This document shows, in pieces, positions 1 to 35,961 of a DNA stretch of 35,961 nucleotides. Position numbers and translations under genes: made by a program. The DNA is taken from contig JABDET010000009.1 of assembly GCA_013286945.1 (NCBI GenBank), positions 1 to 35,961 of the forward strand. Direction: 5' to 3'. Below the pieces are notes generated by a model, which worked only from the letters and a program-made list of their open reading frames with translations, had not been told where the DNA came from and did no database searches. Source of the stretch: Candidatus Melainabacteria bacterium. Lineage in GTDB: Bacteria; Vulcanimicrobiota; JABDET01. The stretch's first letter is position 1. Each line of letters starts with the position of its first letter.

Positions 1-1
1 C

Positions 2-1666
2 TCGAGCAATTGTTTAGTGAATGTGATGTGCATTGGAATTGCTCCCAAAGAAGCGCTTCTTTCTTCAAAGGCCAAACCGAATTGCGCCGTGATGATTCTT
101 GGATCAAGCACAGGTCGCGATGGAATTGGCGGATGCAGTGTTCTCGCCTCTCAAGAAATGCGCGAGGCGCTAAGCAAGCGCCCTACGGTCCAAGTGGGTG
201 ACCCATACTTTGGCAAGTGCTTGATTGAAGCAACGCTCGAAGCAGCTTCACTAAAACTTTTTGTGGCTCTAAAGGACATGGGGGCCGCGGGCCTGACTTG
301 CACCACAAGTGAGATGAGCGCCGCAGGAAAGTGTGGGATGGAAGTCGATGTTTCAAAGATCCCTGCCCGAGAAAAGGGGATGGAACCTTGGGAATTCATG
401 ATGAGTGAGTCTCAAGAACGAATGTTAGCTGCTGTCGATGAAAAAAACACTGAAAAAATTCGCGAAATCTTCCACAAGTGGGGATTAGAAGCCGAGGTGA
501 TCGGAAAAACAATCCAAGAAGAAGTCGTTAAGATTTTTTCCCGAGATCAACTCGTGGCTTCGCTTTCTACAGCGGCTTTGGTCGACCCACCCCCTATTTA
601 TCCAGAGATTAAAAAAGAGAACCGTCCAACGAGAACGTACAAACTTCCATCATTTTCCGATCTCAAGAAAACACTTCTCGATTTCCTCGCCACTCCCAGT
701 TTGGTCAACAAGAAATGGGCGTGGGAGCAATATGATCACATGGTGCAAGTCAACACGGTGGTTGGCCCTGGTGCAGATGCCGCTGTCATCCGAGTTCATG
801 GAAAATCGTGGGGCATCGCCGTCACCATGGAAGGAAACGGACGCTACTGCAAGATTGACCCAAAGCTTGGTGCCCAGTATCTTCTGGCTGAAGCTTTGAG
901 AAATCTCACCTGTGTCGGGGCAACACCTTTGGCGCTCACCGATGGCCTAAACTTTGGTAATCCAGATAAGGCTGAAAGCTACAGCGAGTTTGTCGAAGCG
1001 ATGGAAGGCCTGGTGACCGGGTGTCAAGCTTTGAAGCTACCCGTGGTTTCTGGTAATGTCTCGTTCTATAATGAAAGCGAAAAAGAAAGAATCTTGCCCA
1101 CCCCGATCCTTGGGATGGTCGGAAAAGTTGCCAACATTCAAAGAATTGTTCCGATTGCCTTCCAAAGAGAAGGGGAGAAGATTTATTTGGTTGGGCCTTC
1201 AAATCACGATCTCTCCGGATCACTTTTCCTCGAGTTTCTTGGAATTGAGAGTGACCATCTTCCTCCGCTATCTTGGGAAACCGAAAAGAAAATTTCAGAA
1301 GCCCTTTTGAAATCCACCCAAACAGAACTCCTCTCATCCTGTCATGATGTCGGCCAAGGGGGGCTCTTCGTGTCTGTCGCAGAGTGTGCGATACAGTCAG
1401 GTCTTGGAGCCAAACTCGACTCGAACTTCTCGGTGGAAGAATGGTTAAGTGAAGCCCCTTCCCGCTATGTGGTCACGGTATCTCCTGACAAAGCATCGCT
1501 CTTTGAAAAGCTAGCCGAAGAAGAAACGATTGCAATTCAATGTCTAGGGGTCGTGGGTGGGAGTTCTCTTGTTTTCCACGGCGGACTCGATATCCCGATT
1601 TCCCAATTGGCCGATGTCGCTGAAAATACCTTACCAAGAATCATGGGCAATCTGAATGCATCCTGA
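2..1666 (+). CDS. purL: Phosphoribosylformylglycinamidine synthase, large subunit PurL (5' truncated by window edge)
   Basis: FGAM synthase converts FGAR, ATP and glutamine-derived ammonia to FGAM in step 4 of de novo purine synthesis, in the cytoplasm. The frame is open from the window edge, so the N-terminus is missing; about 554 residues remain of a family usually near 730-750. Visible family signatures are STGRDGIGG early in the fragment, DMGAAGLT followed by a segment ending MSESQERM, VVGPGADAAVI and LTDGLNFGNP in the second half, and HDVGQGGL near the C-terminus. These match the paired AIRS-type N and C domains of the small-type bacterial PurL. Methionines near the left edge are internal, because homology runs straight through them. 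guaB follows 147 nt downstream on the same strand, so purine genes are clustered here. PurS and PurQ, needed with small PurL, are not in the window and may lie upstream. Confidence 0.95.
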   Translation, partial: SSNCLVNVMCIGIAPKEALLSSKAKPNCAVMILGSSTGRDGIGGCSVLASQEMREALSKRPTVQVGDPYFGKCLIEATLEAASLKLFVALKDMGAAGLTCTTSEMSAAGKCGMEVDVSKIPAREKGMEPWEFMMSESQERMLAAVDEKNTEKIREIFHKWGLEAEVIGKTIQEEVVKIFSRDQLVASLSTAALVDPPPIYPEIKKENRPTRTYKLPSFSDLKKTLLDFLATPSLVNKKWAWEQYDHMVQVNTVVGPGADAAVIRVHGKSWGIAVTMEGNGRYCKIDPKLGAQYLLAEALRNLTCVGATPLALTDGLNFGNPDKAESYSEFVEAMEGLVTGCQALKLPVVSGNVSFYNESEKERILPTPILGMVGKVANIQRIVPIAFQREGEKIYLVGPSNHDLSGSLFLEFLGIESDHLPPLSWETEKKISEALLKSTQTELLSSCHDVGQGGLFVSVAECAIQSGLGAKLDSNFSVEEWLSEAPSRYVVTVSPDKASLFEKLAEEETIAIQCLGVVGGSSLVFHGGLDIPISQLADVAENTLPRIMGNLNAS

Positions 1667-1703
1667 CGTTAGACGAATCCAGCGGTTTCTCACGTCTGTG
1701 TCC

Positions 1704-1744
1704 GCGGCCGACCACATCCTGTGGCCGCAGGATGAATTCATCCT
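1704..1744 (+). promoter_or_regulatory. Nested hairpins between purL and guaB
   Basis: Two adjacent dyads are seen. The first (1704-1728) pairs GCGG with CCGC and CCACA with TGTGG around a TCC loop, leaving a 4-nt bulge on the left arm. The second (1729-1744) is a perfect 16-bp palindrome, AGGATGAATTCATCCT. The AGGATG at 1729-1734 can pair either with CATCCT upstream (1715-1720) or with CATCCT downstream (1739-1744), so the foldings exclude each other. No T-run follows, so this is not a classical intrinsic terminator. It could still end purL transcription or act on read-through into guaB. The structure is seen in the sequence; the role is inferred. Confidence 0.45.
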
Positions 1745-1760
1745 GAATTCAAAAAGGTTT

Positions 1761-1789
1761 TCTTGTGGGGATAAGGCGAATATTATAAT
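1761..1789 (+). promoter_or_regulatory. Putative sigma-70-type promoter of guaB
   Basis: A perfect -10 hexamer TATAAT lies at 1784-1789. The best -35 candidate at a 17-nt spacing is TCTTGT (1761-1766), which is weak. The box is 24 nt upstream of the guaB start and lies in the AT-rich part of the purL-guaB gap, just after the hairpins. It would let guaB and the genes behind it be expressed independently of purL. Confidence 0.5.
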
Positions 1790-1813
1790 TAAGTAAGCTG
1801 GAGGTATCCCCAG

Positions 1814-3346
1814 GTGGCACGAAAGAGCAGCACCATAAGCGTCAAGACGACTCGATCCAAACCCTCCTCCAATGGCAAGACTTCAGAAGCAAGTCAGCAC
1901 ATTGGCGAAGGACTAACTTTTGATGACATCTTGTTGGTTCCACAGCGTTCCTCCGTGCTCCCCAATGAAGTGGATACATCCACCTGGCTAACACGAAAAA
2001 TACGGCTGAATACCCCCCTGGTATCCGCCGCCATGGATACAGTGACCGAAGCTCGAATGGCCATTGCCCTGGCGCGCGAAGGTGGGATTGGAATCATTCA
2101 TCGCAGTCTCCCCATCGAACGGCAAACCGAAGAAATTGATCGGGTGAAGCGTGCTGAAAGTGGGATGATTCGAAACCCAATCCGAATGCAACCCGATGAG
2201 CCGATTGAAAAGGCACTTCAGGTGATGGCCACCTATCACATTTCTGGCATTCCAATCACGGATCCTGAAGGAAAGCTCGTTGGAATGCTGACGAATCGTG
2301 ACCTTCGTTTTGCAAGAAATTACAACAAACCGATTCACACCTTAATGACCAAACTCCCACTGATCACAGCCAAGGAAGGGACTGACTTAGAAGAAGCGCG
2401 AGAAATTCTCCATCAACACAAAATTGAAAAGCTTCCCATCGTGGATAAAGATGGAAAACTCAAAGGCTTGATCACGGTGAAAGACATCCAGAAAAAAGCA
2501 ATGTATCCCCATGGAGCCAAAGACAAACATGGGCGTCTTCTTGTGGGTGCCGCTGTGGGAGTTCGCGGGGATGCTTGGGATCGTGTAGGGGCCCTTGTTG
2601 CTGCGGAAGTGGATGTCATCGTTGTCGATACCGCTCACGGACATTCCGAAGACGTCATCAACATGGTGAAACGAATCAAGAAACATCACGACATTCAAGT
2701 CATTGCCGGCAACGTAGCAACTCCAGAAGCGGTTAGAGATCTTATCGACGCAGGGGCTGACTCGATCAAAGTTGGTATTGGCCCTGGATCGATTTGCACC
2801 ACTCGAATTGTCGCAGGGGTCGGAATTCCTCAATTTACCGCCATTCATGACTGTTACCAAATGGCCAAGAAATACAAGATTCCGATCATTGGTGATGGGG
2901 GAATCAATCATTCCGGAGACATTACAAAAGCTTTGGTGGGTGGTGCCTCGGTGGTCATGCTCGGTGGGTTGTTTGCTGGAACCGATGAGGCACCCGGAGA
3001 AGTGATCCTCGAAGAAGGTCAGCGGTATAAAGCCTATCGTGGAATGGGAAGTCTTGGGGCCATGAAAGTTTATTCTCGCGATCGGTATGCGCAAGACGGT
3101 GTGGCTGAATCGAAGCTTGTCCCTGAAGGGATTGAAGGGAAAGTCCCTTACAAGGGGCAGATTCATCGGATTATTCACCAACTGCTTGGCGGTTTGCGGG
3201 CGGGCATGGGTTATCTCGGGGCAAAAAATATCGAAGCACTTCGCGGCAAGAAATTTATCCGAATTACTCAAGCCGGAATGCGAGAAAGCCATCCCCATTC
3301 TCTTTCTCAAGTTGAAGAAGCTCCAAATTATTGGGTGAGGGAATGA
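1814..3346 (+). CDS. guaB: Inosine-5'-monophosphate dehydrogenase GuaB
   Basis: GuaB oxidises IMP to XMP with NAD+, the committed step to GMP. The 510-residue length is slightly long because of a Ser/Thr/Lys-rich N-terminal extension of about 30 residues before [11 protein letters not shown]. The TIM barrel is interrupted by two CBS domains at roughly residues 110-235 ([17 protein letters not shown] and [15 protein letters not shown] begin the repeats). The catalytic loop [11 protein letters not shown] places the nucleophile at Cys328, followed by GDGGI and the flap containing [10 protein letters not shown]. The start is GTG, chosen because GGAGG at 1800-1804 lies 9 nt upstream and no earlier supported start was found. 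The next gene overlaps its stop by 4 nt, so guaB, the amidotransferase and guaA form one transcription unit. A long antisense reading frame over this gene is a codon-bias shadow. Confidence 0.97.
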
Positions 3347-4077
3347 AACCAAAAATCGGGATTACCCTCGGGGCAAAAGAGATCCCCTCAGACAAAGAAT
3401 ACATCGACGCGGTTATCAATGCAGGTGGAGAAGCAATCCCCCTTCGACCAGGCGCATCGTTTGCTGAGCCTTCCTTGGATGGTCTTTTATTGTCGGGTGG
3501 AGAAGATGTTGACCCGGAATTCTACGACGAAAAGAAAGAACCATTCTGTGACGAACCCGATCGAAAGCGCGATGAGTTTGAATTCAAAGTACTCAATGCA
3601 TTTCTCAAAACCAAGAAACCGGTTCTCGCCATCTGCCGTGGAATCCAAGTACTAAATGTGGCCATGCAAGGCAACCTGCATCAGGATCTTGCAAAGCAAT
3701 TTGGAAAAGAACTTCTTTCACCCCATCAAGATCAAAGCCAAGCTGTTCGCGAAGAAAAGCGAAAAATGCGCCATCCCATTGTGATCAAGAAGAACTCCAA
3801 GCTTTCAGGAATCTTGGGGGAGGAAAAAGAGGTTAATTCAAGACACCACCAGGCTTTGAAAGATTTACCCACCTCTCTTGAAGTGACCGCCATTTCCCCA
3901 GACGGAGTTATTGAAGGGGTGGAATCCAAAGAGCATCCTTGGGTGGTGGGGGTACAATGGCATCCCGAATCGACTGAAGTGTATCCAGCTTTTTCAGAAC
4001 TCTTTAAGGCTTTTGTTTCTCAATGCGTAAAGAAAACACGAACTTCGGTGAAGACACCCCAGAAATCGGGCACCTAG
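3343..4077 (+). CDS. Class I glutamine amidotransferase-like, gamma-glutamyl-gamma-aminobutyrate hydrolase (PuuD/peptidase C26) family
   Basis: The 244-residue protein has the class I glutaminase fold. The nucleophile is Cys98 in AICRGIQ, and His207 and Glu209 in VQWHPE complete the triad. LLLSGGEDVDP is typical of the gamma-glutamyl hydrolase branch that cleaves gamma-glutamyl bonds such as gamma-Glu-GABA in putrescine degradation. The start ATG overlaps the guaB stop (ATGA), with a GAGGG element just upstream; a TTG 12 nt earlier is less likely. The gene sits between guaB and guaA with 6 nt before the GuaA ATG. No other polyamine genes are present, so the PuuD substrate cannot be assumed. 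A role in nitrogen or glutamine supply for GMP synthesis is possible but unproven; GuaA carries its own glutaminase domain. Family assignment is firm, substrate uncertain. Confidence 0.85.
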   Translation: MKPKIGITLGAKEIPSDKEYIDAVINAGGEAIPLRPGASFAEPSLDGLLLSGGEDVDPEFYDEKKEPFCDEPDRKRDEFEFKVLNAFLKTKKPVLAICRGIQVLNVAMQGNLHQDLAKQFGKELLSPHQDQSQAVREEKRKMRHPIVIKKNSKLSGILGEEKEVNSRHHQALKDLPTSLEVTAISPDGVIEGVESKEHPWVVGVQWHPESTEVYPAFSELFKAFVSQCVKKTRTSVKTPQKSGT

Positions 4078-4083
4078 CTTTTG

Positions 4084-5613
4084 ATGAAAGAAAGCATCGT
4101 TGTTCTTGATTACGGCGCTCAATACAATCAGCTCATCTGCCGGCGAATTCGCGAACTTGGCGTTTACAGTGAGCTTCTCCCCCATGATGTTTCCTTAAAG
4201 CGTCTTCAAGCCTTATCGCCCAAAGGCATTGTCTTAAGTGGTGGACCAGCCAGCGTTTATGATCGAAATGCTCCCCAGCTTCCTGATTGGATTTCGGAAA
4301 TCAACCTTCCGATACTTGGAATCTGTTATGGAATGCAGCTTTTGGCCGCGACTTTTCACGGAAAAGTGGAAGGAACATCGCGAAGGGAATATGGCCCAGC
4401 CAAGATTGCCATCACCAACCATTCTCCACTGTTTCAGGGAATCAAGGGTGGGGATTGCTGGATGAGCCATGGGGACGAGGTCCGCAAGCTTCCTCCAGGA
4501 TTTCATGTCTTGGCGAAGAGTCTGTCAGGGGCCATTGCAGCCATGGGGAATGATTCAAAAAAGATCTACGGTGTGCAATTTCATCCTGAGGTGACACACA
4601 CCCCATTCGGGAACCAACTTCTCAAGCAATTCCTGGAAATTTGTGGCTGTCACTTTAACTGGAATCTTTCTTCGTTCATCGAAGAGTCGGTGGCTAGCAT
4701 TCGGAAAACGGTGGGTGACAGTCGAGCCATTTGCGCTGTTTCCGGCGGGGTTGATTCCACGGTGGCTGCCGTCCTTGTTTCAAAAGCTATCGGAAACAAG
4801 CTCCATGCTGTTTTCGTGGACAACGGGCTTCTTCGTCACAATGAACGCAATGAAGTCAAATCGATTCTTTCAAAATTCCCGATCAAACTCCATATCGAGG
4901 ATGCTTCGGATATTTTCTTAAAAAAACTCAAAGGTGTCATTGACCCTGAGAAAAAAAGAAAAATCATCGGGGAGACTTTTATTCGCGTTTTCGAAGCCAA
5001 AGCCAAATCGCTGAAAGGGATTGATTTCCTCGTTCAAGGAACCTTGTATCCTGATGTCATCGAAAGCGCCACACGAGAAAACAAGCTTGCGGCAAAGATC
5101 AAGACTCATCATAACGTGGGGGGGCTTCCTGAAAAAATCGGGTTTAAACTGGTGGAACCTCTTCGTTATCTCTTTAAAGACGAAGTTCGTGCACTTGGGA
5201 AAAAACTCGGGATTCCAAACCCGATGATTGAACGCCAACCTTTCCCTGGACCCGGACTTGCGGTTCGAATCTTGGGAAGCATCACCCCTGATGGGCTAGA
5301 GCTTCTGCGTCAAGCGGATGCCGTGGTTAGAGAAGAAATCGGGAAATATAAAGAAAGGTCCTCCTTGTGGCAATACTTTGCCGTGCTTCTTCCGTTGAAA
5401 ACGGTCGGGGTGATGGGAGATGGAAGAACCTACCAAAACGTTGTGGCCTTGCGAGCGGTTCACTCATCCGATGGGATGACCGCTGACTGGGCCCGATTGC
5501 CTTGGGATCTCCTCAGTCGAATTTCAAGCCGCATTGTCAGTGAAGTTCGCGGAATCAACCGCGTTGTTTACGACATTACCTCCAAGCCACCAGCCACCAT
5601 CGAGTGGGAGTGA
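4084..5613 (+). CDS. guaA: GMP synthase (glutamine-hydrolysing) GuaA
   Basis: GuaA aminates XMP to GMP using ATP and glutamine. At 509 residues it is of normal length. The N-terminal glutaminase domain (about 1-195) has Cys81 in LGICYGMQL and His167/Glu169 in VQFHPEV. The ATP-pyrophosphatase domain has the PP-loop SGGVDS at residues 220-225. The C-terminal dimerisation domain has [12 protein letters not shown]-like sequence ([12 protein letters not shown]) and ends KPPATIEWE, the standard family C-terminus. The ATG at 4084 is preferred over the adjacent TTG at 4081 because the family begins a few residues before IVVLDYGAQ. There is no strong Shine-Dalgarno sequence, so translation is probably coupled to the gene upstream. 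The stop abuts the stop of the convergent gene with no base between, leaving no room for a shared terminator outside coding sequence. Confidence 0.97.
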
Positions 5614-7503
5614 CTAGCTTGCGGAGGCGAGGACGCGCTTGAAGTGCTCGAGGGCTGAACCAAAAATCGAAATTCGTTCTGAAATCAACTGATACTTTCT
5701 CGCAATTTGTTTCGCTCGATCTCGGTTGCCTAAATTGAGTTCGATCTCGCAAATGGCTAGCGCTGAGGTTGCATTCAATGGATTAAGCGCTATCGATTTT
5801 TCAAAGGCGGCCTTGGCTTCGACGTTTTTCCCAGCTTTCAACAAACTCCGGCCAAGCTCTTCCATTGTCCGATCGGCATCAGGCATGTAAGTGCTCGCTT
5901 CACGATAATGCTCAGCGGCAGCTTCATGCTTTTCCTGATGGGTCAAGAGCTCCCCCATCCACTCATTTAAGATCCAGAGAACATAGCGCTTGACCCCAAT
6001 GTAAAACTCCTTGACTGGCTTCCCATCATGACAATATTGAAAGAAAAGCTCTTGCCACCGTTTGATCGAGTAAAAGTCAAAAAAATACATGAGCAATAAA
6101 CCGCTGTACGGGAAAAGAGACTCCCAGCCTTCTTCTAATTCCTCAAAGAGGCCGTTTATTTCGATGAAGAGTTGAGAAAAACTTTTAAAGTCCTTTTCTT
6201 GCCAATAGAGGCAAGCCAAATTGAATCGAGATAGGATATCGTTTTTTGAGATGCGTTGAACTTGGCGAAATAGCCCTAAAGCATTTCCTTTAAAGTTTCC
6301 TTTTTGCGCATCGGACAAGTCAAGGCCAAACAGGTAGCAAGCCGCGTAGCTAACCCCTAGATTATTTGACGTTTCAGCACTGTTGGATTCCTTGTGATAC
6401 GCCTTTTCAAAATACTGAACCCCTTTCACGAAGCCTCGACTCTCGGTAATGGTTTTAGAAAACATGGCTTGCATCCCCAGATAGGTGAGTTGCTTGTATT
6501 CTGGAAGTGCAATAAAACCACGATTGTTTTTAAATGGAGATTCCAGCCTGCTTTTTAGTTTGTCCAACATTTTCAACAACGTTTTGGTGAAGAAAAAGGC
6601 TCCATTCTCCGCATGCTTCAAGCCGTTTTTAGCCATCGTTTCGCGTTCTTCTTCGTGCGCAAGGTAATAAGCAATTTTTGCTTCCAAATTATCGGGATCA
6701 TAAAAACCGCAGTTTTTCCCATCAGCCAAAAAATCTTTTTCATCCATCATGTGCTCGGTTAGGAGAAAGGTGCCGCTCATCAACGTGTGGGCCACACGAG
6801 TTCCAACAGCCTTCATGTAAGGTTGGCTAAAGTTAATCCCGATTCTCGCTTGATTGTTGACTCGATTGGTTTCTTCAAGAATGACCGATTTGTTGTCTGG
6901 TGTGCGGGTCTGGCCAATCAAAACCTTGTATTTTTCCGGAAGGAGCGCCAGTCGCTCAAAAAATCGGGTCCGCTCTGGGTGGGCCACCGGATTACAATTC
7001 CCGATGTAAACTACGTCATAGGCTTTCTCCACCTCAGGCAATGGGTGAAATTGCGGGAATCGATCTCCCATGAGGGGGAGTGAAGTGATAAGGGGATCTT
7101 TTCCAGTTATTCGCTTCACATCTTCTTTGGAGCTCTCGAGAACCGCGAAAATATGGTCAACTCGAAGCGAAGTGAGGTAAAGGTTCTGAGCGGTGAAAAA
7201 CCACTCTAGATACAGAAGTGCAAGTGGAAAGGGAGCTCTCTCAATTCCTTCAAGCAAAAGGCCATAGCCCACTGTTATGATAAGAGCTAAATCGGGAACA
7301 AAGTTTCGTGACTTCAGTTGTGAAGCAAGCTCATCGTAGTTTTGACTTAAAGCATCGACCACGATGTCCGTTTCTTTCGCTCCAAAGGTAAGGACACTGA
7401 TGCCGTGTTCTTTCAGTGTCCGGCGGACTTCCTCGTCAAAACTCCAAAAAGCAACCGCATTGATCTCATCGGTGATCCCGATCAGTAGATTCATGGCTTT
7501 CAT
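5614..7503 (-). CDS. CgeB-like glycosyltransferase with C-terminal TPR repeats (paralogue 1 of 3)
   Basis: This 629-residue protein has two parts. Residues 1 to about 330 form a GT-B glycosyltransferase of the CgeB/Glyco_trans_1_2 type. Visible pieces are DLALIITVGYG, YDVVYIGNC, HPERTRFFERL, NNQARIGINFS and the donor-site region VGTRVAHTLMSGTFLL followed by the CgeB-like DxLEAKIAYYL stretch. The rest is alpha-helical with TPRs, clearest at about 530-610 (AAAEHYREA, AKAAFEKSIALNPLN). No signal peptide or membrane segment is evident, so it should be cytoplasmic. The ATG at 7503 has an AGGA element 5 nt upstream. It is clearly paralogous along its whole length to the proteins at 12645-14564 and 17977-19884. 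By analogy with other GT-TPR proteins in flagellar loci it may transfer sugars to a protein or growing glycan. Donor and acceptor are unknown. Confidence 0.82.
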   Translation of the reverse strand: MKAMNLLIGITDEINAVAFWSFDEEVRRTLKEHGISVLTFGAKETDIVVDALSQNYDELASQLKSRNFVPDLALIITVGYGLLLEGIERAPFPLALLYLEWFFTAQNLYLTSLRVDHIFAVLESSKEDVKRITGKDPLITSLPLMGDRFPQFHPLPEVEKAYDVVYIGNCNPVAHPERTRFFERLALLPEKYKVLIGQTRTPDNKSVILEETNRVNNQARIGINFSQPYMKAVGTRVAHTLMSGTFLLTEHMMDEKDFLADGKNCGFYDPDNLEAKIAYYLAHEEERETMAKNGLKHAENGAFFFTKTLLKMLDKLKSRLESPFKNNRGFIALPEYKQLTYLGMQAMFSKTITESRGFVKGVQYFEKAYHKESNSAETSNNLGVSYAACYLFGLDLSDAQKGNFKGNALGLFRQVQRISKNDILSRFNLACLYWQEKDFKSFSQLFIEINGLFEELEEGWESLFPYSGLLLMYFFDFYSIKRWQELFFQYCHDGKPVKEFYIGVKRYVLWILNEWMGELLTHQEKHEAAAEHYREASTYMPDADRTMEELGRSLLKAGKNVEAKAAFEKSIALNPLNATSALAICEIELNLGNRDRAKQIARKYQLISERISIFGSALEHFKRVLASAS

Positions 7504-7586
7504 CGATTCCTACTCATTTTTCGGCAAAATTCCTCGAAACCTCTACTGGGATGAGAAGGACCTCTCATGTCGAATAAAAACGCACC
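7504..7586. promoter_or_regulatory. Divergent intergenic region between GT-TPR and methyltransferase
   Basis: These 83 bases separate two genes transcribed apart, so a promoter for each is expected here. I see no convincing -35/-10 pair. The right-hand gene lacks a visible Shine-Dalgarno sequence. Confidence 0.3.
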
Positions 7587-8408
7587 GTGACGGACGCTCG
7601 TCTGACTTCATCCAAACTTCTTTCTGACCCTCAATGGCTGAGTGCACAAGCGCATGTAAGCTGGGGGAAGGAAGTCCAGCTCCTCAAGCACCTCGGATTG
7701 CAAGATGGCATGTCTATTCTCGAACTCGGTTGTGGTCCTGGGTTTGTCACCGAGCTCTTGCTTGACAGCTTTCCTGCGAGCAAGCTCACAGCCGTCGATC
7801 TCGATCCAGCCATGACTGAGCTCGCCAGGAAGCGCCTTGCTAAGCACATTCCTCACAAAGTCGAGATCCTGCAAGAATCGACTGGGAGTACTAGCTTAGC
7901 CGACGAATCGTTTGACTTTGCGATAGCGCGTTATCTCTTCCAGCACCTTGGGGCTCCTGAAACCACCTTGGAGGAAACGTCGCGTCTACTCAAGTCTGGC
8001 GGCACCCTTGCCATCGCTGACATCGATGATGATTTGGGGGGGATCATCGATGGAGGCCTCCCCTCGTTTTCCACCCTGATGAATCGCCTGCGCGGATTAC
8101 AGTCGAAGCGCGGCGGCAATCCACATATCGGCCGAAAGCTGTGGCGTTTACTTCGGGACGCTCGATTCGAGCGGCTCACACTTGATGCGATTCTTACCCA
8201 TAGCGATGAGCTTGGCCTTGAACCATTTCTTCCTCAATATCATCCTGATCGATATCAGTCGCTCCTCTCCACGGAGGGGGGAGTGTCGCAAGAAGAATGG
8301 GAACAATACCGACGCGAGTACGATCTGTTCATCACTTCAAAGACTGCGTACATCATGAGTCTCATTTTTGTGGCTTCCGGTCGGAAGCCACCTAATACAT
8401 CCGCTTAG
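7587..8408 (+). CDS. Class I SAM-dependent methyltransferase
   Basis: The 273-residue protein has a Rossmann methyltransferase core. SAM motif I is ILELGCGPGFVTELL (about residues 43-57), followed by the acidic end of strand 2 in LTAVDLDP, ESFDFAIARYLFQHL in the motif 4 region and LLKSGGTLAIADID in the post-motif region. This resembles the Methyltransf_11/25 group, with a C-terminal extension ending near SLIFVASGRKP. Targets in this group vary widely (sugars, lipids, quinones, small molecules), and nothing specifies one here. The GTG start is the only reasonable one but has no clear Shine-Dalgarno sequence. Its 3' end overlaps the convergent acyltransferase by 17 bp. The position within a glycan locus makes O-methylation of a sugar plausible; this is inference. 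Confidence 0.85.
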   Translation: MTDARLTSSKLLSDPQWLSAQAHVSWGKEVQLLKHLGLQDGMSILELGCGPGFVTELLLDSFPASKLTAVDLDPAMTELARKRLAKHIPHKVEILQESTGSTSLADESFDFAIARYLFQHLGAPETTLEETSRLLKSGGTLAIADIDDDLGGIIDGGLPSFSTLMNRLRGLQSKRGGNPHIGRKLWRLLRDARFERLTLDAILTHSDELGLEPFLPQYHPDRYQSLLSTEGGVSQEEWEQYRREYDLFITSKTAYIMSLIFVASGRKPPNTSA

Positions 8409-8991
8409 ACCGTTCTTGGTACGTAATGGACACTTCTCCTGCCTCATTGAGTTCCACCTTGCCGGTCACGCGGCATGGAACACCCACCCCCACCGAAAAA
8501 GCGGGGATGTCGCGATTAACAAATGCACTGGCCCCGATCACCGCGTGATCTCCGATGGTTACCCCTTTTGAAATAATGACCCCAGGGGCAATGTAGCAGC
8601 AATTTCCAATTTTTACCGGAGCGCGCTCAGGCTCAGCCTTTCCACCAGACACCGCCCGTTTCACGGTGGAGTGCGTGTAAATTTGCACGCCAGCGCTGAT
8701 GTTGCAATGGTCTCCAATCTCAAGACCTCCGCTCCCATCAAGGAAAGTAAAAGGGCCTATCCAAGTCTCGCGCCCCACAATCACTTTTCCGTAAACATAG
8801 CTATTGTGAAAAATGCTTGTCCCTTCGCCAAACCCAAGGTGTTTCGCACGTTCCCAACGATCAAACAAGAGTTCTTCAAGTGGGAGATCGCGATCCCATT
8901 TCCGGCGCATCTCATCTCTCAAACTGTGATAAAGCTCCCGCAGTTCAGCAACCTTGCTCTCGAAAAGATCATCTGCCGTGGTTTCTCCCAT
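8392..8991 (-). CDS. Left-handed beta-helix (hexapeptide repeat) acyltransferase
   Basis: After an alpha-helical N-terminal stretch of about 55 residues, this 199-residue protein has isoleucine-patch hexapeptide repeats such as VYGKVIVGRETWIGPF, LEIGDHCNISAGVQIYTHS, VKIGNCCYIAPGVIISKGVTIGDHAVIGASAFV, then a PAFSVGVGVPCRVTGKV closing segment. This is the fold of the maltose O-acetyltransferase/NeuD/WbbJ-type acyl- and acetyltransferases, which act on sugars and amino sugars using acetyl-CoA. The His in IYTHS is a good catalytic candidate by analogy with family members. The start ATG is supported by GGAGG 4 nt upstream. It probably O- or N-acetylates a sugar of the glycan assembled by the neighbouring genes. 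The substrate is not determinable from sequence alone. Confidence 0.87.
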   Translation of the reverse strand: MGETTADDLFESKVAELRELYHSLRDEMRRKWDRDLPLEELLFDRWERAKHLGFGEGTSIFHNSYVYGKVIVGRETWIGPFTFLDGSGGLEIGDHCNISAGVQIYTHSTVKRAVSGGKAEPERAPVKIGNCCYIAPGVIISKGVTIGDHAVIGASAFVNRDIPAFSVGVGVPCRVTGKVELNEAGEVSITYQERSKRMY

Positions 8992-9093
8992 AAGACCTCC
9001 TTTTGCTCAAGGAATGCCTTCCAAAAAGAAATGAGGGTTCCTGCTACGAATATGGAACAGGTAACCACAAATGTGCTTGAGGTTGTGTGAAAA
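8992..9093. promoter_or_regulatory. Divergent intergenic region upstream of acyltransferase and two-module GT
   Basis: These 102 bases lie between two divergent starts. They hold the strong ribosome-binding site of the acyltransferase (minus) and a short GGAA-TGCC-TTCC hairpin near 9010-9021. No confident promoter hexamers were recognised. Confidence 0.3.
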
Positions 9094-11832
9094 TTGACGA
9101 TTCTCTTGATTGATTGGCATGAGTCTTTCATTTTTGGACTCGCAAAGACAGGCCATCAATTTTACGTTGTGGAACCCAAAGTGTTAGGAATGACAAGAAT
9201 TGATGGAAAGGATTCTTGGCAAACCAACTATCGACCCATCCCGTCAAACGTTCACCTCATCTCTGAACTGGCGGAACTTCGGGAAGTTGTTCATGCTCAA
9301 AAAACCGATCTTGCGTTAGCGATTGCTTTTCTCGACATGGCCTTTTTCAAGCATCTTCCGATTCCCAAGATGTATTTCCCGATCACGGTCTTCTTGGGAG
9401 AATTCTCAACGCTAGGGAACCTCTACCCAGAAAAACAAACCGAAATCTACGAGTACATCCGAGGTTTGCTCCCAAACTATTTTCTTGCCTTTACCACACG
9501 CGAAGTCATGGAGAAAGAATTAGGGGATTCAAAACTTCCAGCTCATGTTTTTGATACCTACAATGCGATTCCGCTTGAAGATTACGGTCCGTACGTCGGA
9601 GACATCCCGAAGGTACTCCGAGTTGGAAATTTCCTAAAGGAACGGGAAGAATTCAACTATTCGCTCTTTTCCGAAGTCACGAAAGACATGCCTCACACGA
9701 TCTTGGGAAACAATCCTCACCTCCCCAATGCTCGAATCGCCGATGACTGGGATGATCTAAGACAAGCCCTTTGTCGGCACCGAGTTTTTTTCGCCACGAA
9801 TTCGCCTCGCTATGACTTCGTGGTCACCACGGCTCAATTAGAAGCCATGGCTTCGGGAATGCCTGTGGTCACCACACCTTATCCAAGCTGTGTCATCAAA
9901 GATGGGGAAAATGGCTTTGTTTCTTCCGATCCTCAAGTGCTCCGAGAAAGACTGTTGACTTTGTTAGATGATCAAGAACTGGCCGTGAAGTTAGGAAAAC
10001 GTGCTCGTCAAACCATTTCCGAAATGTTCAATTTTGAAAAATATAAAAGCGAATGGAACAAAATCTTCAACTTGGCCTTCGAATCTTTCATCCCGCGAAG
10101 AAACAGTTTTAAACCCATTATCGAGGAGCCTCAAATTGAACTCGAAGGCCCTTTACTCTCAGGAATTGATGGGGAGAGCAATCAAGGAATTGCTCACGCA
10201 TTGCGAACAAACAGAATTCCACTTGTCATGCATCCTAAACAAGGTAGAAAAACTCATGACAAACTCATGGCTCCCATTCTTGATTATTTCAAGACACTCG
10301 AGATCGCGGGGCAAAGTCTCCTCCACACGAAACCAGCCCCCTTTCGCCTTGTGTCTCCTTTTGACGGCCACCCCAAAGCGCTTTCTGAGAACACAAAATC
10401 GATCACTTACCTCCCTTGGGATTACGGCGCACTTCCCAAAAGCTGGGTCAGTCTCGTTCAGAACGGAACGGTGGAGGAAATCTGGGTCAATTCTGCCACT
10501 GAAAAAAAGTTTTATCAAGCTCAAGGGATTCCCGAAGCAAAGCTTGCTGTTTTTGCAAGGGGGTTTGACCCCGAGCGCTTGAATCCATCGGGGAGAAAGC
10601 TTCATCAGAATTTTGCAAATCGATTTGTCTTTCTTTTTGTAGGAACCACGGGCCTCGAAGAAGGTGGCAATCTTGCCCTCGATGCGTATATCAAAGAATT
10701 TAAGCCAGCGGATAATGTCGCTTTACTTTATCTAGCCACCGCGGAATCGGCATCTCTATTCAAGAAGTTAGAAAGTTTGAGTCACACCGGTACCTGCGCA
10801 GACATCGCCTTTGCCACAACGAACAGCATCGACACCTTGCCACTTTTTTACCGGATGGCCTCGTTTGGTATTGTAAGCCACTGTGGTTTGAACTTTCCAC
10901 GATTTCTCCCCCACTTCATCGGGCATGCGCTCCCTTTGGCCATCAGTGGTTATGGAGCCGGACTCGATATTCAACGTTGGGGGACCTATCACGCCATACC
11001 TACCTCCACTCATTTCATCGATGAGACACTCTTTCCGGAGCCTCTCACTGGAAAGCCTTTTCTGGGAAAGCCCGATGTGGAAAGCTTGCAAAGAATCATG
11101 CGTTATGCCTTTGAACATCCTGTCGAAACTAGAATAAGGGGTTTACTGGGAAGAAAAAAAGGACTCGAAGAGCTCGCTTGGAGGCGTGTTGCTCAAAACA
11201 TAGTCTCTCACCTTAATGGAAAAACAAGAAAGCAGTCTGAAGAATCAGTCCAACTGAATGTTTTGTTAGACCATCAGGAATCAGAATTCTGGTTAAGTAA
11301 CGGAATAGTTCATTCATTGTATGATGAATGGGAGCAAACAAGAGGCTTCGCATCAAAAAGTTTGGAGCGAAATCCGAACAACTTGTTGACAAAGGCAGTT
11401 CTTCTGGAGGCCAACGCGGCTCTTGGAAGCTTTGAAACTTCACTTTTCAGTGAAATCCTCTCGATGAAAGATTATTCGGATGTTGTTTTTCTCCATCTGG
11501 TCAAGGCAACGGAACATGCGAAAACGGAAGAATCTTTGGACAAACTCTTGCAGAATCGGAAACACCCTTATCAGCATTTGTTAGCCGCTCTTGGACTCTA
11601 TGAAACAAACCGCCACAAGAAAGCGATTCGAGTTTGTAGGGATGTTATAAGCAATCACCCCGATGCCGAAGCTCATGCCATTCTTGGGATGTTTCTCGAA
11701 AATGAAGATCCAGAAGAAGCGATGGTCCATTTCGAAAAAGCCTTCGAATTAGAGCCCTATCTGCGCTATCTGGAACCGTCTAAGTCTTCTCCAGAACGTA
11801 GACTCCATGATTGGTCAAGAACTCCCGAATAA
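9094..11832 (+). CDS. Two-module glycosyltransferase with TPR C-terminus (second GT module apparently degenerate)
   Basis: This is a 912-residue protein. Module 1 (about 1-345) is GT4-like: Glu250 lies in QLEAMASGMPVVTT, followed by GENGFVSSDPQVLRERL. Module 2 (about 370-710) aligns with the GT-B module of the 762-residue protein at 31528-33816. Shared landmarks are ARGFDPERLNPSG, YIKEFKPADNVAL, SGYGAGLD and MRYAFEHPVETRIRGLLGRK. Module 2 reads VGTTGLEEGG at 516-525, where the relative has VGGMIMRKGF, and CGLNFPRFL at 597-605, where the relative has EGFGLPTLE. The donor-binding Arg/Lys and both E-x7-E glutamates are therefore missing. The C-terminus (about 730-912) is TPR-like (AIRVCRDVISNHPDAEAHAILG). 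TTG at 9094 is the first start after an in-frame stop, and its N-terminus aligns with the paralogue at 25778. It overlaps the convergent methyltransferase by 53 bp. Confidence 0.82.
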   Translation: MTILLIDWHESFIFGLAKTGHQFYVVEPKVLGMTRIDGKDSWQTNYRPIPSNVHLISELAELREVVHAQKTDLALAIAFLDMAFFKHLPIPKMYFPITVFLGEFSTLGNLYPEKQTEIYEYIRGLLPNYFLAFTTREVMEKELGDSKLPAHVFDTYNAIPLEDYGPYVGDIPKVLRVGNFLKEREEFNYSLFSEVTKDMPHTILGNNPHLPNARIADDWDDLRQALCRHRVFFATNSPRYDFVVTTAQLEAMASGMPVVTTPYPSCVIKDGENGFVSSDPQVLRERLLTLLDDQELAVKLGKRARQTISEMFNFEKYKSEWNKIFNLAFESFIPRRNSFKPIIEEPQIELEGPLLSGIDGESNQGIAHALRTNRIPLVMHPKQGRKTHDKLMAPILDYFKTLEIAGQSLLHTKPAPFRLVSPFDGHPKALSENTKSITYLPWDYGALPKSWVSLVQNGTVEEIWVNSATEKKFYQAQGIPEAKLAVFARGFDPERLNPSGRKLHQNFANRFVFLFVGTTGLEEGGNLALDAYIKEFKPADNVALLYLATAESASLFKKLESLSHTGTCADIAFATTNSIDTLPLFYRMASFGIVSHCGLNFPRFLPHFIGHALPLAISGYGAGLDIQRWGTYHAIPTSTHFIDETLFPEPLTGKPFLGKPDVESLQRIMRYAFEHPVETRIRGLLGRKKGLEELAWRRVAQNIVSHLNGKTRKQSEESVQLNVLLDHQESEFWLSNGIVHSLYDEWEQTRGFASKSLERNPNNLLTKAVLLEANAALGSFETSLFSEILSMKDYSDVVFLHLVKATEHAKTEESLDKLLQNRKHPYQHLLAALGLYETNRHKKAIRVCRDVISNHPDAEAHAILGMFLENEDPEEAMVHFEKAFELEPYLRYLEPSKSSPERRLHDWSRTPE

Positions 11833-12691
11833 GGGGAAGTCTTGCCAAAAATCTCTCGAGACCTTTGTTACTTGGATAGCGCTTCGCGATTCGAAAAGGA
11901 GTTTGCTTGATGATGGATTCAAACTCCTTTAGCGTCAATCGGTTGAGGTGATTAATCTCCCAGAGGTGCTTTGAGGCCATGAGCTTTGTGGAATCATAGA
12001 AGTGATCTCCACCGGAAGACATTCTTTGAAGATGCCTTTCTTTGACAATCTCAAGAAGAACCTGTTCATGAAAAAAATATTGGCACCAAGGAATCGCCAC
12101 ATAGAAATTAATGTGTGTTCCAAGGCGCGAACGGTAAGGGTGAAATCGAACGAGAAACTGCCCCCCCTTCTTTAACACCCGGTAACACTCGGAAAAGAGA
12201 GGCAAGAGTTCCTCTCGATCAACGTGTTCCAAAACACTGCTTGAAATGATCGAATCAAAGGTTTCTTCTTTAAGTGGCAAGTCCGTTCCGGATGCAGAGA
12301 TGAATTCCACGCCGTTCTGACAATTTCGTTCTTGTGCAAAGTTTTGCGCTAATGGAAACTTCCTTGGATTCGGGTCCACTCCCACCGCTTTTCTTGCTCC
12401 ATGGCAAGCATAGTACACCGTCTTGCCCCCATCTCCGCAACCAAGATCAAGAATTGCTTTCCCCTCGATACTCTCTCCCGGAAAATCACCCAGAACAAAT
12501 GAAGCTCCCTTGTAATTATACTCCTGAAATTCTTTTGGATCTCGAAGCGGAATCTCAAGGCATGGAAAGTGTGGCATCAGTTTGTAACAAAGCCATTTTT
12601 GGAAAGCAGCATACTTCCTTCCAAGATCGAATGGCACTCCAACCTTAGTGGATGGCAGAGAGAGAGGTCGCATTTCCTTCACTGGTCCCAC
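11780..12691 (-). CDS. Class I SAM-dependent methyltransferase (Methyltransf_11-like)
   Basis: A 303-residue protein with a clear SAM core: motif I ILDLGCGDGGKT (about residues 80-91), VGVDPNP at the end of strand 2, FDSIISSSVLEHV in the motif 4 region and VLKKGGQFLVRFHP in the post-motif region. The insert after this (about 190-260) is rich in aromatic and basic residues and may shape the acceptor site. GTG at 12691 has AGGAGG 3 nt upstream; a GTG 9 nt and an ATG 18 nt downstream are alternatives. The start lies inside the 3' end of the upstream GT-TPR gene (47-bp overlap), so the two are co-expressed. Its 3' end overlaps the convergent large GT. It is the last gene of the long minus-strand group and a likely glycan methyltransferase; the target is unknown. 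Confidence 0.85.
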   Translation of the reverse strand: MGPVKEMRPLSLPSTKVGVPFDLGRKYAAFQKWLCYKLMPHFPCLEIPLRDPKEFQEYNYKGASFVLGDFPGESIEGKAILDLGCGDGGKTVYYACHGARKAVGVDPNPRKFPLAQNFAQERNCQNGVEFISASGTDLPLKEETFDSIISSSVLEHVDREELLPLFSECYRVLKKGGQFLVRFHPYRSRLGTHINFYVAIPWCQYFFHEQVLLEIVKERHLQRMSSGGDHFYDSTKLMASKHLWEINHLNRLTLKEFESIIKQTPFRIAKRYPSNKGLERFLARLPLIREFLTNHGVYVLEKT

Positions 12692-14564
12692 CTTCCTCCT
12701 GAATTCTTAAAAAGTGCGTCACCGCAAAATTGAAAATCGAAATTCGTTGACAAATCAAAGCGTATTTCTTGGCCAACTCGAGTGCGCTTTTTCGATCGCC
12801 CAAGGCAATCAGCATGTCGCACAGATAACCGGCGCTCCGAACATTGAGCGGGTTTAGCTCGAGGCTGTGCCTAAAAGCATCTCGAGCTTCTTCAAACTGC
12901 TTCATCTTGACCAAACACCAGCCTAGCAACTCAAACGTTTGATCCGCATCCTTGAATCGAAGCGCTGCGTTTCGATAATGCTCGATAGCGGCTGCAAATC
13001 GAAAACACTCCACATGAAATTCAGCCATCCAAGTGTTGAGATGCCAAAGCATGTACTCCCTCACACCGTCATAAAACTTGGGGGTTGGCTTTCCATCCTC
13101 AAATCGCTCGAAGAAAAGCTCTTGCCATTTTCGCTTGGAAAAGATGTCGAAAAAGCCGGGAACAACAAGACCGATGTGGGAAAAGCTAACCTTTGTGTCC
13201 CCTTCCAAAAGTTCGGTCAATTCCATGAACTGCTTGTGTATTTCTTTCCAATCTTTGTTTCGATAGTGGAGATACGCTGCATTAAACCGAGAGAAGACAT
13301 CGGACGGGTTCAGTTCCCTGACTCTCTGAAAGAGCTCCAACCCTCTCTCATGCGCTCTTTCACGCTCTGTTACGGAAGCATTTCTAGAAGTGAGAAAATA
13401 GAAAACGTATGCCGCCCCAAGATTGTTGAGAATGGCTTCGTTGTTTGGCTCCAATTGAAACGCTTGCTCCAGATAGTCAATCCCCTTTTTCAAACCTTTC
13501 TCTTGTGAAACAAGCCCTGAAAGGAGCACCTCAATCCCAAGAGCCATGGATTGTTCGGCCTTGGAAAGATTTTTAAACCTTCCTTTTGATCTCAGTTTTT
13601 CAAAAGGGGTCTTCCTCACCTCATCAAGGAAACGGATCAAAATAGACGAGAAGGAAAATGCTCCTTCACGCGCATACTGGAGCCCATTCTTAGCCATGGC
13701 TTCACGTTCATCTGGCTGTTCAAGATAATATTCGATTTGCTCTGAGAGATTCTCATCCGTGTAGAAATCGCAATGAACTCCTGGCTTCAAGAATGCCTTC
13801 TCGTCCACCAAGTGATCGCTTAGGAGGAAAGCGCCGCTAAAGAATGTGTGCGCAATTCGAGTCCCGACCGCTTTCACAAGAGGATGGCTTGAGTTAACGC
13901 AAATCTTGCTTTGATTGTTCACCCGATTTGTTGACTCAAAATGAAAATCAGGGCTTCCTTTGGAAAGATTTTGGGAAATGAGGACCTTGTACTTTTCTGG
14001 GAGAGTTGCCAGTTGCGCAAGAAACTTGGTTCTTTCAGGATGAATGAGCGGGTTACACGTTCCAACATAGCTGACATCATAGATCTTCTCCACATCCGGA
14101 ATAGGATAAAATTGGTTAAATTGATCTCCTAGTAAGGGGAGTGAGGTCACATAAGTCGCCTTCCCGGTCATTCGTTTAAAATACGGTTTGGTGGTTTCTA
14201 GAACGGCTAAGAGTTGGTCCGTTCGTTGAGACTGATAATAAAAATGTTGGGAGGTTAAGAACCATTCAATGTTCAAGAGGAAAATTGGAAAGGAAGCATT
14301 TTCGATCCCTTCGGGCAAGAATCCGTAACCCCCGGTAATAATCAGGGCTAAATCAGGCTTGAATTGACGCGTGGAGAGCTGAGTTTCCAAAAAGTGGAAA
14401 TCGTTTTCCAGGGAATGAATCTCGAGATCCGTATCCTGGGCTCCAAAGGTGAGAAACCGAACTCCCTTTTCTTCGAGATGGCGTCGCTCGACTTCCCCAA
14501 AGGACCAAAAGGAGCTCTGGCCAATTTCGTCGGTTTTCCCAAGCAGCACAGAAAGTGCGGGCAT
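12645..14564 (-). CDS. CgeB-like glycosyltransferase with C-terminal TPR repeats (paralogue 2 of 3)
   Basis: This 639-residue protein shares its full architecture with the genes at 5614-7503 and 17977-19884. The N-terminal half has FWSFGEVERRHLEEKGVRFLTFGAQDTD, PDLALIITGGYGFLPEGIE, YDVSYVGTCNP, HPERTKFLAQL, NRVNNQSKI and AVGTRIAHTFFSGAFLLSDHLVDE, the same blocks in the same order. The C-terminal half contains helical repeats with TPR consensus (EAILNNLGAAYVFYF, AIEHYRNAALRF, ARDAFRHSLELNPLN). There is no signal peptide. It begins 20 nt after the radical SAM gene and overlaps the following methyltransferase by 47 bp, so it belongs to that operon. The GT half has no obvious loss of conserved blocks relative to its two paralogues. 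Probable cytoplasmic glycosyltransferase for a flagellar or surface glycan; donor unknown. Confidence 0.82.
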   Translation of the reverse strand: MPALSVLLGKTDEIGQSSFWSFGEVERRHLEEKGVRFLTFGAQDTDLEIHSLENDFHFLETQLSTRQFKPDLALIITGGYGFLPEGIENASFPIFLLNIEWFLTSQHFYYQSQRTDQLLAVLETTKPYFKRMTGKATYVTSLPLLGDQFNQFYPIPDVEKIYDVSYVGTCNPLIHPERTKFLAQLATLPEKYKVLISQNLSKGSPDFHFESTNRVNNQSKICVNSSHPLVKAVGTRIAHTFFSGAFLLSDHLVDEKAFLKPGVHCDFYTDENLSEQIEYYLEQPDEREAMAKNGLQYAREGAFSFSSILIRFLDEVRKTPFEKLRSKGRFKNLSKAEQSMALGIEVLLSGLVSQEKGLKKGIDYLEQAFQLEPNNEAILNNLGAAYVFYFLTSRNASVTERERAHERGLELFQRVRELNPSDVFSRFNAAYLHYRNKDWKEIHKQFMELTELLEGDTKVSFSHIGLVVPGFFDIFSKRKWQELFFERFEDGKPTPKFYDGVREYMLWHLNTWMAEFHVECFRFAAAIEHYRNAALRFKDADQTFELLGWCLVKMKQFEEARDAFRHSLELNPLNVRSAGYLCDMLIALGDRKSALELAKKYALICQRISIFNFAVTHFLRIQEEGGTSEGNATSLSAIH

Positions 14565-14584
14565 GAAGAACCTAGAGGCGCGAA

Positions 14585-15694
14585 TTACATCTTCGGTTCA
14601 TAGATCTCAACTTCCAAGCCGAGATCTCGACTCATCACTTGTTTGAGGTGATCCCCTGATTTCTTGAGGACATTCAACCAACCGTAATCCCAATCGCGAA
14701 TTCCACCTAGCCACGCCGAGCAACCACGGCAAGGCCAGCATTCAGCCCCTCGTTCTTCGAGGTGCTTTTTTCGATACCAGTCAAACATCTCTCCCTGCCA
14801 GATTTCCTTGATGGAAACTTCATTGGCATTCGGGAATAGGTTTGCGGTTTTAAAGGAAATGTCTTGTCCACAGAGCGCAATACGACCTAGCGTGTCCACA
14901 TTGAGCCGCTCAAAGGGCCATACACAAGGTTCCTTCCGTTCGGTTGGGAGACTGGCATACAAGTGTGGATCGAGGGCATTTCCGAGTTGAATCGTGGTGT
15001 TATCATCCCAAGAAAGAAACTTCCGGGTAATGACATCATCGACTCCGATTTCTTTCAACCAAAAATCGAGGGCGGCTTCAAGCTTCCCCTCAATCTCTTT
15101 CTGCCGGATTATCGAAACCACCACACGTGTGGGTGACTTGAGCTCTTTTCGCATCCGAAGCGCAGCTCGAATGTTGTCGACATGATCCCCCCACCACTTT
15201 TGTGGATCTCGCGGCGGGCCCCCTCGTGGAGGACGTAGTATCGCATAGGTTTCTGCATCCCCAGCATCCATTGAAAATTCGATGAGATCAACTCCAGCCC
15301 GAATAATCCGTTCTAGTTTTTGCCGATATTTTTCCATGGGGCCAAACATGCTTCCATTGGTGTTAAGCCAAACCCGTGCCCCTTTTTCTTTTGCGTATTC
15401 GATCATCTCAACCATGTTCGGATGGAGCATCGGTTCTCCACCACCCGTGCAGCGCATCCAGGTTCCAAACTCACCCGCCTCATTCGCAATCTTGTTCCAC
15501 AGAGTAACAGGGAAGCGATCCCCGTTGTGCTCATGATAGAAGCGTCGAATTTCGGAGTTTCCATCGGTGTAGGGACAATTGGGACAACCAAAGTTGCAAG
15601 GGTAAATGATGGAAAGGACAATCATAAGTGGAAATTGCTCTGCACCAGATCGTAGCCCGTACTTCTTTTTCGGTTTGGAAATTTGATTAATCAC
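14585..15694 (-). CDS. Radical SAM protein with SPASM-like C-terminal cluster region
   Basis: The radical SAM [4Fe-4S] motif is C-x3-C-x2-C (CNFGCPNC) at residues 33-40 of the 369-residue form. It is followed by GGGEPMLHP, a typical SAM-contacting loop, and LNTNGSM. The C-terminal part has Cys-rich segments (CVWPFERLNVDTLGRIALCG, then CWPCRGC), as in SPASM/twitch domains that hold auxiliary clusters. GTG at 15694 is chosen because a GGGGGGAG element lies 7 nt upstream; an in-frame GTG at 15751 would add 19 unconserved residues and has no such support. It sits between an HTTM-like membrane protein and a GT-TPR gene, so it may act on a sugar or protein substrate of the island. Relatives modify peptides or sugars by radical chemistry, but the reaction here cannot be deduced. 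The radical SAM call is firm. Confidence 0.9.
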   Translation of the reverse strand: MINQISKPKKKYGLRSGAEQFPLMIVLSIIYPCNFGCPNCPYTDGNSEIRRFYHEHNGDRFPVTLWNKIANEAGEFGTWMRCTGGGEPMLHPNMVEMIEYAKEKGARVWLNTNGSMFGPMEKYRQKLERIIRAGVDLIEFSMDAGDAETYAILRPPRGGPPRDPQKWWGDHVDNIRAALRMRKELKSPTRVVVSIIRQKEIEGKLEAALDFWLKEIGVDDVITRKFLSWDDNTTIQLGNALDPHLYASLPTERKEPCVWPFERLNVDTLGRIALCGQDISFKTANLFPNANEVSIKEIWQGEMFDWYRKKHLEERGAECWPCRGCSAWLGGIRDWDYGWLNVLKKSGDHLKQVMSRDLGLEVEIYEPKM

Positions 15695-15765
15695 GATATT
15701 TTCTCCCCCCTGGTCCAGAGAAAAAGAACTCCACCACCCCTTTATCGACACAGAATGTCCGCAAT

Positions 15766-17271
15766 TTAAGTGTTGATGCTAGGAGAAGGGGCATAGGTCC
15801 CGGGACGTGCGGCCTCATGAACCGGTGAAGTGGGGTGGGCCGAACGAAGCAACCCGCGCATTTCGGGAAGGATAGCAGATTCTTCGATTTTCTCCTCTTC
15901 GAGATCAACCACAAATTGTGCGATGGGAACATGGTGAAATCTTTCCTCTTTTTGCTGGATACTCACGTACTCGAAAACGAGCTTAAAGCCGGCAGGACAC
16001 GGAACCGTCTTCGCATACCGAAGCAGCCGCTCTTGAAACAAGCTAGGTTGGTTTGGATAATATTTCAATGTGGTAAAGACCGAGGTGAGCCCAACGAATT
16101 CTCCCACGTGGCAATAACGAAATCGACTTTTCCAATCAAGGGATCCCGGCACAGAATACAGCTGCTTGTTTCCGGTTACTTTGTTCTCTACCCAAATCTG
16201 CACATAAAAGTTCACCACATCCACGGTAAAGACTCGCCAGATGATGGCTCCAAGCGTGTTGGTGTAGAGCTCAAGAAGTTTTTGGAATGGCTTCGTCAAC
16301 GGTTTTCGAGCTAAGAAATTATAGTAGAGCCCTGCATTCACTGGGATCAAGAGGGCGATGTAGATCAGAAAGAAGACGATCAGAATCTCATTGACTTGAA
16401 GCAAGAATGGCATGGCCACAGGAGAGGCTTGGGTCACCGGAATGAACTTTGGCCACCAGGCTTGTAGCCACTGGTCTGCTATTCCCCCTTTTTGCAGATA
16501 GATCAAACTTCCGAGCATGACCATCTCGCAAAGAAACCCGAGGCGTATTTGAGTGGCGATGAACAAGAAAGTGAAGAAAATAAGGAGTGCTCCGTAAAGC
16601 TCAAGCGATGGAAAAAGCAATAAGAACCCTGCCGCAATCTCAGTGGCATAGCCAAGATGATTAAGCAAACGGAAAGAGAGATGTTGGGTGTGAAGTTTTC
16701 CGAAGTATCTCCAGTACTTTCCCCAAAACGGGTTCACCATCCCATAATTCATTCCATGATTTTTAGGATACCCCGAAAGAATTTTATACACACCCGCTGA
16801 AAGCATGATGATGGCAAAATCAGACCGGAAAGCCATCAATGAAATCCGTTGCAACGATCCGGTCGGATCGTAAAACCTCGCGTATTCTTGAAAAAAGAGA
16901 TAGGCGCCCATCCAATAACTCATGTAGCCAGGAGCCCCCATGCCTCGAAGCACACCTTTCCACCGCATCTGGATGAAGAAATAATGGCAAAGGATCAAGT
17001 TTACCAATGCAGCTATGACCGAGTGATAACCCAGAATCAATCCAATGGCGGAAAGAAACCAAACGAAGAGAACAACCGGAAGTAAGCGTGGATTTTGGAA
17101 TCGATCGATCCCCGGCGATGACTTGGCATACCCACCAAAACGTTCACTCACAAAAAACCACCGACTCGGCCCCAGGGACAGCAAGAGTGTTCCAAAAAGG
17201 GCAACTCCATAACCCGTTCGGATCAAGTCAAGCATGTTGGCAGAAAGGACCGGATAGAAAAGATAATTCAC
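15766..17271 (-). CDS. HTTM-type polytopic membrane protein (vitamin K-dependent carboxylase-like)
   Basis: A 501-residue integral membrane protein. Hydrophobic segments are visible near residues 15-33, 62-82, 84-103, 160-180, 205-245 and 280-310, followed by a soluble C-terminal domain of about 190 residues. The membrane half has KYWRYFGKLHTQHLSFRLLNHLGYATEIAAGFLLL-type sequence, which recalls the HTTM (horizontally transferred transmembrane) domain related to gamma-glutamyl carboxylase. Its start ATG overlaps the stop of the upstream DCC1-like gene by 4 nt (ATGA), so the two are translated together. HTTM proteins are frequently paired with DCC1-like (DUF393) thiol oxidoreductases, which supports both calls. 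The family's bacterial function is largely unknown. A link to the surrounding glycan genes is positional only. The last residues (PTSPVHEAARPGTYAPSPSINT) are Pro-rich and probably disordered. Confidence 0.75.
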   Translation of the reverse strand: MNYLFYPVLSANMLDLIRTGYGVALFGTLLLSLGPSRWFFVSERFGGYAKSSPGIDRFQNPRLLPVVLFVWFLSAIGLILGYHSVIAALVNLILCHYFFIQMRWKGVLRGMGAPGYMSYWMGAYLFFQEYARFYDPTGSLQRISLMAFRSDFAIIMLSAGVYKILSGYPKNHGMNYGMVNPFWGKYWRYFGKLHTQHLSFRLLNHLGYATEIAAGFLLLFPSLELYGALLIFFTFLFIATQIRLGFLCEMVMLGSLIYLQKGGIADQWLQAWWPKFIPVTQASPVAMPFLLQVNEILIVFFLIYIALLIPVNAGLYYNFLARKPLTKPFQKLLELYTNTLGAIIWRVFTVDVVNFYVQIWVENKVTGNKQLYSVPGSLDWKSRFRYCHVGEFVGLTSVFTTLKYYPNQPSLFQERLLRYAKTVPCPAGFKLVFEYVSIQQKEERFHHVPIAQFVVDLEEEKIEESAILPEMRGLLRSAHPTSPVHEAARPGTYAPSPSINT

Positions 17272-17663
17272 GGCCTACACACATCACTTTGGCATCCGAA
17301 TCGATGCCGATTCTTGGCGACCCGAGAATAAATCCAGGGGCCAACGAGAGATGCTCCTGGAAAATAAAAAAGAAGCAAGAGCGGATAAAGTACCGGAAGC
17401 TCAAGAATGATCCGTCGAAAAGCAAAAAAACCCGGAAAGACTCTTTTTCCTGGATCGACCACGAGCATCGCTTCTTCAGCTTGTTCTTTGGAGACCATCG
17501 GAAATTTCGAAGCCAAGCTCTGAGCGTCGTGAAAATCGTAAAGCGCTAGTCTTTTCTTCGAATCAAATTTTCGTATGAACTTCAGTGAACGAATGCAAAA
17601 TCCGCATTCCCCATCATAGATGATTGAGAGCTGTTGTTCGGGGATCTTGTTTGTTTGGCTCAA
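17268..17663 (-). CDS. DCC1-like thiol-disulfide oxidoreductase family protein (DUF393)
   Basis: The 131-residue form carries the family signature DGECGFC, with Cys20 and Cys23 forming the presumed redox pair, preceded by the hydrophobic strand LSIIY. It continues with KRLALYDFHDAQS and a C-terminal hydrophobic helix (VLYPLLLLFYFPG), as usual for DUF393. TTG at 17663 is chosen because GGGGAGG lies 8-14 nt upstream on the coding strand; an upstream TTG at 17708 would add 15 residues (GSWRTDDQVGEGF region) that do not look like the family. It overlaps the following HTTM-like gene by 4 nt. A thiol-redox role next to a membrane partner is expected from the family; the substrate is unknown. It is probably the first gene of the segment 17663-11780. 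Confidence 0.82.
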   Translation of the reverse strand: MSQTNKIPEQQLSIIYDGECGFCIRSLKFIRKFDSKKRLALYDFHDAQSLASKFPMVSKEQAEEAMLVVDPGKRVFPGFFAFRRIILELPVLYPLLLLFYFPGASLVGPWIYSRVAKNRHRFGCQSDVCRP

Positions 17664-17976
17664 AGGAAAACCCTCCCCAACTTGATCATCGGTGCGCCAT
17701 GAGCCCAACTTAAGACAATATTGCGCAAATCCGCGTTAGTCTGCTCGAGCGGTTTATTGTGCTGCGGTCGCGAGCATGGGTTATGTCCTCGCTGATTCTC
17801 GAACGGTCATCCCTGCCCGTTCTCCGAGCGCACCGCAATCGCGGGACATCCGTGTCCCTACTTAATATATGGCTTACCATTTTTTCTTGGTCGATTGCGG
17901 TGAACCCGCTCGGACACAACCCACACTCGCTCCATGCACAAAAAACCGCTCGTTGTGACCGCATTACGCAGGTATA
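17664..17976. other. Gene-free gap in the minus-strand gene group
   Basis: Between the DCC1-like gene and the GT-TPR gene lies about 310 bp with no credible coding sequence. The short frames present have no recognisable domain and unconvincing composition. It contains the imperfect inverted repeat listed separately, a small GGGAC/GTCCC hairpin near 17843-17858 and an AT-rich patch (17858-17888). It interrupts an otherwise tightly overlapping series, so it may hold a terminator for the upstream genes and a promoter for 17663-11780. I could not pick out a convincing promoter. Confidence 0.5.
17746..17952. repeat. Imperfect long inverted repeat in intergenic gap
   Basis: The left arm (17746-17788) begins CGAGCGGTTTATTGTGC. 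The right arm (17912-17952), read on the minus strand, begins CGAGCGGTTTTTTGTGC. The arms continue with related GCGAG, TGGGTT and TGTCC blocks, about 80% alike by eye with a 2-base gap. An inner pair also matches: CCGAGCGCACCGCAATCG (17823-17840) against the minus-strand reading of 17891-17913, which has an extra 5 bases. The loop (17841-17890) holds the GGGAC/GTCCC hairpin. This is consistent with a decayed palindromic element such as a MITE- or REP-like unit, or a large cruciform or terminator structure. No transposase is nearby and no target duplication was recognised. Confidence 0.5.
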
Positions 17977-19884
17977 CTAAGCTTTTTTGGCAGCGCTTGA
18001 GGCGAGCTTCTGTCGAAGGTTCGAGAAGTACGAGAGGGCGTACTGGCAAAAGGGAATTCTCTTGCAAATGAGTTCATATTTCTTAGCCAACTCTTCTACT
18101 TCCCTCGTTTCACCTCGGTTCATCAACACATCACACAGATAGCCCGCACCCGCTACATCGAGTGGATTAATCTCAAGGCATTTCTTAAAAGCTGCACAGG
18201 CCTCTCTTAGCCTGCCACACGTGGCTAGGCAACGCCCCAAGATCTCGAACGCCTGATAGGAATCGGGAAGGGAAGTGCAAGCCTTTTCGAAATGCTGGAT
18301 AGCGCTCTCAAACTCGTTTCGCTCAACGAGGAATTCTCCCATCCAAGAGTTGAGGTGATAAAGGAAGTATTGCTTCATCCCATCGTAAAATGAATGGGTC
18401 GGTTTCCCGTCTTGAAAGCCTTGGTAGAAGAGTTCGTGCCATTTTCGCTTGCCGTAAAAATCAATAAAAGCAGGCAATACAGGACCAAGGTAGGGAATAT
18501 TTTGCTCATCGCGCGAATCCATCGCAACAAGAGTTTTACTCAATTTCGTGTAAAGCTCAAGAAACGATGGCCAGTTTTTGGTCATGCGATCAAGGCAAGC
18601 CTCATTAAAGCCCGCTACGACATCACCCGGAGAAAGAGCGGAAGCTTTTCTAAACCAACTGAGCGCATCCGTTTTGTGTTTCTCACGCACTTCTTGAGTT
18701 AATCCAGCCCGGCACAGGAATGACAGTCCGTAGGCCACCCCTAGATTGTTGCAGAATTCTGGATTGTTCGGGGAATGCTCCAAGGCTTTCTTGAAGAAAT
18801 GAAAAGCTTTCTCATACCCTTCTTCTTTGGTCATGAATTCTGAGAAGAGAAGCTCGACGCCGAGAGCATTGTATTGTCTTTCTCGAGAAAGATTGGTGAA
18901 GGCTCGCTTCGTCCCAGGTTTATCCTCAGAACTTTTTTGGAACTTTTGGATGATCTTGACCAGATTTCTTGTGAAATCAAACGCCCCATCTTGTGCAAGT
19001 CGGAGCCCTTCACTCGCGATCTTTTCTCTTTCGTTTTCATGGTTAAGATAATACGCGATCCTTTCTTCAAGGGAATCATCCTCGAAGAAAGCACAATCAA
19101 CCTTATCGGTGAGAAATTCTCCTTCATCCACCAAATGATCCGCCAAGAGAAAAGTCCCACTCAGCAACGTGTGGAGAACCCTTGTGCCAACAGCCTTCAC
19201 CAACGGATGGCTGAAATTGACGCCGATCTTTGCCTGATTGTTGATGAGATTCGTTTTTTCGAAAAGAGAACCCGATCCAACCGTTTCTCCGATGAAGACC
19301 TTATACGATTCCGGAAGAAGAGCAAGCCTTGAAAGAAAGTGAGCCTTCCCGGGATGAATGAGTGGGCTACAATGCCCAACATAAGCCACATCATAAATCT
19401 TTTTTGCTTCAGTCAAAGGATGTATGGCATCAAATCGATCCCCCATGGATGGAAGTGACGTATAGAGACCCGCTTTCCCTGTGATTTTGTGAAGATAAGG
19501 AACCGACGTTTCCAGAACCCCAACAATCCCGTCAACACGCTCTGCTTGATAGCGGAGATGATGCGCTGTCGTGAACCATTCGGTGCTGAGTAGAAATGTC
19601 TTGAACGGAGCCTTTTCGAAACCAAGAGGCAAAAATCCATATCCGCAGGTTAGAACAAGCGCGAGATCGGGAGAAAAGCTTTTCGTCTTCAGTTGATTTT
19701 CAAGATGCGCGAAATCATGCTCCAAGAAATTGATGACGATGTCCGCAGGAGGCAAGCCAAAAGTCATCACCTCGATGTTATGTTTTTTTAGATTTTTACG
19801 TTCTTGTTCTCCAAAAGACCAGAATCCAGTTCCGTTTTCAGTGATTTCCTGTGTTCGCCCAAGAAGCAATCGAGTAACGTTCAT
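17977..19884 (-). CDS. CgeB-like glycosyltransferase with C-terminal TPR repeats (paralogue 3 of 3)
   Basis: A 635-residue paralogue of the proteins at 5614-7503 and 12645-14564. The GT half shows GFWSFGEQERKNLKKHNIEVMTFG, SPDLALVLTCGYGFLPLGFE, YDVAYVGHCSPLIHPGK, NLINNQAKIGVNFSHPLVKAVGTRVLHTLLSGTFLLADHLVDE and ERIAYYLNHENEREKIASEG. The TPR half includes EFCNNLGVAYGLSFL, AIQHFEKACTSLPDSYQAFEILGRCLA and ACAAFKKCLEINPLD. The start ATG overlaps the stop of the nucleotidyltransferase (ATGA), with no separate Shine-Dalgarno sequence, so translation is probably coupled. It closes the gene run that begins with the methyltransferase at 23972 and is followed by the gene-free gap. A sugar made by the upstream nucleotidyltransferase is an attractive donor candidate, but this rests on position alone. 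Confidence 0.82.
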   Translation of the reverse strand: MNVTRLLLGRTQEITENGTGFWSFGEQERKNLKKHNIEVMTFGLPPADIVINFLEHDFAHLENQLKTKSFSPDLALVLTCGYGFLPLGFEKAPFKTFLLSTEWFTTAHHLRYQAERVDGIVGVLETSVPYLHKITGKAGLYTSLPSMGDRFDAIHPLTEAKKIYDVAYVGHCSPLIHPGKAHFLSRLALLPESYKVFIGETVGSGSLFEKTNLINNQAKIGVNFSHPLVKAVGTRVLHTLLSGTFLLADHLVDEGEFLTDKVDCAFFEDDSLEERIAYYLNHENEREKIASEGLRLAQDGAFDFTRNLVKIIQKFQKSSEDKPGTKRAFTNLSRERQYNALGVELLFSEFMTKEEGYEKAFHFFKKALEHSPNNPEFCNNLGVAYGLSFLCRAGLTQEVREKHKTDALSWFRKASALSPGDVVAGFNEACLDRMTKNWPSFLELYTKLSKTLVAMDSRDEQNIPYLGPVLPAFIDFYGKRKWHELFYQGFQDGKPTHSFYDGMKQYFLYHLNSWMGEFLVERNEFESAIQHFEKACTSLPDSYQAFEILGRCLATCGRLREACAAFKKCLEINPLDVAGAGYLCDVLMNRGETREVEELAKKYELICKRIPFCQYALSYFSNLRQKLASSAAKKA

Positions 19885-20564
19885 GTTGAGAAAGAATCGC
19901 GGAAAAAATAGTATTCATAGCCTTTGAGTGTTCCGAGATCTCTTGGCTCTCCTTCAAGTGGAACAAGGTGATGTGGAATTCTTTTCGTCATCGTGAGGAA
20001 GGCTTTCCGGTAACTTGCGCTATCTCCCCCTTCATAAGAACTCAGCTCCTTAAAAATCTCAAAAGGAATAATTCCGCGCCCAAAGGTTCGCCACTCACGT
20101 TTAACTTCGAGCGTTCCTGGAAAATATCGTTTTTCTTCTTTCGGAACCCTCACAATCGAGCTACAAGCGACACCTCGCTTCGATTTGGAAAGAAGCTGTT
20201 TTGTCGCAGGTATTTTCCCTTTCAAAAGCTGATCGGGAAAAACCAAGAGAAAGTCTTCTCCCTTTAGAAATCGTTTTGCCGAAAGCAACGCATCCACAAG
20301 CCCTGTCGCGGCTTCCTGATACAAGAATCTCAACAAAAACTTCCCGCCAAACTCACGTTCAACAAATTCACGAACGCTTTCTTTCCCTTTCCGAAGAACA
20401 AGACCCACTTCTTTGACTCCACTTTGCTTCAGCTCATTCAGGATATGCCAAAGCATGGGCTTTAAGGAATCGCCATACGGGAGAAGCTCTTTTGGCACTT
20501 CATTCGTTAACGGAGCCATCCGCTTTCCAATACCAGCAACAGGAATGAGCCCTTTGATGCTCAC
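19881..20564 (-). CDS. Sugar-phosphate nucleotidyltransferase (NTP_transferase family)
   Basis: The 227-residue protein begins IKGLIPVAGIGKRMAPLT, the G-x-G-x-R-M loop that binds the nucleotide, with PKELLP after it (Lys25 equivalent to the sugar-phosphate-contacting Lys). YQEAATGLVDALLSAKRFL and FLLVFPDQLL correspond to the base-binding and metal-site regions, with PDQ instead of the more common GDN or PDD. It is shorter than RmlA (about 290), lacking the C-terminal helices, and resembles the small single-domain nucleotidyltransferases of surface-glycan loci. The GTG at 20564 overlaps the asparagine synthetase stop by 4 nt; the longer frame upstream reads through that gene in another phase and is not real. 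It should activate a sugar-1-phosphate with NTP. Sugar and base are undetermined. Confidence 0.85.
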   Translation of the reverse strand: MSIKGLIPVAGIGKRMAPLTNEVPKELLPYGDSLKPMLWHILNELKQSGVKEVGLVLRKGKESVREFVEREFGGKFLLRFLYQEAATGLVDALLSAKRFLKGEDFLLVFPDQLLKGKIPATKQLLSKSKRGVACSSIVRVPKEEKRYFPGTLEVKREWRTFGRGIIPFEIFKELSSYEGGDSASYRKAFLTMTKRIPHHLVPLEGEPRDLGTLKGYEYYFFRDSFST

Positions 20565-22381
20565 GAAAAGTAGGTTTCCCACCACAGTTGGAACATCAAA
20601 ATGGAAAACAGTCCATACGTATAATCCTTTTCTCCTTTTTGTTGTTTCTCCATGAGCCCGATGATCGGCTCCGCTTTCAGTAATCCCGATCGCTTCAGAT
20701 TCCTCGGCGACATCGCTTCGCGCGTGTAGGAGCCCAAACTTCCGAGAAGCCACTTGTGAAAAGGAAGGATGAAGCCTTTTTTGGGTCTTTCGATGATTGA
20801 CGTCGGGAGATAACGCGAAGCAAGTTTTCTTAAGATTTGTTTTGTTCCTGATGGATTGATCTTCATTTTCCCCGGAAGGGAGGCCGCAAAGGTTACCACT
20901 TCTTGATCGAGAAATGGGGAGCGCACTTCGAGACTTTGCGCCATGGAAAGTCGATCCACGTAAGTCAAGACTTCGTCAGGCAAGAGATGATGGAAATCAA
21001 CCCCTAAAACTCGGTTTAACGGATCGGAAGAACGAATTTCCTGAAATTGCTTCTCGACCAAACTCGAAGTTGACGTTCCATTCAAATGAGAAAGAAATTG
21101 AGGAGAAAAGAGACTGCGTTTCAGCTCATCGTTAAACGGATAAAGCTTCATGCGCCAAACTCCTGGATCGGAATCGGCAATCGCCTGCACTTTCTCGTTC
21201 TCTCCAAGCCAATTTTCCCAAGCTTTATCCCCTTTTAAGTAGTAATAAATGGGCCAGGCCAAACGATGGTTAGCATAACTTCCGAACAATTCGTCCGCTC
21301 CATCCCCCGACAGCGCCACTTTCACATGCTGTGCGATCAGTTTGGAAAGGAAGTAAGTCGAGATCACTCCCCCAAACGGCTCATCAAAAGCCTTCACGAT
21401 CCCGGGGAGCGCTGGCGTAATTTCATCGGTTTTCAAGATGTATTCATGATGCGTTGTCCCAAGCTTTTCTGCCATCATGCGCGCAAAGGGGGCATCCGGA
21501 TTTTCTTCTTCCTCGTAAACCAATGAAAATGAATGAAGCTCTCCACCGCTGTATTCGCGCATCAAAGCAGCAATCAAACTCGAATCCAAACCACCACTTA
21601 AAAAAGTCCCAACCGGGACATCGCTTGAATAAACGCGAAGCTTAACTGCTTCTCTCAACTTGTCATCAAGAATTTTGAGGGCCTCATCTTCTTGTATCGA
21701 CGTTGGATCAAAGGAGACAGACCAATAGGTGCTCTTCTTCATCTCCCCTTGTCGATTGATGCGAAGCATCTCCCCAGGAAGCAAAGAAAAAATCCCCTCA
21801 AAGGCTGTTAAGGGTCGTGGAATATGTCTAAAGGTGAAATAGTGATAAAGCGCTGTATAATTCGGATTTCGATGGACTTCTGGATGCTTCAGGAGGCATT
21901 TGATTTCTGATCCAAACAAGAGTTTCTTTCCTGTCTGTGTGTAAAAGAGAGGCTTCTTGCCAACCCGATCTCTGGCTAAGAAAAGGTCTCCTTTTCTCTT
22001 GTCGTAGAGCGCGAAAGCAAACATCCCTCGGAGTTTTTCAACGAACCTTTCACCTTCATCAAGATAAAGATGAATCAAGACTTCGGTGTCGGTTTTGGTT
22101 TTAAATCGATATCCCTTTTTTTCTAGGCCATATCGTAGTTCGTTGTAATTGTAAATTTCGCCATTTAAAACCACCCAAACAGAATCATCCCATGAGCTGA
22201 GTGGTTGTTTCCCATGTTCCAGGTCAATGATGGAAAGGCGTCTGGAGCCCAGAATGACATTTGGGTCCACATAAGTTCCTTTTTCATCTGGCCCTCGGGG
22301 ATAAAGGGTTTCCAGCATCGAAGGGAAGAGATTTTCATCTACTGGAAGGCTCGGATTTAGAATCCCCGCAATACCGCACAT
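20561..22381 (-). CDS. asnB: Asparagine synthetase (glutamine-hydrolysing) family amidotransferase
   Basis: A 606-residue protein beginning MCGIAGI, so Cys2 becomes the glutaminase nucleophile after Met removal. The N-terminal Ntn domain shows RGPDEKGTY, GSRRLSIIDL and LNGEIYNYNELR. The synthetase domain has the PP-loop SGGLDSS starting at Ser262 and SGDGADELFGSY. The whole matches AsnB, which forms asparagine from aspartate, ATP and glutamine. Members in polysaccharide and flagellar loci often amidate sugar carboxylates or other acids instead, so the substrate may not be aspartate. It lies 3 nt after the GNAT gene and overlaps the nucleotidyltransferase by 4 nt, firmly in the sugar operon. 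I give the symbol for the family; true asparagine synthesis is not established. Confidence 0.9.
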   Translation of the reverse strand: MCGIAGILNPSLPVDENLFPSMLETLYPRGPDEKGTYVDPNVILGSRRLSIIDLEHGKQPLSSWDDSVWVVLNGEIYNYNELRYGLEKKGYRFKTKTDTEVLIHLYLDEGERFVEKLRGMFAFALYDKRKGDLFLARDRVGKKPLFYTQTGKKLLFGSEIKCLLKHPEVHRNPNYTALYHYFTFRHIPRPLTAFEGIFSLLPGEMLRINRQGEMKKSTYWSVSFDPTSIQEDEALKILDDKLREAVKLRVYSSDVPVGTFLSGGLDSSLIAALMREYSGGELHSFSLVYEEEENPDAPFARMMAEKLGTTHHEYILKTDEITPALPGIVKAFDEPFGGVISTYFLSKLIAQHVKVALSGDGADELFGSYANHRLAWPIYYYLKGDKAWENWLGENEKVQAIADSDPGVWRMKLYPFNDELKRSLFSPQFLSHLNGTSTSSLVEKQFQEIRSSDPLNRVLGVDFHHLLPDEVLTYVDRLSMAQSLEVRSPFLDQEVVTFAASLPGKMKINPSGTKQILRKLASRYLPTSIIERPKKGFILPFHKWLLGSLGSYTREAMSPRNLKRSGLLKAEPIIGLMEKQQKGEKDYTYGLFSILMFQLWWETYFS

Positions 22382-22384
22382 GGC

Positions 22385-22894
22385 TTACTCTTTTCGAATG
22401 ATTCCGAGCCGGCAACCATCGATGTAGCTTCCATCCGCAAAATATTCTTCTTTGAGATTTCCTTCAACGATAAACCCGCAGGCTTCAAACATCCCTTTCG
22501 AGCGCGGATTATTGGAGAGAACATAGGCATAGATCTTGTGCAAGTTGAGCTTCTCGAACCCAAAATGAACCGCAGCACTTACCGCTTCACGTCCGAAACC
22601 TTTTCCCCAATAATTTCGATCGCCAATCATGACGCGAATCTCCGCTCTTCGATGACGCGAATCCAGATTGCAAAGCCAAACATTCCCGATATGCTGTCGA
22701 TTCTCTTTTTCGTCAATGGCAAAGAGATAAACATTCGGATCTTGCACCATTTTTTCAAACCATTTCTCGTGTTCCACTTCACTGATCGGCCGAACTCGGT
22801 CGATAAACGTGGCCACTTCGGAATCATTCCCCCAGGTTCGGACACGCTCCAAGTCGGCTTTGGTCATGCCTCGAAGAACAACGCGATCGGTCAT
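22385..22894 (-). CDS. GNAT-family N-acetyltransferase
   Basis: The 169-residue protein is a RimJ/RimL-type (Acetyltransf_3) GNAT: VVLRGMTKADLERVRTWGND at the start, HIGNVWLCNLDSRHRRAEIRVMIGDRNYWGKGFGREAVSAAVHFGFEKLNLHKIYAYVLSNNPRSKGMFEACGFIVEGNLKEE-type blocks, including the acetyl-CoA loop YWGKGFGREA. Such enzymes in nucleotide-sugar operons (for example PseH-like) N-acetylate amino sugars, and this one is followed by asnB and the nucleotidyltransferase. The ATG at 22894 is chosen because the family begins here; an in-frame ATG at 22945 would overlap the upstream gene and add 17 residues lacking family likeness. Neither start has a strong Shine-Dalgarno sequence. The role as 4-amino-sugar N-acetyltransferase is inferred from the aminotransferase elsewhere in the locus. 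Confidence 0.87.
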   Translation of the reverse strand: MTDRVVLRGMTKADLERVRTWGNDSEVATFIDRVRPISEVEHEKWFEKMVQDPNVYLFAIDEKENRQHIGNVWLCNLDSRHRRAEIRVMIGDRNYWGKGFGREAVSAAVHFGFEKLNLHKIYAYVLSNNPRSKGMFEACGFIVEGNLKEEYFADGSYIDGCRLGIIRKE

Positions 22895-22910
22895 GGTGAA
22901 AACAAGGGAA

Positions 22911-23972
22911 TCAGGCAACTTTTTTGGCAAGATACGCCAAATCACTCACAGTGTCTAAAGCCATCTCAATCTCGTTTAAATGTGGAAGAACCGCACCGGT
23001 CATCGCAGGAAGCAAAATTTGCACAATTCGACCAAAATATTTTTCCAGTTTTTCCTCTGGAGCACTCTTGTCACTCCAAATCTCGCGACACAACTCCCCA
23101 AGCCTGGTCGAAGTGAGGGCTTGACTTGTGGTTTCTTCATGTGGCTCCCAATAAATGTGATCACGACAGTGATCTTCCAAGACCTTAAGGTTGCAACTTT
23201 CGATCAGCATTTTGAGGTTGTGTCGGTTAAAGTAAAACAGATGAAAAGGGGGGATCCAGGTCAAATGAGGTGCGCACCCAAATCCGACGATGAAAGAATT
23301 GTTGCCCAAGACCGTTTCTATAAAGCGGTGATAAAAGCTATCAATGTTGGGAATCGCTGACAGCATGAGAACTCCGCCCGGCTTCAGGAAGGCCTGGAGT
23401 TTCATGATGGTTGCTTTAGGGTCAAGGACGTGTTCAAGAACACTCGACATGTGCACGCAATCAAATGAACCTTCCTTAAATGGGGCGGATTCGACAGTGC
23501 CTAAATAGACATTATTAAATCCTAACTTCTGAGCCGTGTTCACATTGTTTGGATTGAGCTCAACCGCATAAACATCCCATCCCTGCTCCCGAGCCAGATT
23601 CAAGAAAAGGCAGTTCCCAATCCCAACCTCCAAGATCTTCCCTTCACCCCGATGCGACCCCAAGATTTCGAGGTCCCGTTTCAATCGTTGGTCTCCCCCT
23701 TCCGGATAACATCCAGAAGCCTCATAAATCGTATCAAAATAAGATTTTTCGGGGATTGGATCCAAGAAAATGAGACGACACTTCACGCATTGAATGAGGT
23801 AAAAGGCATCTTTCCCGGTAATGCTGGTGTACAATTGTCCTGTTGACGGTAAGCCAGTTGCCCAAAATGGAACTGTTTTTCGAAGCAAAAACTCCTCGCC
23901 ACCACAAACAACACAGTGGGTTTTCTTCGGTGCTGTCTGAGTTCCAAGAGAAGAAACCTTGAGGCTCTCCAT
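22911..23972 (-). CDS. SAM methyltransferase with N-terminal zinc-ribbon-like domain
   Basis: A 353-residue protein. Two Cys pairs, C20-x2-C23 and C62-x2-C65, form a probable zinc site at the N-terminus. The Rossmann core follows with ILEVGIGNCLFLNLA (about residues 114-128), YAVELNPNNV, FDCVHMSSVLEHVLDPKATI and LKPGGVLMLSAIP. The Zn-site plus Methyltransf_23 layout is seen in sugar C-methyltransferases (TylCIII/NovU type) and in various glycan-locus methyltransferases; at 353 residues it is shorter than the C-methyltransferases (about 410). It is first in its minus-strand operon, with the GNAT gene following after 16 nt. ATG 23972 is the only sensible start, though it lacks a Shine-Dalgarno sequence. 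Methyl target unknown. Confidence 0.87.
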   Translation of the reverse strand: MESLKVSSLGTQTAPKKTHCVVCGGEEFLLRKTVPFWATGLPSTGQLYTSITGKDAFYLIQCVKCRLIFLDPIPEKSYFDTIYEASGCYPEGGDQRLKRDLEILGSHRGEGKILEVGIGNCLFLNLAREQGWDVYAVELNPNNVNTAQKLGFNNVYLGTVESAPFKEGSFDCVHMSSVLEHVLDPKATIMKLQAFLKPGGVLMLSAIPNIDSFYHRFIETVLGNNSFIVGFGCAPHLTWIPPFHLFYFNRHNLKMLIESCNLKVLEDHCRDHIYWEPHEETTSQALTSTRLGELCREIWSDKSAPEEKLEKYFGRIVQILLPAMTGAVLPHLNEIEMALDTVSDLAYLAKKVA

Positions 23973-24038
23973 GATTGTATAATCAATATCGGCTTCACCT
24001 TGTAAAAAATATAGCCGATAGGATAGGATGACACCATC
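23973..24038. promoter_or_regulatory. Short divergent promoter region with GCCGATA inverted repeat
   Basis: These 66 bases separate the two main operons. TATCGGC (23987-23993) and GCCGATA (24014-24020) form a perfect 7-bp inverted repeat, so each strand reads GCCGATA towards its own gene. That resembles the -10 element of flagellar sigma-28 promoters (GCCGATAA), but I find no TAAA -35 at the right distance on either strand. A plus-strand TATAAT sits at 23978-23983 without a good -35. The right-hand gene has AGGATAGGATG (24021-24030) as ribosome-binding site. The repeat may equally be an operator. Confidence 0.4.
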
Positions 24039-25781
24039 ATGTTTCTAGCGGGTCCATATGATTTGAAAGAAGCACCTCTTATCCGAGAAATGTATCTGGG
24101 TCGGGATGTCCTGTTGTATGGAAAATCAGCCGACATCCCCTATGACTTTGAAGCCGACAATTTTCAGAGTTTACTCGATCGAATTCCTTCGAACCAATCG
24201 ATTGATTTTCTTCTCTTTGTTTGCCCTGAATTTTTTGGGGTTCCTGTTGGAATCGAGCGTGCTCCATTCCCGGTGATCGGCGTAAGTTCAGACTGGAGCA
24301 TCAATTTGGAAGCCTTGGTTAAGATCGCTCCTTTTTTTTCTTATCTCGTTGTGGATCGTCCCGGGTTTAACACCTTTCAGGATTTTGGATTTCAAAATGC
24401 CACCTATGTCCCCCTGTATGGTTATTCCCCGACTCTTTATCAGTGGATGCCTGAAATCAAGAAGAGCTATGATATCACCATGATTGGGAATCTGAATGAC
24501 GTGGTTCACGACAAAAGAGCTTTTTACTTAAAGCGCTTGGCAATGCTAAGCTCCCAATACAACATCACCTTTGTCTCAGGCATTTATGGAAAAGATTACA
24601 CCCGACTGTTGAATGCTTCCAAAATTACATTTAATCACTCCATCCGCGGAGAGATGAACATGCGATGTTACGAGGCCCTTGCTTGCGGATCACTTCTCTT
24701 TTTGGAAGAAACCAATGTCGAAGCGAAACTTTACCTGCAAGACAAAGTTCATTGCATTTATTACAACGAACAAAACCTAGAGGAGCTTGTTCATTATTAT
24801 CTTTCCCACGATGACGAGCGAGACACCATTTCGAAAAACGGAAGAATATTTGTTCAAGATCACTCATATGCGCGGCAAATCGACCGTTTGCTCAAACGGA
24901 TTGAGGAAGTCAAAGAAGGCAGACTCCTCCGGACTCCGCCACAAGCAGCACAATGGAGTGAAGGCCAGAAAGCTCATGCCCGCTACTTCCATTCCCTGCA
25001 CACCAGCGAAATCTCTCGTTGCGAACCAGCAAGGCAAGCCATGCTTTTGCTCTCTCCAGACGAACCTTGTTATAATTTTTTAGCCGGCTATCTTGCTTTA
25101 CAATACAGTGACGCCGCACCCACTTCGGAGCGAAAGCGTTATTGGGAGCAAGCGGTTGAATGCTTTAATCAAGCGGTCCAGCGGCAGCCGTTCTTTCCTC
25201 CTCTGTATTTTAATTTTGGGAAAGCGCTGCTCAAGCTTAACCGTCACAAAGAAGCCATCGAGAAACTTTGGATTGGTGTTGCACTTTCAAAAACATGGGA
25301 TTCTACCCATGAAGAATTTGGTAGTCTGCTGTATCCCATCGATTATGACGCCTGGCATGTTGAAAAGGAGCGGCAATTTAAGGACAAAAAGAATCTAGGC
25401 GGCCTTCTAACGGCCCGATGCTTTGATGCCTTAGGAGATGCGGCGATGGCCACAGGAAATTTCAACGGAGCCATCAATTTTTATCAACAAGCATTGGAGT
25501 CAAAAATGAATGAATCTGAAATCTCAAAAAAACTTGGCGATGCCTTCGAAAAGATTGATGACCAACAAGGCCGGATTCAGGCTTACGAGCATGCATTAGA
25601 AAAGCGCCCTTTTTACATTGAGGTTTGGAAAATACTCCCAAGACTCTACCTGGCTGCTGGAGAAAAAAATAAGTTGCAAGATTTTTCAAAAGAAATCGTT
25701 AAGCTCATCAATGCATTCCCCGGACTAACCAGTCTGAAATCCGAATTTGAAGACTGGCTTGATCTAGCCAAAACCGCGTGA
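24039..25781 (+). CDS. CgeB-like glycosyltransferase with TPR C-terminus (divergent member)
   Basis: A 580-residue protein related to, but more distant from, the three 629-639-residue paralogues. The GT part (about 1-290) has SIDFLLFVCPEFFGVPVGIERAPFPVIGVSSDWS, YDITMIGNLNDVVHDKRAFYLKRL, FNHSIRGEMNMRCYEALACGSLLFLEE and the CgeB/Glyco_trans_1_2 end LEELVHYYLSHDDERDTISKNG. The C-terminal part (about 320-570) has TPRs (AVECFNQAVQRQPFFPPLYFNFGKALLKL, AINFYQQALESK, RIQAYEHALEKRPFYIEVWKIL). No signal peptide is seen; the N-terminus is shorter than in the paralogues. It leads the plus-strand operon that ends in flaG and fliD, and its stop overlaps the next gene's GTG by 4 nt. A probable cytoplasmic glycosyltransferase acting on the flagellar or surface glycan; donor and acceptor unknown. 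Confidence 0.82.
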   Translation: MFLAGPYDLKEAPLIREMYLGRDVLLYGKSADIPYDFEADNFQSLLDRIPSNQSIDFLLFVCPEFFGVPVGIERAPFPVIGVSSDWSINLEALVKIAPFFSYLVVDRPGFNTFQDFGFQNATYVPLYGYSPTLYQWMPEIKKSYDITMIGNLNDVVHDKRAFYLKRLAMLSSQYNITFVSGIYGKDYTRLLNASKITFNHSIRGEMNMRCYEALACGSLLFLEETNVEAKLYLQDKVHCIYYNEQNLEELVHYYLSHDDERDTISKNGRIFVQDHSYARQIDRLLKRIEEVKEGRLLRTPPQAAQWSEGQKAHARYFHSLHTSEISRCEPARQAMLLLSPDEPCYNFLAGYLALQYSDAAPTSERKRYWEQAVECFNQAVQRQPFFPPLYFNFGKALLKLNRHKEAIEKLWIGVALSKTWDSTHEEFGSLLYPIDYDAWHVEKERQFKDKKNLGGLLTARCFDALGDAAMATGNFNGAINFYQQALESKMNESEISKKLGDAFEKIDDQQGRIQAYEHALEKRPFYIEVWKILPRLYLAAGEKNKLQDFSKEIVKLINAFPGLTSLKSEFEDWLDLAKTA

Positions 25782-28513
25782 ATATCCTACTGGTTGATTG
25801 GCATGAGGCTTTCATTCACAATTTATGCAAACTCGATCATCAGTTCTTCATCATTGAACCAAAACTGCTTGGCATGCTGCGAATCGATGGTAAGAACGAA
25901 TGGCAAACCTCTTACCGTCCTTTCCCAAAGAATGCAACTCGCATTACCGATTTCAGTCAAGTCCGAGAGGGACTGAAGGAACATCAATTTGATATCACGC
26001 TGGGGTTAACCTATTTCGATCTTGCTTTTTTTCAAAAATTTCCTCTCCCCAAAATCTACTCTCCCATTTCTTCTTTTCGAGACGACCTCGGCATTTATGA
26101 AATCTTAGCCCCCGCCTACCAAAACGAAATTTACTCTTACATCTTGTCCTTGATGAAAGCCTTTGTTTTAGCCTTTTGGACCCGCGAAATTATGCAAAAG
26201 GAATTGCAGGGTTCAGCCCTCGAAGGCCATATTTTCGACTCTGGCGGGCTTTTTGATCCTGAAGATTATCATTCTTACACCGGTAAGATTCCAGGAGTCC
26301 TCCGCGTTGGACATTTGATTAAACAACGCACTTACTATAACGCTGAACTCCATGACCAAGTTCTGAATGGGATCCCACACCTCATTCTTGGAGCTAATCC
26401 AGATCTCCCAAACTCAAGACTCTCGAAAGATTGGGAGGATCTAAAGCATTGTTTAAGAGAATATCGAGTCTTCCTCGCGACGTATTCCCCTGATTACCAT
26501 CTCCCTTGCCCATTGGCCCAACTTGAAGCCATGGCTACCGGAATGCCTGTGGTGACAACTCCCCACACAGGGTGTCTTGTGAAAGACGGTGTGAATGGTT
26601 TTGTTTCTTCAGATCCGCAGGTGTTACGAGAAAAACTCCTGCTGCTCTTGCAAAATCGAGACTTAGCGATATCACTTGGCAAGAACGCCCGTGCTAGCGT
26701 CTTAGAAAAGTACGCCATAACAAAACACAAAGCAGAATGGGAGCTTCTTTTTAAGCAGGCCCAACAAAGCAAAACGAACAAATCTGCTTCCACACCCCTT
26801 CCCGACAACGATCTCGCCTTGCATTGGGAAGGCCCCTACTTCTATGGAGAGCCTTTTGGTTCGTTGAACCGAAAATCGCTTCAGGCCTTTCAGAAACTAT
26901 CCGGTGAAGTTTTCCCTGTTCCAAGAGAACCCAAGCGAAACCCTGATACCCAAAACCCTCATTTCGTCGATTTGTTGAAGGTCTTGGAGACTTTAGGAGA
27001 ATGCGCTTTGCGAGAGGATCATGCGGAACTTCGAATTCTTTCCCCGTTCGATCAGCCTCTTTATCCCTTATCCACTCTGAAAGCGTTCTCCGGGAAAACC
27101 AACGCGTTTTTTTGTTGGGAACACGGAGCGATTCCAATCCGTTGGCAAGAGGCGGTCAAGGTACAACAGATTTCCGAAGTTTGGGTGAACTCACACACTG
27201 AAAAACGCTTTTACGAAGCCCAAGGCATACCCGATGATAAACTTATTGTTTTCCCAAGAGGGATCGACCCCATTGAGACATCACCAACGGGGTTTTGCGT
27301 TAATCTTCCTGTAGAAAATAAGTTTGTCTTTTTCTTCATCGGGAACGCCTTATCGCTTGAAGGAGGAGACCTTGCGCTGATTGCCTACCTCAATGAATTC
27401 AAAAAAGATGAAAACGTGTCACTCATCTACGTGTGCACTTCAGAAGCTCCCGAACTCTTCGAAAGAATTAATCTTTTGGTTGCCACGGGGGAGATACCGG
27501 AAATGTATCCACAATGCATTCAAAGTGGCGGAATACTTAATGTCTTTTATCGTGCTGCTTCCTTCGCGCTCGTCCCTCATCGAGGCTTGGCGGTGCCAAG
27601 GTTTCTCCCTGAACTCATCGGGTCTGGTCTCCCTTTTGCGGTAACCGACTATGGTGGAGGGGGAGATTCACAATCCCTAGGAACTTCTTATCTCATACCC
27701 TCGATTATCAAGAACTTCGAACACGCCCATTCTTCTGAATCGCTCACGAGCGAGCCCTTCTTGGCAGAACCAGAAGTTGACACGCTTCGAAGAATCCTCC
27801 GCCATGTTTATCAACACCCAAAGGAAACACGCATCCGGGGGTTGCTTGGCCGTCAAATTGCCTTCCAGACCTCAACATGGGACAAGGTCTGTACCAAGAT
27901 TCTGAAGCACATCAAAGAGCCCGCCACCAAAGCGATTCGCGAAAACTCAACGCTTGCTTTACTTTTCAAAGAACAGCAAGGGAAGGCCTATCGCGATAAA
28001 GCGGCTACTCATCTCCTCTTTCAGGAATGGAAAGAAGCCAGCGACTTGGCAACACGAAGTCTCGAATTCATCCCCAAAGATTCTCTGACCAAATCCATTT
28101 TAGCAGAGGCAAAAGCAAACCTAAAAGAAAATGACAGCCTCACTTTAATTCAGGAGTTGTTCAAGCATGAGTCCCCACCAAGAGAAACGATTCCGCACTT
28201 GATTAAGGCCCTCCAGTCTTTGGGAGAAACTGGTATGATTGACCATTTCATGGAAAGAGGGCTGGACGCCGATTCGAAGCTTCTCGGGGTCCTCGGAATT
28301 CTTGAGTCCGGGAACAAAGAAGAAGCTTTCAAACGATGTGAGAAGATTGGTCGAACAGCGAATAATGCCGTGGCCTGTGCCATACTCGGGCTCCTCCGCG
28401 AAGATACGGATCCCATCGAAGCACTTTTTCACTATGAAAGAGGTATGGAAATCGATCCTGCTTTGGCATTTCTGCGATTAAAAATTCACAATAAGCTCGG
28501 GATTGCCTCTTAA
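25778..28513 (+). CDS. Two-module glycosyltransferase with TPR C-terminus (paralogue of 9094-11832; second module degenerate)
   Basis: This 911-residue protein matches the one at 9094-11832 end to end, starting ILLVDWHEAF. Module 1 (about 1-340) has YRVFLATYSP and QLEAMATGMPVVTT with Glu250 at the same residue number as its paralogue, then GVNGFVSSDPQVLREKL. Module 2 (about 370-710) has FPRGIDPIETSPTG, YLNEFKKDENVSLIY and a YGGGGD segment where active relatives have GYGAGLD. It reads IGNALSLEGG at 521-530 and RGLAVPRFL at 602-610 where an active relative has MRKG and EGFGLPTLE. The donor-binding Lys and both motif glutamates are thus gone, as in the paralogue. The last 200 residues are TPR-like helices. 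GTG overlaps the upstream stop (GTGA), so translation is coupled. Shared loss in two diverged copies argues for a kept, non-catalytic role. Confidence 0.82.
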   Translation: MNILLVDWHEAFIHNLCKLDHQFFIIEPKLLGMLRIDGKNEWQTSYRPFPKNATRITDFSQVREGLKEHQFDITLGLTYFDLAFFQKFPLPKIYSPISSFRDDLGIYEILAPAYQNEIYSYILSLMKAFVLAFWTREIMQKELQGSALEGHIFDSGGLFDPEDYHSYTGKIPGVLRVGHLIKQRTYYNAELHDQVLNGIPHLILGANPDLPNSRLSKDWEDLKHCLREYRVFLATYSPDYHLPCPLAQLEAMATGMPVVTTPHTGCLVKDGVNGFVSSDPQVLREKLLLLLQNRDLAISLGKNARASVLEKYAITKHKAEWELLFKQAQQSKTNKSASTPLPDNDLALHWEGPYFYGEPFGSLNRKSLQAFQKLSGEVFPVPREPKRNPDTQNPHFVDLLKVLETLGECALREDHAELRILSPFDQPLYPLSTLKAFSGKTNAFFCWEHGAIPIRWQEAVKVQQISEVWVNSHTEKRFYEAQGIPDDKLIVFPRGIDPIETSPTGFCVNLPVENKFVFFFIGNALSLEGGDLALIAYLNEFKKDENVSLIYVCTSEAPELFERINLLVATGEIPEMYPQCIQSGGILNVFYRAASFALVPHRGLAVPRFLPELIGSGLPFAVTDYGGGGDSQSLGTSYLIPSIIKNFEHAHSSESLTSEPFLAEPEVDTLRRILRHVYQHPKETRIRGLLGRQIAFQTSTWDKVCTKILKHIKEPATKAIRENSTLALLFKEQQGKAYRDKAATHLLFQEWKEASDLATRSLEFIPKDSLTKSILAEAKANLKENDSLTLIQELFKHESPPRETIPHLIKALQSLGETGMIDHFMERGLDADSKLLGVLGILESGNKEEAFKRCEKIGRTANNAVACAILGLLREDTDPIEALFHYERGMEIDPALAFLRLKIHNKLGIAS

Positions 28514-28587
28514 ATTTCCCACCGGATGAGTCGATAAAAACTGAGGAACTCCTTTTCTATTGGGAGTTTGAGGCTTCGGGAGGGAAG
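28514..28587 (+). promoter_or_regulatory. Intergenic hairpin before the WbqC-family gene
   Basis: The 74-nt gap contains AACTCC (28547-28552) and GGAGTT (28563-28568), a 6-bp stem with a 10-nt loop, and no T-tract after it. GGGAGGG (28578-28584) is the ribosome-binding site of the next gene. It is the largest gap in this operon, so partial termination or a secondary promoter is possible; no clear hexamers were found. Confidence 0.35.
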
Positions 28588-29304
28588 ATGAAAACGATCG
28601 CGATCCTACAACCCGGCTACTTGCCCTGGCTCGGTTTCTTTGATCAGATGGTTCAAAGCCAAGCCTTTGTGATTTACGATGACGTTCAATATGACAAGCA
28701 TGGCTGGAGAAATCGGAATCGAATCCGGACAGCCGAAGGCTGGCAATGGCTTACCGTCCCGGTCTTAACAAAAGGCAAAGCAACACAAACCATCCGCGAA
28801 GTAAAAATCAACCCGCAGGAGACTTGGCAAGACAAACACCTCAAAGCGTTAAGACAACACTATGGAAAGACCCCTTTTGCTAAGGAATATCTCCCCGTTT
28901 TTCAAGCCACTTATGCAGAACCATGGGAATCTCTCTTCGAGCTTAACATGGCTCTCATTGACAAAATCGTGGGGCTGCTTCAGATTAAGACCCCAATCTT
29001 CTTTTCTTCTCAAATGAATGTCCATGGGGAACGCACGGAACGACTGATCGAGATTTGCAAGAGTCTTGATGGAACCGAGTATCTCACCGGGGATAAAGCA
29101 GAAGAATATTTGGATGAACCCCTTTTTGAAAAAGCGGGAATCAAGGTTCGATGGCACCATTACAAACATCCCGTTTACCCTCAAAGCCATAGTCCTTTTG
29201 TTCCTTATCTTTCTGCGATCGATCTTCTCTTGAATTGCGGGGCAGAAAGCCTCGATATTTTGACTGGAAAAAAGGAGGACTTGATATGTTTACCATCCTT
29301 GTAA
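28588..29304 (+). CDS. WbqC-family protein
   Basis: A 238-residue protein beginning KTIAILQPGYLPWLGFFDQMVQSQAFVIYDDVQYDKHGWRNRN-type sequence, which is the WbqC-like family hallmark (QPxYLPWLGFFD, DDVQ, RN). Further family pieces are WLTVPV, KHLKALRQHYGKTPFA and YLTGDKAEEYLD. WbqC proteins occur in O-antigen, capsule and flagellin-glycan loci next to aminotransferases and are thought to act in nucleotide-amino-sugar or glycan assembly; the exact reaction is not settled for the family. The ATG is backed by GGGAGGG 3 nt upstream. Its last 19 bp overlap the sugar dehydratase gene, placing it firmly in the dehydratase-aminotransferase group. Confidence 0.9.
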   Translation: MKTIAILQPGYLPWLGFFDQMVQSQAFVIYDDVQYDKHGWRNRNRIRTAEGWQWLTVPVLTKGKATQTIREVKINPQETWQDKHLKALRQHYGKTPFAKEYLPVFQATYAEPWESLFELNMALIDKIVGLLQIKTPIFFSSQMNVHGERTERLIEICKSLDGTEYLTGDKAEEYLDEPLFEKAGIKVRWHHYKHPVYPQSHSPFVPYLSAIDLLLNCGAESLDILTGKKEDLICLPSL

Positions 29305-30317
29305 CTGGTGGCGCAGGGTTCATCGGAAGTAATGTGGTGAAATACCTTTACAAGAAATATCCTGACTACAAAATCATCGTGTTGGATGCACTCAATTACG
29401 CGGGAAACACCAACAACATTCCGCAGGACATCATTCGCGCCAATGCTCGATTTTATTTCTGGCATGGTGATGTGCGAAATCCATCCCTTGTCGAAAACCT
29501 CATGGCTCAATGCGATGCGGTAATCCACCTGGCTGCCGAAACCCATGTCACTCGAAGCATCTTTGACAATTTCCATTTCTTCGAAACGGATGTTATGGGA
29601 ACTCAAGTGGTGGCAAACTCAGTCCTGAAATTCAAAGACCGCGTGAAGCGCTTCATCCACATCTCCACCTCTGAAGTGTATGGAACGGCCACAGCACCCA
29701 AGATGGATGAAGAACATGCCTTGCTCCCCGCAAGCCCCTACGCGGCTGCCAAAGCAGGTGCCGATCGACTGGTTTATGCCTATTGGCATACGTATGAGGT
29801 CCCTGCGGTCATCATTCGACCTTTCAACAATTACGGACCGTTCCAACATTTAGAAAAACTTGTCCCTCGCTTTATCACCAGTTGTCTCCTGAACGAACCT
29901 TTAACCATTCACGGCGATGGAAAGAGCAGACGCGACTGGGTTTATGTGGAAGACACGTGTGATGCCATTGACCGAGTGCTGCACGCTCCCATCGAAAAAG
30001 TGTCAGGACAAGTGATCAACATTGGGAGCGAACGAGACTTCGACATCATTGAAATCGCGCACATGATTCTGAAACGAATGGGAAAACCAACCAGCCTGAT
30101 CCATTATGTTGGAAATCGTCCCGGACAAGTGATGCGGCACACGGCTTCTGCAGAAAAAGCTGAACGCTTGCTGGGATGGAAACCCAAGGTGCGCTTCGAA
30201 GAAGGCTTAGAAAAGACAATCGAGTGGTATAGAGAAAATGAAGATTGGTGGAACAAACAACTCTGGATGCGGAGTGTGCCCATCATGACCAAAGAAGGAA
30301 AGGTGGAATTCCATTGA
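29286..30317 (+). CDS. NAD-dependent nucleotide-sugar 4,6-dehydratase/epimerase (extended SDR)
   Basis: A 343-residue extended SDR. The NAD loop GGAGFIG is at residues 8-14, LAAETHVTRS follows, and the catalytic Tyr152-x3-Lys156 lies in SPYAAAKAG, with STSEVYG supplying the Ser/Thr. NNYGPFQHLEKLVPRF and GDGKSRRDWVYVEDTCDAI are typical of nucleotide-sugar 4,6-dehydratases (RmlB/LegB-like) that make 4-keto-6-deoxy sugars. The ATG at 29286 has GGAGG 7 nt upstream; a longer frame upstream is rejected because it would place unrelated residues before the NAD loop. The next gene, an aminotransferase, starts in a 4-nt overlap (TTGA). Together they would make a 4-amino-4,6-dideoxy sugar. Base and sugar (dTDP-Glc, UDP-GlcNAc or other) cannot be told by eye. 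Confidence 0.9.
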   Translation: MFTILVTGGAGFIGSNVVKYLYKKYPDYKIIVLDALNYAGNTNNIPQDIIRANARFYFWHGDVRNPSLVENLMAQCDAVIHLAAETHVTRSIFDNFHFFETDVMGTQVVANSVLKFKDRVKRFIHISTSEVYGTATAPKMDEEHALLPASPYAAAKAGADRLVYAYWHTYEVPAVIIRPFNNYGPFQHLEKLVPRFITSCLLNEPLTIHGDGKSRRDWVYVEDTCDAIDRVLHAPIEKVSGQVINIGSERDFDIIEIAHMILKRMGKPTSLIHYVGNRPGQVMRHTASAEKAERLLGWKPKVRFEEGLEKTIEWYRENEDWWNKQLWMRSVPIMTKEGKVEFH

Positions 30318-31531
30318 AATCCATTTCGACTCCCCCTCAAGGGACACTGTCTGAGGCTTTTGGCGACTCACCCGTCCGCTCAGAGTTTCTTCCGTTTCAT
30401 CAGCCCTGGATCGGGAATGAGGAAAGAAACGAAGTGCTCGACACCCTGGAAAGTGGCTGGCTCACCAAAGGGCCTAAGACCGTAGCGTTCGAAAAGCAAT
30501 TCGCGAACTTCATTGGAGTTCCTCATGCGGTTGGAACCAATTCCTGCACGGCAGCACTTCACTTAGCCCTGGTGGCTCTTGGGGTTAAACCCGGTGACGA
30601 GGTAATCACCACTCCGATCACCTTCGCTGCTACCGTCAATGTGATTGAACATTGTGGGGCACGACCAGTATTCGTGGATGTGGAAGAAAAAAGCCTCAAC
30701 TTGAATGTTGAGCTCCTGGAAAAAGCCATCACCTCGCGTACGAAAGCGATGATTCCAGTCCATTTTGCTGGCAAGATGTGTCACATGGATGAAATCATGC
30801 GAATCGCGCAAGAACATGGAATCAAAGTTATCGAAGATGCGGCCCATTCTCTTGAATCGCAATACCTTGGAAAATCACCCGGACAATGGGGAGATGTGGC
30901 TGCCTTTAGTTTTTACGCCACCAAGAACATTACAACAGGTGAAGGCGGAATGTTGGTGGCCAAGGATCCAGAACTTGCTGAAAGGGTTGCAGTCCTTAGC
31001 CTTCACGGATTAAGTCGCGACGCCTGGAAACGCTACAGCAAAGAGGGGTACCGTGACTGGGAGATTCTTGAACCTGGGTTCAAATATCACATGGCCGATC
31101 TGGAGGCCTCGCTTGGAATTCATCAACTAAGGAAAGTGCACGTTTTTTGGGAAAAACGACGGGAAATTGTTAACCATTACAATCACGCGTTCCAAGAAAT
31201 GAAAGAGATTGTTTCCATCACGCGCGAGGCAACCATCAACAGGCATGGGTATCACCTTTATGTGATTCGCCTGAAGATGGGCGACCGACTTACCCGAGAT
31301 CAAATGTTGGATCGTCTTCAGCAAGAAGGCATTGGGGTTGGAGTTCATTTTCGCGCCGTGCACCTGCACCCTTATTATAAGGAAAAATACAAAATCCCCG
31401 AAGGGACCTTGAATGTTGCTGAAAAGGCATCGGAAGAAATTCTTTCGCTTCCTCTTTATCCTCGAATGAGTTTAAAGGATGCGGATGATGTGGTTAGGGC
31501 CGTTAAGAAAATTATCGTATCCTCTAAGTGA
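30314..31531 (+). CDS. DegT/DnrJ/EryC1-family PLP-dependent sugar aminotransferase
   Basis: A 405-residue fold-type I aminotransferase of the ArnB/PseC/VioA group. It has FHQPWIGNEERNEVLDTLESGWLTKGPKT-type N-terminal sequence, GTNSCTAALHLAL, PGDEVITTPITFAAT, EDAAHSLES (cofactor Asp) and FYATKNITTGEGGM, whose Lys204 should bind PLP. It should transfer an amino group from glutamate to a 4-keto sugar nucleotide made by the preceding dehydratase. The TTG at 30314 is selected because it overlaps the dehydratase stop by 4 nt, with AGGTGG a short distance upstream, and gives normal family length. The following GT gene starts within its stop (GTGA). The GNAT or hexapeptide acyltransferases on the other strand could acylate the product. 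Confidence 0.92.
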   Translation: MKSISTPPQGTLSEAFGDSPVRSEFLPFHQPWIGNEERNEVLDTLESGWLTKGPKTVAFEKQFANFIGVPHAVGTNSCTAALHLALVALGVKPGDEVITTPITFAATVNVIEHCGARPVFVDVEEKSLNLNVELLEKAITSRTKAMIPVHFAGKMCHMDEIMRIAQEHGIKVIEDAAHSLESQYLGKSPGQWGDVAAFSFYATKNITTGEGGMLVAKDPELAERVAVLSLHGLSRDAWKRYSKEGYRDWEILEPGFKYHMADLEASLGIHQLRKVHVFWEKRREIVNHYNHAFQEMKEIVSITREATINRHGYHLYVIRLKMGDRLTRDQMLDRLQQEGIGVGVHFRAVHLHPYYKEKYKIPEGTLNVAEKASEEILSLPLYPRMSLKDADDVVRAVKKIIVSSK

Positions 31532-33816
31532 AAACGCTCCGGCTCGATCAGGGTTCTTCATTCCCAGACACGAAAGATTTGTACGACTCCATCATCGATC
31601 ATGGTTTCCTCCAGTCTCTTCCACGTTCCGAACGCAGCAGCTATTTAAAAAAAATTAAGACGCTGTTGTCTGTTGATGGAATTTTTCAAGTTCAGTGCAC
31701 CAATCGCCGTTTTCTCGAAACGGTAGGGAGTCCCGGAGAAAAGGCCCTCTCGACCCTTCTTTACTTTAACGAATTCATCACCCTTTTGGCACAGGAATTC
31801 TCGTGGCTAGAATTTCAGGGAAAGAAACCCAATCTCCCCAACATTACCTCAGGGATGAGTGAACATGACGAATATTTTCTAGCCTTTGGACACCTGAAAG
31901 AACAAGAAACCAAACCTCGGGTCTTGGTGATGGCTGAATCGGAAGCCCAGCTTTTCGAATATCTTACAAAACTTCAAAGCAGGGGCTATCATCCCGAGGG
32001 AATTTCTCTTCATCTTTATCAAGAAATTGTTTACCACAAGGAGTTCCGAATTCATCGCCTCCGAGGTTTGGCTCAGTTGCTTGTCACCACAACGCTTGTG
32101 AAACCCGAAGCCATTCTTCTCCCAAGAAACCTTACAAACATTAATCTCTTTTTTGATCACAAGAAAATCAATCTTGTTCATTCACTTGAAGACTTAGAAA
32201 TGCGTAAACCGAATATGCCTGTTCTTCAACAGAAGACCGCTTCAAACAAGATCGGTGTGATCTGGGAAGGGACATTTTTTGCTCACCACAGCTTGTCGCA
32301 TGTGAATGAAGAAGTAGCGTTGGCGCTCGATAAAGAGAAAATCAACTTGTCTCTCATTCCTTACGAAGCGCCACAATTTCTCAATAATTTGGAGCAGCGT
32401 CTTCGACGAATCGTCCCTTGCTTTCACGAAATTGCTGGTCAAGTTGATTTCCATGTACGGCACCACTGGCCCCCCAATTGGGAAGAACCTCTCCAAGGGG
32501 AGCTTGTTGTCATGCAACCTTGGGAATTTGGAAGTTTGCCAGCTTACTGGCTCCGGAGTCTCGAAAACGTCAGAGAAATTTGGGCTTACACCCATTTTGT
32601 TCGAGACACTTATGTCCGCAGTGGTGTTCCTCCGGATCGAGTTCACGTGATTCCTCTTGGAATTGATCCCGAAATCTTTTCCCCCGAAGGTCCGAAGCTT
32701 CCATTAAAAACCGAAAAGAAGTTTCGTTTTCTCTACGTGGGGGGGATGATCATGCGAAAAGGGTTCGATCTGCTTATCAAAGCTTACCTCCAAGAATTCA
32801 AACCTGATGAAGATGTTTGCCTTGTCATTCGAGACTTTTATTACCAATCGGAATGGAAAGCCCAAATCGAATCATTAACCGGGAGAAATGATTTGCCAGA
32901 AGTCATTCTTTTTTCCGACTCGCTCCTCCCCGAACAACTCCCTTCGCTTTTTCGCGCGTGCCACGTTTCGGTGCAACCGTATCGTGGAGAAGGATTTGGG
33001 TTACCGACCTTGGAAGCGATGGCTTGTGGCCTTCCTCCGATCGTAACTGGCTATGGAGCTGGGCTCGACTTCTGCCATTCTGGAAACGCTTACCTGGTTC
33101 CCGCAAGGCTTACCCTTGCTGAAAGCAGCTCAGTCGACACGTTGCACACCATCGACACCCCTTTCTTAGCTGAACCGGATGTCCCCGCGCTTCGAAGAGC
33201 GATGCGGCACACCTTCGCCAACCACCGAGAAACAGTCCACCGTGGACTCTTAGCCGCCGGGGAAGTTCGGCAGGATTGGACCTGGAAGCGAACCGGAGAA
33301 AGAGTCCTTGAACGACTCCATGCGTTGAAAGGGCGAAAACCTGAAAAGCTCTCCATCAATCCCCCCGTTTCGACCACGGCTTACGTTGAAAGCTACAATG
33401 AAAGCCCTCAAGACCTCCAAAAGAGTGGCTGCAATTCTGTGAGCTTTAACATCTGGAACGCACACGCCAACTTAGAAGAATCCCTCATTGATTCTGAATC
33501 CTACTTTCAAAAGCTCCTGCAACTCCCTCAATGGAAAGCCGAAGGGCTCTATGGTCTGGCTCGTGTTGCGATCCAACGCCGCCAAGAAGCTGAGGCGCTC
33601 CAGTTTCTCGAAACCACTGTCGAAGTGTCCCCTTTTCATTCCTTGGCATGGCTTGACTTGGCTCTTCTTGCGCAAAAAGTGGGAGACGCCGACAAGGCTG
33701 TCCTAGCGGCCTTGGAAGCTCGAAAAAAATTTCCAGAAAACCCCTTAAGTCCTAAACCAAAGGGGTCGATAAAGGAAGAGGATAAGTATCTCTATGGGGG
33801 GCCAAGGACGGTGTAA
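31528..33816 (+). CDS. GT4-type glycosyltransferase with methyltransferase-like N-terminal remnant and TPR-like C-terminus
   Basis: A 762-residue protein. Residues about 15-65 (LYDSIIDHGFLQSL, YLKKIKTLLSVDGIFQV) read like the second half of a SAM methyltransferase core, but motif I is absent. From about 240 to 620 it is a GT-B GT4 glycosyltransferase: IPLGIDPEIFSPEG, FLYVGGMIMRKGFDLLIKAY with Arg410/Lys411 for the donor phosphate, and EGFGLPTLEAMACGLP with Glu488 and Glu496 as E-x7-E. All catalytic landmarks are present, unlike the second modules of the two approximately 910-residue proteins. The C-terminus (about 660-745) is TPR-like (EALQFLETTVEVSPFHSLAWLDLALLAQK). It starts in the aminotransferase stop (GTGA) and ends 3 nt before flaG. 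Likely adds the amino sugar made by the three preceding genes; acceptor may be a flagellar protein. Confidence 0.87.
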   Translation: MKTLRLDQGSSFPDTKDLYDSIIDHGFLQSLPRSERSSYLKKIKTLLSVDGIFQVQCTNRRFLETVGSPGEKALSTLLYFNEFITLLAQEFSWLEFQGKKPNLPNITSGMSEHDEYFLAFGHLKEQETKPRVLVMAESEAQLFEYLTKLQSRGYHPEGISLHLYQEIVYHKEFRIHRLRGLAQLLVTTTLVKPEAILLPRNLTNINLFFDHKKINLVHSLEDLEMRKPNMPVLQQKTASNKIGVIWEGTFFAHHSLSHVNEEVALALDKEKINLSLIPYEAPQFLNNLEQRLRRIVPCFHEIAGQVDFHVRHHWPPNWEEPLQGELVVMQPWEFGSLPAYWLRSLENVREIWAYTHFVRDTYVRSGVPPDRVHVIPLGIDPEIFSPEGPKLPLKTEKKFRFLYVGGMIMRKGFDLLIKAYLQEFKPDEDVCLVIRDFYYQSEWKAQIESLTGRNDLPEVILFSDSLLPEQLPSLFRACHVSVQPYRGEGFGLPTLEAMACGLPPIVTGYGAGLDFCHSGNAYLVPARLTLAESSSVDTLHTIDTPFLAEPDVPALRRAMRHTFANHRETVHRGLLAAGEVRQDWTWKRTGERVLERLHALKGRKPEKLSINPPVSTTAYVESYNESPQDLQKSGCNSVSFNIWNAHANLEESLIDSESYFQKLLQLPQWKAEGLYGLARVAIQRRQEAEALQFLETTVEVSPFHSLAWLDLALLAQKVGDADKAVLAALEARKKFPENPLSPKPKGSIKEEDKYLYGGPRTV

Positions 33817-33819
33817 GTT

Positions 33820-34191
33820 ATGGATAACTTACGAATGGATATGGTATCAAATGATTTGGTAAATTCGTTGCTCCATCACGTTCCGCTTTCTCCCCCGTCG
33901 GGCGATAGTGTGGGAAAGAAGAACCCTGTTGAAGACAATGCCCCTCCTTTGCCGATAAAGAGCATGAGTGAAAAGAATGCAAAGGAGTTGACTCAAGCCA
34001 TTAATTCTATTTTACAAGAGAACAATGTCTCAGTTCACTTTCAACTTTTCAAGAATCCGACAACGTTGATCCTGAAGCTGGTGCAGAATGACACGGGAGA
34101 GACCATTGTTGAATTCCCACAAGAGAAAATCTTGAAAATCTTTCAATACATGTTGCAATCTTTAGGCTTTTTCAAGACTCAAAAAGCCTAA
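33820..34191 (+). CDS. flaG: FlaG family flagellar protein
   Basis: A 123-residue protein. The N-terminal 50 residues are Pro/Ser-rich and low complexity. The C-terminal 70 match FlaG: KELTQAINSILQENNVSVHFQLFKNPTTLILKLVQNDTGETIVEFPQEKILKIFQYM, with the typical V-x-F region and TGE-IxxxPxEKIL segment. FlaG influences flagellar filament length or assembly and commonly sits next to fliD. The ATG lies 3 nt after the GT stop, so the glycosyltransferase and flaG are almost certainly co-transcribed, the best link between the glycan genes and the flagellum. An AAGGA element lies about 12 nt upstream. An exact GCCGATAA lies within the gene at 33951, but no -35 partner was found, so I do not call a sigma-28 promoter. 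Confidence 0.9.
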   Translation: MDNLRMDMVSNDLVNSLLHHVPLSPPSGDSVGKKNPVEDNAPPLPIKSMSEKNAKELTQAINSILQENNVSVHFQLFKNPTTLILKLVQNDTGETIVEFPQEKILKIFQYMLQSLGFFKTQKA

Positions 34192-34209
34192 TACAAACAA
34201 GGGAGATTT

Positions 34210-34233
34210 ATGAAAACGAGAGGAGAGGAGTAA
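34210..34233 (+). other. Seven-codon leader reading frame upstream of fliD
   Basis: ATG at 34210 opens a frame encoding MKTRGEE and ends with TAA at 34231-34233, directly abutting the fliD ATG. AAGGGAG lies just upstream, and its own codons (AGA GGA GAG GAG) form the fliD ribosome-binding site. It could be a minicistron for translational coupling, or chance. Confidence 0.3.
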
Positions 34234-35961
34234 ATGGGGATTTCAGGCGCGGGAACAAGTAGCATTCCAGGTGGTGCACCGATCACGTTTAGTGGACTGG
34301 TGTCAGGTCTTGACGAAAGCTCCATCATTCAAAAACTTACCAGTCTTACAAGGCTTTCTGAAGCACCGCTGTCGGGGCAAATTGCTACCCTAAGCAATCA
34401 AAATGGATCCCTCAATACGATTAATGCAAAGCTTCAAGCCGTGCTTTCTGCTATTTCTCCACTCCTGCAGTCCAGCACATTTCTTGCAAAATTAGCCAGC
34501 CCTGCGGATTCTTCAATCTTTACGGCTACCGCGAATAGCACGGCAGTCTCCGGCAGCTACAGCATCAATGTTCAGCAATTGGCTAGTCCAACCTCCGTCT
34601 TTTCTCAAACAGGAGTCACGCCGGTTTCTTCCGCGGCACAAGGTATTGGAACCGCGGTGAACAATGCCGCACCTCAAACCATCGCGAATGTCCTTGGACG
34701 TTTTGCCGATCCTGACATCCAGCTTCAATATGCGGGCTTCTCGACCACCCCAACCACCGGAAACTTCACCCTTTCTCACAACGGGGTTAATGCCACCATT
34801 GTGGTTGACGCAACAGCCGATTCCATAAATTCGATCATGAACAAAATCAACACAGCGCCAGGTCTTGGGGTAACTGCCAGTTTGGCTGGAGATAAAATCA
34901 CACTGACCGCCGCAGACGCAAATCCCATCGGGGTTGGAGCTTCCTCAGACACCAGCAATTTCTTGAATGTGACCAACCTCACGACAGGCGTATCGGTCCC
35001 TGGTCCGAATTTCACCGTAACCAGTGCGGTTCATCTCGGAGCAGTGAATCCAACAGCGGTGTTAACACAAGCCTCTACTGTCTTGGCAGACCCTGGAGCA
35101 GCACCAGTCCTTGGACTGGCCGCGGGTGGAACCCTCGTTGCAGGGGACAACTATGAGGTCGAAGTTCTAGGATTTAATGCCAATGGCTATGTTACCCAAG
35201 CTAGTCCGCCCACAGTCATTGCGACGGCTGCTGGCAACCAATCCATTACTGTCAATTATGCGCCTGTCGCTGGAGCAACCGGTCACTTGGTTTACATTCG
35301 CGACGTCACCGCAGGAGAAACAACCTATCAAGCGGTCGCGGCGGACACATCCGGAAACGTGACGATTTCTAGCCACACGCCAGGCAATCGAGTGAATCCC
35401 ACTTTCAACGAAACCGGGGGAAGTGTCGCAAACTTCTTTCCTGGAACAGGTCCAGCTCCAACGGTCCCGACTGTGGGTAGTTTCACAATCAATGGAAGTA
35501 GTTTCACGGTGAAATCCACCGACACCCTCTTATCTGTCATGAACAACATTAATTCAGGGGGAGCCAATGTTTCGGCCCTCTACAGTTCTAATCTTGATTC
35601 GATCAGTATAACCAACAAGAATGGTGGTGCAACAGCCATTAGTTTCGGCGCTGGAACAAGCAATTTTCTATCGGCAACAGACTTGCTCACGGCGCCACAG
35701 TCGATTGGTGGTCAATCCAAAGTTTCGGTAAATGGCGCGCCGCCCATCTTCACCAACTCAAACACGGTAGCTAACGCACTAACCGGTGTCACCCTAACGC
35801 TTCTCAAAACCGGAATAAGCACATTAGCCATTAGCAACAATGGTCAACCAGCCGCCGATGCTTTCAGCGCGCTACTGAGAGCCGTCAACGCCACCGAAAA
35901 CGAAGTCTTTAACGATTCAACCTCACCCGTTTTCAAAAACAAGCAACTCACTCAACCTGCA
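34234..35961 (+). CDS. fliD: Flagellar hook-associated protein 2 FliD (filament cap), 3' truncated by window edge
   Basis: The frame runs open to the end of the window (576 residues seen). FliD caps the filament and helps fold and insert flagellin. The FliD N-terminal domain (about 15-115) has FSGLVSGLDESSIIQKL, LNTINAKLQAVLSAISPLL and SGSYSINVQQLA. Hook-IN-like repeats are seen at about 176-250 (GNFTLSHNGVNATI) and 415-480 (GSFTINGSSFTV). The C-terminal FliD domain begins near VANALTGVTLTLLKTG. Between the hook-IN repeats, about residues 290-385, lies an FN3-like beta-rich insert (GDNYEVEVLGFNANG, NQSITVNYAPVAGATGHLVYIRDV). The ATG is well supported by AGGAGAGGAG at 34221-34230. It lies 42 nt after flaG. 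No signal peptide is expected, because it is exported by the flagellar type III system. Confidence 0.93.
   Translation, partial: MGISGAGTSSIPGGAPITFSGLVSGLDESSIIQKLTSLTRLSEAPLSGQIATLSNQNGSLNTINAKLQAVLSAISPLLQSSTFLAKLASPADSSIFTATANSTAVSGSYSINVQQLASPTSVFSQTGVTPVSSAAQGIGTAVNNAAPQTIANVLGRFADPDIQLQYAGFSTTPTTGNFTLSHNGVNATIVVDATADSINSIMNKINTAPGLGVTASLAGDKITLTAADANPIGVGASSDTSNFLNVTNLTTGVSVPGPNFTVTSAVHLGAVNPTAVLTQASTVLADPGAAPVLGLAAGGTLVAGDNYEVEVLGFNANGYVTQASPPTVIATAAGNQSITVNYAPVAGATGHLVYIRDVTAGETTYQAVAADTSGNVTISSHTPGNRVNPTFNETGGSVANFFPGTGPAPTVPTVGSFTINGSSFTVKSTDTLLSVMNNINSGGANVSALYSSNLDSISITNKNGGATAISFGAGTSNFLSATDLLTAPQSIGGQSKVSVNGAPPIFTNSNTVANALTGVTLTLLKTGISTLAISNNGQPAADAFSALLRAVNATENEVFNDSTSPVFKNKQLTQPA

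Follow-up and report, generated by a model that had tools for sequence, protein, structure and literature searches.

Where inactive glycosyltransferases are known to aid active ones, they are mostly subunits of their own. In the GtfA-GtfB O-GlcNAc transferase of the Gram-positive accessory Sec systems, GtfB is inactive and serves GtfA by binding the acceptor (PMC12809243). The Caulobacter crescentus flagellin glycosyltransferase FlmG binds flagellin through a TPR domain (PMC7591256), and the pseudoglycosyltransferases VldE and ValL are active enzymes that form non-glycosidic bonds (PMC3441724, PMC12041759). A model of the GT4 enzyme GumH places Arg198 and Lys203 in contact with the donor diphosphate, Glu279-Ile283 and Asn174 on the donor sugar and Glu287 on the ribose (PMC13104830), and mutation of the first glutamate of the EX7E motif nearly abolishes the function of GnaT (PMC12856342). 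Here, we consider a 912-aa protein encoded in a 35,961-nucleotide stretch of a Candidatus Melainabacteria genome (contig JABDET010000009.1; hereinafter the window), in which two GT-B modules, M1 and M2, precede a helical tail (Table 1), and in which M2, a GT4 derivative without the residues of the GT4 donor site, is fused in cis.

Gene, architecture, and genomic neighborhood

The frame of the 912-aa protein is open and starts at a TTG codon immediately 3' of a stop, a start backed by alignment with the N-terminus of a paralogue (MNILLVDWHE). The 3' end of the gene shares 53 bases with a methyltransferase ORF that runs convergently to it on the minus strand (11780-12691). A Pfam scan of the protein recovers glycosyltransferase models in M1 only (residues ~198-312), whereas M2 is matched by no Pfam model, those for glycosyltransferases included; the TPR matches of the tail are weak, below cut-off and near the C-terminus. 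In the full-length AF2 model, which is poor (pLDDT 57, pTM 0.39) and too weak for the relative placement of the modules, the tail is helical, mostly with pLDDT 70-85 across residues 750-880.

The window also encodes TPR glycosyltransferases, methyltransferases, acetyltransferases, an NTP-transferase, WbqC, a GDP-mannose dehydratase-like protein and a DegT aminotransferase, followed by fliD, a content that marks it as a predicted surface-glycan or flagellar glycosylation island. The flagellin genes are on other contigs of the genome and none lies in the window: four tandem Flagellin_N genes, one of them cut short, are found at 19675-26005 of contig C18 (genome G000), and a fifth is on contig C35.

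Table 1. Features of the tandem GT-B protein and its relatives in the window
Feature	Position	Strand	Details
Tandem GT-B protein, M1 + M2 + TPR-like tail	9094..11832	+	912 aa; open frame, Pfam, same-genome paralogues
M1, first GT-B module	9094..10098	+	residues ~1-335; PF13692 and PF00534 above cut-off
Ile at M1 residue 97, replacing conserved His	9382..9384	+	His in 20/22 relatives
DFVVT at M1 residues 241-245, replacing EDGYN loop	9814..9828	+	E, D, G, Y, N each in 20-21/22
M2, second GT-B module, degenerate GT4	10156..11241	+	residues ~355-716
R489 of M2, at canonical PNG Asn position	10558..10560	+	invariant in three copies
VGTTGLEEGG at M2 residues 516-525	10639..10668	+	E522 and E523 replace RKG basic pair
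LNFPRFLPH at M2 residues 599-607	10888..10914	+	true counterpart of EGFGLPTLE; gap-free alignment
Helical TPR-like C-terminal region	11242..11829	+	residues 717-912; weak TPR Pfam matches, weak-model helices
Paralogue with identical M1 + M2 + tail layout	25778..28513	+	911 aa; degenerate M2; E 5.5e-222, 40% identity
Motif-intact GT4 closest to M2, with a TPR-like tail	31528..33816	+	RKG and EGFGLPTLE kept

The second module retains a GT4 fold and has lost its donor-contact residues

A reading of the sequence alone had aligned M2 with the GT4 module of 31528-33816 and suggested a pseudo-glycosyltransferase, and both the homology (E 3.9e-36) and the fold bear this out. An AF2 model of M2 (372 aa, 12-row alignment; pLDDT 77, pTM 0.79) has the two Rossmann-like domains of solved GT-B enzymes: it superposes on sucrose-phosphate synthase (6kih) with Z 29.8 and rmsd 3.4 over 325 residues, and on HepE and MshA with Z ~29, GT4 enzymes including PimA falling at Z 26-30. 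A PDB search with the M2 sequence alone gave no match, whereas a search with the M2 profile gave 68. In the tree, the three M2 copies of this genome form one clade (support 100/100), which sits on a long stem (2.33 changes per site) as sister to the motif-intact 31528-33816 (99/94), placing the descent of M2 from GT4 enzymes. The first 240 aa of 31528-33816 (31528-32250) match no Pfam family and may be a degenerate methyltransferase; a relative of this gene (L015) carries a methyltransferase domain ahead of its GT4 module.

The landmarks FDPE, YIKEFKP and GYGAGLD are found in M2 as first reported, as is the change of VGGMIMRKG to VGTTGLEEG at 516-524. The second reported change, of EGFGLPTLE to CGLNFPRFL at 597-605, was right in its letters and residue numbers and off by two residues in its register. 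In the corrected register, the claimed loss of the arginine, the lysine and both glutamates holds, Arg being replaced by E522, Lys by E523 and the glutamates by L599 and H607; M2 is thus devoid of the EX7E motif and of the lysine that contacts the donor diphosphate, the latter being E, E and D over the three copies. Among 22 canonical M2 homologues drawn from this genome and 149 genomes of its phylum, the first two positions are Arg in 21/22 and Lys in 22/22, and the others are Glu in 22/22 (599) and 21/22 (607). A fifth conserved basic position, K547 (Lys in 20 and Arg in 2 of the 22), is lost from M2 as well. The donor-contact positions, assigned by alignment to GumH and not from side-chain geometry in coordinates, are kept at 0/5, compared with 30/46 of the other conserved positions (Fisher p=0.009, a value that mostly reflects one historical event, since the three copies share ancestry); the test covered the 51 positions at which at least 80% of the canonical relatives agree, with 'kept' meaning kept in at least 2/3 copies.

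An old loss shared by three diverged copies

The paralogue at 25778-28513 reads IGNALSLEGG and LAVPRFLPE at the two motifs. In a third M1+M2 copy, on another contig of the same genome (C61), the frame breaks at eight consecutive G (L011:3200-3212), possibly because of a misassembly or because the tract is phase-variable. Both copies share with 9094-11832 the loss of the lysine and of the first glutamate: position 599 is L in all three, and position 607 is H, E and W in 9094-11832, 25778-28513 and the third copy, respectively, the second glutamate hence not being lost everywhere. Because the three copies form one clade sister to 31528-33816 and share the loss, the latter is best seen as an old event that was followed by duplication and retention. 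Judged from the alignments, it is universal inside this three-copy family and absent outside it among the relatives examined: the motifs are kept in the canonical homologues and also in M2 relatives from phages and from two more genomes, one of Planctomycetales and L123. An alignment of homologues had been proposed to gauge whether the loss is universal, and it proves to be so only within this one genome.

Among the collections searched, in which other phyla were sampled, the M1+M2 fusion was seen in this genome alone, itself 67% complete. A first scan of genome contigs with the full-length pair gave no matches; a second gave mostly generic GT4 matches, along with L040, a Magnetococcales protein that has M1 only, and L041, a Planctomycetales protein that carries M2-like modules. 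The plasmid search was empty. One viral scan recovered M1-like genes and motif-intact M2-like genes, two further viral scans gave no matches and another yielded only its own query; one viral candidate (L100) was dropped as unrelated. On the phage-like contigs L079-L082, an M1-like gene lies directly 3' of a motif-intact M2-like GT4 gene, unfused.

Identity between the copies is 32-42% in M2, 46-49% in M1 and 27-33% in the tail, and the figure for M2 argues that this module has been kept rather than abandoned. M2 could otherwise be a decaying, functionless relic, tolerated where only M1 and the tail are needed, as might be suspected from the long stem branch after the loss (2.33) and from its somewhat lower conservation than that of M1 (fraction of columns invariant among the three copies, 0.26 vs 0.35). 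However, the fold, the frame and many landmarks persist in three diverged copies, and the C-terminal half of M2 is 42% identical between copies, well above the 28% of the tail, making such a relic highly improbable.

The residues that now occupy the M2 site offer a lead. R489, the acid at 523, L599, P602 and R603 are common to all three copies, and L605 and P606 are likewise invariant; the equivalent of R489 in GumH is Asn174, which contacts the donor sugar in the model (PMC13104830). The emptied site looks remodelled, with a partial charge inversion of the pocket, and the shared residues could close it by internal salt bridges or make a new site for binding. M2 might even be active with changed chemistry, binding a different donor through R489 and R603 with the acid at 523 repurposed: the five residues first named are shared by copies that are ~40% identical, their positions face the donor in GT4 enzymes, and an acid of the N-terminal domain is retained (D443 here, E in the other two copies). 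We nevertheless consider this improbable, as the copies agree in ~26% of M2 columns, so that a few shared residues are expected, the 597-610 loop shows no significant enrichment of invariant residues (6/14, p=0.13), and an acid in place of the diphosphate-contact lysine argues against any nucleotide-diphosphate donor.

The first module is altered on its sugar side

Region 1-331 of the full-length model, weak as that model is as a whole, matches BshA (6n1x) with Z 22.0 and rmsd 3.9 over 301 residues, and M1 is accordingly also a GT-B module. Compared with 22 M1 relatives, it keeps 44/63 conserved positions, including R176 and E250; with K182 and R184 also present, the basic residues and the ribose glutamate are retained. 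The view of M1 as plainly intact is overturned, however, by the loss of the EDGYN loop and of His 97. Residue 97 is Ile in all three copies, His 77 (conserved in 20-21/22 relatives) is Ile as well, and at the EDGYN position the paralogue 25778-28513 reads HLPCP. From its position after a conserved strand, His 97 would be the equivalent of the donor-side His of GT4 enzymes, and M1 is then without this residue and without the first acid of the EX7E-type motif (F242, D in relatives), E250 being kept. By the residues present, neither module of the 912-aa protein appears to hold a complete GT4-type site, and M1 would be the sole module with a recognisable, plausible nucleotide-diphosphate site. This bears on annotation, as Pfam calls the protein a glycosyltransferase via M1 alone, whose sugar-side residues are altered too.

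Relatives of M1 occur as free-standing ~340-aa proteins in Magnetococcia. Those of another phylum are joined in one chain to a second glycosyltransferase of another, CgeB-like type (DUF3880/Glyco_trans_1_2), which the M2 profile does not match, usually together with a methyltransferase (L116-L118 and L122; L119 is without one) and in most cases with a TPR tail; the M1 of these fusions keeps EDGYN. A fusion of M1 to a second glycosyltransferase is thus not unique to this genome.

A proposed role for the tandem protein

We propose, with a probability of roughly six in ten, that M2 is literally a pseudo-glycosyltransferase, a GT-B module without catalysis. The protein probably takes part in the modification of flagellin, or of some other surface product, with sugar in the cytoplasm, where M2 and the TPR-like tail would serve to hold the acceptor or some partner. 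The ancestor of M2, a GT4+TPR gene like 31528-33816, would have been duplicated and fused behind an M1-type GT-B module, the fused M2 would then have lost its nucleotide-sugar site, and the degenerate fusion would have been copied into at least three genes. Any transfer would take place at M1, because it alone retains a recognisable nucleotide-diphosphate site. The initial suggestion of a pseudo-glycosyltransferase kept for binding thus stands in that a non-catalytic role is the best reading of a module whose fold is kept, whose donor residues are lost and which was retained through duplication. One of the ligands then offered, a nucleotide sugar, finds no support, because Lys 523 is acidic in all three copies and a second conserved lysine is lost.

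Three observations pull against this proposal: M1, the supposed active partner, is itself without the EDGYN loop and His 97; the invariant R489 and R603 and the acid at 523 could make a different working site; and the second glutamate is kept in the paralogue 25778-28513. The first bears on the whole protein, as the catalytic partner that a 'pseudo-module' implies is in doubt because M1 has lost sugar-side residues, and the 912-aa protein may for the same reason be wholly non-catalytic. M1 would then hold a nucleotide or nucleotide sugar without transfer, and the protein, as an adaptor or chaperone, would offer flagellin or some other acceptor to other enzymes of the cluster. We judge this unlikely, while treating it as a serious rival: M1 has DFVVT for EDGYN and isoleucines for two histidines present in 20-21/22 relatives, and the other TPR glycosyltransferases of the cluster could do the transfer; yet R176, K182, R184, E250 and the other kept conserved positions of M1 persist, EDGYN is also missing from more distant M1 relatives, which are free-standing proteins or phage genes, and the third copy carries an acid at the -8 position. 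On that reading, with sugar-side residues gone from both modules, a former enzyme pair would have turned into a clamp or chaperone without enzyme activity, acting on an acceptor such as flagellin and amplified into at least three paralogues in one lineage.

Comparison with known systems

The pseudo-glycosyltransferase theme is itself known; what appears to be new here, as read from the alignments, is the set of M2 site residues shared by three copies and the absence of sugar-side residues from M1 as well. The motif-intact sister gene ~20 kb off in the same cluster, together with the three diverged copies, allows an enzyme to be compared directly with its repurposed copy. With the GT4 retaining glycosyltransferases MshA, HepE and PimA, M2 has the GT-B fold in common, but it is without the basic pair and the EX7E residues that these and GumH possess. 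With VldE and ValL it shares only the word pseudoglycosyltransferase, and no such activity is implied for M2. FlmG, like the 912-aa protein, combines a TPR-like region and a GT-B module in one chain, but its TPR domain is N-terminal and accompanies one GT module, whereas here two GT modules precede a C-terminal tail; FlmG binds flagellin, whereas the flagellar link of the 912-aa protein is one of gene neighborhood, with fliD in the window and the flagellins elsewhere. The proposed role of M2 resembles that of GtfB, a GT-B protein that is not catalytic and binds the acceptor protein on behalf of its GT4 partner. GtfB, however, is a separate subunit of a tetramer, whereas M2 belongs to a single chain encoded in another genomic context; the partner of GtfB is active, whereas M1, the candidate partner of M2, is altered too.
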